A stretch of DNA of 64,000 nt from Coriobacteriia bacterium (GTDB taxonomy: Bacteria > Actinomycetota > Coriobacteriia > Anaerosomatales > Anaerosomataceae): contig JAUSBK010000010.1 in the NCBI GenBank assembly GCA_030652115.1, positions 124,001 to 188,000 of the forward strand, read 5' to 3'. A program made the translations under genes and the position numbers. The number at the start of each line of letters is the position of its first letter. Position 1 is the stretch's first letter. Positions 1-64,000 of this stretch are shown one piece after another. The notes beneath the pieces were generated by a model. The model did not search any database and was not told the DNA's origin. It saw nothing but the letters and a program-made list of their open reading frames with translations.

Positions 1-614
1 TCGGCATACCTGAGCGCGAGCTTTGCATCCTGCTCCACGAGCACCATCGTGAGCCCGGACTCCCGGAGGCGGTCGAGTACCGAGAAAATCTCGGCGATGA
101 CCTTCGGCGCCAAACCGAGCGACGGTTCGTCGAGCAATAGGACCGACGGATCGGACATCAGCCCCCTGCCGATCGCCAGCATCTGCTGCTCGCCGCCAGA
201 GAGCGTGCCTGCCGGCTGCCTGAGGCGGTCGGCGAGTACCGGGAACAGCTCGAAGACGCGCTCGCGGTCAGCCTGGAGTGCGCGCTTCGCCTCGCGGCCG
301 GTCCGCAGATACGCCCCGAGGGCGAGGTTCTCCTCCACCGTCATCGACGCGAAGAGCATGCGCCCCTCCGGGACGAGTACGATTCCGCGTCCTACGCGAC
401 GATGCACGGGAACTGTCGTCATGTCGGCGCCCTCGAGCATCACGCGTCCGGCACGGGCCGGTAGCACGCCCGCGATGACCTTGAGGAGCGTCGACTTGCC
501 CGCGCCGTTCGCACCCACGAGCGTGACGATCTCTCCCCTCCCCGCCCGAAGCGAGACCCCGTGCAGCACGGGAATACGCCCGTAACCGGCGATGACGCCC
601 TCGACATCAAGCAT
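1..614 (-). CDS. livF: Branched-chain amino-acid ABC transporter, ATP-binding protein LivF (3' end outside window)
   Basis: One of the two cytoplasmic ATPases that power import of branched-chain (possibly aromatic) amino acids. The reverse strand from an ATG at 614 reads MLDVEGVIAGYGRIPVLHG. It continues through a Walker A loop (GANGAGKST), the ABC signature LSGGEQQM and a Walker B stretch (VLLLDEPSLGLAP). About 204 residues are visible and the reading frame is still open at base 1, so only the C-terminus is missing (LivF is usually about 235 residues). The start overlaps the end of livG by 8 bases, typical of translational coupling. It is the last visible gene of the liv operon. Confidence 0.93.
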   Translation of the reverse strand, partial: MLDVEGVIAGYGRIPVLHGVSLRAGRGEIVTLVGANGAGKSTLLKVIAGVLPARAGRVMLEGADMTTVPVHRRVGRGIVLVPEGRMLFASMTVEENLALGAYLRTGREAKRALQADRERVFELFPVLADRLRQPAGTLSGGEQQMLAIGRGLMSDPSVLLLDEPSLGLAPKVIAEIFSVLDRLRESGLTMVLVEQDAKLALRYA

Positions 615-1377
615 CGGCGGCCTCCTCACCGAGGTACGCCTCGATCACGACAGGGTCCTTCTGGATGAGCCGCGGGGGTCCTTCGGCGATCTTTCTGCCC
701 TCATTGAGAACGACGATCTCATCGCTCACATCCATGACGAGGCCCATGTCGTGCTCAACGACCACCAGCGTCACACCGGTGTCGCGGATCCGCCTGAGCG
801 TGTCGGCAAGCTCGGCCGTCTCCGCGCTGTTCAGGCCTGCCGCAGGTTCGTCGAGCAGCATCAGCCGCGGCTGCGCGCCGAGACCGCGCGCGATCTCGAG
901 CAGCCGCCGCTGGCCGTGCGGGAGATCGCCGGCCTTCACGTCGGCGATGCCGTCGAGCCCCACCAGCCGCAGCAACCGGTGCGCCTCTTCGCGCGCAAGA
1001 CGTTCTTCTGTGCGCACCTTCGGCAACACGATCGAAGCCGCCAGGAAGCCGGTGCGCATACGCACGTGCATGCCCACGAGCACGTTGTCGAGGACCGTCA
1101 TCTCGTCGAACAGCATCGTGTTCTGAAACGTACGCACCACGCCGAGCTTCACGATGCGATGAGGTCGCAAGCCCGTGAGCTTGGTGCCCTCGAACATGAC
1201 GGTGCCCGCGTCAGGCTTCTCGAAGCCCGTGAGCAGGTTGAATGCGGTGCTCTTGCCGGCGCCGTTGGGTCCGATCACGGCGTGGATGGTGCCCTCGAAC
1301 ACCTCGAAGGAGACCTGGTCGACTGCGGTGAGGCCGCCGAAACGCTTGGTGATGCCGTGCACCGACAGCATGCTCAT
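607..1377 (-). CDS. livG: Branched-chain amino-acid ABC transporter, ATP-binding protein LivG
   Basis: Second ATPase of the Liv importer, 256 residues, normal for the family. Walker A (GPNGAGKST) lies at residues 36-44. The signature is the LivG-type LPHGQRRL form, and Walker B is LMLLDEPAAGL, followed by the D-loop and a switch His in VVVEHDMGL. The ATG at 1377 overlaps the livM stop by 4 bases (ATGA), so the two are coupled. LivG and LivF would form the heterodimer beneath LivH and LivM. Confidence 0.95.
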   Translation of the reverse strand: MSMLSVHGITKRFGGLTAVDQVSFEVFEGTIHAVIGPNGAGKSTAFNLLTGFEKPDAGTVMFEGTKLTGLRPHRIVKLGVVRTFQNTMLFDEMTVLDNVLVGMHVRMRTGFLAASIVLPKVRTEERLAREEAHRLLRLVGLDGIADVKAGDLPHGQRRLLEIARGLGAQPRLMLLDEPAAGLNSAETAELADTLRRIRDTGVTLVVVEHDMGLVMDVSDEIVVLNEGRKIAEGPPRLIQKDPVVIEAYLGEEAADA

Positions 1378-2399
1378 GCGGCATCACCGGCCTTGGCGAC
1401 CGCCGGAGCATTGCGTCCGCGGATCCTGGAAACGACCGACCGCACCCATCCGGCCAGCCCACGTGGCATGAACAGCATCACAAGGATGAGGACGATGCCG
1501 TGGATATCGCTCTCCCAGTCCTGCAGCCACTCGACCACGCCGCGAGGCAGCCCGGGGACGATGGCGTCCACATACGGCAGCAGCGTGAGCAGAACGGTTC
1601 CCGCGATCGCCCCGCCGAGCGACCCTGCCCCTCCGAGCGCAACCATCGTCACCAGCACGACCGAGTAGTGCAGGGTGAAGGTAGAGGGTGACACGAAACC
1701 CACGTAGTGGGCGTAGAGCACGCCTGCCAGCCCGCCGAGGGCCGCGGAAAGCACGAAGATCTGCACCTTCACGCGCACCGTGTCGATGCCGCAGGCCTGG
1801 GCACCCATCTCCGAGCCGTGGATCGCGCGCAGCGCGCGTCCGGGCCGGTGGCGGACGATGTTGGCCGCAAGCACCAACACCGCACAGGCCACACCCCAAA
1901 CGAGCAGGTACTTCGCGGCAGGTGTGTCCGCCACGAGCGGTCCGATGCCCGCCGGGGGGATGCCTCGAAGCCCGTTCGAACCGCCGGTGACAGCCTCGGT
2001 CTCGGTGAAGAAGAACAGCATGATCTCCCCGAAGCCCAGCGTGGCCATGGCGAGATAGTGGCCTTTGAGACGGAGACTCGGCAGCGCGAGCAACAGCCCA
2101 CCGAGCGCTGCGCAACCAACTCCTCCGATGAGCGCGAGGATCCACGGGGCTCCGGCCTTCGCGAGGTAGGCCGACGTGTACGCCCCCAGACCGTAGAATG
2201 CGGCATGGCCGAGCGAGATCTGACCGGCGTACCCGAACAACAACGACAGACCGGTCACCATGATGAGATTGATCCCGACGTACGTGAGGATGCGCAGAAG
2301 GTACTTGTCGCTGACCGCGAGCGGCACCAGCAGTACGAGCAGAACGCCCGCCACGATCATCACGCTTCGCAGCGCTGTCTGTCGCTTCACGCCCGCCAC
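1374..2399 (-). CDS. livM: Branched-chain amino-acid ABC transporter permease LivM
   Basis: Membrane permease of the Liv importer, 341 residues, with roughly eight to ten hydrophobic segments. The family hallmarks GLSLLFGYAGQISLGHAAFY and the GSLGGAIAGT loop that contacts the ATPase are present. The start is a GTG reading (M)AGVKRQT, two bases after the livH stop. The C-terminal tail is basic and cytoplasmic. No anomalies are visible. Confidence 0.93.
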   Translation of the reverse strand: MAGVKRQTALRSVMIVAGVLLVLLVPLAVSDKYLLRILTYVGINLIMVTGLSLLFGYAGQISLGHAAFYGLGAYTSAYLAKAGAPWILALIGGVGCAALGGLLLALPSLRLKGHYLAMATLGFGEIMLFFFTETEAVTGGSNGLRGIPPAGIGPLVADTPAAKYLLVWGVACAVLVLAANIVRHRPGRALRAIHGSEMGAQACGIDTVRVKVQIFVLSAALGGLAGVLYAHYVGFVSPSTFTLHYSVVLVTMVALGGAGSLGGAIAGTVLLTLLPYVDAIVPGLPRGVVEWLQDWESDIHGIVLILVMLFMPRGLAGWVRSVVSRIRGRNAPAVAKAGDAA

Positions 2400-2401
2400 G
2401 C

Positions 2402-3280
2402 CTACACCTTGTCCTTGCGTGCACGCTGGAAGAGGCCCTGCGGACGGATGAAGAGCACAGCGAGCAGGAGCGCGAGTGCGACCACGTCTTTCAGCACAGA
2501 CGAGAACGGGATGACGGCCTGTTCGATCAGACCCAGCAACAGCCCGCCTGCAACCGCAGCGAGCGGACTGCCCAACCCGCCCAGGATCGCGGCAGCAAAA
2601 CCCTTCACCGCCAGGCCCGTCCCTATGTCGAACCTGGTCGACGTGAGCGGCGTAACGGCCACGCCCGCGAGCGCGCCAAGCGCTGCGGCCAACCCGAAGC
2701 TGATCATCACCACGCGCGCGGTATCGATGCCCATCAGTCGAGCGGCTTCACGGTTCTGCATACACGCACGCATCGCCCGTCCCAGACGCGTCTTGCTGTA
2801 CAGGAACGAGAGTCCTGCGACCGCAGCGAGCATCAGCCCCCAGATCCAGAGCGTCTGGCGTTCGATGGCCGCTCCGGCTACCGCGAGCGACGGCCCTGCC
2901 GTGAACTCGGGCAGGGACAACGCATCGCTCCCGAACAGGTGTCGTGCGAGAGACGCAAACACAAGCGAGCCGCCGACGGTGATGATGATGAGCGCCATCG
3001 GCTCGGCATCCTTGCGTGGTCGGATCGCCGTGAACTCGAAGAGCATGCCGATAGCGGCGACCAGCAGCACCGCAAGGGGCACCGCAAGCACCATCGGCAG
3101 GCCGAGCCGATCGAAGCCCAAGACACCGAGCATCCCGCCCAGCATGTAGAACTCGCCCTGGGCGAAGTTGATCACGTTCGTCGCTGCATAGACGATCGTG
3201 AAGCCCAGCGCCAGCAGCGCGTAGATGGATCCGTTCTTGAGACCAGCTATCACGAGCTGCAGGAGCTCCGAGCCATCCAA
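2402..3280 (-). CDS. livH: Branched-chain amino-acid ABC transporter permease LivH
   Basis: Partner permease of LivM, 292 residues. The motifs YALLALGFTIVYAATNVINF and the C-terminal GLGSPLAAVAGG loop are typical LivH. The only start in frame with the conserved N-terminus (DGSELLQLVIAGLKNGSIYA) is a TTG at 3280, preceded by GGCGGAG about 10 bases upstream. An ATG at 3276 is in another frame. TTG initiation may lower expression relative to the binding proteins. Confidence 0.9.
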   Translation of the reverse strand: MDGSELLQLVIAGLKNGSIYALLALGFTIVYAATNVINFAQGEFYMLGGMLGVLGFDRLGLPMVLAVPLAVLLVAAIGMLFEFTAIRPRKDAEPMALIIITVGGSLVFASLARHLFGSDALSLPEFTAGPSLAVAGAAIERQTLWIWGLMLAAVAGLSFLYSKTRLGRAMRACMQNREAARLMGIDTARVVMISFGLAAALGALAGVAVTPLTSTRFDIGTGLAVKGFAAAILGGLGSPLAAVAGGLLLGLIEQAVIPFSSVLKDVVALALLLAVLFIRPQGLFQRARKDKV

Positions 3281-3320
3281 CAGCGTTCACACTCCGCCCG
3301 GTCGCGGCCTACGTCGCAGG

Positions 3321-4517
3321 TTACTCCGCAAGCACCCATTCGCCGTTCTCGATGCGGTACATCACGATATCGCTGCCGCTCATGCCGTTATGGTCGGTCG
3401 CCGAGAAGGTGAACGTGCCGCCGATTCCCGGAAGCTCCGACGTCCGCTCGATCTCGTCTCTGAGGTCTGTGGGTGTGAAACCCTCATCGAGGCGACGCAT
3501 GGCCTCCACAACGATGTACAGGCCGTCGTACGCGTGCCCTGCGAAGTGGTCTGGCTTGACGCCGTACTCCTCCGTGTAGCGCTCGACGAACCCGGTCGCG
3601 ACCTCGTAGGCCTCGCTCCCCTCGCCGTACGTCTCGGGCGCAAGCACCTTGCCGGCGAACGCGATGACGCCCTCGCCCGCGTCACCCGCGCCGTCGATGA
3701 ACTCCTGCTTGGCGACACCGTGCGCGCACACGAGCGGGAGATCCATGTTCAGCTGCTGCATGTTCTTGGGAACGATGGATGCGGCGGCGACCGATGCCCA
3801 CATCAGCACCACTTCGGCATCCGCGCCCTTGATCACCGTCAGCTGACCCGTCATGTCGGTGTCCGTCGGCTTGAAGACCTGGTCACTCACGATGGTAAGG
3901 CCGTACTCGGCGGCCGTCGCATTCACGAGCTCGCGCCCGTCCTTGCCGAAGCTCGTGTCTTCCGTGATGAGCCCGACCTTCTCATAGCCCTCGTCCTTGA
4001 GGTACTCAAGCGCGAGCGGCACGATCAGGTCGGCCGTCCACGGCGTCTGGAAGACGAGCGGGTCGAACTCACGCGTGATGATGCTCCCACTCCCGAGCGC
4101 CACCTGCGGCACCTGTGCGATGTTGATCTCATCGCGCATCGCCATAGACTGCCCGGTACCGGTCGAGCCGATGATCGCGAGCACCTCGTCTTGCTCGATC
4201 AGCTTCGTGGTTGCCGCGATCGCCTGATCCACATCGCTCGCGTCGTCTTCGATGAGCACCTCGAGCGGATGCCCGTTGATGCCACCGTCGGCGTTGATAC
4301 GCGCCACTTCCATTTCGATGGCATTCCTCTCGGGCGTGCCGAGGCCCGACTGCGCGCCGGTGAGTGACAGAACCGCGCCGATGACGTAGGGGTCCTTCGT
4401 AGCCTCCTCGGTATCGCCGCTTCCGCTCTCTTCTTCGCTACAGCCTGCGGGCAGCATGATGCCGAGCGCCAGGATCACCGCAAGCGCACAAGCCGCCAGT
4501 CGCTTCGTCGTGCTCAT
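3321..4517 (-). CDS. livK: Branched-chain amino-acid ABC transporter substrate-binding lipoprotein (LivK-like, copy 1)
   Basis: Extracytoplasmic receptor that delivers amino acids to LivHM. From the ATG at 4517 (MSTTKRLAAC, with GGGGGA nine bases upstream) it is 398 residues. It has a lipoprotein signal peptide ending in LPAGC, then an acidic linker and a Peripla_BP_6-type fold with LSLTGAQSGLGTPERNA and IIGSTGTGQSMAM. A 7-residue N-terminal extension is possible but lacks a ribosome site. It lies 40 bases upstream of livH and is highly similar to the next gene, so the pair arose by tandem duplication. Confidence 0.93.
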   Translation of the reverse strand: MSTTKRLAACALAVILALGIMLPAGCSEEESGSGDTEEATKDPYVIGAVLSLTGAQSGLGTPERNAIEMEVARINADGGINGHPLEVLIEDDASDVDQAIAATTKLIEQDEVLAIIGSTGTGQSMAMRDEINIAQVPQVALGSGSIITREFDPLVFQTPWTADLIVPLALEYLKDEGYEKVGLITEDTSFGKDGRELVNATAAEYGLTIVSDQVFKPTDTDMTGQLTVIKGADAEVVLMWASVAAASIVPKNMQQLNMDLPLVCAHGVAKQEFIDGAGDAGEGVIAFAGKVLAPETYGEGSEAYEVATGFVERYTEEYGVKPDHFAGHAYDGLYIVVEAMRRLDEGFTPTDLRDEIERTSELPGIGGTFTFSATDHNGMSGSDIVMYRIENGEWVLAE

Positions 4518-4614
4518 CTGTCCGTATCCCCCGTCCACCTGGATCCGCCGTCATTGTCTGCGGCGCGGCTGCATCCGACTCACTCGTCCGCAACCGCGCC
4601 CGCAGGGTCGTCCG

Positions 4615-5817
4615 CTATTCGAGCAGCGTCCAAGCTGCCCCGGCTGCCTTGTAGCCGACGAGGTCGTCGGCGGTCATGCCGTTATGGTCCGTCTCCGAGA
4701 ACGTGAACAGCCCGCCGATGCCGGCGAACTCGCTCGTGTTCTCGATCTCATCGCGCAGGTCAGCCGAGGTGAACCCCTCGTCTAGTCGCTTCATCGCCTC
4801 AACGACCAGGTACAGACCGTCGTAGGCGTGTCCCGCGAAGGTGTTCGACGGGGCCTCGCCATACTCCTCGGTGTACCGATCGATGAATCCGGTGGCCGCT
4901 TCGTAGCTCGGCGTGCCCTCACCGTACGCTTCGGGCGCGAGCACCTTGCCGGCGAACATGACCGTACCCTCGGCGGCGTCGCCGGCGCTGTCAACGAACT
5001 CCTGGCGCGCGATGCCGTGGCTACCCACGAGCGGGACAGCCATGCCAAGCTGCGCCATGTTCTTCGGCACGATCGACGAAGCCGCAACCGACGACCACAT
5101 GAGCACGACATCCGCGCCCGCGCTCTTGATGACCGTCAGTTGACCGGTCATGTCGGTGTCGGTCGGCTTGAATACCTGGTCGCTCACCACGGTGAGGCCG
5201 TATTCGGCTGCGGTCGCGTTCACAAGGTCACGCCCGTCCTTGCCGAAGCCGGTGTCCTCGGTGATGAGGCCCACGCTGGTGAAGCCCTCGTCTTCGAGGT
5301 ACTGGAGTGTCGTCGCGACCACCAGCGCGTTGGACCACGGGGTCTGGAACACGAGCGGGTCGAACTCCTTGGTGATGACCAGGCTACCCGCCAGAGACAC
5401 CTGCGGGATCCCGGCGGCATCGATCTGATCGCGCATCGCCATTGTCTGCCCGGTGCCGGTCGAACCGATGATCGCGAGCACCTCGTCTTGCTCGATGAGC
5501 TTCGTGGTGGCGGCGATCGCCTGGTCCACGTTGCTCGCATCGTCCTCGATGATCACCTCGAGCGGATGACCGTTGATGCCACCCTCGGCGTTGATGCGCG
5601 CGACTTCCATGTCGATCGCGTTCTTCTCCGGCGCGCCGAGCCCCGACTGAGCGCCGGTGAGCGAGAGGACCGCGCCAACGACGTACGGCTCCTTCTCCTC
5701 CTCGGTCGTCTCCTCGGTCGTTTCGTCCTCGCCATCAGTTGTGCACCCCACGAGCGGCATGCACACGAGCGCGATAGCGAGCGCGAGTGCGAGCCATTTC
5801 CGTACACCCATCCCCAT
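4615..5817 (-). CDS. livK: Branched-chain amino-acid ABC transporter substrate-binding lipoprotein (LivK-like, copy 2)
   Basis: Paralogue of the preceding binding protein, about 400 residues. The signal peptide ends in the lipobox PLVGC, followed by a Glu/Thr-rich linker of about 20 residues. Long blocks are shared with copy 1 (LSLTGAQSGLGAPEKNA, ATTKLIEQDEVLAIIGST, TDTDMTGQLTVIK). Divergence is concentrated in mid-protein segments that may line the ligand cleft. AGGAGG at 5822-5827 fits an ATG at 5817 (spacing 4) or 5811 (spacing 10), so the exact start is uncertain. It is the first gene of the liv cluster. Confidence 0.93.
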   Translation of the reverse strand: MGMGVRKWLALALAIALVCMPLVGCTTDGEDETTEETTEEEKEPYVVGAVLSLTGAQSGLGAPEKNAIDMEVARINAEGGINGHPLEVIIEDDASNVDQAIAATTKLIEQDEVLAIIGSTGTGQTMAMRDQIDAAGIPQVSLAGSLVITKEFDPLVFQTPWSNALVVATTLQYLEDEGFTSVGLITEDTGFGKDGRDLVNATAAEYGLTVVSDQVFKPTDTDMTGQLTVIKSAGADVVLMWSSVAASSIVPKNMAQLGMAVPLVGSHGIARQEFVDSAGDAAEGTVMFAGKVLAPEAYGEGTPSYEAATGFIDRYTEEYGEAPSNTFAGHAYDGLYLVVEAMKRLDEGFTSADLRDEIENTSEFAGIGGLFTFSETDHNGMTADDLVGYKAAGAAWTLLE

Positions 5818-5876
5818 CACCCCTCCTAGTTGTCGGTCTGTCGCGATGTCCGGTCGCGTTCAGGCCTTCCGTGCGG

Positions 5877-6305
5877 TCATACCGCCGCGATGTCATCCTG
5901 CGAGACCAGCCGCACCGGCCGGTCGGCGAGCAGGGGAAGTGCGCGCGACACGTCAGCCACGTTGATCACCACGAACGTGGAGACGAGAGAGTAGACGTAC
6001 TCGATGTTGACCCCTGCATCGGCCACGATCTTCAGCACGCTCGCCAGGCCGCCGGGCCTGTCTGGCAGGTCGATGCAGATGACAGGGTTCTCGCGAACCG
6101 TGAATCCCGCCTTCTTCAGCGTATCGAGCGCGTCGTCGGGCTTGTCCACCACCAGGCGCAAGATGCCGTAGTCGGCGGTGTCCGAGACCGAGAAGCCCCG
6201 TATGTTGATGCCGTTTTCACCGAGCAGGCCGGTGACCTCGCTCACCCGTCCCGCCTCGTTGGCGATGAAGACGGACAGTTGGCGCACGTACGTGTTCTCG
6301 GTCAT
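5877..6305 (-). CDS. Tandem ACT-domain protein (amino-acid sensor)
   Basis: Small cytoplasmic protein, 142 residues from the ATG at 6305, made of two ACT domains (about residues 5-68 and 72-140). The motifs VFIANEAGRVSEVTGLL and DLPDRPGGLASVLKIV match the ligand-binding loop DRPG. The start overlaps the iorB stop as ATGA. An alternative ATG at 6314 lies too close to its GGAAGGGG. ACT pairs bind amino acids. Placed after iorAB and before liv, it probably senses an aromatic or branched amino acid, but its partner is unknown. A close paralogue follows paaK at 23527-23961. Confidence 0.88.
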   Translation of the reverse strand: MTENTYVRQLSVFIANEAGRVSEVTGLLGENGINIRGFSVSDTADYGILRLVVDKPDDALDTLKKAGFTVRENPVICIDLPDRPGGLASVLKIVADAGVNIEYVYSLVSTFVVINVADVSRALPLLADRPVRLVSQDDIAAV

Positions 6306-6892
6306 AGCTCGCATACCCCTTCCGCACAGGCGTCCGAACCAAGCTGGAAAGCACGCAGATTGGCTTCCACGGTCTTGGGCGGCACCCGGCCCTCGATGAT
6401 CCGCTGCCAGGTTTCGATGGCGAACGGAAGGCCATAGGAGGCCGCGCCGAGCAGCACGATGTTCGCCGACCGCGGGCTTCCGGCCTCACACGCAAGCGCC
6501 TCGGCATCGAGGAAGATGGCGCCCTCGGCATCGAGCGCCGGCTCCAAACCCTCGGGAGCGGGCAGATCGCCGATAAGCACCGGTAGCGGCGCCACCGTGC
6601 GCTTGTTCACGACGAGCCGGCCTCCGGGGCGCAGGTACCTCAGCGTGCGCGCGGCCTCGATGATCTCGAAGGCGATCAGGTGGTCAGCCACGCCCGGGTC
6701 GACCACCGGTGAATGCACCACATCGCCGAAGCGAACCACCGTGTCCACCGAGCCGCCACGCTGCGCCATCCCGTGGACCTCGGAGAGCTTGACGTCGTAG
6801 CCCTCGGCCACCGCGACCTTGGCCAACACGTCTCCCGCAAGGATGGTCCCCTGTCCGCCGACTCCGGCGAGGACGACCGTGGTCACGCTCAC
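6302..6892 (-). CDS. iorB: Indolepyruvate ferredoxin oxidoreductase, beta subunit IorB
   Basis: Gamma-domain subunit of the 2-oxoacid:ferredoxin oxidoreductase that turns aryl pyruvates (from Trp, Phe, Tyr) into aryl-acetyl-CoA plus CO2 and reduced ferredoxin. It has 196 residues. The N-terminal GVGGQGTILAGDVLAK and HGMAQRGGSV are diagnostic. The start is a GTG overlapping the iorA stop (GTGA), with GGAGGT just upstream inside iorA. A longer open frame reaching back to 7120 is merely an out-of-frame reading through iorA. Confidence 0.93.
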   Translation of the reverse strand: MSVTTVVLAGVGGQGTILAGDVLAKVAVAEGYDVKLSEVHGMAQRGGSVDTVVRFGDVVHSPVVDPGVADHLIAFEIIEAARTLRYLRPGGRLVVNKRTVAPLPVLIGDLPAPEGLEPALDAEGAIFLDAEALACEAGSPRSANIVLLGAASYGLPFAIETWQRIIEGRVPPKTVEANLRAFQLGSDACAEGVCEL

Positions 6893-8640
6893 GATGCACC
6901 TCCGAGGTCGCACGACGGGCCGACCTGCACGATAGCGTCGAACCTGCAGACCTGAACGCACTGCGCGCAACCCACGCACAGCGACGTATCGATCACCGCT
7001 CGGTTGTTCTCGTCTCGCGAGATGGCCGGGCACCCCAAACGCACGCAGACCCCGCACTTGGTGCACGCTTCCTCGTCGACCGCGTACGGCTCCTTGCGAT
7101 CTTTGGTGATGAGGACGCATGGCGCCTTGGCGATGACCACGCTGAGGTGGTCGGCCGATGTTTCCTCTTTCAGAACCTCGAGCGTTCCGGCGAGATCGTG
7201 CGGATCAACGGTACGCACCGACGCCGCACCGAGTGCACGGGCAAGCTGCTCGAGATCGACCGCCGGTGCGGTACCGCCACCGATCGCCACGCCGCTCACG
7301 GGGTTGCCCTGGTGACCCGTCATCGCCGTCGTGCGGTTGTCGAGGATGACCACGGTGCCCGTGCTCCCGCTGTACGACATGTGGAGCAGGCCCGTCATGC
7401 CCGAATGAGCGAATGTCGAGTCACCGATGACCGCGACCACCGGACCTTCGGCGCCTCCCGCAAGCTCCGTCCCGTGCGCCATGCCGATGCTCGCGCCCAT
7501 GCAGACGCAGCTGTCCATCGCCTTGAGCGGCGCAAGGGCCGCGAGCGTGTAGCACCCGATGTCACCCGTGACCACGGCCCGCATCTTGCCCAGCGCGTGG
7601 AACACCCCACGGTGCGGGCAACCGGGGCACAACAGCGGCGGTCGCGGCGGAAGGTCCGGGATGGCAGCGCGGGTATCGGGCGCCGGGATGCCGAACGCCT
7701 GCCCCACCGCTACCGGTGAGAGCTCGCCGATCGCCGGAAGTCCGGTCTCCACGACCTCGACCCCGAGAAGGCGAAGCCTCAGGCTCAAGTACGGCCCCAG
7801 CTCCTCGGCAACCGCTACGCGCTCTACCTTCGAGGTGAAGTCGAGGATGAGGTTGTCCGGCAGCGGGTTTGTTATCCCCAGCTTGAGCACCGAAGCTTCG
7901 GGAAGGGCCTCGCGAACGTACTCATACGCGATGCCGGAGGTCACGATTCCGAGCACCGGGTCCCGCATCTCCACGCGGTTGAGTCCGGTCTCCTCGGCGA
8001 TTGCGCTGAGTGCGCTCCAGCGTGCGTCAAGATCCACGCGCCTCATGCGTGCCATGCCGGGCATCATGACGTACTTCTGCAGCTTCTTCTCGTACGGAAC
8101 CACCGGACGCTCGGTACGCTCGCCGGTCTGCACGAGGGACTTCGCATGTGAGACGCGTGTGGTCATGCGCACGATCACCGGGATGTCGCAGCGCTCTGAG
8201 AGGTCGAAGGCCTCCCGAACGAACTCGAGCGCCTCCTGGCTGTCCGAAGGCTCGAGGACCGGGACATGGGCGGCGATCGCAAGGTTCCGGGTGTCCTGCT
8301 CGTTTTGCGAGCTGTGCATGCCCGGATCGTCCGCAACGAGGTACACGAGTCCACCGGTGACGCCCGTGTATGCCTGGGTGAACAGCGGGTCAGCGGCGAC
8401 GTTCAGTCCTACGTGCTTCATGGTAACGAGCGCGCGCACGCCGCCGAACGACGCACCTCCCGCGACCTCGGCGGCCACCTTCTCGTTCGGAGCCCACTCG
8501 CACGTGACGCCGTCGTAGCCGACCAGGTTCTCAAGCACCTCGGTCGACGGCGTGCCGGGGTACCCGACTCCGACCGCCACACCGGCCTCCCAGGCGCCCC
8601 GCGCGATCGCCTCGTTCCCCGACATCAGCACACGTGCCAC
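6889..8640 (-). CDS. iorA: Indolepyruvate ferredoxin oxidoreductase, alpha subunit IorA
   Basis: Catalytic subunit, 583 residues. The N-terminal pyrimidine-binding half has GVGYPGTPSTEVLENL. The TPP-binding half has PGCPHRGVFHALG, GDIGCYTLAALAPL and GDSTFAHSG. The C-terminal bacterial-ferredoxin domain carries two clusters (CTKCGVCVRLGCP and CVGCAQCVQVC). The GTG at 8640 is chosen because GGAGGT lies 4 bases before it. The ATG at 8625 is about 20 bases from that site. With IorB and the ACT protein it forms a three-gene operon for fermentative aromatic amino-acid use. Confidence 0.94.
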   Translation of the reverse strand: MARVLMSGNEAIARGAWEAGVAVGVGYPGTPSTEVLENLVGYDGVTCEWAPNEKVAAEVAGGASFGGVRALVTMKHVGLNVAADPLFTQAYTGVTGGLVYLVADDPGMHSSQNEQDTRNLAIAAHVPVLEPSDSQEALEFVREAFDLSERCDIPVIVRMTTRVSHAKSLVQTGERTERPVVPYEKKLQKYVMMPGMARMRRVDLDARWSALSAIAEETGLNRVEMRDPVLGIVTSGIAYEYVREALPEASVLKLGITNPLPDNLILDFTSKVERVAVAEELGPYLSLRLRLLGVEVVETGLPAIGELSPVAVGQAFGIPAPDTRAAIPDLPPRPPLLCPGCPHRGVFHALGKMRAVVTGDIGCYTLAALAPLKAMDSCVCMGASIGMAHGTELAGGAEGPVVAVIGDSTFAHSGMTGLLHMSYSGSTGTVVILDNRTTAMTGHQGNPVSGVAIGGGTAPAVDLEQLARALGAASVRTVDPHDLAGTLEVLKEETSADHLSVVIAKAPCVLITKDRKEPYAVDEEACTKCGVCVRLGCPAISRDENNRAVIDTSLCVGCAQCVQVCRFDAIVQVGPSCDLGGAS

Positions 8641-8688
8641 AAGCACCTCCGTACGGATACACTGCGACCGAATGGCGAAGTTCGAAGA

Positions 8689-8694
8689 ATCATA
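8689..8694 (-). promoter_or_regulatory. Extended -10 promoter for iorAB-ACT
   Basis: On the minus strand TGCTATGAT gives an extended -10 (TG-N-TATGAT) about 50 bases upstream of the iorA start. A TTGATG lies 14 bases further upstream, too close for a normal -35, so the extended element would carry recognition. Sequence inspection only. Confidence 0.45.
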
Positions 8695-8761
8695 GCACAG
8701 CGCACATGCATCAACGGGGATGCACGAGCCGACTTATGCCTGGTCAGATGGGTGGGAAGCG

Positions 8762-9892
8762 CTACAAGCGCGAGGCTCCGACGTAGTCGCCGCGGCTCGA
8801 GATCCGCGCCGTCAGCGAATCCACGCGGACGAGCGTCCCCGTGTACGGCGCATGCACGTAGTTGCCGTCGCCGACGTACATGCCCACATGGTGGACACGA
8901 TCGCCGTCGCCGCCGGTGCCGAAGAACACGAGATCGCCGGGCTTCAGCAGATCGAGCCGGTCACGGGCGATGTGCTGGCCGGTCTGGTACTGCGACTGGC
9001 TGGTGCGCGGAAGCGATATGCCGATCTGCCGGTAGCAGTACTGCGTGAGCCCCGAGCAGTCGAAACCGCTCGGCGATGACCCGCCCCAGACGTACGGCAC
9101 GCCGAGGTACCCGAGCGCCACGGTCACGACCTCGGGGTGTCCCGACCCGAGCGCTGACGGATCGCTTGCCGCGCGATCGCCCGCCGATGACTTCGACCGA
9201 TTGGCAGCTGCAAGCGCCGCCTGCCTCGCACGCTCGGCGGCCAACAGACGCTGTCGCTCCTCTTCTGCTGCGATGAGCGACCTGACCTCGCCGTTGAGTC
9301 CGCTGACGAAACGCTCCTGTGCAACCACGTTGGCCTCGATACTCGCCGCGCGCGCGCTCGCTTCGGATTGGAGGGCCATCTGCTCGGCCTGTCGCTGCTC
9401 GAGCGCGAGCGCGGTGGACTCCACGCGCGCCTTGGCCTCCTTGACCCCGACGACCATCTCGGCGTCCGAGCGGTTGATCCGCACTGCGAGGTCGAGCAGG
9501 GCCATGAAGTCATCGAAGGTGCGCGCACCTAAGAACACCTCGAGCATGCTTGTTCCGCCCCGCTTGTAGATGCTCGTCGCACGCTCGGACAGCGTCGTAC
9601 TAGCCTCCGTGAGATCCTGCTTGGCACACTCGAGTTGTTCGGCGGTGACCCGGATATCTTCACGGGTGAAATCGAGCGACTCGGTGATGGCGTTGTACTC
9701 CTCGATCTGGACCTCGAGTTCGGCGTTCATCCGCTCGAGTTCGGCCTGCGCGACCGATGCCTCAGCCTGCTTGGCTTCGATCTCCGGTGTGCTGGGCGCG
9801 GCGAATGCAGCCGCCGGAACGAGCGATGCGAGGAGTGAGAGCGCGAGAAGAACCGCCGCGCTGCGCGATGCCCTTGCGGTGGCGATCCGCAT
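8762..9892 (-). CDS. Secreted coiled-coil NlpC/P60 peptidoglycan endopeptidase
   Basis: Exported cell-wall hydrolase, 376 residues from the ATG at 9892 (GGAGGT five bases upstream). A signal peptide (about residues 1-30, ending AAAFA) is followed by a long Ala/Glu/Gln-rich coiled coil (about 35-230). After a Ser-rich linker comes an NlpC/P60 domain with PYVWGGSSPSGFDCSGLTQY (catalytic Cys), the catalytic His in VHHVGMYVGDG, and DLLKPGDLVFF. The layout resembles RipA/CwlO-type D,L-endopeptidases that cut stem peptides. The gene diverges from the RlpA-type gene at 10048, which has a similar coiled coil. Confidence 0.92.
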   Translation of the reverse strand: MRIATARASRSAAVLLALSLLASLVPAAAFAAPSTPEIEAKQAEASVAQAELERMNAELEVQIEEYNAITESLDFTREDIRVTAEQLECAKQDLTEASTTLSERATSIYKRGGTSMLEVFLGARTFDDFMALLDLAVRINRSDAEMVVGVKEAKARVESTALALEQRQAEQMALQSEASARAASIEANVVAQERFVSGLNGEVRSLIAAEEERQRLLAAERARQAALAAANRSKSSAGDRAASDPSALGSGHPEVVTVALGYLGVPYVWGGSSPSGFDCSGLTQYCYRQIGISLPRTSQSQYQTGQHIARDRLDLLKPGDLVFFGTGGDGDRVHHVGMYVGDGNYVHAPYTGTLVRVDSLTARISSRGDYVGASRL

Positions 9893-10047
9893 CCCAACCT
9901 CCGTGCTGCGATTGATAGTGTGTCCAGAGGCCGCAACAGTGGCCCGCCCGTGCTTGCCGCTGCCTTCTGAGTGTATCACACCACCCCATTCGCCTTCTGC
10001 TACCATTGATTGCCGTGCGTGTGACCGGCACCGTGACCGGAGGGTCG

Positions 10048-11172
10048 ATGCGTCGGATCCGCCTCATCAGCCGTGCCTCGGCGATCGCGCTCGTCGCAGT
10101 CCTCGCCGCACCCGCCTACGGGCAGACTGCACCGCCGGACCCGTCGGTCCCGGCCACGCCTTCCCCGCTGCCGTCGGCGCTCTCCATCCCGTTCGCCGAC
10201 CTCTCCGCCGATGTCACCGGCATCCGCGACGAGCTCGATGCAGCCACCGCACGCGCGTTCGAGCTCGAACAGCAGATGACCAGCCTCGATGAAGACCGGC
10301 GCGCCCTCGAGGAACGGCTTGCGGTGACAGCTCAGCGGCTCATCGAACAAGGCCTCGCGGTAGACGAGGCGGACGCTTACCTGGTCGAGGCCAAGATGCG
10401 GTTCCGCGAGCGAATCGTCGGCGTCTACAAGCGCGGTTCCTACGACGTGCTCGAGCTGCTGCTCTCCTCGGACACCCTGACCGAGCTCGCCTCGCGAATG
10501 GCGCTGCTCACGCGCATCGTTGAAGAGGACAGCCGCGTGGTCGCCGACCTGAATGTCGCCGCCGCCGATGCCCGCTACCAGCAGACCGTCATGGCCGACC
10601 TTCAGGCGCAGGACCGCGCGCTCGAGCAGGCGCTCGAGGAGCGCATCGCCTCACTGAACACCCTGCTCGCCGAGCAGGAGGTGCTTGTCGTGCAGCTGAC
10701 GGTTGAGGCTCGCGAAGCGCTGCTCCAGGCCCGGAAGCTCAACGCGTCCACGCGCCAACAGTGGCGCGACGCATCGATCCCGATCGGGACGGAGATCCCC
10801 CGGGCGACCGCCACCGTAGACGCCCACCCCGGCCTCGAGTACGTGATATCCGGCTACATGCCCCGCCACTACCGCTCCACCGGCGAGTCCTTCCCGGCGG
10901 TCTGCAGCTGGTACGGCCCGGGATTCAACGGGCGCGGCACCGCCTCGGGGCAGATCTTCAACGAGGACGACTTCACATGCGCATCGCGCACCCTCCCCTT
11001 CGGCACCGTGCTCGCGCTCACGCGCGGCGACCGACGGATCATCGTGTACGTGAACGACCGGGGTCCGTACATCGATGGCCGCGACCTGGACCTCTCAAAG
11101 GCGGCCGCAACCGCGCTCGGCTTTGGCGGCGTTGCGACCGTGCAGGTCGAGATCGTCGTTCCCGCCGAGTAA
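10048..11172 (+). CDS. Secreted coiled-coil protein with C-terminal RlpA-like double-psi beta-barrel
   Basis: Exported protein of 374 residues. The ATG at 10048 has GGAGGG four bases upstream; the in-frame extension to 10006 has no such site. A signal peptide ends near AYGQ, and a long coiled coil (about 60-240) includes YLVEAKMRFRERIVGVYKRG, much like the NlpC/P60 neighbour. The last 100 residues are an RlpA/DPBB domain (SWYGPGFNGRGTASGQIFNE, LPFGTVLALT, VNDRGPYIDGRDLDLS) with the conserved Asp of lytic DPBB enzymes. Likely a septal peptidoglycan-binding or lytic protein acting with its divergent neighbour. Confidence 0.88.
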   Translation: MRRIRLISRASAIALVAVLAAPAYGQTAPPDPSVPATPSPLPSALSIPFADLSADVTGIRDELDAATARAFELEQQMTSLDEDRRALEERLAVTAQRLIEQGLAVDEADAYLVEAKMRFRERIVGVYKRGSYDVLELLLSSDTLTELASRMALLTRIVEEDSRVVADLNVAAADARYQQTVMADLQAQDRALEQALEERIASLNTLLAEQEVLVVQLTVEAREALLQARKLNASTRQQWRDASIPIGTEIPRATATVDAHPGLEYVISGYMPRHYRSTGESFPAVCSWYGPGFNGRGTASGQIFNEDDFTCASRTLPFGTVLALTRGDRRIIVYVNDRGPYIDGRDLDLSKAAATALGFGGVATVQVEIVVPAE

Positions 11173-11177
11173 CAGAC

Positions 11178-11206
11178 GCGGCCGCCCGGAATCACCGGAC
11201 GGCTGC
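11178..11206. terminator. Bidirectional terminator-like hairpin
   Basis: A 12-bp stem (GCGGCCGCCCGG with CCGGACGGCTGC, one wobble and one mismatch) and a 5-base loop AATCA sit between two convergent genes, the RlpA-type gene ending at 11172 and apt ending at 11227. There is no clear U-run. Confidence 0.5.
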
Positions 11207-11226
11207 GGAGGGTACAGCGACTCGGA

Positions 11227-11742
11227 TCAGGTAACGTGGATCAGCGACACGATCTGTGGCTCGCCGAGCTTCGTGCGTCCACCGAGGAAGTCGAGCTCGA
11301 TGAGGAACGCGAATCCCGCTACCGTCGCGCCCATCTTCTCGGCAAGCACGGCCTTAGCCGCGGCAGTGCCGCCGGTCGCCAGCACGTCGTCTACGATGAG
11401 CACCACGTCGCCTTCGGCGAACGCGTCTGTGTGCACCTCGAGCGAGTCCGTGCCGTACTCGAGCGCATAGCTGTACGACGTGGTGTTCCACGGCAGCTTG
11501 CCGGGCTTGCGCGCGGGCACGAAGCCGGCGCCCAACTTGTACGCGAGCGCGCCGCCGAAGATGAAGCCGCGGGCCTCGGCGCCCATCACCTTGGTGATCC
11601 CGGCGTCTGCGTACGCGTCCGCGATAGTGTCGATGGCGCCACGGAAGCCGTCCGCGCTCGCCAGAAGCGGCGTGATGTCCTTGAAGACGATGCCTTCCGA
11701 AGGAAAGTCCGGAATGTCCCTGATGTACTGCTCGAGGTCCAC
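11227..11742 (-). CDS. apt: Adenine phosphoribosyltransferase
   Basis: Purine salvage enzyme converting adenine plus PRPP to AMP, 171 residues, standard length. It shows the N-terminal IPDFPSEGIVFKDITPLL, the PRPP-binding VVLIVDDVLATGGTAAA, and GAEARGFIFGGALA. The start is a GTG (MDLEQYI) with GGAGGA four bases upstream. It lies 62 bases after the channel gene and may share its operon with hpt. Confidence 0.96.
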   Translation of the reverse strand: MDLEQYIRDIPDFPSEGIVFKDITPLLASADGFRGAIDTIADAYADAGITKVMGAEARGFIFGGALAYKLGAGFVPARKPGKLPWNTTSYSYALEYGTDSLEVHTDAFAEGDVVLIVDDVLATGGTAAAKAVLAEKMGATVAGFAFLIELDFLGGRTKLGEPQIVSLIHVT

Positions 11743-11804
11743 GCGCTCCTCCTATGGTGTTGACGACCGTCCCAGTGTAGCGCAGCGCCGGGCCGCGACA
11801 TTGC

Positions 11805-12785
11805 TCACATCATCGCAGCGAGCGCATCCAGCTGACTCCTGGTGCCGAGCACGACCAGCTCGTCTCCCGCACGCAGGACCCGCCCTGAGGACGGGTTGCT
11901 GTCCATGACCCCGCCACTGGAGACAGCGAGGATGAAGGCGCCTGTCACGTCTCTCACCCGCGCCTCACCGATGGCACGTCCGGCGAGACTCGACGACTCG
12001 CCGATGTTCAGCGCCTCCAGACGGTACTCCAACTCGACGCTGTGGGTCACCGTGTCCAGATAGTCCGAGACTGCCGGGTTCAGCAGGCTGGTGGCCATCC
12101 TACGGCCGCCGATGACGTTCGGCGTGATCACGCGGTCTGCGCCCGAGCGCAGGATCTTACTCTCGGAGGCGAGTGATGAGGAACGCGCGACGATGTACAG
12201 CCTCGAGTTCATCCCGCGCGCCGTGAGCGCCACGAAGAGGTTGTCCGCATCGGTGTCGAGTGCGGTCACCAGGCCCTTGGCACGCGTGACTCCCGCAGCC
12301 TCAAGAACCTCCTCGCTCGTCGCGTCGCCCTGCAGATAGAGCCAGCCGTGCTCCTCGGCATCAGCGATGCACTCTTCGCACTGGTCCACGACGATGAACG
12401 GGACGCCCTGCTCACCAAGCGTGCGGCAAACGACGGACCCCACACGACCCATGCCGACGACCACGTAGTGGTCACGGAGCTCCTCGATGCGCTTTGCCAT
12501 TCGCCGTCCCTCCAGCAGTTCCCTCAGATGGCCTTCGACCATGAAATCGGCGATCGTGCCGATCGAGTACGCGATGCCACCTACACCCGCGAAGATGAGG
12601 GCGATCGTGAACCAGTGGCCGGCGGTCGACAGCGGGTGGACTTCGCGAAAGCCGACGGTCGCCACCGTGATGACGGTCATGTACGCGCTGTCGAGCACGC
12701 TCCAGCCCTCGATGACCATGTAACCGAGCGTCCCCCCGAGGAGCACGGCGAACAGCAGGAGCGCGGCGGTCTTCGCGCGGCGCAT
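11805..12785 (-). CDS. Potassium channel family protein with RCK (TrkA-N/TrkA-C) domains
   Basis: Membrane protein of 326 residues from the ATG at 12785. Two transmembrane helices flank a pore loop with filter VATVGFREV in place of the canonical TVGYG. A Rossmann RCK-N domain follows (HYVVVGMGRVGSVV, acidic residue in VVDQCEE) and then an RCK-C domain ending VVLGTRSQLDALAAMM. The start overlaps the hpt stop by one base (TGATG). The frame also stays open upstream to 13166, but that part reads through hpt and is not coding. Probably a ligand-gated K+ channel. Confidence 0.88.
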   Translation of the reverse strand: MRRAKTAALLLFAVLLGGTLGYMVIEGWSVLDSAYMTVITVATVGFREVHPLSTAGHWFTIALIFAGVGGIAYSIGTIADFMVEGHLRELLEGRRMAKRIEELRDHYVVVGMGRVGSVVCRTLGEQGVPFIVVDQCEECIADAEEHGWLYLQGDATSEEVLEAAGVTRAKGLVTALDTDADNLFVALTARGMNSRLYIVARSSSLASESKILRSGADRVITPNVIGGRRMATSLLNPAVSDYLDTVTHSVELEYRLEALNIGESSSLAGRAIGEARVRDVTGAFILAVSSGGVMDSNPSSGRVLRAGDELVVLGTRSQLDALAAMM

Positions 12786-13333
12786 CAGCGGTCCCAGATC
12801 TCGTCGTGAAGCGTAGCTACGTAGGGCAGATTGCGCCAAACGCCTTCGAGATCGAGTCCGTAGCCAACCACGAACCGATCCGGGATGGCGAACCCGCGGT
12901 ACTCGATCGGCAGGTCCATGATCCGGCGAACGTCTTTGTCGAGCAGCGTGCACACGGCAAGGCTCGCCGGCTTGCGGGCACGCATCACGCGTAGGAGGTA
13001 GTTGAGTGTGAGGCCCGTATCGATGATGTCCTCGACCATCAGGACGTCTCGGCCCTCGATCGTATCGTCGAGGTCCTTGGTGATCCGGACCGATCCGGCA
13101 GCGCCGGGACCGTACGAGGACACCGCCATGAAGTCCACGGTGTGAGGAAGGTCGATTCGCCGACACAGGTCGGCAAGGAAGATGAGACCCCCTTTGAGCA
13201 CCGTGATGAGGACCAGGTCACGACCCTGATAGTCCGCGGTGATCTGGGCACCCAGGAGCGCGACCTTCTCGGCGATCTCCTCGGGTGTGAGCAGGATCCT
13301 GTCGATCCGCGAGTCGGAGACGTGCGCCCTCAT
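12785..13333 (-). CDS. hpt: Hypoxanthine phosphoribosyltransferase
   Basis: Salvages hypoxanthine or guanine with PRPP, 182 residues. The PRPP loop VLMVEDIIDTGLTLNYLL, LITVLKGGLIFLADLCRRI and FVVGYGLDLEGVWRNLPYV are characteristic. The ATG at 13333 lies 2 bases after the upstream stop, giving the right family length. The longer open frame to 13612 would read through the neighbouring gene. Confidence 0.95.
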   Translation of the reverse strand: MRAHVSDSRIDRILLTPEEIAEKVALLGAQITADYQGRDLVLITVLKGGLIFLADLCRRIDLPHTVDFMAVSSYGPGAAGSVRITKDLDDTIEGRDVLMVEDIIDTGLTLNYLLRVMRARKPASLAVCTLLDKDVRRIMDLPIEYRGFAIPDRFVVGYGLDLEGVWRNLPYVATLHDEIWDR

Positions 13334-13335
13334 GC

Positions 13336-13782
13336 CTACTGCTCGCCGTCGGTGACCGCGTCCAGCCCGCCACCGTCCGCGTGATCGCGCTCGACCACAG
13401 GGATGCCGTACTTGAAGAGCAGCTTTCGGAAGTCCCGCTGGTAGAGAATCCGCACTGAGATCTCGGGGTAGAGTTCCTTGACGCGCCTGACCTTGCGGTT
13501 CTTCTTCGTCACGAGCTTCTGGCTCATGGTCGTGAGCTCGATGTACTGGTCGAACTCCGGAAGGTAGAAGTCGGGAGAGAACGATGCAAGTACGTTGCCC
13601 TGCTTGTCCCACTCGAGCGGAAACGTCGTGGGCTCGTACTCCCAGGCGATGCGGTAGTAGTCGAGGATCTGCGCCGCCACTCGTTCGCTCGGGTGCGCGA
13701 ACGCGGTCCTGGCGACCTTGTCCGATAGCGGCAGGTCCTCCGCGATGCTCTCGAGCGGTTCGTCGTGTGCAGCGTCAGTCAT
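13336..13782 (-). CDS. Conserved hypothetical protein with PD-(D/E)XK nuclease-like core
   Basis: 148 residues, function unrecognised. The centre reads SFSPDFYLPEFDQYIELTT, followed by a run of Lys/Arg (KLVTKKNRKVRRVKELYP). A D-x(n)-E-x-[T/K] pattern after a PDFYLP strand is what Vsr- and PD-(D/E)XK-fold nucleases show, so a nuclease or nucleic-acid-binding fold is plausible but inferred. Acidic N- and C-terminal tails flank the core. It lies between the MerR regulator and hpt with gaps of 2-5 bases, so it is clearly co-transcribed. Confidence 0.7.
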   Translation of the reverse strand: MTDAAHDEPLESIAEDLPLSDKVARTAFAHPSERVAAQILDYYRIAWEYEPTTFPLEWDKQGNVLASFSPDFYLPEFDQYIELTTMSQKLVTKKNRKVRRVKELYPEISVRILYQRDFRKLLFKYGIPVVERDHADGGGLDAVTDGEQ

Positions 13783-13787
13783 CGTGT

Positions 13788-14498
13788 TCAGGTCAGGTCC
13801 TCGAAAAGCCGGCCGACGGCTCGACGGATCATGTGGTCCTTGAGCTCACCGGTCTTTCCCATCAGGTCCACCAGCGTCTCCACCAGCTTCTGACGCGCCT
13901 CAGGAGTGCGGTGCCGCATCCCGGGCATGAGGATCTGCTGATAGAACGCAGCCTCGCGCTCGGCGAACGTCTCGTACATGCGCATATGCCTGGGTTCGAT
14001 GCCGAATCTGCGCAGCTCCCAGCAGGTATGGGCCACCGCGACATCGGGTCCGGAGAGCTCCTCGCCGTGATCGCCCTCCACGAGCGTGACGATGCCGAAC
14101 GACCCGAGCTCCCTGATGAACGCGGTCGGAAGGCCGAGCATCTCCGGCACCCGCTCGAGCGGGATCGTCTCGGCGTTCTCAAGTGGCAGGGTCATCGCCT
14201 CGGCATGATCGACCGCAGGTCGCAGCTCCGGGGGCATCTTCCCGCGGTCGAGGTCCTCGAGCTTCTCGCGGATCACCGCAAGCGGCATGAAGTGCTCCTT
14301 CTGGAGCCGAAGAACGAGTTCCAGCCGCTGGACGTCCGTGGGATGGTACTTGCGGTAGCCGCCCGGAGTCCGCTCCGGCGATATCAGGCGCTCATCCTCG
14401 AGAAAGCGGACCTTCGAGATCGTCAGGTCCGGATGCGCGGGGAGCAACTTGTCGACGACTTCGCCGATTGTCAGATAGTCACGCACTGTCGGGCTCAT
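13788..14498 (-). CDS. MerR-family regulator, FtsR (Rv1828)-like
   Basis: DNA-binding regulator of 236 residues from the ATG at 14498 (GGGAGG eight bases upstream). The N-terminal winged HTH (YLTIGEVVDKLL, ISKVRFLEDERLISPERTPG, GYRKYHPTDVQRL) is followed by a long dimerisation and second-domain region without metal-binding cysteines. Sequence and position next to a GarA-like FHA gene match the mycobacterial Rv1827-Rv1828 pair, in which this regulator (FtsR) has been linked to ftsZ expression. That role is inferred here. Confidence 0.85.
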   Translation of the reverse strand: MSPTVRDYLTIGEVVDKLLPAHPDLTISKVRFLEDERLISPERTPGGYRKYHPTDVQRLELVLRLQKEHFMPLAVIREKLEDLDRGKMPPELRPAVDHAEAMTLPLENAETIPLERVPEMLGLPTAFIRELGSFGIVTLVEGDHGEELSGPDVAVAHTCWELRRFGIEPRHMRMYETFAEREAAFYQQILMPGMRHRTPEARQKLVETLVDLMGKTGELKDHMIRRAVGRLFEDLT

Positions 14499-14499
14499 C

Positions 14500-14946
14500 T
14501 CACGAGCCTCCCCCACTCATGAAGACCATCTGAAAGCGGCCGATCTGCACGGTGTCGCCGTTCCTCAGGGTCGCATCGGTGACGATCACGTCGTTGACGT
14601 ACGTCCCGTTGAGCGAGCCGACGTCCTCGAGTCGCACCTCGCCGCCGCTCACGTGGAGGACGGCGTGTACGCGCGACACAGTCACGTCGTTCAGGAAGAT
14701 GTCGCTCTCCGGGTCGCGGCCGATGGTGATCTTCGGCAGCTCGAGGTAGAAACGCTCGCCGACCTCGACTCCCTTGCGAACGATCAGGACCGGTACCTCG
14801 GCAACGCCGATCTCGGACTCGTACGACGCTTCCGAGATCTCGCTCACGACCTCGAAGGAGGCGGTCGCGCCCTCAGCGGTGGCGCCACACTCGGCGCACA
14901 CGCCGCCCTCGAGCGCTTGGGCGCCGCAGGCGGGGCACTGCTCCAT
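14500..14946 (-). CDS. Zinc-ribbon plus FHA-domain protein, GarA-like
   Basis: 148 residues from the ATG at 14946. An N-terminal zinc ribbon (CPACG...CAECG, residues about 4-21) precedes a linker and a C-terminal FHA domain with all hallmark residues (ITIGRDPESD, TVSRVHAVL, GSLNGTYVND). FHA domains bind phosphothreonine; GarA regulates 2-oxoglutarate and glutamate metabolism. The ETT phosphorylation motif of mycobacterial GarA is not visible in the linker (residues 22-50), so control may differ. It ends one base before the FtsR-like start. Confidence 0.88.
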   Translation of the reverse strand: MEQCPACGAQALEGGVCAECGATAEGATASFEVVSEISEASYESEIGVAEVPVLIVRKGVEVGERFYLELPKITIGRDPESDIFLNDVTVSRVHAVLHVSGGEVRLEDVGSLNGTYVNDVIVTDATLRNGDTVQIGRFQMVFMSGGGS

Positions 14947-14991
14947 GCTCACCATCTCCTCGCGGGCGTCAGCGATGACACCCGGTTGTCG

Positions 14992-15252
14992 TCAGCTCAG
15001 CAGTCCGAAGTCGCGGGACTTGAACGACTGCGCGATCTGCTCCTCGAGCGCCGTGACAACCTCAGGCGTCTCGAGCACCTTCGCCAGCCGCTCCTCGCTC
15101 AGGCGGTTCTTCACGTAGGGGTCGGCCAACGCGTCGGTGAGCTTGCGCCCCGTGTGGACCTCCCGTATCACGTACTCGACCACGCGCTCCTCGACCGCAT
15201 CCACGGCGAGATCGTTCAGGAACTCGTGGATCTTCTCGGCGACACTCGGCAC
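14992..15252 (-). CDS. Small conserved helical protein
   Basis: 86 residues, no family recognised. It is mostly charged amphipathic helix (KIHEFLNDLAVDAVEERVVE, LEEQIAQSFKSRDFGLLS) with no signal peptide or membrane segment. It sits between the rsiG-like and garA-like genes, 42-46 bases from each, in the same orientation, so it belongs to that operon. Confidence 0.7.
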   Translation of the reverse strand: MPSVAEKIHEFLNDLAVDAVEERVVEYVIREVHTGRKLTDALADPYVKNRLSEERLAKVLETPEVVTALEEQIAQSFKSRDFGLLS

Positions 15253-15294
15253 CCGGGCCTCCTTCTCACAACAGGCTTGCGTCCTGGCGGCCTG

Positions 15295-15603
15295 TCAGTC
15301 GTCCTCATCGTCCTCGTCAGCGGCCACGTCGTACCGCGAAACCCCGTGCAGATCGTTCGCGAGGATCTCAATCAGCCGCTCGATATCGCTGCCGGACACG
15401 ATGCCCTTGCCGGCATCGCGGTCTTCCTTGAGGCGGCGTACCAACTCGGCGCGCAGGATGTCGATCTTTCCGTGCAGGACACGACGCCGGTAGCTGGTCT
15501 TCTGCTCCTCCTCGTAGAGCTCATCGAGCAGCTGGCGCAGTTCGTCGAGCGACCGCTCCCGGAGATTCAGCAGTGCGTCGTCGGTGGCACCTCTGTCGCT
15601 CAC
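15295..15603 (-). CDS. RsiG-like protein with a single c-di-GMP-binding signature (putative anti-sigma factor)
   Basis: 102 residues. The start is a GTG with GAGGAGGAA just before it. Residues about 17-60 form a helical hairpin containing E-x3-S-x2-R-x3-H-x3-D, which matches the RsiG motif E(x)3S(x)2R(x)3Q(x)3D except for His in place of Gln. RsiG sequesters sigma-WhiG in Streptomyces when bound to cyclic di-GMP. Homologues with one motif copy are reported in other actinobacteria and act as dimers. The C-terminus is very acidic (DVAADEDDEDD). No sigma-factor gene lies nearby in this window. First gene of a run reaching hpt and apt. Confidence 0.75.
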   Translation of the reverse strand: MSDRGATDDALLNLRERSLDELRQLLDELYEEEQKTSYRRRVLHGKIDILRAELVRRLKEDRDAGKGIVSGSDIERLIEILANDLHGVSRYDVAADEDDEDD

Positions 15604-15653
15604 CGTTCCTCCTCAGCCGATGGGGCGAAAATCGCCCTGTCTCATCAGGCGTT

Positions 15654-15659
15654 ATTGTA
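15654..15659 (-). promoter_or_regulatory. Extended -10 promoter of the rsiG-garA-hpt operon
   Basis: Minus-strand TGCTACAAT gives an extended -10 about 50 bases upstream of the rsiG-like start. No good -35 is seen. A 6-bp hairpin (GGGCGA/TCGCCC, 15623-15637) would sit in the leader just before the ribosome-binding site. Confidence 0.4.
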
Positions 15660-15737
15660 GCAGACGCCGACGACACCACGGCTTCAACCTCTACTCGATA
15701 TCCACCCGCAGGCGTGCACGTTCCACGCTCTCATCCC

Positions 15738-16520
15738 CTACCCGGATGCCCTCGCGATGTGGAACGCATCGGCCTGCCGTTCGGCTTCCCGCGATTCCGG
15801 GGTGCCGAGCGTGCCAAGCGTGAGAGTCGCGTCCAGCCCGCGCCCCAGACCGCGCAGCAAGGCATCGGTGAGATCGACGTCCCCGGGGCGTGCTCCGAGC
15901 GCGCCGCTGATGGTATCTGTCTGGCGATCGAGCGCATCAGCGCCCGCTTCGCCGAGGCGGAACACCCGCGCCTCGCGAGCGGCATCGCGCGAGATCACGA
16001 AGGAGCCGTGCTGGAGACAGCTTGCACCACTCCAAACCTGCGCGCTTCCCGACAGCTTCGCCGCGCCCAGTGACAGATCGGCGGCGGTCGCATGCAGGTA
16101 GCACGCGCCGCTCCCCCGATCTCCCCTCGGCCGCGGTGTGAGGTCCGCCGGCACGCCGATCTCCCGGTACGCCTCCACCAATGCGCCGCACAGCACGCGG
16201 TAGCTTGCGCTCACCCCGCGGGGCAGGCCGTCACGTACGCCCGCCACGATCGAGTAGGTGATCTCGTCATCATGGAGCACCCCGCGCCCACCGGTGGGCC
16301 GTCGACACACGCCGATGCCCTCGGCCGCGCAGACCCCCATGTCCACGTCACCGACCTTCTGGAAGCGACCGAGCGAGACCGTCGGACGCTCCCAGCGGTA
16401 CAGACGCAAGGTCGGCGGAACGCTCCCGGACTCGTGCGCGTCCAGCATGGCCCGGTCGACCGCCATGTTCCACGCGCCGTCGCCCGCACCGTCGATGATC
16501 AGACGCCACGTGGCAGTCAT
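15738..16520 (-). CDS. lipM: Octanoyl/lipoyl transferase, LipM/LplA family
   Basis: 260 residues, biotin/lipoate protein ligase fold. Motifs are RRPTGGRGVLHDDEITYS, the conserved Lys155 in AAKLSGSAQ, and ACYLHATAADLS, whose Cys140 aligns with the catalytic Cys of Bacillus LipM. An octanoyltransferase that charges GcvH is therefore more likely than an ATP-using ligase, though this was not tested. It starts at 16520, directly beside the end of gcvPB (16521), so it is the last gene of the glycine-cleavage operon and supplies lipoylation for GcvH. Confidence 0.82.
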   Translation of the reverse strand: MTATWRLIIDGAGDGAWNMAVDRAMLDAHESGSVPPTLRLYRWERPTVSLGRFQKVGDVDMGVCAAEGIGVCRRPTGGRGVLHDDEITYSIVAGVRDGLPRGVSASYRVLCGALVEAYREIGVPADLTPRPRGDRGSGACYLHATAADLSLGAAKLSGSAQVWSGASCLQHGSFVISRDAAREARVFRLGEAGADALDRQTDTISGALGARPGDVDLTDALLRGLGRGLDATLTLGTLGTPESREAERQADAFHIARASG

Positions 16521-18020
16521 CTAGGCTTCCGCGTCCTCCGCCGGTCGCCATGCAAGATCGGGCTGCTTGACCGCTGCGGCCTCATCGAGACGGCGAACAG
16601 GTGTCGAGTACGGTGCGCCATGCAGGAGATCCGGATCGGCCGCAGCCTCTTCGGCGATGCGCATCAGCACTTCGGCGAATCGGTCGAGTGTCCCCTTGCC
16701 CTCGGTCTCGGTCGGCTCGATCATCATGGCTTCGTCCACGATCAGCGGGAAGTAGATCGTCGGCGGATGGAAACCGTAGTCGAGCAGACGCTTCGCGACG
16801 TCCAGGGTGCGCACGCCGTACTCCTTGCGCAGAGCGCTGCCCGACAGCACGAACTCATGCTTGCAGATGCGGTCGTACGGCACCGGGAACGCCTCTCGCA
16901 GCACTTCTTTGAGGTAGTTGGCCGAAAGAACCGCCTGCTCGGCGACCTCGGTCACGCCGGATCCGCCGAGCGCGCGGATGTAGGCATACGCACGCACGAG
17001 CACGCCGACGTTGCCGAGGAACGAACGCACGCGGCCGATGGAGAGCTCGGGCGTGACGAGGCTGAACCCGCCGTCCTCGGCTCGTCCGATCACGGGTCCG
17101 GGCAGGAACGGCGCCAGCGCATCGGTGACCGCAACAGGGCCTGCTCCCGGCCCCCCGCCGCCGTGCGGCGTGGCGAACGTCTTGTGGACGTTGATGTGCA
17201 GCGCATCAAAGCCCATGTCGCCCGGTCGCGTCTTGCCGAGGATGGCGTTCAAGTTGGCGCCGTCGCAGTACGCGAGCGCACCGACCTCGTGCACGGCCGC
17301 GGTGATCGTGAGGATGTTCTCCTCGAATAGGCCGAGGGTGTTCGGGTTCGTGAGCATGATCGCGGCCACGTCGGTGTCGAGTAGTCCACGAAGGGCGGCG
17401 AGGTCCACCCCTCCCCGCTCGTCGCTTGGCACCTGCACGACCTCGTAGCCGCACATCGCGACGGTCGCCGGGTTGGTGCCGTGGGCAGAGTCGGGAACCA
17501 ACACGCGCTTGCGCGGATCACCGTTGGCTGTGTGGTACGCGCGGATCGTCAGGAGTCCTGTCAGCTCACCGTGCGCGCCTGCGGCCGGCTGAAGCGTCAC
17601 CGCCGGCAGGCCTGCGATCTCGCCGAGCGACTCCTGCAGCGTCCACATGAGCTCGAGGACGCCTTGCACGGTCGACGCGGGCTGATACGGATGGGTGAGA
17701 GCGAAGCCGGGCAGCCGGCATGCCCACTCGTCGATCTTCGGGTTGTACTTCATCGTGCAGCTGCCCAGCGGGTAGAACCCGCTGTCCACGCCGAAGTTGG
17801 CGCTCGCGAGTCGCTCGTAGTGCCGTGCGATGTCCACTTCGGTGACGTGCGGAAGCGCCGGGAGCACCGTGCGGGCACGGCCACCGAGCGCGCTATCGAG
17901 ATCCACTGACGGCACGTCGAGCGCAGGCGCCTCAACGCAACGCGATTCGGCCGATCCGCGCTCGAAGATCAGCGTCCCGGTGAGCGGCTCACGCATGGGG
18001 GTTGCATCGGTCCCGGTCAC
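16521..18020 (-). CDS. gcvPB: Glycine dehydrogenase (decarboxylating) subunit 2, GcvPB
   Basis: PLP-dependent C-terminal half of the split P-protein, 499 residues. The PLP lysine lies in HINVHKTFATPHGGGGPG. GFYPLGSCTMKYNPKI and AAGAHGELTGLL are family blocks. With GcvPA it decarboxylates glycine and passes aminomethyl to the lipoyl arm of GcvH. The start is a GTG overlapping the gcvPA stop (GTGA). Confidence 0.96.
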   Translation of the reverse strand: MTGTDATPMREPLTGTLIFERGSAESRCVEAPALDVPSVDLDSALGGRARTVLPALPHVTEVDIARHYERLASANFGVDSGFYPLGSCTMKYNPKIDEWACRLPGFALTHPYQPASTVQGVLELMWTLQESLGEIAGLPAVTLQPAAGAHGELTGLLTIRAYHTANGDPRKRVLVPDSAHGTNPATVAMCGYEVVQVPSDERGGVDLAALRGLLDTDVAAIMLTNPNTLGLFEENILTITAAVHEVGALAYCDGANLNAILGKTRPGDMGFDALHINVHKTFATPHGGGGPGAGPVAVTDALAPFLPGPVIGRAEDGGFSLVTPELSIGRVRSFLGNVGVLVRAYAYIRALGGSGVTEVAEQAVLSANYLKEVLREAFPVPYDRICKHEFVLSGSALRKEYGVRTLDVAKRLLDYGFHPPTIYFPLIVDEAMMIEPTETEGKGTLDRFAEVLMRIAEEAAADPDLLHGAPYSTPVRRLDEAAAVKQPDLAWRPAEDAEA

Positions 18021-19354
18021 AGCGCGCTCACCTCCCCCACGAAACGGTCGAGCTCGGCACGCGTACGCTTCTCGGTCACGGCAAAGAGCACGAGGCCGGC
18101 GTCGTCCGGCGAGAAGGCTGCAAGGTCAAGCCCGGCAAAGAAGCCGCGGGCCACGAGCGTGCGCTGCATCTCAGCCACGTCACCGCGGTACTGCAGCGCG
18201 AACTCGTAACCGAACGGCGCCGCGAACGCGCGCTCGAAACGGCCCGTGCTCACGAGCGCGGCCTCAAGGTAGTGCGCCTTGGCGACGCACGCTTCGGCAA
18301 TCCCCCGGAGACCCTCACGCCCGACCGCCGAAAGGTAGACGCCTGCCGCCAGCGCGTTGAGCGCATGGTTGGAGCAGATGTTGGAGGTCGCCTTCTCGCG
18401 ACGGATGTGCTGCTCGCGCGTGGAGAACGTGAGCACGAAACCGGTCTTGCCGTCCACGTCGGTCGTGCGACCGGCGACGCGTCCGGGCATCTGCCGCAGG
18501 TGCGCCTGCCTACACGTGAAGACGCCGAGTCCCGGCCCGCCGTACGACATCGGACTGCCGAGCGGCTGCCCCTCGGCGACGACGATGTCGGCACCATAGG
18601 TCGCTGGGGGCTCCATGACGCCGAGCAGTATCGGATTGGTGCCGACGACCAGCAGTGCCCCGGCCTCGTGCGCCAGCTCGCCCAGGGCGCCGAGGTCGTC
18701 GAGCGTCCCGTAGAACGTCGGCGAGGCGACCATGATCGCCGCGACGTCGTCGGCCAACTCGGCGGCAAGCGCCTCGACATCCGCCAGACCGTCCGCGCCG
18801 GCGACCTCGGTCACGGTCACGGTGCCCGCTTCGACGTACGTGGCGAGCGTCTGCCGCCACTCGGGATGCACCGACTGCGACACCAAGACGCGCTGCCGCT
18901 TGGTCACCCGGCACGCCATGAGCGCCGCCTCGGCGAAGGCCGTCGCGCCGTCATACATCGATGCGTTCGCGACCTCCATGCCGGTGAGCTGGCAGATCAT
19001 CGACTGATACTCATAGATGGCCTGCAGGGTGCCCTGGCTCACCTCCGGCTGGTACGGCGTGTACGCCGTGAAGAACGCCGGCTTGCTGATGACTGCATCG
19101 ACGACCGCCGGCACGTAGTGGTCGTAGCATCCGCCGCCCAGGAAGGACACCACATCGCTTGCGTCGGTATTCGCCTTTGCCAGCGACATCAGATGTGCCG
19201 AGAGCTCGACCTCGCCCATCGGCTCGGGCAATGCGAGAGGACGCGCGAGCCGCGCGTCCTCGGGCACATCGGCGAACAGGTCATCGACCGAACCGACACC
19301 CACGCGTGCGAGCATGTGCGCCTGGTCTTCGCAGGTCACCGGGATGAAGCGCAT
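18017..19354 (-). CDS. gcvPA: Glycine dehydrogenase (decarboxylating) subunit 1, GcvPA
   Basis: N-terminal half of the split P-protein, 445 residues. It begins MRFIPVTCEDQAHMLARVGV, with SFLGGGCYDHYVPAVVD and TPYQPEVSQGTLQAIYEYQS as strong family matches. It has the PLP-enzyme fold but no PLP lysine, as expected. It starts 3 bases after gcvH, so the four gcv genes are coupled. The split form is typical of anaerobic and thermophilic bacteria. Confidence 0.95.
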   Translation of the reverse strand: MRFIPVTCEDQAHMLARVGVGSVDDLFADVPEDARLARPLALPEPMGEVELSAHLMSLAKANTDASDVVSFLGGGCYDHYVPAVVDAVISKPAFFTAYTPYQPEVSQGTLQAIYEYQSMICQLTGMEVANASMYDGATAFAEAALMACRVTKRQRVLVSQSVHPEWRQTLATYVEAGTVTVTEVAGADGLADVEALAAELADDVAAIMVASPTFYGTLDDLGALGELAHEAGALLVVGTNPILLGVMEPPATYGADIVVAEGQPLGSPMSYGGPGLGVFTCRQAHLRQMPGRVAGRTTDVDGKTGFVLTFSTREQHIRREKATSNICSNHALNALAAGVYLSAVGREGLRGIAEACVAKAHYLEAALVSTGRFERAFAAPFGYEFALQYRGDVAEMQRTLVARGFFAGLDLAAFSPDDAGLVLFAVTEKRTRAELDRFVGEVSAL

Positions 19355-19357
19355 AGG

Positions 19358-19741
19358 TCAGGCTTCTTCTGCGAGGAACGCCTCGTAGCCGTCGGCATCC
19401 ATCATGCCGTCGACCTCGGCGGGGTCGGACAGCATGACTTTGATCATCCAACCGTCGCCGTAGGGCTCGGCGTTCACGGTCTCGGGCGCGTCGTCGAGCG
19501 CGTCGTTGACCTCGACGATCTCACCGGACACGGGCGAATAGAGCTCGGAGACCGACTTCACGGACTCCACCTCGCCGAAGGTGTCACCAGCGTTGATCGG
19601 GTCGCCGGCCTTTGGCAGATCCACGTACACGACCTCGCCGAGCTGGTCCTGCGCGAAATGCGAGATGCCGATCGTTGCCACGTCACCGTCGATGCGCACC
19701 CACTCGTGCTCGCGGTCGTACTTCAGGTCCTTGGGATACAT
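19358..19741 (-). CDS. gcvH: Glycine cleavage system H protein
   Basis: Lipoyl carrier of 127 residues. The lipoylated Lys62 lies in GEVESVKSVSELYSPV, and the conserved HEWVRIDGD and GDGWMIKVML are present. It shuttles the aminomethyl group between GcvP and GcvT. Its lipoyl group is probably attached by the LipM-type enzyme encoded at the end of the same operon. Confidence 0.96.
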   Translation of the reverse strand: MYPKDLKYDREHEWVRIDGDVATIGISHFAQDQLGEVVYVDLPKAGDPINAGDTFGEVESVKSVSELYSPVSGEIVEVNDALDDAPETVNAEPYGDGWMIKVMLSDPAEVDGMMDADGYEAFLAEEA

Positions 19742-19772
19742 GGGACTCTCATGCTCCTTCGCAGCCGGGCGC

Positions 19773-20879
19773 TTACGACCGGGTGGCCGAAAGCGACGTG
19801 TCCTTCACGAACGGCGGGCGCGTGACGACCGCCGGAACCACCTTGCGCCTAACCTCGATCGTAAGCTCCGTTCCCTCGGCAGCAAGCGCCACCGGCACGT
19901 AGGCGGTCGCGATGCCGTGACCGAGGGTCGGCGAGAACGTGCCGCTTGCCACCTTACCGACCGCGTCACTGCCGTGCAACACGGTGTAGCCGTGCCGTGG
20001 CACACCCTCGGAGACCGTGAGCCCGACCAGTTTGTTCTCCGGGCCGGCCTCGCGCACCCGGGCGATCGCCTCGGCCCCGATGAAGCCTGTCTTGGCCTTC
20101 GGCACGACCCAGCCCAGACCCGCCGAGACGGGATCGACCCCGCGGTCCATGTCGCTGCCGTAGAGCGGATAGCCCATCTCCAACCGCAGCGTGTCTCTCG
20201 CGCCCAGGCCACACGGCGTCACCTCGGGGAAGCTGAGCAGCATCCGCCACACGGCGACAGCCTGGGCCTCGTGGCAGAACAGCTCGACACCGTCCTCGCC
20301 GGTGTACCCGGTTCGCGCCGCCAGTACGCCGATGCCACCGAGCGTCGCTTCGGCGAGTTCGAAACGCTGGGGCGCGACCCACCCCTCCTCGGCGAGCTCA
20401 CGCACGACCGAGAGTGCGTGCGGCCCCTGCACCGCGATGAGCGCCGTCCGGTCGCTCTCGTCTACCGCCTCGACACCGTCGGGAAGGTGCGACGTGATCC
20501 AGTCCCAGTCGGTCTCGCGATTCGACGCGTTGGCGACGATGAGGTACTCGGCATCCCCCGAGTGATAGACGATGAGATCGTCGATGATGCCTCCGTCGTC
20601 GTCGCACATCATCGTATACAAAGCGCTCCCCACCTCGTCGATCTTGTCGAGGTCGTTGGTGATGATCCGCTGGAGCGCCGGCTTCGCACCCGTGCCGAAG
20701 AACCGAAACTCCCCCATGTGCGAAACGTCGAAGATGCCAACATCGCTGCGGACGGCGTTGTGCTCCTCGATGATGCCGGCGTACTGCACGGGCATCTGCC
20801 AGCCCGCGAAGTCGACCATGCGGGCGCCGAGCGCGACGTGTTCCTCGTACAACGGTGTCTGGCGAGTGCCCTCCGTCAT
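19773..20879 (-). CDS. gcvT: Glycine cleavage system T protein (aminomethyltransferase)
   Basis: 368 residues from the ATG at 20879, with GAGGAG six bases upstream; the longer frame to 20945 overlaps dacF. It transfers the C1 unit from aminomethyl-GcvH to tetrahydrofolate, releasing ammonia. Motifs are YEEHVALGARMVDFAGWQMP, the folate-binding RTGYTGEDGVELF and ARDTLRLEMGYPLYG. It follows the carboxypeptidase gene by 11 bases, leaving no room for a glycine riboswitch at this position. Confidence 0.95.
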   Translation of the reverse strand: MTEGTRQTPLYEEHVALGARMVDFAGWQMPVQYAGIIEEHNAVRSDVGIFDVSHMGEFRFFGTGAKPALQRIITNDLDKIDEVGSALYTMMCDDDGGIIDDLIVYHSGDAEYLIVANASNRETDWDWITSHLPDGVEAVDESDRTALIAVQGPHALSVVRELAEEGWVAPQRFELAEATLGGIGVLAARTGYTGEDGVELFCHEAQAVAVWRMLLSFPEVTPCGLGARDTLRLEMGYPLYGSDMDRGVDPVSAGLGWVVPKAKTGFIGAEAIARVREAGPENKLVGLTVSEGVPRHGYTVLHGSDAVGKVASGTFSPTLGHGIATAYVPVALAAEGTELTIEVRRKVVPAVVTRPPFVKDTSLSATRS

Positions 20880-20890
20880 GTACGCTCCTC

Positions 20891-22135
20891 TCACAGCACG
20901 GGAACAGCGGAGGCCTGCAGGTCCCCGCCGAACACCCTGCGCCACAATCGTGTGAACCAGATGCCGGCCGCATCCCAGGCGTCCGGTGCTGGAACATCGC
21001 CCGCCGCCACGATCGGCACCTGCGCGAGCAGTCGCTCCCCTTGAACCACCGTCAGCGTCCCGAGGCGCTGACCGGCAACGACCGGAGCCTCGACCTCGCC
21101 GATCATGTCAACGCGGCTGACGACCTCTCCGTCGAGGTCGAAGACCGACACCACCGCGTCCTCGGCCACCTTGGCGGTGACCGTGCGATCGAGGTAGTCG
21201 GTCACCGGCACGAGTCCAGCTGTCGTCTCCTTCGCAGCCACCTGAGTCTCAGCGTAGTGCGCGAAACCCCAGTCGAGAAGCGTGCGCGCCTGCTCGAACC
21301 GGGCGTCCTCGGACGACGTCCCGAGCACCACTGCGATGAACGAGACGCTCCCTCGTTGTGCCGAGGCGACGAGGCAGTAGCCAGCGTCGCTCGTCCATCC
21401 CGTCTTGACGCCTGTGGCTCCTTCGTATGTTCCCAGTAGCTTGTTCGAGCTTTCGAACGTGGTGGTGCGCCCACCCGCCGTCACGTTGACACGCAGCATG
21501 TTCACGATCGCCGCGAAGCGCGGATCGGCCATCGCAACGGTAGTGAGCGTGGCGAGATCCGCCGCCGACGTGTGGTGGCCGTCTTCATCGAGACCGTGGG
21601 GATTCGTGAACGCCGTCTCCGACAGACCCAGTGCGACAGCCTTCTCGTTCATGAGCGCCACGAAGGCGTCCTCGTCACCGGCCACATGCTCGGCGAGCGC
21701 TAACGCAGCGTCATTGCCCGAGCGCACCAGCATCGCCTCGAGTAGCTGCTGCACGGTGTAGCTCTCCCCGGCAACGAGACCCGCTTCGGCCTCCCCCACC
21801 CCGGCGGCACCTCCCGTCACCGTGACCCGTTCGGTCAGCTCGGTCCGGTCCAGAACCACCAGCGCGGTCATGATCTTCGTCGTGGAGGCCATAGCGCGCT
21901 CTGCGCCTGCGTCGCGGTCCCACAGCGTCCGCCCGTCAGCGGTGCGAAGAACACCCGCAGGCATAGATACCGCGGGCACAGCAGCGGCCAGCGCAGGATC
22001 GGCGTCGATCGACACCCCGCCCACCGATTCGGCGGCCGAAGCCCCCATTGAGCCTGCTCCGAGACACGCGCAGACGAGACAAAACGCTATCATGAACCAG
22101 AGCACACGAGCGGATGGTTCGGGGGCACGGTACAC
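20891..22135 (-). CDS. D-alanyl-D-alanine carboxypeptidase (penicillin-binding protein 5/6 family)
   Basis: Exported peptidoglycan carboxypeptidase, 414 residues. The three serine-acylase motifs are STTK (in ASTTKIMTALV), SGN (in VRSGNDAALAL) and KTG (in VKTGWTSDAG), followed by the PBP5-type C-terminal beta domain. A signal segment (FMIAFCLVCACLGAG) lies near residues 14-30. The GTG at 22135 is preferred because AAGGAG lies six bases before it and the -10 box at 22176-22181 would place the transcript start downstream of longer candidate starts. It heads the run into gcvT. Confidence 0.9.
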   Translation of the reverse strand: MYRAPEPSARVLWFMIAFCLVCACLGAGSMGASAAESVGGVSIDADPALAAAVPAVSMPAGVLRTADGRTLWDRDAGAERAMASTTKIMTALVVLDRTELTERVTVTGGAAGVGEAEAGLVAGESYTVQQLLEAMLVRSGNDAALALAEHVAGDEDAFVALMNEKAVALGLSETAFTNPHGLDEDGHHTSAADLATLTTVAMADPRFAAIVNMLRVNVTAGGRTTTFESSNKLLGTYEGATGVKTGWTSDAGYCLVASAQRGSVSFIAVVLGTSSEDARFEQARTLLDWGFAHYAETQVAAKETTAGLVPVTDYLDRTVTAKVAEDAVVSVFDLDGEVVSRVDMIGEVEAPVVAGQRLGTLTVVQGERLLAQVPIVAAGDVPAPDAWDAAGIWFTRLWRRVFGGDLQASAVPVL

Positions 22136-22175
22136 GTGCGACTCCTTCTCGTACGCGATCGGTGGGGGCATCGTG

Positions 22176-22181
22176 ATTGTA
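22176..22181 (-). promoter_or_regulatory. -10 box (TACAAT) of the dacF-gcv operon
   Basis: Minus-strand TACAAT lies about 40 bases upstream of the GTG start of the carboxypeptidase gene. No recognisable TTGACA sits at 16-18 bases, so the -35 is weak or regulated. The 187-base gap 22136-22322 also holds the start region of the divergent pilin gene. Confidence 0.4.
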
Positions 22182-22322
22182 CGGTTTCGCGGTCTGACAC
22201 GCACGCGCGGCGTCTGCTGTGCCAGACGCATGCTCAACTCCAACGGTATGAATGCCGACACTGTGCCTAGGACGCCGGGCACGGAGGCATCACTGACGTC
22301 CTCACGACTGTAGGAGAGACAG

Positions 22323-22658
22323 ATGACTCGACGCGCGACCGCACTACGATGCGATCAGGGGTTCACTCTGCTCGAGGTCATCTTCGTCGTGCTCATCATG
22401 TCCATCCTCCTCGGCATCGCCATCGCGACGTTCGTAGCCTCGACCGGTGCTGCCAATGCGGCTGCATGCAGAAGCAACCAGGACGCTCTCAACCAGGCCG
22501 TGACGATCGCCGCCAGTACCGGCGAGCCCGCCGATGAGCTTGCCGACCTTGAGCCATACATCAAGAACTTCGACGACAAGACCACCTGTCCCGAGGACAG
22601 GACCCCACTAGAATTCGATGCCATAACAGGCATCATCTCATGCCCCAACCACCGGTAG
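22323..22658 (+). CDS. Type IV pilin-like (prepilin N-methylation) protein
   Basis: 111 residues. A short basic leader (MTRRATALRCDQG) is followed by the prepilin cleavage site G/FTLLEVIF with Glu at +5 and a hydrophobic helix (VIFVVLIMSILLGIAIATFV). Two pairs of Cys lie in the small soluble domain (ACRS, TTCPE, SCPNHR). GAGAGACAG precedes the ATG. No pilus-assembly genes (pilB, pilC, pilD) lie in this window, so it is an orphan pseudopilin here. It overlaps the next reading frame's longest form, but the real downstream start is at 22691. Confidence 0.85.
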   Translation: MTRRATALRCDQGFTLLEVIFVVLIMSILLGIAIATFVASTGAANAAACRSNQDALNQAVTIAASTGEPADELADLEPYIKNFDDKTTCPEDRTPLEFDAITGIISCPNHR

Positions 22659-22690
22659 TGACCAGCGCGCCAGGCCAAAGGAGGCCGTAC

Positions 22691-23545
22691 GTGAAGTACT
22701 CGCACTTCGAGGCACTCGCCCTCGTCCTGGGAACCGGCGCGATCATCGCGAGCATCTTCATAGCTCCGACTGTCGCCCCACAGGCAGCGGAGATCACCGC
22801 GCAACTCCTGCTCATACTCGTACTGGCGGGCGCACTCCACTGGGGACGCAACGGCGGATTCCTCGCAACGCTCGTGGCGATAGCGGTCTACGTGGCGATG
22901 CGCGTGCCACTGCTGCAGGACCAGGGCCTCTCGAACGATGTCCTCACCCTTCTTGCGACGCGCTCCGTCACCTACGCGATCGTGGGTGTCGTCGGCGGCG
23001 AGCTCTCCGCACGCATCAAGTACCTTTTCGCGAGGCTCGAGAACGACAGCCTCATCGACCCCCAAACGGGCGTCTACAGCGCCCGCTATGCGGCTGACGC
23101 GATCATCTCGGGCGTCGGGCAGTGGGAGCGCTACAAGACCGAGTACTCGGTCGTGACCATCAACCTTGCCCAGGGCGTATTCGCGGCCCTCAAGGCGAAG
23201 GACGTCAGACACCTCATGCGCCAGGTCGCGGGATATGTGCGCAACGACATCCGCATGGTCGACGATCTTGCCGCCGGTGCGACCGGGACATTCTACGTGC
23301 TGCTGCCCCGCACTGACGGCGTCGGCGCCGTGGTCGTGGCCGAACGACTCGCGTCAGGCGTGCGAGGTCTCTTTGACGCACGAGATGAGCCTGTCACAGT
23401 CACAATGCTCAGCGCGTCCAGTGGTGCGCCAGAGCTCAAGAAGCTTGCCGACGCGCTGAATCCAGCTGCAGCCGAGATCACGCCTCTCGACGTCACCGGT
23501 GACCGCCGCCGTCAGACCGATCCGAGTCAGGACCCGGTGGCGTAG
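22691..23545 (+). CDS. Membrane protein with degenerate GGDEF domain
   Basis: 284 residues from a GTG with AAGGAGG six bases upstream. Three to four transmembrane helices (about 8-100) precede a GGDEF-type domain beginning NDSLIDPQTGVYSARYAADAI. At the active-site position the sequence is LAAGATGTFYVLLPRTDG, so GG(D/E)EF is lost and diguanylate cyclase activity is unlikely. It may be a structural or nucleotide-sensing relic. It follows the pilin-like gene by 32 bases and overlaps the convergent ACT gene by 19 bases at the 3' end. Confidence 0.75.
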   Translation: MKYSHFEALALVLGTGAIIASIFIAPTVAPQAAEITAQLLLILVLAGALHWGRNGGFLATLVAIAVYVAMRVPLLQDQGLSNDVLTLLATRSVTYAIVGVVGGELSARIKYLFARLENDSLIDPQTGVYSARYAADAIISGVGQWERYKTEYSVVTINLAQGVFAALKAKDVRHLMRQVAGYVRNDIRMVDDLAAGATGTFYVLLPRTDGVGAVVVAERLASGVRGLFDARDEPVTVTMLSASSGAPELKKLADALNPAAAEITPLDVTGDRRRQTDPSQDPVA

Positions 23546-23961
23546 ATCTCGTCCTCGTTCAGGACGCGCATACCAGCACGGCGCAGCGCCTCGGTGACCG
23601 CGGCGACATCCTCGACGCGAAACACATCGATCGCCGAGTTACCGTTCGGCTCCACGAAGCAGTAGGCGTACTCCACGTTGGCGCCGACGCCACCGATCAC
23701 CTCAAGGACGTCCGCGAGACCACCGGGCCGGTCGGGCACCTCCACCGCAATCACGTTCCCGACGCTCACGCTGAAGCCCGCAGCCTCGAGCGCGCGACGC
23801 GCAGTGTCCGGACGGTCGCAGATGATGCGCACGATGCCGAACTCGGCCGTGTCGGCCACCATGAGGGCCCGCATGTTCACACCCGAATCGCCGAGGGCCC
23901 GTGTGAGCCCCGCCAGTCTGCCGGGGCTGTTCTCCAGGAACACCGTCAGCTGCATAACCAT
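23527..23961 (-). CDS. Tandem ACT-domain protein (second copy)
   Basis: 144 residues with two ACT domains (VFLENSPGRLAGLTRALGDS and EVPDRPGGLADVLEVIG). It aligns over its length with the protein at 5877-6305. It starts 3 bases after the paaK stop, so both ACT paralogues follow an enzyme that makes an aryl-acetyl-CoA. A role in sensing phenylalanine or another aromatic amino acid is a reasonable inference. Its 3' end overlaps the convergent membrane-protein gene by 19 bases. Confidence 0.88.
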   Translation of the reverse strand: MVMQLTVFLENSPGRLAGLTRALGDSGVNMRALMVADTAEFGIVRIICDRPDTARRALEAAGFSVSVGNVIAVEVPDRPGGLADVLEVIGGVGANVEYAYCFVEPNGNSAIDVFRVEDVAAVTEALRRAGMRVLNEDEIYATGS

Positions 23962-23964
23962 CGG

Positions 23965-25266
23965 CTACTCACTCCCCTCGTTGCGCAGGTCGACAACGCG
24001 CTTGGCCTTGCCTTCCGAACGCTGGATCGACTTCGGTTCGACAAGCTTCACGGCGAGGTTCACTGCAAGCGATGATGCGATCTCGGCGGCGACTCGATTG
24101 CGCAGCCGCTCGAGCGTCTTCACCTCGTCGAACGACACATCGTGCCCGACCTCGACGTGAACCTCAACGTGGTCCATGCTCCCACGCTTCGAGAGCACGA
24201 CCTGGTAGTGCGGCGCGACACCGGGAATGCCGACGAGCACCTGCTCGATCTGGCTCGGGTAGACGTTAACGCCCCGGATGATGAGCATGTCGTCCGTTCG
24301 GCCGGTGATCCGCTCCATGCGGCGGAAGGTGCGCCCGCAGGCACACTCGCCGGTGACGATGCGGGAGATGTCCCGCGTGCGATAGCGCACGAGAGGTATC
24401 CCCTGCTTGGTGATCGTGGTGAAGACGACCTCGCCCTGCTCGCCATCCGGCACCGGGCGCAGCGTTTCAGGGTCAAGGATCTCGATGATGAAGTGGTCCT
24501 CGTTCACGTGCAGTCCGTGCTGCTCGGTGCACTCGGCCGCCACACCGGGACCCATGACCTCGGACAGGCCGTAGATGTCGATGGCCTTGAGACCGAGAAT
24601 CTCCTCGATCTGCGTCCGCATGCTCTCGCTCCACGGCTCCGCCCCGAATATCCCAGCCCTAATAGGCAGCTCCCGGATGTCGATCCCCATCTCAGTGGCG
24701 GTCTCGCCGATCAGCAGCGCGTAGCTCGGCGTGCACGCCAGGATGGTGGTGCCGAAGTCCTTCAGCACCTGCACCTGTCGCTTCGTGTTGCCGCCTGAGA
24801 TCGGGATGGCCGTCGCGCCGAGACGCTCGGCCCCGTAGTGCGCCCCGAGACCGCCCGTGAAGAGCCCGTACCCGTAGGCGATCTGCACAATGTCGTCGGC
24901 CGTGCCGCCGGCCGATGCGATCGTGCGCGCCATGAGGTCCGCCCAGTTGCTGATGTCTGCGGCCGTGTAGCCGACGACCGTGATCTGCCCGGTCGTTCCC
25001 GAAGACGAGTGCACCCGGACGATCTCGCTCTGCGGGACGGCGAACATGCCGTACGGATACGCCTGGCGCAGGTCGTCCTTCACCGTGAAGGGCAGATCTG
25101 CCAGACCCTCGAGGCCGCTCACGACCGGTGCGACGCCCGCTTGGTCGAACTTCGCGCGATACGTCGGCACGTTGGCATACACGCGCGCAAGCAGCGCATT
25201 GAGACGCTCGAGCTGCAAGGCCTCAAGATCCGGCCGCGCCATCGACTCCAACTCAGGCTGGAACAC
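23965..25266 (-). CDS. paaK: Phenylacetate-CoA ligase
   Basis: Adenylate-forming enzyme of 433 residues that activates phenylacetate or similar aryl acids to the CoA thioester. Motifs are the ATP loop VHSSSGTTGQITV, YGLSEVMGPGVAAEC, the A8-type RTDDMLIIRGVNVYPSQIE, and a C-terminal Lys in SEGKAKRVVD. No ring-oxidation paa genes are present, so with iorAB it probably works in reductive or fermentative aromatic amino-acid metabolism (acid to CoA and back). Confidence 0.93.
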   Translation of the reverse strand: MFQPELESMARPDLEALQLERLNALLARVYANVPTYRAKFDQAGVAPVVSGLEGLADLPFTVKDDLRQAYPYGMFAVPQSEIVRVHSSSGTTGQITVVGYTAADISNWADLMARTIASAGGTADDIVQIAYGYGLFTGGLGAHYGAERLGATAIPISGGNTKRQVQVLKDFGTTILACTPSYALLIGETATEMGIDIRELPIRAGIFGAEPWSESMRTQIEEILGLKAIDIYGLSEVMGPGVAAECTEQHGLHVNEDHFIIEILDPETLRPVPDGEQGEVVFTTITKQGIPLVRYRTRDISRIVTGECACGRTFRRMERITGRTDDMLIIRGVNVYPSQIEQVLVGIPGVAPHYQVVLSKRGSMDHVEVHVEVGHDVSFDEVKTLERLRNRVAAEIASSLAVNLAVKLVEPKSIQRSEGKAKRVVDLRNEGSE

Positions 25267-25310
25267 GAGAACTCTCCCCTCCCCACGCGCCGGTCCTCCC
25301 GACGCGACTG

Positions 25311-27170
25311 CTACGGCGACGTCGTTGTCGGCGTTGACGATCCGGCCGCCCCCGTGCCGACACGAACGACCTCCTCCTCTGCACGATAGACCGACTTGAA
25401 GGAGTCGGTGCGGATCTCCACACCGTTCTTCTTCACGTGCCGGACGACGACGATCGTGCGCCCGGCTACGCCCTTCTCAGCCACGACGCGGCTCCCCGCT
25501 GGGAGCGTCGGATCCGGGACCTCCTTGATCGGAGGGTTGACGATGTTCGTCCAGGCGCCCGTGTCGTACGTCACCTCGTAGCCCGAGCTGGTGCCGTACA
25601 GGGAGATCGTAACGGTTGAGTTCGTGTAGCCGGTCGCCACCAGGATCCAGTTGTCGGTGTCGTTCTTGAACTTGAAGTCCGGCCCACCCCACGAAACCGA
25701 CGCGTCACGCCCCGTCGGGTAATGGCTGATGTACAGGGAGTGGTTCTTGCGCTCCACGACCGGAAGCCCCGAGAAGAACACGGTGTTGAAGATCGTCGTG
25801 CCCACCTGGCAGATGCCGCCGCCGAGCTGCGGGACCAACTCGCCGTTGACGATGGCGTTGGCCTCCTGATAGCCCTGCTCGGCGGTGCGTTCCCCGATCG
25901 TCTCGTTGAAGCTGAAGGTGCCGCCGGGTGGGACAAGCGTCCCGTCGAGGGCGTCAGCCAAGGTGTGGATGTTGTTGACACGCGGCTTGTTGGATGAGGC
26001 GTAATCCGTCGTGAACGTCGAAAGGCGCTCCACGATGCCCATGCTCTGGGCCTCGGCGGTGGTGATCTCGGGCTCCACGCGGTGCATCGTGAGCTCGGCG
26101 CGGCGCTCGCCGTCGCCTGTGAGCACGGAGGTGAGCCGAACCGCAAGGTCGTCCGCATCGGCCGCAAGGCCGTCTTCGGCCGGGATGATCGTGACCACGC
26201 CGTTCGATACGCTGAAACCGGCGTCATGACCGGGCTTGCCGACCTCGGCGACCATGGGAAGCACCGTCGCCGAAACATCCTCGGACACCACGTACGCCTC
26301 GATCATCGGAGGATTTGCGCCATCGAGTCTGCGGAAGCCGATCCACCCGCCGATGGTCTCCGGCGCGACCTCCCACACCTTCTCAGCGTAGTAGAGCGTC
26401 ACGGGCGCCGAGACCATCTTGAGGGCATCCTGATACGCCTGCTCGGCGCCCTCGGCATCGATCTCGGGCGCGATCGGGCCGAGCTCGAGCGAAAGCGTCC
26501 GCTCGCTTGCGAGGAATGCGTCAAGGAGCCGTTCCCGTGCATCCGTGAAATCCACACCGATCCCGTCGGCGGGCTCGACGCGAGTGACCGAGGCGCCCTC
26601 GACCGTCACGCCCGCGTTCACCGCAGGCGTCGCGATCTCGGCGTTCATCGTGTCGATCAGCGCGCGGAGCGCCTCGTCGTCGCAGCTGAGCTCCATGGGA
26701 ACGGTCACGCCGCCGAACACCGCGCGAACCCGTTCGACGAACGCGGGAGCAACATCGCCCCTGCCTACCGCATAGGCGTCGCCAGCAAGCCCCGTCGCGT
26801 CGACCGAGAGTGCAACGGTCTCAGCCACGACTTCCCACGTCGCGCCCCCGGCGGTGACCGCCACGGGTAGGGACGCTCGCTCGGACACGTACGCCGCGAT
26901 AGCAGCAGTCGCCTCGTCGCGGCGCTGACCGCCGACCGCCAGCTCGCCGACGTACACCCCGGGGTGAATCCGTCCTGCCGAAGCGATCGCGTCGGCAGCG
27001 GCACCGATCACGACAACGGCAGCCAGTACAGAGACGGCGATGATCGCGATACGTGCCGGTAGCGGCAAGCGCGCGAGCCACCCGGGCATCCGCAGGCGGA
27101 AACGCGGCTGACGCGCTGTGCGTCGCGCGATTCGCGTCGTGCTCGTTTCGCTGGTCGGTTCGTTGGTCAT
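25311..27170 (-). CDS. VanW-family protein with peptidoglycan-binding-4 and G5 domains
   Basis: 619 residues from the ATG at 27170. A cytoplasmic Arg-rich N-terminus and one transmembrane helix (about 45-68) are followed by two repeats resembling PG_binding_4 (each containing a DEA..AI segment). Then come a VanW domain (about 385-520; VPPGGTFSFNETIGERTAEQ, GGGICQVGTTIFN) and a C-terminal G5-like stretch (EVTYDTGAWTNIVNPPIKEV, ending VRVGTG). It is likely a surface-anchored cell-wall protein. The VanW function is unknown and there is no van cluster here, so no resistance role is implied. Confidence 0.9.
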   Translation of the reverse strand: MTNEPTSETSTTRIARRTARQPRFRLRMPGWLARLPLPARIAIIAVSVLAAVVVIGAAADAIASAGRIHPGVYVGELAVGGQRRDEATAAIAAYVSERASLPVAVTAGGATWEVVAETVALSVDATGLAGDAYAVGRGDVAPAFVERVRAVFGGVTVPMELSCDDEALRALIDTMNAEIATPAVNAGVTVEGASVTRVEPADGIGVDFTDARERLLDAFLASERTLSLELGPIAPEIDAEGAEQAYQDALKMVSAPVTLYYAEKVWEVAPETIGGWIGFRRLDGANPPMIEAYVVSEDVSATVLPMVAEVGKPGHDAGFSVSNGVVTIIPAEDGLAADADDLAVRLTSVLTGDGERRAELTMHRVEPEITTAEAQSMGIVERLSTFTTDYASSNKPRVNNIHTLADALDGTLVPPGGTFSFNETIGERTAEQGYQEANAIVNGELVPQLGGGICQVGTTIFNTVFFSGLPVVERKNHSLYISHYPTGRDASVSWGGPDFKFKNDTDNWILVATGYTNSTVTISLYGTSSGYEVTYDTGAWTNIVNPPIKEVPDPTLPAGSRVVAEKGVAGRTIVVVRHVKKNGVEIRTDSFKSVYRAEEEVVRVGTGAAGSSTPTTTSP

Positions 27171-27306
27171 CGGGCGCTTCCGCTTCGGGGCTCTGCCTGC
27201 AGTCCTGACAGTGGCGTTGAGCAGCAAGAAACCGGCCACTCACGAGCAGCGATGATACCGCAGCCCGAGGTCTTCCGTCACTTTGCGTTGCCCGGCCGTC
27301 ACACCG

Positions 27307-29811
27307 CTACCCGTGTGCGATCGCCTCGTGGACGGCTTCTACATAGCGCGCCAGCGTTGCATCGGCCTGCTCCGGTGTGCTGCCCTCGGCATGCACGTAG
27401 ACGACCGCCTCCGTGGCGTGCGGCAAGACGAGCGCCCAACCGTCGTCGGTCGGGACCCGCACTCCTTCCACGACCGAGCCGACCTCGCCCAGCATCGCCA
27501 TCGTGCGCATCACCGCCCCCTTGCGATCGAAGGGACAGAAGACGCTCTCTTGACGCAGATTGAACGGCGGCAGCCCGGCCACCACCTCATCGAGCGTGGT
27601 CTGCTGCGAATCGAGCATACGCAGCAGCATGCCGAAGGACATCATCGCGTCGTAGGCGGCAAGGAAGTGCGGGAACACGAAGCCGCCTCGGCGAGAGCCC
27701 GCGAAGCCGATGCTTGGATTGAGGGCCGCCGTTGACAGCGCCCGACGCGAGGTGCCGGTTCGGCGCACGCCGCGCCCACATGCAGTCGCAATGGCCTCGA
27801 CCGCGCTCGACGCAGTCACCGGCACGGCGACGTCGCCTCCAATGTCCTCCGGAACCTCCGAGTCGCACCACAGCGCCACCATCGCGTGAAGTGCGGTGTC
27901 GTGGTCGAGGATGGCACCGCTTCCGGTCACCAGCGTGACCCGCTCGGCGGTGGAGTCGATCGAGATGCCGAAGTCCGCCTGGAACACGTCGACCGAGTTC
28001 GCAAGCTGACCGATCTGGCTGTCCCGCTCGTCCGGCGCGACACGAGCATGCTCCGAGTCCACATATGCACGCATCGTGATGAGCTCTACCCCCCAGTTTC
28101 CCGCCGCCGACGGCAGCACGAACGAGGCCGGGCTCATCCCAAGATCGGCCACCACCTTGAACCGGCGTGTCCGGACATCGGAGCCGTTGAGCGCGGCGCT
28201 CAACCCGCTGAGGTAGTACTCGAGCGCCCGAGCCGGATAGATGATCTCACCCACATCCTCGAAGAAGGCCCGGCGAAACTCCTGCCGAAAGTAGAGCCGC
28301 TCCACCTTCTTCTCGACACCGGTGGAGATATCGATCCCGTACTCGTCGTAGAAGTGGAGCTCGACTGACTGCGGATCGTTGTCGGCCGCGCACACGTGGA
28401 TTCCGCCGACGGCCCTCGTGTCTCTGGTCGTGAAGCGCGTGATCGCCGGCGAGGCCACCCGCAGGTCGCGCGCGTGACAGCCGGTCGAGTTGAGGCCCGC
28501 GACCATCGCGCGCTTCATCATGCGCGCCGCCCGGCTCGAGTCGCGGCTGATCACCACGTGTCCCCGGCTGGGCAGAAGCGTCCCATACGACTGTGCGACT
28601 CGCAGCGCAAGCTCGGGGGTGACGTCGATGTTCACGAGCCCGGAGATGCCGTCAGCACCGAACAGCGCACGCACACCGCGAGACTCCCAGATGAGCGAGG
28701 AGGTCACCATCGCGCCGGCGTCGATGCGCTTGAACGGGTACACCTGGACGTCATTGCCCACGGACGCTCCATGTCCGACGACACTCTCATCGCCGATGAC
28801 CGCCCCGTTGCCGACACGCGCACCCGCACGGATGTCGACGCTTCGGCACAACACCGCGCCCTTGACCTGCGAGTGCTTGCCGACGAACGCGTCGTTCCAC
28901 ACGATGGTGTGGTCCGTCTCGGCATCGTTTCCGATCAGGCAGTTGTCGCCGATCACCGTGTATGAACCGAGCTTCGCGCCTGCCCGGACCGTCGTGTTCG
29001 CGCCGATGACGACCTTCGGCGAGATCTGGACCGACGGATCGATGTCCGCCCCGGGTCCCACCCAGACGTCGTCCTTCGTCCTGGCGCCCGGCACGTAGAT
29101 CATCGCCTTGCCGTCGAGGATGTCGCGGTGAACCTCCACGTAGCCTTCCAGGCTGCCAACGTCGGCCCAGTAGCCGTCCACGATGCAACCGTAGAGTTCG
29201 TGGCCGTTCTTCATGAGCAGCGGGAAGAGCTCGGAGGAGAAGTCGAACGGCTTGCCCTCCGGGATGTAGTCGAAGACCAGCGGCTCGACCACGTAGATGC
29301 CGGTGTTGATGGTGTCGCTGAAGACCTGCCCCCACGAGGGCTTCTCCAGGAAACGCTCGATCTTGCCGTTGTCGTCAGTGATGACCACGCCGAACTCGAG
29401 CGGGTTGGGAACACGCTTGAGCGCGATCGTCACCGCACCGCCGTGCGCCTTGTGGAAGTCGATGACCTCGGTGAGATTGATGTCGGTGAGCGCGTCACCC
29501 GAGATCACGATGAACGTCTCCGTGAGCGCCTCGGCGGCGTTCTTCACCGACCCCGCCGTGCCCAGCGGGGTCTCCTCGATCGCGTAGCTGATGTCGATTC
29601 CCCACTCATCGCCATCGCCGAAGTAGTCCTCGATCACCTGCGGCATGAACGCGAGCGTCGCAACGACCTCGTTGATCCCGTGATGCTGCACCAGGCCGAG
29701 GATGTGCTCCATCACCGGCTGATTCACGATGGGGACCATGGGCTTCGGACGCATGCTCGTGAGCGGACGAAGGCGCGTGCCTTCCCCACCGGCCATCACA
29801 ACAGCCTTCAC
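27307..29811 (-). CDS. NDP-sugar pyrophosphorylase fused to a degenerate phosphohexomutase
   Basis: 834 residues. Residues 1-235 are a nucleotidyltransferase ([45 protein letters not shown]). Residues about 250-370 are a left-handed beta helix. The rest has alpha-D-phosphohexomutase domains. The usual mutase motifs are altered: TASHNP is replaced by AADNDP, DGDADR by IDSTAER, and RPSGTEP by LPHATEA. The mutase half has therefore probably lost catalysis, while the pyrophosphorylase half looks intact. Likely product is GDP-mannose or another NDP-hexose. It starts 7 bases after pgsA. Confidence 0.87.
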
Positions 29812-29817
29812 GCCGAT

Positions 29818-30477
29818 CTACCCCCGTCCGGCTGCGATCGCTGCATCCCGAGCTCGGAGCGCGATCACGGTGTACTGAACTGCCGCCGACAGCGACAGGG
29901 CGATGCCTACGTAGACGAACCACATACCGAGCGCCGCGGGCTCTGCCCCGAGCCCGGGAAGCCATGATGACTCGATCAGTCGGGCGCCCCCCACTTCGGG
30001 CCACCCGGCGATAAGCGAGCTGAAGCCGGTGAACAGCACCGCCGTAGTGAGCTTCCCGATGCGGGTAACCGGCAGGATGATGTGGTAGTGCTCCAGCACG
30101 TACGCGCCGTACAACAGATACACGTCCCGAAGCACGAGCACGATAGGCACCCACAGCGGGAGCACGTCGATCAGGTACAGACCCAACACGCCCGACGCCA
30201 GCAGGAGGCGATCGACCAGCGGATCGACGATCTTGCCGAACTGCGTGACCGTATTGGTCCGGCGCGCTATCTGGCCGTCGATCCAGTCGGTCGAGGCCGC
30301 GATCGCGTAAATGAAGAAGGCCGTCAGGCGTCCACGCTCGCCGTCGGCATCCACAAGCACTGTGAAGAAGAACGGGACGAGCAGCAGGCGCATGATAGTG
30401 ATGAGGTTCGCCACCGAGTAGACCGTGTGGTGGACCTCCTCGACGACTGGCTGGGCATCAAGATCCTCTACCACCAC
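29818..30477 (-). CDS. pgsA: CDP-alcohol phosphatidyltransferase, PgsA-like
   Basis: Membrane enzyme of 219 residues, probably making phosphatidylglycerol phosphate from CDP-diacylglycerol. The CDP-alcohol signature D-G-x2-A-R-x8-G-x3-D-x3-D is complete (DGQIARR...FGKIVDPLVD). The GTG at 30477 has AGGAGG five bases upstream and lies within the last codons of corA, overlapping it by 10 bases in another frame. The acidic, soluble N-terminus (VVVEDLDAQPVVEEVHHTV) is slightly longer than usual, so initiation further in is possible. Confidence 0.85.
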   Translation of the reverse strand: MVVEDLDAQPVVEEVHHTVYSVANLITIMRLLLVPFFFTVLVDADGERGRLTAFFIYAIAASTDWIDGQIARRTNTVTQFGKIVDPLVDRLLLASGVLGLYLIDVLPLWVPIVLVLRDVYLLYGAYVLEHYHIILPVTRIGKLTTAVLFTGFSSLIAGWPEVGGARLIESSWLPGLGAEPAALGMWFVYVGIALSLSAAVQYTVIALRARDAAIAAGRG

Positions 30478-31418
30478 TCTCTCCTCCTGAAGAAGAAGAC
30501 CATCCAGACAGAGATGACGATCATCGAACCGATGATGGCCGAAAACGACCAGCCCGCCTCCGAGGGCGGCCACATCCCCTTGAGCACGTTCATCCCGTAT
30601 ATGCCCGAGATGAGGGTAAGGGGCATGAAGATCGTCGACACCACGGTGAGTTGCTTCATGATGCCGTTCATGCGATTGCTCTGCACCGATAGGTAGATGT
30701 CCATGGTGCCGTTCGCCACGTCTCGGTACGTATCGATCTGGTCGGCCAGCCGCGCGAGATGGTCACCCACGTCCTGGAAGTACATGTACGCATCCGGTTC
30801 GACGAACGCCTCGAGCCTGGCAAGCCCCCGGACTACGTCGCGTTCGGGGCTCACGATCTTGTGCAGCCGGATGAGACCGCGCTTTGCGGCGTACAGACGC
30901 TGTAGGTACTGGGGACGTCCGTCGGTCAACATGAGGTCCTCGAGCTGCTCGAGCTCATCAGAGAGCTCCTCGACCACAGGGAAGACCTCGTCCACCGCCG
31001 AATCGAGGATCGCGTGCAGCGTCCACTCGGCGCCACGGGCAAGGTGCGCGTCTGCATGCTGCAGGATGCGATCGAGCGCCGGAACATCGGCACTGTGGAT
31101 GGTGACGAGGTGCTCCTCGCCGAGGAAGACGTCCAATTCGTGCGACTGCACGCCATCCCCTTTGACCATCTGCGGCAACAGCCAGATGAGGAACGTCTGC
31201 TCGTGGTACGTGTCGATCTTGGGACGCTGTGGGAAGTGGAGGCAGTCCTCCATCGCGAGCGTCGGCAGTGGGAATCGAGCACTCACCGCTTTGAGAGCAG
31301 CCTCGTCGGGTTCGCTCACGTCGACCCACACAGGGCCGACGAAATCGGCCGGAATCGAGTCTAGACCGTCCGAACGCAAGACGCCCTCGGCGATCCAACG
31401 AGCCGTGATCCTGGCCAC
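30468..31418 (-). CDS. corA: CorA-type magnesium/divalent cation transporter
   Basis: 316 residues. A long soluble N-terminal domain is followed by two C-terminal transmembrane helices and the pore motif YGMN (in SGIYGMNVLKGM), ending FFFRRREWW. The start is a GTG (MARITARWI) with GGGAGGGG just upstream. The 10-base overlap with pgsA couples the two genes. Its own promoter probably lies in 31419-31483, where a TATGCT is visible on the minus strand. Confidence 0.94.
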   Translation of the reverse strand: MARITARWIAEGVLRSDGLDSIPADFVGPVWVDVSEPDEAALKAVSARFPLPTLAMEDCLHFPQRPKIDTYHEQTFLIWLLPQMVKGDGVQSHELDVFLGEEHLVTIHSADVPALDRILQHADAHLARGAEWTLHAILDSAVDEVFPVVEELSDELEQLEDLMLTDGRPQYLQRLYAAKRGLIRLHKIVSPERDVVRGLARLEAFVEPDAYMYFQDVGDHLARLADQIDTYRDVANGTMDIYLSVQSNRMNGIMKQLTVVSTIFMPLTLISGIYGMNVLKGMWPPSEAGWSFSAIIGSMIVISVWMVFFFRRREWW

Positions 31419-31483
31419 TACCCCTCCCCCTGCCGACTAATGTGCCGTCAGCCACCAGCATAACGCTTCCGCAGTCCGGAGCG

Positions 31484-32863
31484 TCAGTTGCCGATGACGG
31501 TGCTCGAGGCCTTTGCTTTGAGGAACTCGTCGTACGTCTTGGTGAACGTCTGCGAGCCGTCGGCGCCGGTGAGCACGTAGTAGTAGTAGTCAGTGTCAGC
31601 CGGCGCAGCGGCTGCTGTAAGCGCCGCAAGCCCGGGGTTCGATATGGGGCCGACGGGCAGACCGTCGTGGAGGTACGTATTGTACGGGCTGTCCTCGTCG
31701 AGATCGTCGTTCGTGAGCGACGTGGTGCCAGCCGGCAGCGTGTAGAGCACCGTCGCGCACAGCTGAAGGCGCATCGGCTTGGCAAGGCGGTTGTAGATCA
31801 CCGAGGAGACAAGCGGGAACTCCTCGGCCAGCTGCGCCTCCCGCTCAAGGATCGAGGCGATGGTGACGACATCGCCGAGGTCGAGGCCGCGCGACTGCGC
31901 GTAGCCGAGGTCGATGCCTGTCATCTGGCGATCGAAGTGATCGAGCATCATCTCGACGACATCCCGCGCGGTGACGCCCGGCTTCACCGTGTACGTCGCC
32001 GGGAAGAGAAAGCCCTCGAGCGACCCGCCGTGCGCACCCTCAAGGTACGGATGCTCCGCAGCGAACTCGGGAGCGCCTGTCGTCACGAGCGCGAGCAGCT
32101 CGTCGGCGGGCACGCCCGCCTGAGCGGCGAATCGCTCGGCCACCTGCCGGGCTGTGAAGCCCTCTGGGATGGTCACGTCGATGGTGACGATCGGCGGTCC
32201 GGCAGAGAGCCGCTCGAGCACGAGGTCGTACGGCATGCCGGTCGCCAGATCGTACTCCCCGGGCTTCAGGCTGCCGTCGAGACCGCTCTCGCGTGCCTGG
32301 TAGCGGAACATGAGCGCGCTGTCGACGACGCCCGCGGCAGCCAGCATGTCCGCGATCTCGGCGGTGGTGGCTCCCTGCTCGACGACCACGTGGACCGGCT
32401 GACCGGCGGCGACCTCGGTCTCGGGGTGGTAGAGCAGGTAACGGCCGACGGCCACGCCTGCCACCGCAAGCAGCGCGATGACGACAAGCACCCCGAGCAC
32501 CACTTGGCCCCACACGCGCCGACCTCCGGAGCCCACAGCACTGGCGCGCTTGGGCGCACCGTGGCGTCCGCGGGATGAAGCCGGTTGCCGACCGCCGCTG
32601 CTGACCGACGAACGCCGTGACTGCCCCCGCGCGTGCCGCGCACTTCGCGACGGACGCTCGGGCATGGTGGTCCCGTCGCTTACCTCGGGTACGGCGGAAT
32701 GCGACCCGACTCGCCGCTCAACGTCTCCGGATGCACGCGTGCGCGTTGAGGCACGGCCGCTGCTGCGCGACCCCGCCCGGTCAGATTCGTTGCTTCGTGC
32801 TGCTGAAGACGTCCGTCGCGTCGCTCGCCGACGATCGTCACCTGCGCTGCGCTCTCGCGCCAT
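31484..32863 (-). CDS. mltG: Endolytic murein transglycosylase MltG
   Basis: 459 residues. The N-terminal 115 are a low-complexity Arg/Ser-rich cytoplasmic tail, then one transmembrane helix (about 118-140) and a LysM-like subdomain. The YceG fold has the catalytic Glu in IASILEREAQ and the family blocks SSVIYNRLAKPMRLQ, SPYNTYLHDGLPVGPISNPG and YYYVLTGADGSQTF. It cleaves nascent glycan strands. The long basic tail is unlike E. coli MltG but common in actinobacteria. Confidence 0.93.
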   Translation of the reverse strand: MARERSAGDDRRRATRRTSSAARSNESDRAGSRSSGRASTRTRASGDVERRVGSHSAVPEVSDGTTMPERPSRSARHARGQSRRSSVSSGGRQPASSRGRHGAPKRASAVGSGGRRVWGQVVLGVLVVIALLAVAGVAVGRYLLYHPETEVAAGQPVHVVVEQGATTAEIADMLAAAGVVDSALMFRYQARESGLDGSLKPGEYDLATGMPYDLVLERLSAGPPIVTIDVTIPEGFTARQVAERFAAQAGVPADELLALVTTGAPEFAAEHPYLEGAHGGSLEGFLFPATYTVKPGVTARDVVEMMLDHFDRQMTGIDLGYAQSRGLDLGDVVTIASILEREAQLAEEFPLVSSVIYNRLAKPMRLQLCATVLYTLPAGTTSLTNDDLDEDSPYNTYLHDGLPVGPISNPGLAALTAAAAPADTDYYYYVLTGADGSQTFTKTYDEFLKAKASSTVIGN

Positions 32864-32893
32864 CTGCCGCCTTCCGGAGCATTGTCAGCGAAA

Positions 32894-32921
32894 AGTGTAG
32901 CAGCGATGGGACTGCTGACAA
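32894..32921 (-). promoter_or_regulatory. mltG promoter with overlapping inverted repeat
   Basis: Minus strand: TTGTCA, a 16-base spacer, then an extended -10 TGCTACACT about 35 bases before the mltG start. An 8-bp perfect inverted repeat (TTGTCAGC at 32882-32889, GCTGACAA at 32914-32921) covers the -35 and the region just downstream of the start site, a layout suited to an operator. Confidence 0.55.
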
Positions 32922-32994
32922 ACGGCGAGAGAGTGGCCGATGCCCGAGCGCCGCCATGCCGCGTTCTCTTGTGCACCGCCCGCGACGTGCGCGC

Positions 32995-33744
32995 TCAGGC
33001 CGCGCGGAGTCTCCCCGCTGGATCCCAGACCCGCTCGGCGGCGACCAGGAATGCGTCGAGGATGAGCGCGAGACCCGCGACGAGCACCGCCCCCTCAAGG
33101 GTCACAGCCGGATCGAGGTTCACGAGTCCGTTGATGATGGGCGCACCCAGTCCGCCGGCGTTGGCGACGGCTCCGATCGTGGCGGTCGCCACGTTCACGA
33201 TCACCGAGATCCGCACGCCCGCCATGATGAGCGGGGCGGCGAGCGGCAACTCGACTCTCAGCAGGCGCTGCGCGGGGCGCATCCCCATTCCGTCCGCGCT
33301 CTCGATCACCTCGGACGACAGGCCTGTGAGGCCGGCCACCGTATTGCGGAGCACCGGCAGCACGCCATACAGCGTGAGCGCGAGCACGGTCGGCTCGAGG
33401 CCGAAGCCCAGCAGCGGCACCGCCAGGGTGAATACCGCGACCGGCGGAAACGTCTGTCCCAGGTTGGTGAGATCGGTGACCACGTCGAAGTAGTCCGCCC
33501 CGGCGGGGCGTGTCACGAAGACGCCCATGCCCAGCCCGATGAGTACCGAAAGCGCACTCGAGATGCCGACGAGTCGCACGTGCTGCCAGACGAGCTCGAG
33601 CGGCGTGGCGTCGGGGTAGAGCACGCGCGTCTCGCCCGGGAACAGCGCGCCGAGGACACCCGCAAGTACGGCGGGCGCAGCGGCGATGGCCAGGTAGAGC
33701 GTCAGGCCGAGCACGGGCGCGATGAAGGGCTTGAATCGCGTCAT
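32995..33744 (-). CDS. opuCB: Osmoprotectant (glycine betaine/choline) ABC transporter permease, OpuCB-like
   Basis: 249 residues from the ATG at 33744, overlapping opuCA by 4 bases (ATGA). About five to six membrane spans carry the BPD-transport signature (ADGMGMRPAQRLLRVELPLA, GVRISVIVNVATATIGA). The in-frame stretch upstream to 33909 lies inside opuCA and is not coding. With 34691-35917 it forms the membrane pore of the opuC system. Confidence 0.9.
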   Translation of the reverse strand: MTRFKPFIAPVLGLTLYLAIAAAPAVLAGVLGALFPGETRVLYPDATPLELVWQHVRLVGISSALSVLIGLGMGVFVTRPAGADYFDVVTDLTNLGQTFPPVAVFTLAVPLLGFGLEPTVLALTLYGVLPVLRNTVAGLTGLSSEVIESADGMGMRPAQRLLRVELPLAAPLIMAGVRISVIVNVATATIGAVANAGGLGAPIINGLVNLDPAVTLEGAVLVAGLALILDAFLVAAERVWDPAGRLRAA

Positions 33745-34694
33745 CCGAGGGGCCGCCGGAAGCGCTCGACGATCGTTTCCAGGCTCACGCTGCCGATCGG
33801 CTTGCCGGAGTCGTCGATCACGGCGATCGCGGGCACGCCGTGCTCGAGGATCCGGGCGAGCGCCTCCCGCATCGACGCCGACGCGCGAACCGCGCACGCT
33901 GACCCGCACGAAGAATCCACCGGGCCGAGCGCCTCGGTCACCGGCGCGAGCGAGAGTCGCTTCAAGGCGCGCTCGGCGCCTACGAAACCACCGACGAAGT
34001 CGTCGACCGGATATGCGAGCACCCTCTCGGGTGTGTCACGCTGGACGATCCTCCCCTCCCGCATCACCACGATCCAGTCAGCAAGCCGGACCGCCTCGTC
34101 CATATCGTGCGTCACAAACAGAACGGTCTTGCGCAGCGCACGTTGGATGCGGAGGAACTCCGACTGAAGTCGCTCGCGCGTGAGTGGATCGACCGCGCCG
34201 AACGGCTCGTCCATCAGGAGCACCGGCGGGTCAGCCGCAAGCGCTCGAGCTACGCCCACCCGTTGCGCCTCCCCGCCCGAGAGCTCCGAGGGGTACTTGC
34301 ACGCGTAGGCATCCGCATCGAGCCCCATCAAGCCGAGGAGCTCGCGCACACGCGCGCTGATACGCGGACGATCCCATTTCAGCAGCTGCGGCACGGTGCT
34401 GATGTTCTGCTCCACCGTCCAGTGCGGGAACAGTCCCACGCCCTGGATGGCGTAGCCGATGTGGCGACGCAGGTCCTCCGAGGGAAGCTCGCCGATGTCA
34501 CGTCCATCGAGGAGGACGGTTCCACTGTCAGGCTCGACCAGACGGTTCACCATCCGAAGCGTCGTCGACTTACCGCATCCGCTCGGTCCGATGAGCGCAG
34601 TCACCAGGCCTTCGGGCACCTCGAGCGTCACGTCGCTCACGGCCTCTCCTGCCGCGCCCGGGTAGCGCTTGCTCACGTGCTCCAGCCGGATCAT
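33741..34694 (-). CDS. opuCA: Osmoprotectant ABC transporter ATP-binding protein, OpuCA-like
   Basis: 317 residues. Walker A is GPSGCGKST, the signature is LSGGEAQRVGVARAL, and Walker B is VLLMDEPFGAVDP. The block GYAIQGVGLFPHWTVEQNI is typical of OpuA/ProV ATPases. A C-terminal CBS-like segment (about 255-315) may sense ionic strength or nucleotides; only one CBS unit is seen where OpuCA usually has two. The start overlaps the upstream permease stop (ATGA). Confidence 0.92.
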   Translation of the reverse strand: MIRLEHVSKRYPGAAGEAVSDVTLEVPEGLVTALIGPSGCGKSTTLRMVNRLVEPDSGTVLLDGRDIGELPSEDLRRHIGYAIQGVGLFPHWTVEQNISTVPQLLKWDRPRISARVRELLGLMGLDADAYACKYPSELSGGEAQRVGVARALAADPPVLLMDEPFGAVDPLTRERLQSEFLRIQRALRKTVLFVTHDMDEAVRLADWIVVMREGRIVQRDTPERVLAYPVDDFVGGFVGAERALKRLSLAPVTEALGPVDSSCGSACAVRASASMREALARILEHGVPAIAVIDDSGKPIGSVSLETIVERFRRPLG

Positions 34695-35917
34695 CGGTCG
34701 CACGTCCCTTCGGCGGAGGTCCGGGCCGGCAGAAGCAACCGCTGTGCGGCGCGCAGAGCGCCGTCCGCCAGGAGCGCCATCGCCACGATCGCGAGTGACG
34801 CGAGCATGATCAGGTCGCTCGCCTGCTGCGACAGGCCGCCAAAGACGAAGAGCCCGAGCGTGCCTGCGGCAACGAAGGCGCCGAGCGTCGCGTTCCCGAC
34901 GGTCTGCACGGTCGACGTCCGTACACCGCCGAGGAGCGCAGGCATCGCGAGCGGGATCCGCACCCTGCGCATCACCTGCCACTCGGTCATGCCCATCCCG
35001 AGCGCGGCGTCCACCGTCGCAGGCGGAACGCCCTCGAGACCGGCGTAGGTGTTGCGCACGACCGCGAGCAGTGCGTACAGCGTGAGTGCGAGGATCACGG
35101 GCGCCCATCCCAGGCCGCCCACGCCGAGGCGCTCGAACAGCGCCACGTTCGCACCCAGCCACGAGAGCGGGGCGAAGAGCAGACCGACCATCGCCAGGCC
35201 GGGAATCGTCTGGAAGACGCTCACGACCGCGAACACGGGGCGCTTGAGAGGCGGGCGCCGGAACGCGAGCACACCGAGCGAGACGCCCGCAACGATCGCG
35301 ATCGCCATCGATACCGCCGCGAAGAGCACATGCGCTCCCACCTCGGCCCAGAAGCGCTCGCTCTGGCTGGCGTACTCCTTGAGCATGCCGAGGTTCGCAA
35401 GCGTGCCGCTCGCGAGCAACACGACGATGCCCACTGGCGCGAGCGCGCCGAGCACCGCGGCGAGTGCGCGCCGATCCGCCAGCTCCCGACGCGATGCCAG
35501 CACGACCATGTACCCCGCGATCATGCACGCCCAGGCACCCATGCCGATCGAGACACGCGCGAACTCCGGGCCATCGGCCAGCAGTCGCTCGGCGGCCACC
35601 GCCGATAGCATCAGCGTGCCGAGGGGCGCAACGGCGCCGAGCAACCCGCGAGCGGCCGATGCCGCCTCTCGCCGGTCGTTGCCGAGCGAGAGCACCACGA
35701 GCGCGACCCATACCGCCGCGATCGCTCCCAGCCACCATGGCCCGAGGGATGCAAGTGCCGAGAGGTCATCGCCGGTCTGGATGCGGCTCGAGCGGAACGT
35801 GGCGAATGGAAGCGCGACGAGCGACACCAGCCCGAGGACAGCGCCGGTCATCCCGACGGCGTGCACGCCCGGTCTGCGCGCGGAACGCACCTCCGTGTTT
35901 GCTGCGCGCGACGGCAT
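34691..35917 (-). CDS. opuCD: Osmoprotectant ABC transporter permease with extra N-terminal membrane domain
   Basis: 408 residues, nearly twice the usual OpuCB/CD length. The N-terminal 180 residues add about five hydrophobic helices. The C-terminal half is a standard permease (AALGMGMTEWQVMRRVRIPL, GGVRTSTVQTVGNATLGAFV). The arrangement suggests fusion of an accessory membrane module to the permease. It lies 6 bases after the binding-protein gene. Confidence 0.88.
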   Translation of the reverse strand: MPSRAANTEVRSARRPGVHAVGMTGAVLGLVSLVALPFATFRSSRIQTGDDLSALASLGPWWLGAIAAVWVALVVLSLGNDRREAASAARGLLGAVAPLGTLMLSAVAAERLLADGPEFARVSIGMGAWACMIAGYMVVLASRRELADRRALAAVLGALAPVGIVVLLASGTLANLGMLKEYASQSERFWAEVGAHVLFAAVSMAIAIVAGVSLGVLAFRRPPLKRPVFAVVSVFQTIPGLAMVGLLFAPLSWLGANVALFERLGVGGLGWAPVILALTLYALLAVVRNTYAGLEGVPPATVDAALGMGMTEWQVMRRVRIPLAMPALLGGVRTSTVQTVGNATLGAFVAAGTLGLFVFGGLSQQASDLIMLASLAIVAMALLADGALRAAQRLLLPARTSAEGTCDR

Positions 35918-35923
35918 TGCGTC

Positions 35924-36892
35924 CTACTCGATTAAGCCGCCCGCGATGAGGAAGTCGCGTGCCACTTCGTCGGCATCCTCACCGTTCACCTGGATGCGCG
36001 CGTTCAGCTCCTGCAACTTCTCCATCGTGAGCGATGCCATCACGGGCTCCAGCAGGCCGGCGATCTCGGGGTACCGCTCCATGATCTCGCCGGTGGCGAT
36101 AGGCGTGGGCCAGTAGACCAGCTGCGCCCCGCGGTCGTCTTCCAGTACGACGAGGCCGAAGTCCGCAAGCGCACCGTCGGTCCCGTACGCCATGCCGAAG
36201 TTAACGCCGTCGGTCCCATCGGCCACCGCCTTCTCAGTCGCTGCGGTGTTGCCCCCGGCCAAACGCACCTGCTGGTCGGCCGTGAGCGTGTAGCCATACA
36301 CCCGCTCGAACTCGGGGTTCGCGTCGAGGTTCGTGAAGAACTCGTCGCTGGCAGCGACCTTCGTGGTCTTGCCGGCTTTCACGTATTCCGTGAAGTCCGA
36401 CATCGTCTCGAGCCCCTGCTCTTCGGCGAAGTCCTCACGTACGGCGATCGCCCAGGTGTTGTTCGCGCGTGCCGGCTCGAGCCAGACGATGCCGTGCTCT
36501 GCGAGGTCGAGTGACGCGACCAGCTCGTAGCCGGCCTCGCCGTCCTTGAACGCCGTCTTCTCGTCATCGCTGAGCGTGTCGCCGTAGAACCAGAACCCGC
36601 TGCCCGTGTACTCAGGGTAGATATCGATCTCCCCCGCGATGAGCGCCTTGCGCACGACCTCGGTCGCGCCGGTCTGACTCTTGTCCTGGACCTCGAATCC
36701 GTTCTCCTCAAGCGTCACCTTCACGATCGAGGAGATGAGCTCTCCTTCGGTGTCGATCTTCGACCCGATGACGACCGGGCCCTTGAGCTCTTCGGCGTCA
36801 GTCCCGTCTTCGGAGGAGGCGCATCCGCTGAGCGCGCCGAACAGCAGCGCTGCAGCGAGCATCACCGCCAGGGTCTTCCCGTGCTTTCGCAT
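35924..36892 (-). CDS. opuCC: Osmoprotectant ABC transporter substrate-binding lipoprotein, OpuCC-like
   Basis: 322 residues from the ATG at 36892 (GGGAGG seven bases upstream). The lipoprotein signal ends GALSGC, then an OpuAC fold follows: GSKIDTEGELISSIVKVTLE, IDIYPEYTGSGFWFYGD, and SDEFFTNLDANPEFERVYGY. Trp and Tyr residues suitable for a cation-pi cage are present. It is the first gene of the four-gene opu operon and should bind glycine betaine, carnitine or choline. Confidence 0.92.
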   Translation of the reverse strand: MRKHGKTLAVMLAAALLFGALSGCASSEDGTDAEELKGPVVIGSKIDTEGELISSIVKVTLEENGFEVQDKSQTGATEVVRKALIAGEIDIYPEYTGSGFWFYGDTLSDDEKTAFKDGEAGYELVASLDLAEHGIVWLEPARANNTWAIAVREDFAEEQGLETMSDFTEYVKAGKTTKVAASDEFFTNLDANPEFERVYGYTLTADQQVRLAGGNTAATEKAVADGTDGVNFGMAYGTDGALADFGLVVLEDDRGAQLVYWPTPIATGEIMERYPEIAGLLEPVMASLTMEKLQELNARIQVNGEDADEVARDFLIAGGLIE

Positions 36893-37102
36893 GTCGTACC
36901 TCCCTCGACTGTGGTGCACTAAGCTTCTGAAACAGCTGTCGGAGCGTCTGCAGGGACGATACCCGTTCGCGCGATCAGTCGGGCAACGCGTCCTTCATCT
37001 ACTTCTGGATGTAGCCGGAGTTGGCAGTCACGGTGATCGGACTGAGGGGCGACTCAGTAACCGCTGCGGCTGACGAGGCCCGACCACGGCCGCTCATGCC
37101 AT

Positions 37103-40100
37103 CTACCCTTTTGGCGCCCTCGCCACCGACACGATCGCGACGTCATCGGACAGCGTGCCCCCCGCGAACCGTAGGACTTCATCAAAGATCGCCTGCGGCA
37201 CCTTCTTTGGGCGTAGCGAACCCATACTCCGAATGAACTCGACGAGGCGCTTCTGTCCGAACAGCTCCCCGTCCCGCCGGGCTTCAGTGACGCCGTCGGT
37301 GTAGAGAACCAGGAGGTCACCCCCCTCTAGCACGGTCTTGCCATTCTTGAACTTCATGTCCGGGAACGCACCCGCCAGTGGCGAACCGACCTCGAAAAGC
37401 TCAGCGTCGCCCGCTGCCCTTTTCACGATGCCCTTGGTGTGACCGGCGCTGCAGTAGACCAGATGTCCCGAAGCAGTGTCGAGGACGCAGAACACGATCG
37501 TCACGAAGGTCTCTGTGTGCGTCGCCTTCAAGATGACCGCGCTGGTCTTGCCGAGGACGGTGGCAGGAGTCCCGCCCTCGTACGCGAGCGCCCTGATCGT
37601 GTTCTTGACGAGGGAGGTCAGTGTCGCCGCCTGCACGCCCTTGCCCGAGACGTCGCCGAGAACGATGCCAACGCGGTCTCCGTCGAGCTCGAACACGTCG
37701 TAGAAGTCACCACCCACGGCTGCCGACACCGTCGCCGAGCGATACAGGTAGCCGAAGTCGGTTCCGGGGATCCGCGGGGGGACGGTAAGTAGCGCGGCCT
37801 GCAGCGTGTCGGCTATGTCCCGCTGCGTCGAGTAGAGCATCGCATTCTCGAACGTGAAGGACATGAGCGTGCCGAGGCGCCTCGCAAAGTCCGTTTCGCT
37901 GTCTCCCAGCGTCAGGTTGGCCGAATGGAAGTAGAACAACATCCACCCGATCGGCTCCTCGCGCAACAGCAGCGGAATCACAAGAACCGAACCGCCGTCC
38001 AGCAGCTGGATGTCGAAGTTGGAAGCGATACGCGCGGCCTCGATGTGGTCGAGCAGCGCGGGCGCTGTCGTCCTCGGGGGCGTGATGCTGACAGCAAGTT
38101 CCTGCTCGTCAAAGACGCGCCCGACTACCTCAGGGGCCATCCCGTACGCCTTCTTCACCACCTGCTTGGTGCCCTGCTTGACGAGGACAGCCGAAGACTC
38201 AGCGCCCAACGCTTCGGTCGACTCCTTGAGGATCTGCTCGAGGACTTGGTCGAGTTCGAGCGTCGAGCCGATCGTCACGCTGATGTTGTTGAGGGATGTG
38301 CTCAACCGCTCACGGTGCCGCACCTCTGTTGCGTCCTCGATGGCGAGCAGGATCGACGGTTCTTCCTGCTGCTCTTTCACGCGCCGGGCATTGAGCACCA
38401 TGATGCGGTGGCCGACCCGTTGGAAGTCCCGCTCCACCTCGAGGTTCGCGAATTCCCGGTCACCCGGAAGGACCTGCTCGAGCAGGAAGGACAGCTCGGG
38501 GAAGTCCCACTGCCCGTCTCCGAGCTCGTGCACGAGCTCACCGATCGTCTCTTCGGGAGTGACGGCGAAGGTCCGGTAGAACGCATCGTTGGCCTCACGA
38601 ACACGCAGGTCGGCTGCCAGTGTGAGCAACGGTTCGCGCACAGTCTGCACGACCGCTTCGGCGTGTTCGCGGGCAGCTTCGGCGATGCCCGTGCTCTTCT
38701 TGAGTTCGTCGATGTCGATGAAAGCGATGACAACGCCATCGACCGTTCCCTCGCCCGTCTTGTACGGCCGGATGCGAACGGAATACCAGCGACCGTCGGT
38801 GCTGTGCACCTCGGTCTCGAGCGGGACGCCGGCCTGCAGCACCTCACAGATCCTGTCCTGGAATTCGGGCACACCGACTTTCATGCGCAAGTCGGTGATA
38901 GGCCGTCCGACGTCGGTAGGGACGATGCTGACGATCACATCCGTCTCAGGAGTGAATCGGCGGATGCGCAGGTCAGCATCGAGGATGAGTATGGGTATCT
39001 CGACGCCCTCGATGACGTTGTTGAGATCGTCCGCGAGCCGACCGAGTTCCGTGTTGCGGTTCCTCAACTCGTCGTTGAGCGTTGTGAGTTCCTCGTTCGT
39101 CGACTGCAGCTCCTCCTGCGCCGTTTGGAACTCCTCGTTGATCGTGCGCAGCTCCTCGTTGCTCGACTGGAATCTCTCGCCCGCCGCCCGCAGGTCGGCG
39201 TTGGCGGCCTCCTTCTCGGAGGCGACGGCGTCAAGCTGCTCGCGGGCCTCGTCCAGCTGCTGACGAAGTGCGGGGGCCTCACCCTCATCGGCGACGCGTT
39301 GCTTGCCCTGCTTCGTCCGCGGTACGGAGTCCGGCATCTCCTTCGGTCGTTCTTCGAACAGCACCAGGTAGTAGTACTCCCCTGCCGGCGAAGCTATCGG
39401 CACCACCTCGACGTCGACCTCTCGCCGTTCGCCGTCGTCTTCCAACGCAGCCCCTTGCCGCTTCGCTGCGGCTTTCGTCTTGGCGGCCTCACGAATGACA
39501 GCCTCGACCGTCAGGGACAGGCCCGGAGCGATCAGCCGCGGCAACTTGAACTCGGGAGGCCCTTCAGCCGGATCGAGATACCTGCCGACTTGACCGCGGA
39601 ACTGGAGGACGTCGAGATCTGCGGTGACGAGTATCCCGGCGGGATGATAGCGTCCTCGTACGACCTTCTCCGCCTCGCCGAGGATGTCGAACGCCGCCTC
39701 CTGCTGCGCCGCGTTGCCGCGCTGTGCGAAACCGAGCGCGCCCGCGGACGGCGCCAACGCCGAGAGCAGCTTGCCAGGTCCGGTCTTTCGCTTATAGATC
39801 CGATGCTTCTTGTCAACGACCGAGAAGAAAGCCGACTCCGTGCCGGTCGTCTCGGAGGAGCCGAGCAGAAGGAAGCCGCCGGGTTCAAGCGAATAGTGGA
39901 GGACTTGAAGCACCCGTTGCTGCAATGGGCGCTCCATATAGATCAACACGTTGCGGAAGCTCACGACATCGAGCCTCGAGAACGGAGGATCCTTCGTGAT
40001 GTCGTGGACGGCGAAGACGCACTTCTCACGTATCGCGCGGTCGATCTGATAGCCGTCGGGCACCTGAACGAAGAAGCGCGCCAGGCGTTCGGCGGAGACC

Positions 40101-41326
40101 TCGTTCACGATGCCGTGCGGGTAAACACCCGTGCGTGCGATATTGACGTCCAACTCGTTCACATCGGAGGCGAACATCTGGATCTCGGGATGAGACGACG
40201 TTCCATCGAGCAACTCGACCAGCGTGATGAGGATGCTGTACGCCTCCTGCCCCTTTGCGCAACCAGGCACCCAGATCCTGATGGTCTCACCCGATCCCTT
40301 GCGCTTCAGCAACTCCGGGAAGACCTCGCGCCGCAGCGCGTCGATCGCGTCCGGATCACGGAAGAACTCCGTCATGTTGACGAGGATGTCCCGGTACAGA
40401 GCTTCAACTTCAGATGGGCGCTCCTTGAGGGCGCCGAGGTAGTCCTTCATGGTTGTGACGCCCTCGAGAAGCATGCGGCGTGATATGCGTCGCACCAGAG
40501 TCGTCCTTCGGTAGCTTCTGAGGTCGAGGCCGGTAGTCTCGCGCACCAGCGACAGGATCTTCCCGAGGGACTCCTCATCGACCACCTCGGCAGCCTCGTT
40601 CCGGGGTCTCGATTCCCTCAGACCCGGATGCTGGCCCAGCCTTACCAGTTCCTCGGCGATGTGTTCGGGGTCAAGCACCGCGTCAGCGGCACCAGCCCCG
40701 ATTGCCGCTTGCGGCATCCCGTCATACTCCGCGGTGGAGGGCTCTTGCGCGATCGTCAGCCCGCCGGCCGCCTTCACCGCCGCCAACCCGAGCGTCCCGT
40801 CGGAGCCCGTGCCGGACAACACGACTCCCACCGCCTTGTTCTCGCACTCCTCGGCGAGCGACCGCAGGAGGACGTCTATCGGCAGGACTTGAGTCGGCGG
40901 CTTCGGGCGCTTCTCAAGTACGAAGGCGCCATTCAAGACGCGGATGGACACGTCCGGCGGCATCACGTAAATGTGGTCCGGCTCCACCCGCATGGCATGG
41001 GTGGCCTCCGCCACAGGCATCTCGCTGACCCGGCCGAGGATGTCCGCCAGCATGCTGTCCTGTGTGGGATCGAGGTGCTGCACCAGCACCAGCGCCATCC
41101 CCACGCGCGCGGGCAACGCCCGAAGGAGCCTCGTGAACGCTTCAAGACCCCCGGCGGACGCGCCGATTCCGGCGATGGGGCACGAGGAGCGGACATCCCT
41201 CGTGCCCGGTCCGTCCGCAGAGGCGGACGCGCGCGCACGACGTGGTGCCTTGGCCGTCCCGCCCGCCTTGCCGCCCTTCGACCGGGCTTGCGGAGTCTGA
41301 CGGTGTTCACTGTCGCTCAAGAACAC
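37103..41326 (-). CDS. CheB-CheR-PAS-PAS-GAF-PP2C multidomain signalling protein
   Basis: 1407 residues. In order: a basic, disordered tail (1-47); CheB methylesterase (about 48-235) with triad Ser57 (GASAGG), His84 and Asp176 (GTGSDGTLG); CheR methyltransferase (about 255-510; WVPGCAKGQEAYSILI, FRNVLIYM); a coiled coil rich in E/Q (about 690-750; NEELTTLNDELRNRN); two PAS domains (about 755-1000); GAF (about 1010-1160); and SpoIIE-type PP2C phosphatase (about 1180-1400; VGGDFYDVF, LGDVSGKG, LYTDGVTEAR, LSDDVAIV). No receiver or chemoreceptor gene is adjacent. The start is a GTG 3 bases after AAGGGG. Confidence 0.92.
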   Translation of the reverse strand: MFLSDSEHRQTPQARSKGGKAGGTAKAPRRARASASADGPGTRDVRSSCPIAGIGASAGGLEAFTRLLRALPARVGMALVLVQHLDPTQDSMLADILGRVSEMPVAEATHAMRVEPDHIYVMPPDVSIRVLNGAFVLEKRPKPPTQVLPIDVLLRSLAEECENKAVGVVLSGTGSDGTLGLAAVKAAGGLTIAQEPSTAEYDGMPQAAIGAGAADAVLDPEHIAEELVRLGQHPGLRESRPRNEAAEVVDEESLGKILSLVRETTGLDLRSYRRTTLVRRISRRMLLEGVTTMKDYLGALKERPSEVEALYRDILVNMTEFFRDPDAIDALRREVFPELLKRKGSGETIRIWVPGCAKGQEAYSILITLVELLDGTSSHPEIQMFASDVNELDVNIARTGVYPHGIVNEVSAERLARFFVQVPDGYQIDRAIREKCVFAVHDITKDPPFSRLDVVSFRNVLIYMERPLQQRVLQVLHYSLEPGGFLLLGSSETTGTESAFFSVVDKKHRIYKRKTGPGKLLSALAPSAGALGFAQRGNAAQQEAAFDILGEAEKVVRGRYHPAGILVTADLDVLQFRGQVGRYLDPAEGPPEFKLPRLIAPGLSLTVEAVIREAAKTKAAAKRQGAALEDDGERREVDVEVVPIASPAGEYYYLVLFEERPKEMPDSVPRTKQGKQRVADEGEAPALRQQLDEAREQLDAVASEKEAANADLRAAGERFQSSNEELRTINEEFQTAQEELQSTNEELTTLNDELRNRNTELGRLADDLNNVIEGVEIPILILDADLRIRRFTPETDVIVSIVPTDVGRPITDLRMKVGVPEFQDRICEVLQAGVPLETEVHSTDGRWYSVRIRPYKTGEGTVDGVVIAFIDIDELKKSTGIAEAAREHAEAVVQTVREPLLTLAADLRVREANDAFYRTFAVTPEETIGELVHELGDGQWDFPELSFLLEQVLPGDREFANLEVERDFQRVGHRIMVLNARRVKEQQEEPSILLAIEDATEVRHRERLSTSLNNISVTIGSTLELDQVLEQILKESTEALGAESSAVLVKQGTKQVVKKAYGMAPEVVGRVFDEQELAVSITPPRTTAPALLDHIEAARIASNFDIQLLDGGSVLVIPLLLREEPIGWMLFYFHSANLTLGDSETDFARRLGTLMSFTFENAMLYSTQRDIADTLQAALLTVPPRIPGTDFGYLYRSATVSAAVGGDFYDVFELDGDRVGIVLGDVSGKGVQAATLTSLVKNTIRALAYEGGTPATVLGKTSAVILKATHTETFVTIVFCVLDTASGHLVYCSAGHTKGIVKRAAGDAELFEVGSPLAGAFPDMKFKNGKTVLEGGDLLVLYTDGVTEARRDGELFGQKRLVEFIRSMGSLRPKKVPQAIFDEVLRFAGGTLSDDVAIVSVARAPKG

Positions 41327-41583
41327 ACCCCTTACGCCCTTGGGCGGGAATCATCGCCATGCCGTCAACGAAGTTACTCCCCACCCAGTCTCTCCTGCAA
41401 TCAGCGAGTAGGTGCCTCTCCGGAGGATCGGCCTCGAGCCGTTTCGAGAACCAAGCGGGTGCTCCCTCTCGGCAGCGGTTACAAACGCGTCCGCCAGGAG
41501 AAGATGTCGGATGAGTTGCGAGTGCCTGTGCCGAGCAGTTCGGGCTGTATTGGAGAATCAGCACGGGTGAGTTCTTTGCCACG
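41327..41583. other. Intergenic region with an inverted copy of the dispersed repeat tail
   Basis: This gap separates divergent genes. On the minus strand, 41472-41511 contains GGACGCGTTTGTAACCGCTGC, matching the tail of repeat copy C at 55442-55523 with one mismatch over about 21 bases. No open reading frame with a plausible start is seen in the rest. Confidence 0.5.
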
Positions 41584-41979
41584 GTGGCCAAGAGGGTGTC
41601 CGCGGCCGTAGGTTCACCGTTTGCGTTCGTCACAGCCGCCGGTTTGGTCGTTGTCTGGGCGATCTCGGGGCCGTTCTTCGGCTATTCGGAGAGGTGGCAG
41701 CTGGTCATCAACACCGGCACCACGATCATCACCTTCTTGATGGTCTTCGTGATTCAGAACGCCCAGAACAGGGACCAGAAGGCGATCCAGCTCAAGCTGG
41801 ACGAGCTTCTCCGGGCTACCAAGGACGCCGAGACGGGCTTCGTGGACCTCGAGAACATGGACGACAGGGCACTTGAGAAGCTTGAGGACAGGTTCAAGTC
41901 CTTCCACGAGCAGCACGCCGGCCATGAGGCAGACGGTCACGAGGGCGAAACCGCACGTGAGGATGCGCAGGGACAGTGA
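41584..41979 (+). CDS. Low-affinity iron permease family protein
   Basis: 131 residues as drawn from a GTG. It has two hydrophobic spans, with the family blocks PFFGYSERWQLVINTGTTII and FVIQNAQNRDQKAIQLKLDE, and an acidic C-terminal tail rich in His and Glu. The frame stays open upstream and reads (T)GEFFATVAKRVSAAVGSP, which looks like the usual family N-terminus. Translation may therefore begin slightly upstream at a non-standard codon after GGAGA. Function is inferred from homology; the family is also found in bacteria with no proven iron role. Confidence 0.8.
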   Translation: MAKRVSAAVGSPFAFVTAAGLVVVWAISGPFFGYSERWQLVINTGTTIITFLMVFVIQNAQNRDQKAIQLKLDELLRATKDAETGFVDLENMDDRALEKLEDRFKSFHEQHAGHEADGHEGETAREDAQGQ

Positions 41980-42000
41980 CCAAGGCAAGACGCACGTGCG

Positions 42001-43443
42001 TCAGGGTTCCGATTCGATGTCTCGAGACGCCGGCCCATAGATCACGTCGCCGTGACGACCGAAGCGTGATCCGTGGCATGGGCAGTCAACGGTGCCTTCC
42101 GCGGTGTTCCACTTGGTCTCGCATCCCAGGTGCGTGCACGACCGTCCGGCAGCCGAGTCTTCGTGCGCCTTCCCGCGCCTCGACGTCAAGTGCCCTTCCA
42201 TGAATTCGCGAGCGACTGTGGCGTTCTCGGCGGCCAGGGAAGGAACTGACGTCAGACCTGGCCCGCGCCTGGGCGACACGATCTCAGTGAGCGGACCCGA
42301 GCGCCCGGCGACTGCATCTGCAATCACCGAGGCGGCCACAACGCTCTTGGTCATACCCCACCCCGCGAACCCGGTGGCCATGAACAGATTCCGGCCGAGC
42401 GGAGCTTCCCCGATGAATGGCAAGCCATCGGGCGTCTCGTGATCGTGGGCAGACCAGTGGCGCACAACCTCCACATCTCCGACGACGCGCGCAACTGAGG
42501 CCGCAAGTCTCCCGTAGGCGGCTCGCTCGTCCGCCTCCGATCCAACCCGAACCCGCTCCCCGCCCGCTATCCATGTGCCGTCAACGTCTAGCGTCGGTCT
42601 CAGCGTGAGCGCCTCGCCTCCGACCTGCATCCACATGCCGTCGGGAAGCGGGTGTTGCGGCACGAACTCAAGTGCATAGTGCGCATACGGGAAGAGACGA
42701 GTGAAGAACGCGCCAGTATCGTGCATGGGAACGTGATCGGCCAGAATGGCAATGGGCGCACGGACCGAAGCCCCATCACAGAGCGCTCTCCAGAACTCGC
42801 CGTCGCGCTCCAGTGAGCGGACGGCAGTGCGTTCGTGCACCTCTACCTGCGCCCCAAGTGAAGCCAGCAGCTCCAGGACAAAAGCGGCGGGGTCGATCAG
42901 TGCCTGGTCTTGAAGAAGCGCCGCTGGTCGGCCGAACGGACGAGGCGCGTCTGCGGGCGTAGCGGGCAGCCCGGCCGAGACCAGCGCTTCGAGGTGCTCC
43001 GGGATGCTGGCGCTCGCCTCATCGTCGCCGGCCACCAAGTACGCCGGCACCCGGCGTAGCCCGCACGTGGTACCCAGATCGAGCGCTATGGCCGAGAACT
43101 CCTCGACCGCCGCGAGGTTCGCTGCAGCCCAAGTACACACATCCTCGCGCGAGTTCTTCGCGAGCAACGCGCGCCATGAGTCGCCATGAAGCGCCGTGAC
43201 CTTCGCAGTCGAGTGCCCCGTGGTGCCGGAAGCGATCCGTCGCCGTTCCAGCATCATGACGACTCGTCCCTCGCCGACGAGTCTGCGAGCGAGCAACGCT
43301 CCGGTCAGGCCGCAGCCGACAATCAGAATGTCGGCGTCGCGCTCACCGTCAAGCGATGGGTAGTCTGCCGCCTCGGCGTCGAGCCACACGGATCCCGCGC
43401 TTCCGGCGACATCGGGAACGGTCTCAATGTACTCGCGATCCAC
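42001..43443 (-). CDS. FAD-dependent oxidoreductase with C-terminal Rieske [2Fe-2S] domain
   Basis: 480 residues. An N-terminal DAO/FAD fold (ADILIVGCGLTGALLARRLV, GTTGHSTAKVTALHG) is followed by a GxG-type ATGFAGWGMTKSVVAA near residue 360. The C-terminal Rieske domain has both ligand boxes (CTHLGC and CPCHGSRF). The start is a GTG with GGGAGA five bases upstream. The YhfW-like family occurs in spore and stress regulons of Bacillus; the substrate is unknown. It is divergent from the catalase gene and shares its regulatory gap. Confidence 0.88.
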   Translation of the reverse strand: MDREYIETVPDVAGSAGSVWLDAEAADYPSLDGERDADILIVGCGLTGALLARRLVGEGRVVMMLERRRIASGTTGHSTAKVTALHGDSWRALLAKNSREDVCTWAAANLAAVEEFSAIALDLGTTCGLRRVPAYLVAGDDEASASIPEHLEALVSAGLPATPADAPRPFGRPAALLQDQALIDPAAFVLELLASLGAQVEVHERTAVRSLERDGEFWRALCDGASVRAPIAILADHVPMHDTGAFFTRLFPYAHYALEFVPQHPLPDGMWMQVGGEALTLRPTLDVDGTWIAGGERVRVGSEADERAAYGRLAASVARVVGDVEVVRHWSAHDHETPDGLPFIGEAPLGRNLFMATGFAGWGMTKSVVAASVIADAVAGRSGPLTEIVSPRRGPGLTSVPSLAAENATVAREFMEGHLTSRRGKAHEDSAAGRSCTHLGCETKWNTAEGTVDCPCHGSRFGRHGDVIYGPASRDIESEP

Positions 43444-43487
43444 TGTGATCTCCCGTCGAGTTGCTGGTTGAAGGTTCTCGGGCGTAT

Positions 43488-43603
43488 GTACCCGCTACCC
43501 AACCCGCGACTCGGACACTCAGTGCACTGGCTGACGTCAGAGTGACCCTAGGAATGGGACGGCAGCTTGCTCGCCACGATTCTTCCAGTTCTCTCGTGGG
43601 TAG
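43488..43603. promoter_or_regulatory. Divergent sigma-B-like promoter elements between the Rieske oxidoreductase and catalase genes
   Basis: Plus strand: GATT, 16 bases, GGGTAG (43598-43603), 54 bases before the catalase start. Minus strand: GTGT, 14 bases, GGGTAG (43495-43500), with a further GGGTAC at 43488-43493. These fit the actinobacterial sigma-B form GNNT-N14-16-GGGTA. Pattern match by eye only. Confidence 0.4.
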
Positions 43604-43656
43604 GCAGTACAGGCAGGGTCGCTTGGCCCGGCTCAGACTGAAACCCGCAGGAGGTC

Positions 43657-45762
43657 ATGATGGCTGCCCAGAAGAGGATGCCCGCCAAGGGCAAGCGCGC
43701 GGCGACCGGGACAGGTGCCCCCGAGACCGGTAATGCCGGTGAGTTGCACCAACACGCTGGAGGACAACACCCTCCGCTCACGACGAACCAGGGCGTGCAG
43801 ATCTCAGACGACCAGAACTCACTGCGCGCCGGCGACTCGGGGCCAACCTTGCTCGAGGACTTCGTCCTCCGAGAGAAGATCATGCACTTCGACCACGAGC
43901 GCATTCCGGAGCGCATCGTGCACGCGCGCGGCACGGGAGTGCATGGCTTCTTCGAGCTCACCAACTCCCTGAGCAAGGTCACGACCGCGAAGATCTTCAC
44001 CCATGTCGGCGTCAAGGTCCCGGTATTCGCTCGCTTCTCGACTGTCGCCGGCGGATCGGGATCGGTAGACACCCCTCGTGACGTACGTGGCTTCGCCGTG
44101 AGGTTCTACACCGAGGAAGGCAACCTGGACATCGTGGGCAACAACATCCCGGTCTTCTTCATCCAGGATGCCATCAAGTTCCCTGACTTCGTTCACGCCG
44201 TGAAGATGGAGCCGGACCGCGGGTTCCCGCAAGCTGCAAGCGCGCACGACAATTTCTGGGATTTCATCTCGCTCACGCCTGAATCGATGCACGCGGTCAT
44301 CTGGGCGATGTCGGACCGCGCGATTCCCCGCTCTCTGCGTATGATCGAGGGATTCGGCGTCCACAGCTTCCGGTTCATCGACCGCTCCGGCCACAGCACG
44401 TTCGTCAAGTTCCACTGGCGCCCCTCGCTCGGACTGCAGTCCACTGTCTGGGATGAGGCGGTCAAGCTCGCCGGCGCGGACCCGGACTTTCATCGCCGGG
44501 ACATGTTCGAGGCGATCCAGGCCGGCGTGTACCCCGAGTGGGAGCTGCTCGTGCAGCTGTTCACGCAGGAGCAGGCGGACGACTTCCCCTTCGACCACCT
44601 CGACTCCACCAAACTGATTCCGGAGGAGCTCGTGCCACTCACGCCGGTCGGACGAATGGTGTTGGATCGCTGGCCCGACAACTTCTTCGCCGAGACCGAA
44701 CAGGTCGCCTTCTGTCCGGCCAACATCGTGCCGGGCATGGACTTCAGCAACGACCCGCTCCTGCAGGGCCGACTCTTCTCCTACACCGACACGCAGCTCT
44801 CGCGTCTCGGGGGCGTGAACTTCCACCAGATTCCGATCAACGCAGCCAAGTGCCCTGTCAACAACAACCAGCGCGACGGGCACATGCAGATGGCTGTACC
44901 ACACGGCCGAACCAACTATGAGCCGCAATCACTCGAGCCGGATCGGCCCCTCGAGTCTCCTCACGGATTCACCAGCGCCGCGGCTTCAATCGATCTCGGA
45001 CCCAAGCGCCGCGTCCGGTCAGCGAGCTTCGCCGATCACTACAGCCAACCCCGCCAGTTCTTCCGCAGCCAGAGTCCTGCGGAGCAGGCACACATCGTTT
45101 CGGCGTACGTGTTCGAACTGTCCAAAGTGGAGACCCCACACGTGCGAGAAGCGATTGTCGGACATCTGCGCAACATCGACGACACACTGGCCAAGCGCGT
45201 CGCCGCCAGCTTGAACATGTCTAAGCTACCGGCGGCTCCTCATGCAGCCGCCCACATTCAGGACTTGCCGAAGTCGCCGCCGCTGGGCCTCATCGGCAAG
45301 ATGAAGGACACGCTCAAGGGCCGCACAGTGGGCATCCTGGTTGCCGACGGATCCGACAGCGCGGCGATCGACGCGATCCGCAAGGCTGCACACGGTGCCG
45401 GGGCTGCCGTCAAGGTGGTGGCGCCCAAGATCGGCGAGGTCAAGCTCGGAGGCGGAAAGTACGAGGTCATCGAGAACCAGCTCGCCGGGACGCCCTCGGT
45501 CGTCTTCGACGCAGTGGCGGTAGTCCTGTCTGACGCAGGCGCAAAGCAGCTCGCCAAAGAAGGCGCGGCAGTCGACTTTGTTCGGGACGCATTCGGCCAC
45601 CTCAAGGCGATCGCCGCCAACGAAGGCGCCGCAGCACTCCTCAAGGCTGCGGGAGTCAAAGCCGACCCAGGTGTCATCGACACCGCCGATCCCAAGGCGT
45701 TCATCAAAGCCGCGAAAACGCGTCAGTGGGCACGCGAGCCAAAGGTGCGTACGTTGCCGTAG
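43657..45762 (+). CDS. katE: Large-subunit (clade 2, KatE/HPII-type) catalase
   Basis: 701 residues, cytoplasmic haem enzyme that dismutates hydrogen peroxide. Catalytic His89 ([15 protein letters not shown]) and Asn162 ([12 protein letters not shown]), and proximal haem-ligand Tyr376 (RLFSYTDTQ), are all present. A C-terminal DJ-1/PfpI-like flavodoxin domain (about 560-690) marks the large-subunit clade. AGGAGGTC precedes tandem ATGs; either may start. It probably belongs to a general stress regulon with its divergent neighbour and the CsbD genes. Confidence 0.96.
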
Positions 45763-45794
45763 ACCGGACCGCTCTTGGCGAATCGCGCTATCGG

Positions 45795-45826
45795 CGCCCC
45801 GTCTTCTGTTGCAGGAAGACGGGGCG
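45795..45826 (+). terminator. Strong hairpin terminator after katE
   Basis: A perfect 12-bp stem (CGCCCCGTCTTC with GAAGACGGGGCG) and an 8-base loop lie 33 bases after the catalase stop. A TTGCG follows and there is no long U-run. Confidence 0.75.
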
Positions 45827-45895
45827 TTGCGCTGCCGCTCGCGCCTACCCTTCCGCATACGCGGCTTTTCGTGGGTTGTGTCCTATGATTGCCTC

Positions 45896-48601
45896 ATGTC
45901 GACGCCGATTCTCGCCACCAAGCTCTACGTCCCGCCGCCTCGGACCAGCGTGGTCCTTCGCCCCCGCCTGATCGAACGGCTGGACGTGGGTCTGCGGAGC
46001 AGGCTGATCCTCGTATCGGCCCCGGCCGGCTTCGGCAAGACCACGATAGTCAGCGAGTGGGCGGCGGGCGGCAGCCGTCTTGAGCCGAAAGTCCGTACTG
46101 CATGGCTCTCACTGGACGAAGGCGACGGCGATCCGGCGCGCTTCCTCACCTACCTCGTCGCCGCCCTGCAGACGGTTGCGGCGGACGTTGGCCAAGGGGT
46201 TCTGGGCATGCTCCAGTCCCCCCAAACGCCACCCACCGAGACGATGCTCGCGACCCTGCTGAACGAGATAGCTGCTCTCCCCCACGGGGTCGTCCTCGTT
46301 CTCGACGACTACCACCGCGTCGACTCCGAACCGGTAGATGGAGCTGTCGCGTTCCTACTGGAGCACCTGCCACCGCAGTTGCACCTGGTCATCGCTACCC
46401 GGGAGGACCCGCGCCTGCCCCTGGCCCGGTGGCGAGCTCGCGGGCAACTGACCGAGTTGCGCGCGGCCGACCTCCGCTTCAGCGCCTCCGAAGGCGCCGA
46501 GTTCCTCAACCAGGCGATGGGTCTCGACCTCTCGGCGGAGGACATCAGCGCACTGGAGACACGCACCGAGGGCTGGATCGCCGGCCTGCAGTTGGCGGCG
46601 CTCTCCATTCAAGGGCATTCGGATGCCGTCGGCTTCATCGAGGCCTTCACGGGCAGCAACCGTTTCGTACTGGACTACCTGGTCGAGGAGGTCCTTCAGC
46701 GTCAGCCGCAGGCCGCGCGCAGCTTCCTGCTGCAGACCTCCCTTCTCGACACGCTGTGCGGTGCCCTGTGCGATGCCGTCACCGGGCAGAAGCACGGCAA
46801 GGAGATGCTCGAGCGCTTGGAGCGAGACAACCTGTTCGTCGTCCCCCTCGACGACGAGCGTCGATGGTATCGCTATCACCACCTCTTCGCCGATGTCCTG
46901 CAGGCGCTCGCGCGCGCGGAACAGCCCGATCAGCTAGCGGCCCTGCACAAACGGGCCAGCGATTGGTACGAGGAGAACGGCTCGCGGCCCGACGCAGTCC
47001 GTCACGCTCTGTACGCCGAGGACTTCGAGTGGGCTGCGGACCTGATCGAGCGGGCCGGTCCGATGCTGGTGACGAGCTCACAGACCGCTATCTGGCTCAA
47101 CTGGGCGCGGTCGCTGCCGGACGAGCTGATCCGCGCTCGGCCCGTGCTTAGCGTTTGGCACGCCTACGCGTTGTTGGGCAGTGGCGAATTGGAGGCCGCT
47201 GAGGCTCGGCTGACTGACGCCGAGCGCTGGCTCGAGCCCGGGCCGGGGCAGCCGACGGTCTCCGTGGACCAAGAACAGCTTCGGTCTCTGCTGGCGACCA
47301 TAGCGGTGGCCCGTGCCTACCGTGCCCATTCTCTGGGTGATGTGCCGGGCACCGTGAAGCACGCTCAGCGAGTACTCGAGCTCCTGCCCGAAGGAGACCA
47401 CCCCAGGCGTGAACAGGCGATCGCGCTCATGGGGATGACGTGTTGGGCCAGCGGCGATCTGCAAGCCGCCGACCGGGTGTTTGTCGACTACAGCCAAAGG
47501 CAAATCGCCGCCGGCAACATCCTGGTCGCGATCAGCGCGATGACCGTCCTGCCTGACATCGAGCCGACGCTGGGTCGTCTGCGTGAGGCGATCGACGCAC
47601 TCACGGGGTTATTGCACGTCGTGGTGGACCAGGGCGAGCCCCTACCTCCGGAAGCGGCCGATCTGTATCGGGGGCTTGGGGAATTGGTCCTCGAGCAGGG
47701 CGACCTGACTGCTGCCGCAGCACACCTACTGAAAAGCAAGGAACTGGGCGAGCAGGATGAGTTGCCGGTATGGCGTTGGCGATGGCATGTCGCGAAGGCT
47801 CGACTCCACGAGGTACAAGGCGATCCGGAGGGCGCTCTCCGTCTGCTGGACGAGGCCCAGCGCCTCTTTATCAGGACGCCCCTGCCAGACGCGCGCCCCC
47901 TGGCGGCTCTGAAGGCCCGGATCTGGGCTACGCAGGGCAGGGTGACCGAAGCACTGGAGTGGGCGCGGGAAAGAGGGCTGTCCGTCGACGACGATCTCAG
48001 CTACCTGCACGAGTTCGAACACGTCACCCTTGCGAGAGTGCTCGTCGCCCAGTACGAGAGCGAGCACGTGGATGGTGCCGTCCACGACGCCATAGGGCTG
48101 CTGGAGCGCCTCCTGCATGCGGCCGAAGAAGGCGGCAGGACGGGGAGCGCGATCGAGATCCTGGCGTTTCAGGCGCTCGCCCACCAAGCGCAAGGCGACA
48201 CGTCCTCGGCCCTTGCACCACTGGAGCGTGCCCTGTCCCTGGCCGAACCGGAGGGCTACGTCCGGGTCTTTGTGAGCGAGGGCCCGCCGATGGCCCGCCT
48301 TCTCACTGAAGCCGCTTCCCGCGGAATAGCGCCAGACAGCGCGAGGCGGTTGTTGGCAGCGTTCCGGGAGGCAGGAGATGCCCACCCCTCCGGACCCAAG
48401 GAGCTCCTCAGCGAGCGCGAAGTCGAAGTGCTCCAGCACATCGCAGCTGGACTCACGAACCGGCAGATCGCCGCCCGGCTGTATCTCTCGCTGTACACCG
48501 TCAAAGCCCATGCGCGCAGCATCTACGACAAGCTTGATGCCCACAGCCGCACGCAGGCCGTCGCCAGGGCCCGGGAGCTTGGCATCCTGCCTCTCCACTG
48601 A
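45896..48601 (+). CDS. MalT-type (LAL) LuxR-family transcriptional regulator
   Basis: 901 residues from the ATG at 45896. It begins STPILATKLYVPPPRTSVVL, with Walker A APAGFGKTT (residues 42-50), Walker B VVLVLDDYHRV, a TPR-rich arm (about 450-800), and a C-terminal LuxR HTH (LSEREVEVLQHIAAGLTNRQ, about 835-900). Such STAND ATPases bind an inducer and then activate nearby promoters. The genes that follow on the same strand (48716-52345) are its likely targets. The open frame extends back to 45578 inside katE, which is not coding. Confidence 0.93.
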   Translation: MSTPILATKLYVPPPRTSVVLRPRLIERLDVGLRSRLILVSAPAGFGKTTIVSEWAAGGSRLEPKVRTAWLSLDEGDGDPARFLTYLVAALQTVAADVGQGVLGMLQSPQTPPTETMLATLLNEIAALPHGVVLVLDDYHRVDSEPVDGAVAFLLEHLPPQLHLVIATREDPRLPLARWRARGQLTELRAADLRFSASEGAEFLNQAMGLDLSAEDISALETRTEGWIAGLQLAALSIQGHSDAVGFIEAFTGSNRFVLDYLVEEVLQRQPQAARSFLLQTSLLDTLCGALCDAVTGQKHGKEMLERLERDNLFVVPLDDERRWYRYHHLFADVLQALARAEQPDQLAALHKRASDWYEENGSRPDAVRHALYAEDFEWAADLIERAGPMLVTSSQTAIWLNWARSLPDELIRARPVLSVWHAYALLGSGELEAAEARLTDAERWLEPGPGQPTVSVDQEQLRSLLATIAVARAYRAHSLGDVPGTVKHAQRVLELLPEGDHPRREQAIALMGMTCWASGDLQAADRVFVDYSQRQIAAGNILVAISAMTVLPDIEPTLGRLREAIDALTGLLHVVVDQGEPLPPEAADLYRGLGELVLEQGDLTAAAAHLLKSKELGEQDELPVWRWRWHVAKARLHEVQGDPEGALRLLDEAQRLFIRTPLPDARPLAALKARIWATQGRVTEALEWARERGLSVDDDLSYLHEFEHVTLARVLVAQYESEHVDGAVHDAIGLLERLLHAAEEGGRTGSAIEILAFQALAHQAQGDTSSALAPLERALSLAEPEGYVRVFVSEGPPMARLLTEAASRGIAPDSARRLLAAFREAGDAHPSGPKELLSEREVEVLQHIAAGLTNRQIAARLYLSLYTVKAHARSIYDKLDAHSRTQAVARARELGILPLH

Positions 48602-48715
48602 GATTAGTCCCATCGGTTAGTCCCTTCGACCGATGTCAGTGCCCTCGCACGCCCCCATGCTCTTAGAGGAGGCGCACTTAGACGCCTCAACCGGTGGCAA
48701 AGGGCGACGAGGACA

Positions 48716-48991
48716 GTGGCGGAGCGGCGAAGCCAGAGGACAGACCCGGATTGGCCTGCGGTCTATCAGATCAGGGTCGAAGGCCATCTCGGGCACGCGA
48801 TGACGGGCTGGTTCGAAGGCCTGTCGATCGCGCTGGAGGACGACGGCGACACGCTCTTGACCGGCGCCGTGGTCGATCAGGCCGCGCTGCACGGACTCCT
48901 CACGAAGGTGCGTGATCTGGGCGTACTGCTCGTCTCGGTCAATCGACTGGATGCCGGCCCGGGGCCACGACCAACAGAAGAAGGAGATTGA
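48716..48991 (+). CDS. Small conserved protein of the LuxR/DUF4386 cassette
   Basis: 91 residues, start GTG. It reads DWPAVYQIRVEGHLGHAMTG...FEGLSIALEDDGDTLLTG, then VDQAALHGLLTKVRDLGVLL and SVNRLD. The compact alpha/beta pattern has no membrane segment. I recall similar short proteins beside MalT-like regulators and DUF4386 genes, but no function is assigned. It ends one base before the next start. Confidence 0.75.
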   Translation: MAERRSQRTDPDWPAVYQIRVEGHLGHAMTGWFEGLSIALEDDGDTLLTGAVVDQAALHGLLTKVRDLGVLLVSVNRLDAGPGPRPTEEGD

Positions 48992-48992
48992 G

Positions 48993-49697
48993 ATGCGCAC
49001 GTACAGAGGAAACGCGATAGCGGTGGGAGTTCTGTTCATCCTGTGCTCGGCCACGTCGATCCTGAGCATCGTCCCACTGGGCGGTCCGCTGGTCGCCCCC
49101 GTCGATCTCGCCAAGTTGGCGACGAACGACACCCGGGTGGTGTTGACCGCACTCATCGAGTTCGTGTGGGCATTGACCGGGGCAGGCATCGCCATCGGTC
49201 TGTATCCCGTCATCAAGAAGTTCAACCCGGCCCTGGCCCTCGGATCTGTCGCCGGCAGGTTGGTCGAGGCCGTGTTCGTCGTGGTCGGGGCTCTCGGGCT
49301 GCTTGCGCTGCTGACCGTGGGCCAAGAGGCTGTGGCAGTAGGCTCCGCCAGCGTGGCCACGGTGGCGACGACGTCGAACCTGGTGCTCGCGGCACGCGAG
49401 TGGGTGCATGGGTTCGTCGCGCTGATCCCGTTCGGCGTTGGAGCGTTCATGTACTACGTCGTGCTCTACAGGTCGCGGCTCGTTCCCCGCTGGCTGTCGG
49501 GTTGGGGGCTCGTCGCGATCGCGTTGTTCATGGTTTCGACCGTCATCGCAGGCTTCACGCAGGAGTTCGGCTTCACGACGGTAAACACGGTGCTCAACAT
49601 CCCGATCGGTCTCCAGGAAATGGCGCTGGCTATCTGGCTCATCGCCAAGGGGTTCGATCAGAGGGCGCTGGCCTCTGGTGCCGAGAGCGAGGCGTAG
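48993..49697 (+). CDS. DUF4386 family membrane protein
   Basis: 234 residues with about six transmembrane helices, starting MRTYRGNAIAVGVLFILCSA behind AAGGAG. Family blocks are VWALTGAGIAIGLYPVIKKF and PRWLSGWGLVAIALF. The function of DUF4386 is unknown. The in-frame part upstream to 48912 overlaps the preceding gene in another frame and is rejected. Confidence 0.85.
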   Translation: MRTYRGNAIAVGVLFILCSATSILSIVPLGGPLVAPVDLAKLATNDTRVVLTALIEFVWALTGAGIAIGLYPVIKKFNPALALGSVAGRLVEAVFVVVGALGLLALLTVGQEAVAVGSASVATVATTSNLVLAAREWVHGFVALIPFGVGAFMYYVVLYRSRLVPRWLSGWGLVAIALFMVSTVIAGFTQEFGFTTVNTVLNIPIGLQEMALAIWLIAKGFDQRALASGAESEA

Positions 49698-49701
49698 TCA
49701 C

Positions 49702-50400
49702 ATGGACGCATCCACTCGACGCAGCATGCGAGTGCAGAAGGCAGGCGGCATCGCGGCAGTCTACATCGCGATAGCGTATCTCGCGGCAATCCCCTACTTC
49801 GTCTTCCTGGTGAACTACCCCCGTGTGGTCGACCCGACCCAGAAGGTCATCTTGCTGAAGGACAACTACGCGAGTATGTACTGGATGCATGTCGTCTCGT
49901 TCGAGTTCGTCGCACTCGCTCTGATCGTGGTCACTTTTGCGATCCACCAGCGCCTGAAAGAGCTCGCGCCGTCGACAGCGCAGTTCGCGACTGTCGCGGG
50001 GCTCATCCGGGCGGGCCTTCTGCTCGCCAGCGTCATGGTGTTCAACTACGGAATGGGAGTGGTGGTCCGGCTCTACGCCACCGCGCCCGCACAGGCCGTG
50101 TCGGCGTGGCAGGTGATCGAGCCCCTGGCTTCAGCCCTGGGCGGATCCGGCGGCGATCTCCTCGGCGGGCTGTGGTTTCTGCTCCTGAGCGCAGCGGCTC
50201 TTCGAACGAAGGTACTCCCGAGTGCACTGAGCTGGCTGGGTGTGGTGATCGGCGGCGCCGGCATTCTCACCTTGGTGCCGGGACTGAGTGGACTGGAAGC
50301 CGTGTTCGGGCTGCTGCAGATCGTGTGGTTCTTATGGCTCGGGATCGTCATGGTGCGGAGCAGGCCGGACTCTGGAAGGGCAGCGGAATGGACCCGATAG
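49702..50400 (+). CDS. DUF4386-like membrane protein
   Basis: 232 residues, about six transmembrane helices, starting MDASTRRSMRVQKAGGIAAV four bases after the previous stop. The arrangement resembles its neighbour (AGGIAAVYIAIAYLAAIPYF, LPSALSWLGVVIGGAGILTL), so the two may be ancient paralogues. It overlaps the next gene by 13 bases. Confidence 0.8.
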   Translation: MDASTRRSMRVQKAGGIAAVYIAIAYLAAIPYFVFLVNYPRVVDPTQKVILLKDNYASMYWMHVVSFEFVALALIVVTFAIHQRLKELAPSTAQFATVAGLIRAGLLLASVMVFNYGMGVVVRLYATAPAQAVSAWQVIEPLASALGGSGGDLLGGLWFLLLSAAALRTKVLPSALSWLGVVIGGAGILTLVPGLSGLEAVFGLLQIVWFLWLGIVMVRSRPDSGRAAEWTR

Positions 50401-51197
50401 CCAGAAAGAACCTGAGGACCTACTTCATCCTGGCATACGTGATCTTCTGGCTCCTGCTGGTCTTCACCGGCCTCTCGATCGTGCTGAAGGTCCCCCCAGT
50501 CGTCCAGACGGCCATGGAAACCGTCTGCGCTTGGGCGCCGACCTTTGCACTCCTCATCATGTACAAGAGGGTCTTCCCCGGTGTGCCTCTGCTGACCTGG
50601 CTCAAGAAGCAGTTCCCCAGGGTCTGCGCACTCGACTTCGTCGTCCCGGCGGTTCTGCAGGTGCTTGCGGTCGCGTGTGCCGTCGGCGCGTACCTCGTCA
50701 TCAATGGGAAGTCACTCGGCTCGCTGCAGTTCGTCTCGGCGATCGATGTCCTGCCGCTTCTGGTGGTCAAGCTGACGTCGGGGCCGATGGGCGAAGAGCT
50801 TGGGTGGCGAGCATACGCATTGAACGAGCGCCAGAAGACGTTCAGCCCGCTTGTCTCATCGTTGTTCATCGGAGTCATCTGGGGCTTCTGGCATCTGCCG
50901 CTCTGGCTGCTCTCCGGGTACTCCGGTGGGACCCTGGCCCTTTACGTGGCTTCCTTCCTTGTCGCGATCATCAGTACTTCGGTGTTGATCACGTTCTTCT
51001 ACAACCGAAGCGGCAACATACTTGTTGCCGTGTGGGTGCACTTTCTCTTCAACTTCCTGTTGAGCGCGGTTAAGATCGATACCGTGCCGCTTCTGGCGTA
51101 CACCTCGATCACCTACCTCGTCGCCGCGCTCCTTGTCGTCGCGTTCGGCCGGAGGACCATGATGCGCACGCCGACACTGAGTGCCGATCCATTCTGA
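50388..51197 (+). CDS. CPBP-family intramembrane protease (Abi-type)
   Basis: 269 residues, about eight transmembrane helices. The glutamate motif GEELGWRAY (EExxxR), the FWHLP histidine box (FxxxH-like) and a third His (WVHFLFNF) form the presumed metal site. CPBP proteases process prenylated proteins or confer bacteriocin self-immunity. GGAAGGG precedes the ATG at 50388. The stop overlaps the next start (TGATG). Confidence 0.9.
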   Translation: MDPIARKNLRTYFILAYVIFWLLLVFTGLSIVLKVPPVVQTAMETVCAWAPTFALLIMYKRVFPGVPLLTWLKKQFPRVCALDFVVPAVLQVLAVACAVGAYLVINGKSLGSLQFVSAIDVLPLLVVKLTSGPMGEELGWRAYALNERQKTFSPLVSSLFIGVIWGFWHLPLWLLSGYSGGTLALYVASFLVAIISTSVLITFFYNRSGNILVAVWVHFLFNFLLSAVKIDTVPLLAYTSITYLVAALLVVAFGRRTMMRTPTLSADPF

Positions 51198-52345
51198 TGA
51201 TCCCGCGACTCACACGCCGTGACCTATCTGTCCGAACGTTCGCACGAAAGGCCGGGCGCGTGATGTCGATCGCCATCTCCGTCTTGCTGGCTTCGGTGCT
51301 CGTTCTTGTGGGCGTCTTGCTGCTCCTGAGTCCCGGACGGCCGACGCCGTTTCTCGATGACAACGGGAAGCCGCTTCCGGGCAGCATTTCGGAGAAGACC
51401 CGCGTCACCATCAACGGTGTCGAGCAGGGCATGTTCATCAAGGCCAAGGACGCGAGCAAGCCCGTGCTGCTCTACCTCCATGGCGGCATGCCCGACTACT
51501 TCCTGACCGAGCGCTACCCCACGGGTCTCGACGAGGACTTCGTCGTGGTCTGGTGGGAGCAGCGCGGCTCGGGCCTGTCCTACAGCCCCGACATGGCACC
51601 GGAGTCTCTGACCGCGGAGCAGATCGTGGCCGACACGCTGGCGATGACCGACTACCTCCGCGAGCGCTTCGGCCAGGACAAGATCTACCTCATGGGGCAC
51701 TCGGGAGGGACCTTCATCGGCATCCAGGCGGCCGCGCGCGCACCGGAGAAGTACCGCGCCTACATCGGCGTTGCCCAGATGTCCTACCAACTCCGCTCCG
51801 AGCAGCTGGCGTACGACTACATGCTCGAGCGGTTCAAGTCAAACGGGAACGCGGACATGGCACGGAAGCTGGAAGCGGCGCCAGTCGGCGACTCGGTTCC
51901 GCTTTCGAACGAGTACAGCTCGGTCCGCGATGTCGCGATGCACGAACTGGGCATCGGCACGATTCACGACATGCGCTCGATCGTCACCGGTCTGCTTCTG
52001 GAGTCCTTCCGAAGCCCCGAGTACACGCTCGGCGAGAAGGTCGGCATGTGGCGTGGCAAGATCTTCTCCGGCAGCCGGTTGTGGAACACGGAGCTGGCCA
52101 CGGACCTGACGAAGAAGGTCACACGGCTGGAGATCCCCGTCTACTTCCTGCACGGCGCGTACGACTACACCGTCTCGTACCCGCTGGCAAAGGCCTACTA
52201 CGAACAGCTGGACGCGCCGCTGAAGGGCTTCTACACGTTCGAGCAGTCGGCGCACAGCCCGCTGTTCGAGGAGCCGACGAAGACGTGCGAGATACTGCGG
52301 ACGGATGTACTGGCAGGCGTAAACGGGCTCGCGGACCCGGAGTAA
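51197..52345 (+). CDS. Membrane-anchored alpha/beta hydrolase
   Basis: 382 residues. An N-terminal transmembrane anchor (about 22-45) precedes an alpha/beta-hydrolase fold. The oxyanion region is LYLHGGMPDYF, the nucleophile elbow GHSGG, the acid Asp in HGAYDYTVSY, and His in EQSAHSPLFEEP. The family resembles proline-iminopeptidase-like hydrolases, but the substrate is unknown. The ATG overlaps the protease stop by one base, so it closes the cassette led by the MalT regulator. Confidence 0.88.
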   Translation: MIPRLTRRDLSVRTFARKAGRVMSIAISVLLASVLVLVGVLLLLSPGRPTPFLDDNGKPLPGSISEKTRVTINGVEQGMFIKAKDASKPVLLYLHGGMPDYFLTERYPTGLDEDFVVVWWEQRGSGLSYSPDMAPESLTAEQIVADTLAMTDYLRERFGQDKIYLMGHSGGTFIGIQAAARAPEKYRAYIGVAQMSYQLRSEQLAYDYMLERFKSNGNADMARKLEAAPVGDSVPLSNEYSSVRDVAMHELGIGTIHDMRSIVTGLLLESFRSPEYTLGEKVGMWRGKIFSGSRLWNTELATDLTKKVTRLEIPVYFLHGAYDYTVSYPLAKAYYEQLDAPLKGFYTFEQSAHSPLFEEPTKTCEILRTDVLAGVNGLADPE

Positions 52346-52350
52346 CGGCG

Positions 52351-52530
52351 CTACTCGTTCGGCTTGACGACGTTCTTCACGGCATCCGTTGCCTTGTCGA
52401 CCGTCTTCTTGGTCGCCGCACTGGCGCGGTCTACTTTGCCTTCTCGCTCCAGGCTCTTGTCTCCCGTCGCGTCGCCGACGGCTTCCTTCAGTCGGCCAAT
52501 GGTCTCTTCCGCCTTGTGCTCACCCATCAT
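52351..52530 (-). CDS. CsbD family stress protein (copy 1)
   Basis: About 59 residues, start at an ATG pair (52530/52527) behind AAGGGG. It contains ETIGRLKEAVGDATGDKSLE, the CsbD signature, then a Lys-rich helix. CsbD is a sigma-B-controlled general stress protein in Bacillus; its molecular role is unknown. A GGGTAG lies on the minus strand at 52573-52578. It converges on the hydrolase gene with only 5 bases between stops. Confidence 0.88.
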   Translation of the reverse strand: MMGEHKAEETIGRLKEAVGDATGDKSLEREGKVDRASAATKKTVDKATDAVKNVVKPNE

Positions 52531-52689
52531 CCTCGCCCCTTTCGGCAAGTCGCGGTGTCCGTTTAGTAGCCTCTACCCCGATTTCGCAGCACTGAAGACG
52601 ATCGCAGCGGCGTGGCAATCACCAGACGGCCGACTCAGCATGTTCGAGCTGCGGTCTCCACTCCCTGGAGGGTCCTGTGCCAAACGAAA

Positions 52690-52757
52690 CGGGGCCCCAT
52701 TCGGGACCCCGCTGAGTACGCTGGTCGGGCTTGTTAGGCCGGTTTGTAGCCGTGGGA
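52690..52757 (+). repeat. Dispersed hairpin-tail repeat, copy A
   Basis: A hairpin (9-bp stem 52690-52711, one mismatch, loop ATTC) is followed by TGGTCGGGCTT and GGTTTGTAGCCG. It shares arrangement and tail bases with copies B, C and D. It lies in the 272-base gap between csbD and the Lys/Ala repeat gene, where nothing else is recognised. Confidence 0.55.
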
Positions 52758-52802
52758 AGCGAACTCCGCTACTCCCCCCGTAGCAGCCCATCAATACACG
52801 CA

Positions 52803-53078
52803 CTATTTCTTCTTGTCGGCAGCCTTCTTCTTGTCGGCAGCCTTCTTTCTGGCGTTGGCCTTCATACTGTCGGCAACCTTCTTTGCGTCGGCCCTCTTAC
52901 TGGCGGCAGCCTTCTTCGCTTCGGCCTTCTTGCTGTCGGCAACCTTCTTCGCTTCGGCGATCTTACTGTCGGCAGCCTTCTTCGCTTCGGCCACTTCTGT
53001 CGCCTCCGATACCTGGGACTGGAAGGACTTGAGCCTTGGACGCTCCGCGTTGGCACATTCCAGCGCGAACAGTCGCAT
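52803..53078 (-). CDS. Lys/Ala-rich 11-residue repeat protein
   Basis: 91 residues. After a 30-residue leader, four near-identical 11-residue units of type AEAKKAADSKI follow, ending in AADKKKAADKKK. The hendecad period suggests a right-handed coiled coil, similar to LEA-type desiccation proteins or histone H1-like tails; the charge is strongly positive. There is no strong ribosome-binding site, and a GGGTAG at 53087-53092 lies only 9 bases upstream of the ATG, so the transcript could be nearly leaderless. It sits between two CsbD genes. Confidence 0.65.
   Translation of the reverse strand: MRLFALECANAERPRLKSFQSQVSEATEVAEAKKAADSKIAEAKKVADSKKAEAKKAAASKRADAKKVADSMKANARKKAADKKKAADKKK
52867..52998. 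repeat. 33-bp tandem repeat (four units) inside the Lys/Ala-rich gene
   Basis: Units at 52867-52899, 52900-52932, 52933-52965 and 52966-52998 share the core CGGCARCCTTCTTYGCKTCG. The period of 33 preserves the frame and encodes the 11-residue motif. Confidence 0.85.
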
Positions 53079-53150
53079 CGTTGTTTCTACCCGAATACGG
53101 CACCGGGCGCGGAGCGCGAATGTTGACTCCGCCGCGGGGACGCGACATCG

Positions 53151-53217
53151 ACAAGGGGTCGCTTCTGGTGTCCCCTTGTGGTCGGGCTTACCGGCCGCGT
53201 TTGTTCTCTGCGATGTG
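53151..53217 (+). repeat. Dispersed hairpin-tail repeat, copy D
   Basis: ACAAGGGG/CCCCTTGT form an 8-bp stem, followed by TGGTCGGGCTT (identical to copy A) and CGCGTTTGTTCTCTGCGATGTG. It lies in the gap between the Lys/Ala-rich gene and csbD copy 2. Confidence 0.5.
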
Positions 53218-53262
53218 CCGGGGCATGGCCATGCCCCCCACCGCGGACCAGCAGTCAGACGG

Positions 53263-53535
53263 CTAGCTGTCTGCCCGCTCCTTCACTGCAGTGGCCTTGT
53301 CGGCCACCTTGTCGCTCAGACTCCCGGCCTTCTCGCTCACCCCGTCGCGCGCGTCGTCGAATTTGTCGCCGAGGTCGTCCTTCACGGCCTCGACTGCCTC
53401 CTTGGTTTTCGCGACTGCCTGATCACGCTTACCCTCTGCTTCGAGCTGTTCGTTGCCGGTCTTGTCTCCGACCCATTCCTTCACCTTGCCTACGGCTTCT
53501 TCAGCCGCATCCTTGATCTTGTCGTCGAATCCCAT
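53263..53535 (-). CDS. CsbD family stress protein (copy 2)
   Basis: 90 residues from the ATG at 53535 (GAGAGG six bases upstream). It has MGFDDKIKDAAEEAVGKVKE and GDKTGNEQLEAEGKRDQAVA, the CsbD core, then an extra helical tail with Asp/Lys alternation. It is longer than copy 1 by about 30 residues. The open frame to 53787 has no ribosome site and is rejected. Confidence 0.87.
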   Translation of the reverse strand: MGFDDKIKDAAEEAVGKVKEWVGDKTGNEQLEAEGKRDQAVAKTKEAVEAVKDDLGDKFDDARDGVSEKAGSLSDKVADKATAVKERADS

Positions 53536-53759
53536 CGTGACCTCTCTCCGTCGAGCGAACGCATAGTCGGTATGTTCCCAGTCGTGCGCTCGAGTCCATG
53601 TCGCGAGCATTCCCGCAGGTAAACGAAGCCACGCACCCCGAAGGTCGCATTCAGGAAGTGCTGCGCCGCCTCGGCGTGGGGCCGGTTGCCAGCGGGTCGC
53701 CGGGGGTAGACTCGAGTAGCCGGCCGGAACGAAGCCGCCTGACATGACGAGAGGGCGCC

Positions 53760-53939
53760 ATGAAGCCCGTGGCCGACCATGATCCATACACTAGCAACCG
53801 TGTGTGCGATGACCCGAGCCAAGATCTACTTCAGCTCGGTAACGACGACGGACTCGAACCTCTCATCAATGAGTATCCGAGCGGGGAGCTCTGCAGGTAC
53901 GTACGTGACGCCGCGCCAGGCTCCGCGGTTGGGAGTTGA
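53760..53939 (+). CDS. Small hypothetical protein upstream of DUF2905
   Basis: 59 residues, beginning MKPVADHDPYTSNRVCDDPS, with GAGAGG five bases before the ATG and a stop 6 bases before the next gene. It is acidic, soluble, with no recognised family. Tight spacing to the DUF2905 gene supports it, but so short a frame in GC-rich DNA could be chance. A GGTT-N16-GGGTAG pattern (53704-53709) lies about 50 bases upstream. The rest of 53536-53759 holds nothing recognisable. Confidence 0.4.
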   Translation: MKPVADHDPYTSNRVCDDPSQDLLQLGNDDGLEPLINEYPSGELCRYVRDAAPGSAVGS

Positions 53940-53945
53940 TTCGCG

Positions 53946-54173
53946 ATGGACCTTCAGACCATAGGACGAATCATCCAGATCGCTGGCATCTCGATGCTGG
54001 TACTTGGCGCGCTTCTGTGGTTGGGCGGGCGCATGGGACTCGGGACGCTGCCCGGTGACATTCGCCTCAACGGTGCCGGCTGGGGCTGCTACGTGTCGAT
54101 CGCGACATCGATCCTACTCTCGCTCCTACTCACGGTCGTGCTCAACCTACTCCTGCGCTTCTTCAACAAGTAA
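53946..54173 (+). CDS. DUF2905 family small membrane protein
   Basis: 75 residues with two transmembrane helices. It has GRIIQIAGISMLVLGALLWL, the conserved turn GLGTLPGDIRLNG, and a second helix ending LLLRFFNK. Common in many bacteria; function unknown. Confidence 0.88.
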   Translation: MDLQTIGRIIQIAGISMLVLGALLWLGGRMGLGTLPGDIRLNGAGWGCYVSIATSILLSLLLTVVLNLLLRFFNK

Positions 54174-54237
54174 CGAAACTGCGGCAGGGGGGAACTCGCG
54201 CTAGCGAGAATCGACAGGCGGTGCGAAGACGACGAGC

Positions 54238-54480
54238 GTGAAAGAGAAGGTCGACCGGGAGCTGCGCCGACCAGAGCTTGATCGCCGCCTGGTCACCGCG
54301 CTCGTCGTCGGCGTGCTCGATCGCACGCTGTTGCGCGTCGGCAACACAGAGTATCGCAACGATAACCAGTCCTACGGGCTGACGACTCTAGAGGACGATC
54401 ACGTTGAACTTTCGGGACTCCGTCGAATGCGCTGGTCGGACTTAGCAGCCGCATCTGTAACCGCTGCACGTGTCAAGTGA
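54238..54480 (+). pseudogene. Internal fragment of a DNA topoisomerase IB gene
   Basis: Codons 5-60 read DRELRRPELDRRLVTALVVG, then LDRTLLRVGNTEY and NQSYGLTTLEDDHVELSG. This matches the region of bacterial topoisomerase IB leading up to the catalytic core (family pattern IRVGNEEYA..N.SYGLTTL...HV). The N-terminal part and all catalytic residues downstream (Arg, His, Tyr) are absent. The frame then runs into repeat copy B and stops. The fragment is decayed and not functional. Confidence 0.75.
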
Positions 54481-54483
54481 AGT
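54411..54483 (+). repeat. Dispersed repeat, copy B, at the 3' end of the topoisomerase fragment
   Basis: The right half of a hairpin (TTCGGGACTCCG) is followed by TGCGCTGGTCGGACTT, TGTAACCGCTGCACGTG and TCAAGTGAAG. The last 26 bases match copy C almost base for base. The topoisomerase similarity ends where this begins. Confidence 0.6.
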
Positions 54484-54525
54484 GAGAATCATGCCTTCGC
54501 GGCGGTGGTGCCACCCCTTCCAGTC

Positions 54526-54783
54526 TCAGCCGATCTCCAGCACGCCACGACGGCCGCCCTCATAGAAAGCGATCGTCACACTGTGCTTCCCGTCCTTCAA
54601 GGTCAGCATCCGCGCATCGCGGTCGGTGGCGAACTCGAGCTTGTCGCTGCGCTCCTGGTAGTAGGCGCAGACGTCCTCGAGGGACAGATCGGGCTCCTTC
54701 TCGCCGTCGAGGTCGGCGATGTCGAACTGCCGCCAGTACGCCGTATCCGTGCTGCGGTAGAGGTACTCGTAGTACTGCCCCGG
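54526..54783 (-). pseudogene. 5'-truncated coding remnant of unknown family
   Basis: The minus strand reads GQYYEYLYRSTDTAYWRQFD, ADLDGEKEPDLSLEDVCAYY and HSVTIAFYEGGRRGVLEIG before a TGA at 54526-54528, about 85 coding-like residues. There is no start codon; the frame is closed by the TAG that ends the upstream DUF2231-like gene and continues it in frame. It is either a fossil of a separate gene or a former C-terminal extension cut off by a stop. Family not recognised. Confidence 0.5.
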
Positions 54784-55248
54784 CTACCTATGGTTGAGCC
54801 GGCCACCCCAGAAGCCTTCCACGAAAGCCCCCGCCATCAGCAGCGTCACGCCGGCGAAGTAGAGCGCGTGGGGCAGCACGTGGGCCGCGTCCAGTACGTC
54901 GAACGGGTAGAGGGCATGATAGACCACCAATGCGAGGCTCAGAGGAATCATCGCGACGGCCGTCCAGATCTTGATTCTGAACAGCTTGATCTTTGACGCT
55001 CCATAGCGGTACTTCCAGGTGAACCATCCGCTCAGGGTGACGGGGATGAGGACGATTGCCGAGACCAGGAGCGTGATGAACGCCGCATAATCCAGGCAGG
55101 GGTTCTTGGTGATCAGGTGCAGCGCCATGAATAAGAAAGCACCGGCAAGAGCGCTCACCGGGAAGTGAACCAGCACTACGTGCCAGTGGATCTTGTACTT
55201 GCGGCGCTGCTGCGACTCGGATGTCCGCCCCGCGATGTCAGCCTCCAT
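54784..55248 (-). CDS. DUF2231-like membrane protein
   Basis: 154 residues from the ATG at 55248 (GGGGG five bases upstream). It has four transmembrane helices and the family N-terminus HWHVVLVHFPVSALAGAFLF. His residues recur near membrane faces (VYHALYP, VLPHALYF), which in this family may bind haem or metal; that is inference. It ends FWGGRLNHR, and coding-like sequence continues in frame past the stop. Confidence 0.75.
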   Translation of the reverse strand: MEADIAGRTSESQQRRKYKIHWHVVLVHFPVSALAGAFLFMALHLITKNPCLDYAAFITLLVSAIVLIPVTLSGWFTWKYRYGASKIKLFRIKIWTAVAMIPLSLALVVYHALYPFDVLDAAHVLPHALYFAGVTLLMAGAFVEGFWGGRLNHR

Positions 55249-55441
55249 ACATGCCCCCACAGCCGATTCGGCTACTGTTCCTCTCTTCCCGTATCGGTCG
55301 ACGGCCTACCTACGAAGATGGCCCGCCATGGCGAGCCTACCTGCCACCTGCGCACTCGCGGGACCGCGTCCGGCCGCTCCAGGGCCATAGGCGAAAGGGG
55401 CCTCGGTTCAGGTTTGCCTGCGTTCCGGCAGGTGAGCGAAA

Positions 55442-55523
55442 CGAGGCACCCCGAAGGGTGCCTCGAAATGCGTTGGCCGGACTTCGTGGACGCGTTTGTA
55501 ACTGCTGCATGTGTCAAGTGAAG
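55442..55523 (+). repeat. Dispersed hairpin-tail repeat, copy C (best-preserved)
   Basis: A perfect 10-bp stem with a CGAA tetraloop (55442-55465) is followed by ATGCGTTGGCCGGACTT, GGACGCGTTTGTAACTGC and ATGTGTCAAGTGAAG. This copy defines the element: a terminator-like hairpin plus a tail of about 58 bases. It sits in the 488-base gap 55249-55736, in which no other feature is seen. Confidence 0.65.
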
Positions 55524-55736
55524 CGTGACCTTGGGATTAGGAGTCCGTGGAGGTCAGCAGCTCGGCTCCCAGCCCTTGATGCTGCGGGAGCCGGAGACAC
55601 TCTGGTAATTGTGGCGACCAGCAGTACTGCAAGTCCCGCTGGAGATATCGACCTTGAGTCGATCGAGCACCTGGAGAATCGCCCATCTCGAACCGTTCAG
55701 AAGTGGGTACGTACTCACGATATGAAGGGAGTAGCC

Positions 55737-55943
55737 ATGCACCGACGCACAATGATGGTCATCATCACAATCTGTCTGACAGCGCTGCTGACGGCGACGA
55801 TCGTTGGTTGTTTGAGCGTAGACAACTCGGACGGCAGCTCAGATGACGGGGGCGACATGATGGATAACGGCGGGTCAGGCGACGACATGATGGACAACGA
55901 CGGTTCGGGTGGCGATCAAGGCAACGGCACGATGAACCCCTAG
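55737..55943 (+). CDS. Small Asp/Gly-rich lipoprotein
   Basis: 68 residues from an ATG with GGGAG five bases upstream. The signal peptide TMMVIITICLTALLTATIVG is followed by a lipobox Cys (IVGC). The mature part is low complexity with two copies of D-M-M-D-N-x-G-S-G. Probably a surface lipoprotein of unknown role. The reading frame remains open upstream to 55221 without coding character. Confidence 0.6.
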   Translation: MHRRTMMVIITICLTALLTATIVGCLSVDNSDGSSDDGGDMMDNGGSGDDMMDNDGSGGDQGNGTMNP

Positions 55944-56029
55944 GAGATCGAGCAACACTCCAAGCGCGCCCTAGGTAGTGTGTCTGAACGCTCTTCGGCT
56001 CGCTGTTGGGTTGCCGAGTCTCACAAACG

Positions 56030-56061
56030 CAGAAGCCGACTCACGAGGGCGCCGGCTTCTG
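56030..56061 (+). terminator. Hairpin after the small lipoprotein gene
   Basis: CAGAAGCCG (56030-56038) pairs perfectly with CGGCTTCTG (56053-56061) across a 14-base loop, 86 bases after the lipoprotein stop. Confidence 0.4.
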
Positions 56062-56103
56062 AAGTGGTATTGAGAATCCTTCGGTCACTTCTGGCTGGAA
56101 CGA

Positions 56104-56133
56104 GGAACGGGACCCCTTTCGGAGTCCCGTTCC
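56104..56133 (-). terminator. Terminator of the tRNA-Pro transcript
   Basis: GGAACGGGAC (56104-56113) pairs perfectly with GTCCCGTTCC (56124-56133), with further CC/GG pairing in the loop. It lies 40 bases beyond the tRNA 3' end on the minus strand. Confidence 0.65.
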
Positions 56134-56172
56134 TTCGTCAGTTGCAGTCAGAATGACTGCCCTGTCAAGAGT

Positions 56173-56249
<77 letters not shown>

Positions 56250-56320
56250 ATGATAATGATGACCTGCGGAAACCCCCTAATGGGACCACAGGTCGACGGC
56301 CGACCAAAGCCGCATGGGGA

Positions 56321-56349
56321 AGTATAGGGGGCGAACACTCCCCTGTCTA
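56321..56349 (-). promoter_or_regulatory. Promoter of tRNA-Pro overlapping the integrase stop codon
   Basis: Minus strand TAGACA (56344-56349), 17-base spacer, TATACT (56321-56326): five of six matches to both consensus boxes at ideal spacing. The first three bases of the -35 box are the TAG stop of the integrase. Transcription would start about 65 bases before the tRNA. Confidence 0.65.
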
Positions 56350-57435
56350 TGCCACGGAAACCTGCCTGTCGTACCACTGCTCGACCCTGAGCCCACCTGC
56401 ATCGTGATGCCCCGACAAGACATGTGAGTACGTATCAAGAGTCATCGAGGGCTTCTCGTGTCCCATCTGAGCCGCCACCCACACGGGGTTCTCCCCTGCC
56501 TCCAGGTTCCACGTCGCGAAGGTGTGACGCATGTCGTGCGGATGCACGCCCACCAGTCCAGCCGCCGCACACGCCCGCTTCCAGACCTTGTAGAACTGCG
56601 ACCTACTGGACTGGGGCAGTCGCTTCGGAGTTGGAAACACCAACCCCAACGGAGTCGCTGGACACTCCACCTTCCAGCGCCCTAGCTCGGCGACTACCCT
56701 GGTCGACAACCTCACTGCGCGGAAGGCCTTCTGCGTCTTCAGGTTCACGTCCAGGGTACTGTCCTCACGAAGCTGCCGACGCACGTGCAGGTATCCGGAC
56801 TCCAGGTCGACATCCTCCCAGAGCAGGCCCTGCATCTCGCTTCGTCGCAGGCCAATGAACGGCCATACGCTGAACATCACGCGATAGCCGTCATCAGCGG
56901 CACCAACTAGGCGCTGGTGCTCCTCGCGGGTCAGCACTCGAACGTATCCCACTCGCCGTTTGTCAGCAGGGAGATTCCGCAGCTTGCGCACCGGGTTTGC
57001 GTCGCAGTATCCCGATTCGACGGCGTGTTCCAGCACAGTGCCAAGCGCCTTGACGTAGCCGTTCACCGTCTTGTCGGCCTTTCCGGAGCGCTTCAGCCAC
57101 GCAACGTACTGTTGCACACTCTCGCGTGTCATTCTCCGCACGCTCTGCCCCTCGCCAAAGAAGCGGAGTGCTGGCTTGAGCGCGTGGGCGTACCAGTCTC
57201 GGCTTGTCGAACGCAGCTGAGCACTCTCCCGAAGGACCGTCGTGCACAGTTCTCTCAGGGTTGTGTCCTTCGGCTTGACGATGAACCCCTGCGTCCTGAG
57301 TGCAATCTCCGCCTGACGCCCTGCGTTCTTGGCGGCCGCCAGGGACGGATACGTGCCGACGTGAACCTTTCGACACAGTGTTGAATCCCATATCTGAACG
57401 CGATACTTGCCACTTGCCCGCTTTTCGATTGTCAA
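56347..57435 (-). CDS. int: Tyrosine site-specific recombinase (integrase)
   Basis: 362 residues. A short N-terminal arm-binding domain (about 1-45; GKYRVQIWDST, HVGTYPSLAAAKNAGR), a SAM-like core-binding domain (about 60-150), and a catalytic domain with Arg197 (GLRRSEMQGLLW), His300-x-x-Arg303 (HPHDMRHTFATW), His326 (MGHEKP) and nucleophile Tyr336 (LDTYSHVL). All catalytic residues are intact. It lies directly upstream of tRNA-Pro, so it probably integrates the element at or beside that gene. Confidence 0.95.
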   Translation of the reverse strand: MTIEKRASGKYRVQIWDSTLCRKVHVGTYPSLAAAKNAGRQAEIALRTQGFIVKPKDTTLRELCTTVLRESAQLRSTSRDWYAHALKPALRFFGEGQSVRRMTRESVQQYVAWLKRSGKADKTVNGYVKALGTVLEHAVESGYCDANPVRKLRNLPADKRRVGYVRVLTREEHQRLVGAADDGYRVMFSVWPFIGLRRSEMQGLLWEDVDLESGYLHVRRQLREDSTLDVNLKTQKAFRAVRLSTRVVAELGRWKVECPATPLGLVFPTPKRLPQSSRSQFYKVWKRACAAAGLVGVHPHDMRHTFATWNLEAGENPVWVAAQMGHEKPSMTLDTYSHVLSGHHDAGGLRVEQWYDRQVSVA

Positions 57436-57472
57436 TGCACTACCCCTTTCGAGTTCGTCGTCCAGACGGGAA

Positions 57473-57496
57473 AGGGGCCAGGCTGCCCTGGCCCCT
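57473..57496 (-). terminator. Perfect 10-bp hairpin between integrase and HNH-like gene
   Basis: AGGGGCCAGG and CCTGGCCCCT enclose the tetraloop CTGC. On the minus strand it is followed by TTTCCC, so it likely ends the transcript of 57592-58068 before the integrase. Confidence 0.65.
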
Positions 57497-57507
57497 CCAT
57501 CGTATCA

Positions 57508-57579
57508 CCACATGCGGTTTGCGCTTCGTCGCCACGTGCGCTTTGCGCTTCGCCACCACGTGCGCTTGGCGCTTCGTCT
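57508..57579. repeat. Three 24-bp direct repeats upstream of the integrase
   Basis: Units at 57508-57531, 57532-57555 and 57556-57579 share CCACRTGCGSTTKGCGCTTC. They lie between the integrase start and the HNH-like gene, where arm-type or regulator sites would be expected. Confidence 0.75.
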
Positions 57580-57591
57580 TCCAACCTGGCC

Positions 57592-58068
57592 TCATGCCAC
57601 GTGTTGTTGAGCCTGCTCGTCGAGCAGCCTTGTGTGCGCCTCTCGATGACATGAACGGCAAAGGTACCTAACCTGCAGTGGCTTGAAGTAGTCGTCGTGA
57701 TGAGCCTCGATAACCCCATCCTTGGGTCGAAGCCCACAGCCCCTGCAAGCCTTGGGCCTCTCGTACGGTACAAGCAGGGCGTTCGCCGCCTGCCTCGCAG
57801 CCACCTTATCGCCGGTGTCCTCAGCCCTCAGGCACGCCGCCATACCGATTCGAAGGCGCATGTCCTCCTTCCCCGCCTCGTACTGGAGGTGGCTTGCCTG
57901 TCGCTGTGCCTCGGTCCTTTCCCCCGCAGCCACGCGACGCTTCGCCCTCCTATGCGTCTTCGACGCTGTAGCTCGGCAGACTAGTGAGCAGTACTTCTGC
58001 GCCTTGCTGCGAGGCTGATACGGGTCCCCACAATGCTCGCACTCGTGTCTTCGCGCCTTGGAGCTCAT
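57592..58068 (-). CDS. Zinc-binding HNH-like protein
   Basis: 158 residues, AAGGTG before the ATG. An N-terminal zinc finger (CEHCGDPYQP...KYCSLVC) and a basic helix (KTHRRAKRRVAAGER) precede a C-terminal domain with ACRGCG, EAHHDDYFKPLQVRYLC and CHREAHTR. The last resembles compact phage-type HNH or HNH-derived zinc domains. Whether it cuts DNA is uncertain. It is divergent from the double-HTH gene and belongs to the integrated element. Confidence 0.75.
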   Translation of the reverse strand: MSSKARRHECEHCGDPYQPRSKAQKYCSLVCRATASKTHRRAKRRVAAGERTEAQRQASHLQYEAGKEDMRLRIGMAACLRAEDTGDKVAARQAANALLVPYERPKACRGCGLRPKDGVIEAHHDDYFKPLQVRYLCRSCHREAHTRLLDEQAQQHVA

Positions 58069-58182
58069 GAATCACCTTCTTCGTTGTCTGTGCACAGGCA
58101 CCCGGGCTGGACAGCCTTGGCGCTGCAGCGGATGATTGCAGGGCCCACCACGCGCACTGGCCGAGCCTCCATAGGAGGAGCC

Positions 58183-58677
58183 ATGATTACTGCTGGTGGG
58201 TTGGGATTGCTTCGAAAGCAGTACCTGGAGGACATGCAGTTGCTGTCCGCCGACTACGCTGCACAGCAACTCGGTGTGTCCATCCGTTGGTTCTACAGTG
58301 GCGCTGCGAGACGAGCTGGCGTCCCCGTCATTAAGGTCGGCGGATACCTGAGGGTTCGCGCGCGCAAGTTGGACCCGGCGGTCGGAAGGCCTCACGCAGC
58401 GCGCGCCTGGCCCGGCCCCCATTCGCCTGCCGCGGAAGAGGTGTCCTCCGTTAGGAGGATTCTCCTATCGCCGCCTGAGGTAGCATCACTGCTCGGAGTC
58501 TCCACCGGATGGCTCTACGGCAGCAAGCGAGACCCCGCGCCAGCGGTGAGGGCTGGCCTGCCACTGCGAAAGCTGGGCGGATACCTCCGAGTCAGCGTCG
58601 GCGACCTGGAGGACTGGTTGGACAGCCTGGAAGACGCGCAGCGGGTGCCGGGTGGCCGCGACGTCACAGCCAAGTGA
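58183..58677 (+). CDS. Protein with two tandem excisionase-type HTH domains
   Basis: 164 residues from the ATG at 58183 (GGAGGAG two bases before). Module 1 (about 22-65) has LSADYAAQQLGVSIRWFYSG and VIKVGGYLRVRARKLD. Module 2 (about 90-145) has LSPPEVASLLGVSTGWLYGS and LRKLGGYLRVSVGDLEDWL. Both are MerR/excisionase-type wHTH units, so the gene looks like an internal duplication. A role in element excision or transcriptional control is likely. Confidence 0.75.
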   Translation: MITAGGLGLLRKQYLEDMQLLSADYAAQQLGVSIRWFYSGAARRAGVPVIKVGGYLRVRARKLDPAVGRPHAARAWPGPHSPAAEEVSSVRRILLSPPEVASLLGVSTGWLYGSKRDPAPAVRAGLPLRKLGGYLRVSVGDLEDWLDSLEDAQRVPGGRDVTAK

Positions 58678-58910
58678 GTCATTCGGAGGACTACCGAACA
58701 ATGACACCGCATGGCTGCATCGACCGTCCTAGAGCGGAAAAGCGCTGGCAGGCCGGCAGTAGAGTCAAGAGACAAGAAACCCGGCACGGAGATGGGTCGG
58801 TAACAGTGACACACTCGAGTTTTGGAGTGCCTTCGTTCTCCAGTCCAGTCTGTTCCTGGTTCCACGTCCTTGTGTCCGTCTGTTCTTCAGTTCCTTAGTT
58901 CTTATGGGAG

Positions 58911-59777
58911 CTAGAGAGCCGTGGTCGGCTCAGCCTCGTTAGCTGGCGCCTCCAGTGGATGGAACAGTTGCAGTACGTGCCTGTCCCTGCTGTCCTCGCA
59001 GAGCGGGTAGACCAACCCGATGTCAAGCAGACCTCTCAGCGCATGAGCGATTTCGCCAGACGAAAGGCCCAGCGACAAGTGCGGAACCATGCCCGCGATA
59101 CCGTGTCTCAGGTACATATCAGGCTCGAGGCACGCTGCCACTCTGGGGAGCAGGCCGTCCCCCGCGGCCACCAGGTACATTGCGAGTAGGATGACAAGTC
59201 CCGCGACGTCCTGAACCTCCGCCAGGACAGGTTCTGTGCCGCCTCGACCATCCAATAGACGCCACGGCATCTTGACCAGTTCTGCGCTCCCGAGTCCACG
59301 ATATGCGTGTCGGTCCTGCAATCTCGGCAGGACTTCTTCATCCGAAGCCGTTCCGTCGAATGGGGCGGCGGGACAGCCGACGATTGTCCTCGGCGAAATG
59401 AACCGGACGTTCGACATTTCCATAATTAGACCCTTCTTCACCAACCCCTCCGTCGCCTGACGCCATGGCTTCTTCGTCAACCACAAACGCTCTCGAGCAG
59501 CCTTCTCGCCCATGAGCGATACTCTCTGAACTGGCGTGTAGCCTCTGCAGTGCAACAGGTACACCAGCAGTTCGTTTCGGTTGAGATTGAGCCTTGACCG
59601 AGCTTCCAGGAGCTCTGAGCGGGCATAGAAAAAGCGCGTCTGGGACGCGCTCGCAAGGCTCGCAGTATCGCATTCATTCGGTGGTCGCTGGACTCGCTTG
59701 GTAGTCGGTGCCGCGTTCGCCTCAGCCGCGGTCAATAAGCGCTCGTTCGATGCAGTCACACTAGTGTCCAGGGTCAC
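58911..59777 (-). CDS. Hypothetical mobile-element protein with winged-helix character
   Basis: 288 residues, unrecognised. Residues about 48-125 look like a winged helix (RLNLNRNELLVYLLHCRGYT, PWRQATEGLVKKGLIMEM). The middle (about 190-215) is more hydrophobic (AGLVILLAMYLVAAGDGLLP). The C-terminus is helical with a second HTH-like stretch (LSSGEIAHALRGLLDIGLVY). It overlaps the excisionase gene by 17 bases, so both are co-translated. A replication or control protein of the element is possible. No clear feature is seen between it and the gene ending at 58677. Confidence 0.6.
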   Translation of the reverse strand: MTLDTSVTASNERLLTAAEANAAPTTKRVQRPPNECDTASLASASQTRFFYARSELLEARSRLNLNRNELLVYLLHCRGYTPVQRVSLMGEKAARERLWLTKKPWRQATEGLVKKGLIMEMSNVRFISPRTIVGCPAAPFDGTASDEEVLPRLQDRHAYRGLGSAELVKMPWRLLDGRGGTEPVLAEVQDVAGLVILLAMYLVAAGDGLLPRVAACLEPDMYLRHGIAGMVPHLSLGLSSGEIAHALRGLLDIGLVYPLCEDSRDRHVLQLFHPLEAPANEAEPTTAL

Positions 59778-60003
59778 CCGAACACGCCAACATGCTGTCG
59801 ATTGCCGCTTTGGACAGTAGTATCCGGCCGCAGATTCTAAGCGCCGGAATCTCCCCTCGTCGAATACCCTGATAGCACGTGTTGCGACCGATTCTGAGGT
59901 AGTCAGCCGCTTCCTGAACCGTCATCACCCCTGGCGAATAGCCAGACCCGCCTTTTCCCACGGACTCCATCCCTTCATCATGTGCGGATTTCCCAGACGG
60001 CAC
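59761..60003 (-). CDS. Excisionase-type (HTH_17) DNA-binding protein
   Basis: Up to 80 residues. The C-terminal 55 form a MerR-like HTH (MTVQEAADYLRIGRNTCYQG, RRGEIPALRICGRILLSKAA). The start is unclear: GTG 60003, ATG 59970, or ATG 59925 just after AGGGG. Size and fold match Xis proteins that direct integrase towards excision. It is transcribed from the -10 box at 60079-60084. Confidence 0.8.
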   Translation of the reverse strand: MPSGKSAHDEGMESVGKGGSGYSPGVMTVQEAADYLRIGRNTCYQGIRRGEIPALRICGRILLSKAAIDSMLACSGDPGH

Positions 60004-60078
60004 GATGCATTGACTTGCCCACTAACAGCTCGTTCCTCCAATCCATTCGAGTCTCGTCGTACCGCCCTGGTGTCTTCC

Positions 60079-60084
60079 ATTATA
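60079..60084 (-). promoter_or_regulatory. Perfect -10 (TATAAT) before the excisionase gene
   Basis: Minus strand CGTATAATGG in the 144-base gap before the excisionase gene. No convincing -35 is present, so an activator may be needed. A strong GGAGG (GGATTGGAGGAACG) follows, heading a short 22-codon leader reading frame. Confidence 0.45.
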
Positions 60085-60147
60085 CGGACGTTTCCTACAG
60101 TTTCGGCATTTTGGCACGACCCCGAGCATGCACATGGACCGGGCTTC

Positions 60148-62334
60148 CTACTCACCCTGCCCGTCCCGCAGGTCCTCGACACGCTCCGCTATCAGGTCTC
60201 TGTCCCCAGCGAATCCGGCGACCTTCATCTCGGAGGTTTCGAATACTAGGAGAAGCCAATCACCTACCTCCACCCCCCACTGCGCGAGCGCCGGACCTAT
60301 GCCGCTGACTAGTCGTCCATCAACCGTGAACTCAACAGGGCGCCCATCAAGGATGTCGTCAAGGATGTACTTTCCGTCCAGTAGGCCTCTTGCGCGTTTA
60401 GGCACAGGCAAGTCCCTGCGCCTGAGGCTCGCTGCGCTAAGTCGATAGGCCAGCCAGAAGCCGCCCTCATCGACCTGACCGAACCCCTGTGCCACGGCAT
60501 CTGGTCGGACTGTCCCGGGGTTGACAGCCAACTCGTAGAGTTCCAAAGCGGAGACCTCACGACCCCTCAGACCGTACACACCCCTGGCGTACCGGGTGAT
60601 GCATGCAGAGTTCATCAGGACTTGGTGGAACCGCTGGCCGCTGCAGTCAGTCTCCGACTCGACCACGGCCCTTATATCCTGGGCGCGCATCGCCGGTCCG
60701 AACTCAAGGAGAGTCAGCGCAATACCAAGCTCCGCGCCCTCCATACATTCGGCCGGTCGTATTCCTCTCGGACGAGCATGGTCCCCGTCGACCTCAACCC
60801 ACTCCTGCGTCATGCAGAGCGCCTTGAGGACGCTCGAGGGGGGTGCGTAGTTCGCCATTCTGCGGTCTCGGCGGACTGCATTTCGCAGGTCGTGGAAGCT
60901 CACTATCTCAGCAGTAGAGACCGCTTTTCGCATCCGATTCAGTACCCGATTCCTCCCGGCGCTGGGTATCCAGTACCAGTCTGCGTCGAGCCACGAAGCC
61001 TCAGGGTCTGCGTCCACGAACCTCCTCAACGAGGCCTCACCCAGCTGCATTCCGAGCTCAGCTTCGAGCGCTCTACCGAGCTCCTCTACAGTCAGAGCGC
61101 CTCGCCTCGTTGTCAGGTACGCGGAGATGCGATGTACCGCCACCGGGAGCTCTAACGCTGTCTCCTCACCAAAGCCGCAGCTCCGCCCGAGTAGCGCGGA
61201 TGCCTTCTCGAGACTGTCAATGCTGAACGGGTTCAAAGTGACACCCTCTTGCGCAAGGGCAACCGGCGCTTCCAGTCGAGTCAGCTTGCGGTCCCTTACA
61301 AGGGCAATCGCGCTATCCAAGACCGGGGCATAGACCGCGAAGTGCTGCGTCCGATTCCAGGTCTCGAGTCTCTCCAAACTCGACTCGAATCGATACACTA
61401 TCTGACGCACCCTCTCGCGGGTCACCCCGAAGCGCTGCCCCACAGTCTCGAGCCCCTCAGGCGGTGTCCCGTCAAGACCGTATCTGTGCACCGTGACCTG
61501 AATATTCCTGGACTTCTCAGAGAAAGACTCCAGGATTGCGGTGAACTCCTCCTCTAGGGTGAGCGCCTGGGCCTCTTGCATGCCCGACTTGAGCGCATCG
61601 AGCAGGTGGTTCGTCGCCTGCAGCCTCTCATACGGCAGCTGTTCAGAAATCTCGGCAACACGATTCAGAAGCACCCCCAAGGACGCCTCATGCAGCCCTG
61701 TCACTCGGCACAACTCGTTGACCTGTCGCCCAAACCGAGGGTCACCTACTGTAGGCGCCTCCCCATTGCGAAAACTCCCGAGCATCTCGGTACACAGTCT
61801 CCGTGCGTCCGCCGCAGCCACCGCGAAAGCGGCACCAAAGCCCCAAAGCTCAAGACCCGCAAGGAGGTCTAGCAGACAGCGTGGGCCGAATCCCGGAAGA
61901 CGGAGCAGAAACTCAATCCTCGTCGCGAGCAACGCCCGCCGTGAATCAAGCAGCCCAGCGCCGTGCAGCACGCCCAGGGTGGCTGATGAGAGTGTCAGGC
62001 GCCCCAAGGATTCAGCACTCGCGTAAGCACCAAGCCGAGTGTCTCCCAGCTCCCGCAGCAGGGCGTATCCGGAACGCGCTAGCTGGACCTCAATCAGACG
62101 GACGGCCTCGTCAGGGCGGAGACCGAGCCCCGAGCTCCAGTACGAGGCATCGAGCTCAGATAGGTAGAGATAATGCTTGGACGGGTCGAGACCGGCGCAA
62201 GGAAGCATGCATTCGGCGTCTGTCAGGAATGGTGCCAAGGCGTAGGGTGCAAGCGGATACCCTCGTCGGGGGAAGTCGGCAACTCGAACACCTACCGGCA
62301 TCAGGGGAAGAATGTCGAGTACGTTCGGGCACAT
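60148..62334 (-). CDS. Large protein with sigma-70 region-4-like HTH and repeated winged-helix segments
   Basis: 728 residues, no membrane segments. Residues about 140-165 resemble a helix-hairpin-helix of the RNA polymerase alpha-CTD type (LLRLPGFGPRCLLDLLAGLE). Residues about 265-325 match sigma region 4 (GLETVGQRFGVTRERVRQIV). Residues about 410-460, 470-525 and 535-592 look like three winged-helix repeats of HARE type (RGALTVEELGRALEAELGMQ, then W-x-D-x-D-W-Y-W; IVSFHDLRNAVRR; MRAQDIRAVVES). The gene starts 3 bases after the radical SAM stop. It is not a normal sigma factor, as regions 2 and 3 are absent. Function unknown. Confidence 0.75.
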   Translation of the reverse strand: MCPNVLDILPLMPVGVRVADFPRRGYPLAPYALAPFLTDAECMLPCAGLDPSKHYLYLSELDASYWSSGLGLRPDEAVRLIEVQLARSGYALLRELGDTRLGAYASAESLGRLTLSSATLGVLHGAGLLDSRRALLATRIEFLLRLPGFGPRCLLDLLAGLELWGFGAAFAVAAADARRLCTEMLGSFRNGEAPTVGDPRFGRQVNELCRVTGLHEASLGVLLNRVAEISEQLPYERLQATNHLLDALKSGMQEAQALTLEEEFTAILESFSEKSRNIQVTVHRYGLDGTPPEGLETVGQRFGVTRERVRQIVYRFESSLERLETWNRTQHFAVYAPVLDSAIALVRDRKLTRLEAPVALAQEGVTLNPFSIDSLEKASALLGRSCGFGEETALELPVAVHRISAYLTTRRGALTVEELGRALEAELGMQLGEASLRRFVDADPEASWLDADWYWIPSAGRNRVLNRMRKAVSTAEIVSFHDLRNAVRRDRRMANYAPPSSVLKALCMTQEWVEVDGDHARPRGIRPAECMEGAELGIALTLLEFGPAMRAQDIRAVVESETDCSGQRFHQVLMNSACITRYARGVYGLRGREVSALELYELAVNPGTVRPDAVAQGFGQVDEGGFWLAYRLSAASLRRRDLPVPKRARGLLDGKYILDDILDGRPVEFTVDGRLVSGIGPALAQWGVEVGDWLLLVFETSEMKVAGFAGDRDLIAERVEDLRDGQGE

Positions 62335-62337
62335 CCT

Positions 62338-63537
62338 CTACTTCTTCCTGCCACCTAGTAGTGTCGTGTTGATTGCCCTAATCTCGTCCTCTTCATGAGA
62401 CGACGCGTCAAGGCCAAGGCTTGCCGCTGCGGCACTTCTCGCGGCCCGCGGAATGCGCTCGAGCTGGGAGCTATACCGTTCTCGTGGGATGCCATATCGA
62501 ATGCAGATGTTGTTGAGCCTGACCGTGCGCCTTAGTCCCCTAACCTGCTCATCTCGCCACCCATCCGCCAAGAAGTACTCGTCCCGGGTCTGGCTCTTGG
62601 CGCGTGGGTCGTAGCCATCCACGTACCTATCCAGCGGCCGATACCGGCAATCGGACACCTGTACGCCCCACTCAGAGCATTGCTCGACCTTTGCAAAGAC
62701 CTCCTCTGGAGCTCGGTCATGGTTGTACAGCATGAACACCTGCAGTTGGCGGTTTGAGTAACCGGCATCTCGCAGAATGTCGAGCTGGGTGAGGATGTTC
62801 TCATCATCCGCCAAGGGGCCATCCCAAGCGATGCGGGCATTGCGGAACCTCGCAGCCTTCAACAGGGCCGCTAGGTGAGGCTTCTCCTGTAGTATCCGGC
62901 CGTCAAGCCCGCTCTGGCTCTCGCAACTTATGACCCTCCCGTCCAGCCGGAAATCCGCAAGTTCCTCAAGGATGTTCTCGATGTGGGGATTCGCAAGGAG
63001 GTTGTTGTCATAGAACACCACCTTGGGCTTAACAATCTCGTTCTTGATGGTCTTCTTCGCCTTGTACTTTGGCTCGATTCGATAAGTGCCGCAGAAGTCA
63101 CACCGACGAACACAGCCACGAGATGCGTGGACTATCTGGTAGTCAGTCTCCACCAGGTCAAAAGCAGGTGCCTCGGCCTCTGCCTCCGGGTGTATGCCTT
63201 CATGAACCTCGTCAGATCCCGTGAACTCCTTGCACTCCTTCGGCGCCAGCGATGCGTAGATTCCTCCAACCCTAATCAACGCACCTGGGAACAAGCTCCG
63301 AGCGCCTTGGACGGCCTCGCGCACGTACTCAGACCAGAATGTGAACAGTGATGTGACGTACACCTCATCCGGTGTGAATCCGTCAAGCGGGTCACCCCAG
63401 ACGACAAGTTTCACGTCGTCGCCTAGGCTTCTGCGCCAGGCGCCAATCTTCAGGAGCCCGACTGGCAGATAGTCTCTGTGGAAGTGGCTCTTCCTGGGAA
63501 CCGGAAAACGGGGCTGGACCAGAAGTACCTGCGCCAC
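62338..63537 (-). CDS. Radical SAM protein with B12-binding-like N-terminus
   Basis: 399 residues. The GTG at 63537 has GGGAG five bases upstream and overlaps the preceding stop (TAGTG). Residues 1-125 have a B12-binding-like Rossmann pattern (VLLVQPRFPVPRKSHFHRDY, PVGLLKIGAWRR, VYVTSLFTFWSEYVREAVQG) but without the DxHxxG cobalamin ligand. The radical SAM core has Cys142-x3-Cys146-x2-Cys149 (RGCVRRCDFCGTYR), which binds [4Fe-4S]. The reaction is unknown. Its position in a mobile-element operon suggests DNA, RNA or small-molecule modification. Confidence 0.85.
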   Translation of the reverse strand: MAQVLLVQPRFPVPRKSHFHRDYLPVGLLKIGAWRRSLGDDVKLVVWGDPLDGFTPDEVYVTSLFTFWSEYVREAVQGARSLFPGALIRVGGIYASLAPKECKEFTGSDEVHEGIHPEAEAEAPAFDLVETDYQIVHASRGCVRRCDFCGTYRIEPKYKAKKTIKNEIVKPKVVFYDNNLLANPHIENILEELADFRLDGRVISCESQSGLDGRILQEKPHLAALLKAARFRNARIAWDGPLADDENILTQLDILRDAGYSNRQLQVFMLYNHDRAPEEVFAKVEQCSEWGVQVSDCRYRPLDRYVDGYDPRAKSQTRDEYFLADGWRDEQVRGLRRTVRLNNICIRYGIPRERYSSQLERIPRAARSAAAASLGLDASSHEEDEIRAINTTLLGGRKK

Positions 63538-63983
63538 TACTCTCCCTGCCCGTCCTGCCGGGCGAACGGCCACTGAACTTCTGACTCGCTCGCGGCCGTG
63601 AAGACCTGCGCGTTGAGCCAGAAGCGGAAGACGTCCATGTCCGCGAGCTTCTCCTCCAGCATGTCGATACCTGCATTGGCGTAGGTCTCCGCAATCGCAT
63701 AGCACTCATTCATGCTGGGCGGAGAGCTCGAGGGTTGACTAGCGAGTCCAATCGCCGCCATCAGTCCGCGGTCGGCTGCGCTCAAGCCGCTTGTCTTGAT
63801 GTAGCTATCCTTGCGACCCAGAGGCTTGGAGGTCGACATTCTGAAACCGTACGAGGCGGCCAGTAGGAAGGCCTCCTTGTTTTCGGCTCTCGACTTTTCT
63901 GTAGACAAGGCCTGGACCAGGATGCCGAAGAGCGCCTTCTTGTCGGTTTCCACGTACAGGTTGGTTGCTTCGTTGCTCTCCAT
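63537..63983 (-). CDS. Hypothetical protein, first visible gene of the radical SAM operon
   Basis: 148 residues, helical. Segments are ALFGILVQALSTEKSRAENK, EAFLLAASYGFRMSTSKPLG, GLSAADRGLMAAIGLAS and ECYAIAETYANAGIDMLEEK. From memory these recall short proteins annotated as associated with DNA-phosphorothioation (dnd) systems, but I could not check this. GGAG lies seven bases before the ATG. A TGA overlaps the region just upstream, so a further gene may end at the window edge. Confidence 0.65.
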   Translation of the reverse strand: MESNEATNLYVETDKKALFGILVQALSTEKSRAENKEAFLLAASYGFRMSTSKPLGRKDSYIKTSGLSAADRGLMAAIGLASQPSSSPPSMNECYAIAETYANAGIDMLEEKLADMDVFRFWLNAQVFTAASESEVQWPFARQDGQGE

Positions 63984-64000
63984 CTCAGCGCTCCGTCACA

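What the first reader, a model, noticed from the sequence alone, without database searches (positions are those of the whole stretch)
15295..15603. Single-motif RsiG-like protein with His in place of Gln, without a linked sigma gene
E-x3-S-x2-R-x3-H-x3-D matches the cyclic-di-GMP-binding RsiG signature except for one position. It heads an operon with garA-, ftsR- and hpt-type genes, hinting that c-di-GMP could control growth or purine metabolism here.
Basis: partly seen in the sequence, partly recalled or inferred. Interest (0 to 1): 0.6.

Follow-up and report, generated by a model that had tools for sequence, protein, structure and literature searches.

The report
Cyclic-di-GMP anti-sigma factor RsiG
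The small protein is a genuine member of a known family (RsiG) that uses the signal molecule cyclic-di-GMP to hold back the transcription factor WhiG; in this poorly known group of bacteria the switch most likely controls surface pili, and its gene has stayed beside a cell-division regulator in nearly every related genome examined.

Summary
The ORF and the motif E-x3-S-x2-R-x3-H-x3-D are real. The protein is RsiG (Pfam PF22802, 67 bits against a cut-off of 27) and resembles the solved single-motif RsiG of Rubrobacter. His is not a departure: Conexibacter woesei RsiG carries it and binds c-di-GMP (PMC8325347). A sigma gene is not linked, but the genome holds one WhiG orthologue 88 kb away with the three c-di-GMP contacts intact, plus 14 GGDEF domains. 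RsiG and a FliA/WhiG sigma co-occur tightly in the class (65/69 and 66/69 genomes of the order, 0/130 outside it) and in the phylum.

The likely target is the type IV pilin. In 28 of 29 genomes a WhiG-type promoter (two or fewer mismatches) lies 58-78 bp before pilA, and it is the only exact site in this genome. Flagellin is absent, and cultured relatives are non-motile but piliated. This matches Rubrobacter; growth or purine control is not supported.

What seems unreported: rsiG heads a cluster rsiG-garA-ftsR in 97 of 98 loci from several classes (the other is cut short). Its promoter often carries an FtsR-like box, as the ftsZ promoter here does. Twin-motif RsiGs have mostly left this locus. 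All of this is computed; nothing was tested at the bench.

The parts
15295..15603 (-). rsiG: single-motif RsiG, 102 aa, GTG start
   Evidence: ORF; PF22802 67.2 bits; PDB 7lq2/7lq3/7lq4
15460..15507 (-). c-di-GMP motif E33-x3-S37-x2-R40-x3-H44-x3-D48
   Evidence: conserved in relatives
15654..15664 (-). extended -10 promoter TCTGCTACAAT of the rsiG operon (housekeeping-sigma type)
   Evidence: only occurrence in the window, none expected; conserved upstream of rsiG in most relatives
15683..15695 (-). FtsR-like box AGTAGAGGTTGAA upstream of the rsiG -10
   Evidence: 2 mismatches to part of the C. glutamicum FtsR site; the own ftsZ promoter has AGTAGAGGTTGAG
14992..15252 (-). 86-aa all-helical protein of no known family between rsiG and garA
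   Evidence: no Pfam match over cut-off, no NCBIfam match, alignment A3, model pLDDT 70 without PDB match
14500..14955 (-). garA/odhI-like FHA protein with an N-terminal CxxC...CxxC zinc-ribbon-like segment
   Evidence: FHA 72.7 bits; OdhI model 115 bits, below its cut-off of 200
13788..14516 (-). ftsR, MerR-type regulator
   Evidence: NF050798 199 bits, cut-off 150
13336..13782 (-). 148-aa conserved protein of unknown family in the same gene string
12785..13333 (-). hpt, hypoxanthine phosphoribosyltransferase
   Evidence: TIGR01203 197 bits, cut-off 150; start inferred
15738..20945 (-). upstream lplA-gcvPB-gcvPA-gcvH-gcvT, conserved neighbours in the order

Best explanation
The gene encodes a homodimeric, single-motif RsiG. 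Two copies form an antiparallel coiled coil that binds a c-di-GMP dimer. Only in that form does it hold the genome's WhiG sigma factor, encoded about 88 kb away, and keep it off RNA polymerase. When c-di-GMP falls, WhiG is freed and transcribes the type IV pilin gene pilA. rsiG is transcribed from its own housekeeping-type promoter together with garA and ftsR, and FtsR may feed back on that promoter. Shown here by computation: family membership, a partner sigma with intact c-di-GMP contacts, co-occurrence, promoter conservation at pilA, and conserved gene order. Inferred from characterised homologues: dimerisation, c-di-GMP binding, sigma binding and the sense of regulation.
For: Family and motif. 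His variant known to bind c-di-GMP: C. woesei RsiG, Kd 25 uM alone and 1.7 uM with WhiG (PMC8325347). Gly-containing linkers and an L/E-rich C-terminal helix flank the motif helix, as in single-motif RsiGs. One sigma over the FliA/WhiG cut-off; it matches S. venezuelae WhiG at 303 bits against 173 for the best FliA. Its K39, G43 and R44 align with the WhiG residues that touch c-di-GMP; K-G-R is present in 56/56 sigmas of RsiG-positive genomes sampled and 12/18 of RsiG-negative ones. 14 GGDEF domains. Class: RsiG in 65/69 genomes of the order and 0/130 outside; sigma over cut-off in 66/199, all in the order. Phylum: both 233, RsiG only 15, sigma only 22, neither 126. WhiG-type promoter upstream of pilA: 28/29 genomes with 2 or fewer mismatches against 1.6% of shuffles. 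Exact TAAAG-N14-GCCGATA: 32 sites in 61 genomes against 2 for the reversed pattern, a single site in this genome, at pilA. No flagellin in 61 genomes. Cultured Anaerosomatales are non-motile with pili-like appendages (PMC9686372).
Against: No binding or expression data exist for this organism. Co-occurrence counts genomes, not independent evolutionary events; within the class it may reflect one loss or gain. Promoter matches do not prove use. The single-chain model has pLDDT 72 and found no PDB match, and the dimer was not modelled.
Confidence: 0.85

Rival explanations
1. The protein binds c-di-GMP but its main partner here is encoded in its own gene cluster (GarA, FtsR or the 86-aa protein), so that c-di-GMP tunes 2-oxoglutarate metabolism or cell division directly.
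For: rsiG-garA-ftsR gene order kept in 97 of 98 loci over several classes and in 9/9 further single-motif loci; FtsR-like boxes upstream of rsiG.
Against: RsiG tracks a WhiG sigma across the phylum, while garA-ftsR linkage is reported in actinobacteria generally. Twin-motif RsiGs mostly sit apart from garA, and the Streptomyces one controls WhiG. Conserved order can mean shared expression only.
Confidence: 0.1
2. A degenerate RsiG relative that no longer binds c-di-GMP or sigma.
For: Only the published replacement of Gln by His.
Against: All five motif positions are invariant in the order-level alignment. His is allowed and tested in C. woesei. The partner sigma keeps its c-di-GMP contacts.
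Confidence: 0.04
3. A chance motif in an unrelated coiled-coil protein.
For: The motif is short and lies in a long helix.
Against: PF22802 67 bits, E 1e-18; match to solved RsiG chains; conserved locus.
Confidence: 0.01

Closest known systems
Single-motif RsiG of Rubrobacter radiotolerans (PDB 7lq2, 7lq3, 7lq4; PMC8325347)
   Same: One motif helix, Gly linkers and C-terminal extension, WhiG partner, type IV pilus genes as predicted target.
   Different: His instead of Gln; different class (Coriobacteriia, order Anaerosomatales by relatives' names); gene cluster context not discussed in that paper's main text; no experiments here.
Conexibacter woesei RsiG (PMC8325347)
   Same: The same His variant; shown to bind c-di-GMP and WhiG.
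   Different: Class Thermoleophilia.
Streptomyces RsiG/AmfC (PDB 6pfj, 6pfv)
   Same: Same motif and WhiG partner.
   Different: Twin motif, monomer, controls sporulation; not linked to garA-ftsR in the three genomes of the Streptomyces-like family examined.
odhI/garA-ftsR cluster of Corynebacterium glutamicum (PMC6683498)
   Same: garA directly upstream of ftsR; FtsR box at ftsZ.
   Different: That paper says the region upstream of odhI varies; here it is rsiG.

Membership tests
RsiG (Pfam PF22802) | Family profile over curated cut-off | tested here: met
   67.2 bits against 27
RsiG (Pfam PF22802) | E(X)3S(X)2R(X)3[Q/H](X)3D motif | tested here: met
   [Q/H] per PMC8325347
RsiG (Pfam PF22802) | Genome encodes a WhiG-type sigma with the K-G-R c-di-GMP contacts | tested here: met
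RsiG (Pfam PF22802) | Antiparallel coiled-coil homodimer (single-motif form) | not testable with these tools
   single-chain model only: 45-residue motif helix
RsiG (Pfam PF22802) | Binds c-di-GMP | not testable with these tools
   needs an in vitro assay
RsiG (Pfam PF22802) | c-di-GMP-dependent anti-sigma activity on WhiG | not testable with these tools
   needs pull-down or transcription assay
FtsR (NF050798), gene 13788-14516 | Equivalog cut-off | tested here: met
   199 against 150 bits
GarA/OdhI (NF041660), gene 14500-14955 | Equivalog cut-off | tested here: not met
   115 against 200 bits; called garA-like only

The most novel reading that the evidence does not exclude
rsiG, garA and ftsR form an ancient module in actinobacterial classes with single-motif RsiG. 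FtsR autoregulates it from a box in the rsiG promoter, so that cell-division state or central metabolism sets the level of the c-di-GMP anti-sigma factor, and RsiG or c-di-GMP may act back on GarA or FtsR.
Probability: 0.25. Interest if true: 0.75.

Novelty: new member of a known kind. Interest (0 to 1): 0.5.

Why it matters
The published survey found single-motif RsiG in five species of Rubrobacteria and Thermoleophilia. Here it is nearly universal in an order of Coriobacteriia and present in further deep lineages, with pilA as the predicted target as in Rubrobacter, which supports pilus control as an old role of the switch. Cultured Anaerosomatales bear pili-like appendages, and in one strain these appear with ferrihydrite but not with soluble iron citrate (PMC9686372), so the prediction can be tested. 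The conserved rsiG-garA-ftsR order gives FtsR, whose signal is unknown, a new neighbour to test.

Tried and rejected
Purine control through hpt: only gene proximity supports it; the downstream phosphoribosyltransferase gene differs between lineages (apt-like in many Thermoleophilia). Foldseek searches with the RsiG and 86-aa models gave no significant match. Most of the WhiG-type sites found with up to 2 mismatches in the own genome (33, against 15 for the reversed-pattern control) lie inside ORFs and were set aside. The count of His at the fourth position (78 of the 80 loci could be read, all His) is biased, because one scan pattern contained LHG; Gln occurs in two other single-motif loci (L312, L313). 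My notebook entry misstates the linkage counts; the correct ones are 9/9 single-motif linked and 1/11 twin-motif linked.

Full report
Identity. The 102-aa ORF at 15295-15603 (-) is real. Pfam assigns it to RsiG, PF22802, at 67.2 bits, E 1e-18, cut-off 27. Its best solved relatives are the Rubrobacter radiotolerans RsiG chains 7lq2, 7lq3 and 7lq4, E about 5e-9. The motif E33, S37, R40, H44, D48 is intact, and these five positions are invariant in the 14-sequence alignment from the same order.

The His. Schumacher et al. 2021 (PMC8325347) give the motif as E(X)3S(X)2R(X)3[Q/H](X)3D. The single-motif RsiG of Conexibacter woesei has His and binds c-di-GMP with a Kd of 25 uM, or 1.7 uM with WhiG. 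The order-level RsiGs sampled all carry His; some other loci in the phylum carry Gln.

The sigma. The genome (G000, 2.38 Mb, 14 contigs) has one RsiG and one sigma over the FliA/WhiG cut-off, both on contig C10, about 88 kb apart. The sigma matches Streptomyces WhiG at 303 bits against 173 for the best FliA. The three WhiG residues that contact c-di-GMP through region 2, K-G-R, are present; they are present in 56 of 56 sigmas from RsiG-positive genomes and in 12 of 18 from RsiG-negative ones. The genome has 14 GGDEF domains. Unlinked rsiG and whiG is also the state in Streptomyces-type genomes, for instance G317 and G220.

Co-occurrence. In 199 genomes of the class, RsiG is in 65 of 69 from the own order and 0 of 130 from other orders; the sigma over cut-off is in 66 genomes, all of the own order. 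In 396 genomes of the phylum, 233 have both, 15 RsiG only, 22 sigma only, 126 neither. The Fisher test ignores shared ancestry, so its p-value is not a measure of independent events. Sigma presence there was read from best E-values, about 1e-55 or better, as a stand-in for the cut-off. Named relatives include an Anaerosomatales bacterium and EMTCatB1, so the order is probably Anaerosomatales (OPB41), class Coriobacteriia; this is inferred from record titles.

Target. WhiG belongs to the flagellar sigma group with promoters TAAA-N15-GCCGATAA (one search gives the two hexamer-like elements; the spacing is from my own knowledge of flagellar promoters). Among sites with up to two mismatches in the own genome, the best intergenic one lies 59 bp upstream of a type IV prepilin gene. 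It sits between pilC and pilA in a type IV pilus cluster (gene names there are read from sequence by eye). In 29 genomes (this one included) where a prepilin was found downstream of pilC, such a promoter stands 58-78 bp before pilA with two or fewer mismatches in 28 cases; mononucleotide shuffles give 1.6%. The tighter form TAAAG-N14-GCCGATA occurs 32 times exactly in 61 genomes against 2 for the reversed pattern. In this genome it occurs once, at pilA, and 18 of the 32 sites adjoin a pilC gene listed. No flagellin was found in 61 genomes of the order. Cultured Anaerosomatales are non-motile and covered with pili-like appendages, which in Parvivirga appear with ferrihydrite but not with soluble iron citrate (PMC9686372). 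This is the same target class that Schumacher et al. proposed for Rubrobacter.

Gene neighbourhood. tblastn of the window's proteins against 98 rsiG loci shows garA and then ftsR downstream on the same strand in 97; the remaining contig ends first. A few genomes appear twice in that set. The loci include Coriobacteriia, Aquicultor, Subteraquimicrobium, Solincola and many Thermoleophilia. In the order, the gcv genes and lplA lie upstream and an 86-aa protein lies between rsiG and garA; in many Thermoleophilia an apt-like gene follows ftsR. In 20 further loci from the phylum, all nine single-motif rsiGs adjoin garA and ftsR, while 10 of 11 twin-motif rsiGs do not within 6 kb. Kraxner et al. 2019 (PMC6683498) report the conserved odhI/garA-ftsR pair and say that the region upstream of odhI varies. 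I found no paper in the held library that names RsiG and GarA together in this sense.

Promoter of the operon. Upstream of rsiG a TCTGnTACAAT extended -10 is conserved, so rsiG probably starts its own transcript. In the window AGTAGAGGTTGAA lies upstream of it (15683-15695); the ftsZ promoter of this genome has AGTAGAGGTTGAG. Both resemble part of the C. glutamicum FtsR site AACCCTAAAGTAAAGGTTGAGGGTA. Upstream of rsiG, matches with three or fewer mismatches to AGTAAAGGTTGAG occur in 11 of 49 loci of the group containing the own order (2.6% of shuffles). Four or fewer occur in 37 of 44 loci from other classes (14.5% of shuffles; 6 of 44 for the reversed motif). Those sites form an inverted repeat, TCAAGctgAGgTTGAG. 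Twin-motif rsiGs show weaker enrichment, 8 of 25, over a longer stretch. I noticed the motif before testing it, so this is a lead, not proof.

Judgement. Membership in RsiG is secure. Binding of c-di-GMP and WhiG is inferred from close homologues. pilA as target is strongly suggested by comparative data. The conserved rsiG-garA-ftsR cluster and the possible FtsR feedback are the new points.

Noticed in passing
G000:C10:304499-304525 (-), L081/L110: Single exact WhiG-type promoter of the genome, directly upstream of the type IV prepilin gene pilA between pilC and pilA.
   Followed up: yes
L309 (genome G301), RsiG ORF at about 5570-6092 on its reverse strand: A twin-motif RsiG still in the garA-ftsR locus; both halves look like whole single-motif RsiGs, a possible in-place duplication.
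   Followed up: partly
window 14992-15252 (-): 86-aa helical protein between rsiG and garA, conserved in the order and some other classes, with no known family or fold match.
   Followed up: partly
window 15683-15695 (-) and L364 (ftsZ upstream): Near-identical FtsR-like boxes at the rsiG and ftsZ promoters.
   Followed up: partly
L295 and L298 (genomes G059 and G010): Exact WhiG-type promoters about 176 bp upstream of similar proteins with an HEVWHIIDWR or HEIWHIIDWR segment that look like secreted metallopeptidases.
   Followed up: no
window 14500-14955 (-): The garA-like FHA protein has an N-terminal CxxC...CxxC zinc-ribbon-like segment and scores below the OdhI cut-off.
   Followed up: no
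window about 15620-15640 (-): Short perfect hairpin GGGCGATTTTCGCCC in the rsiG leader.
   Followed up: no
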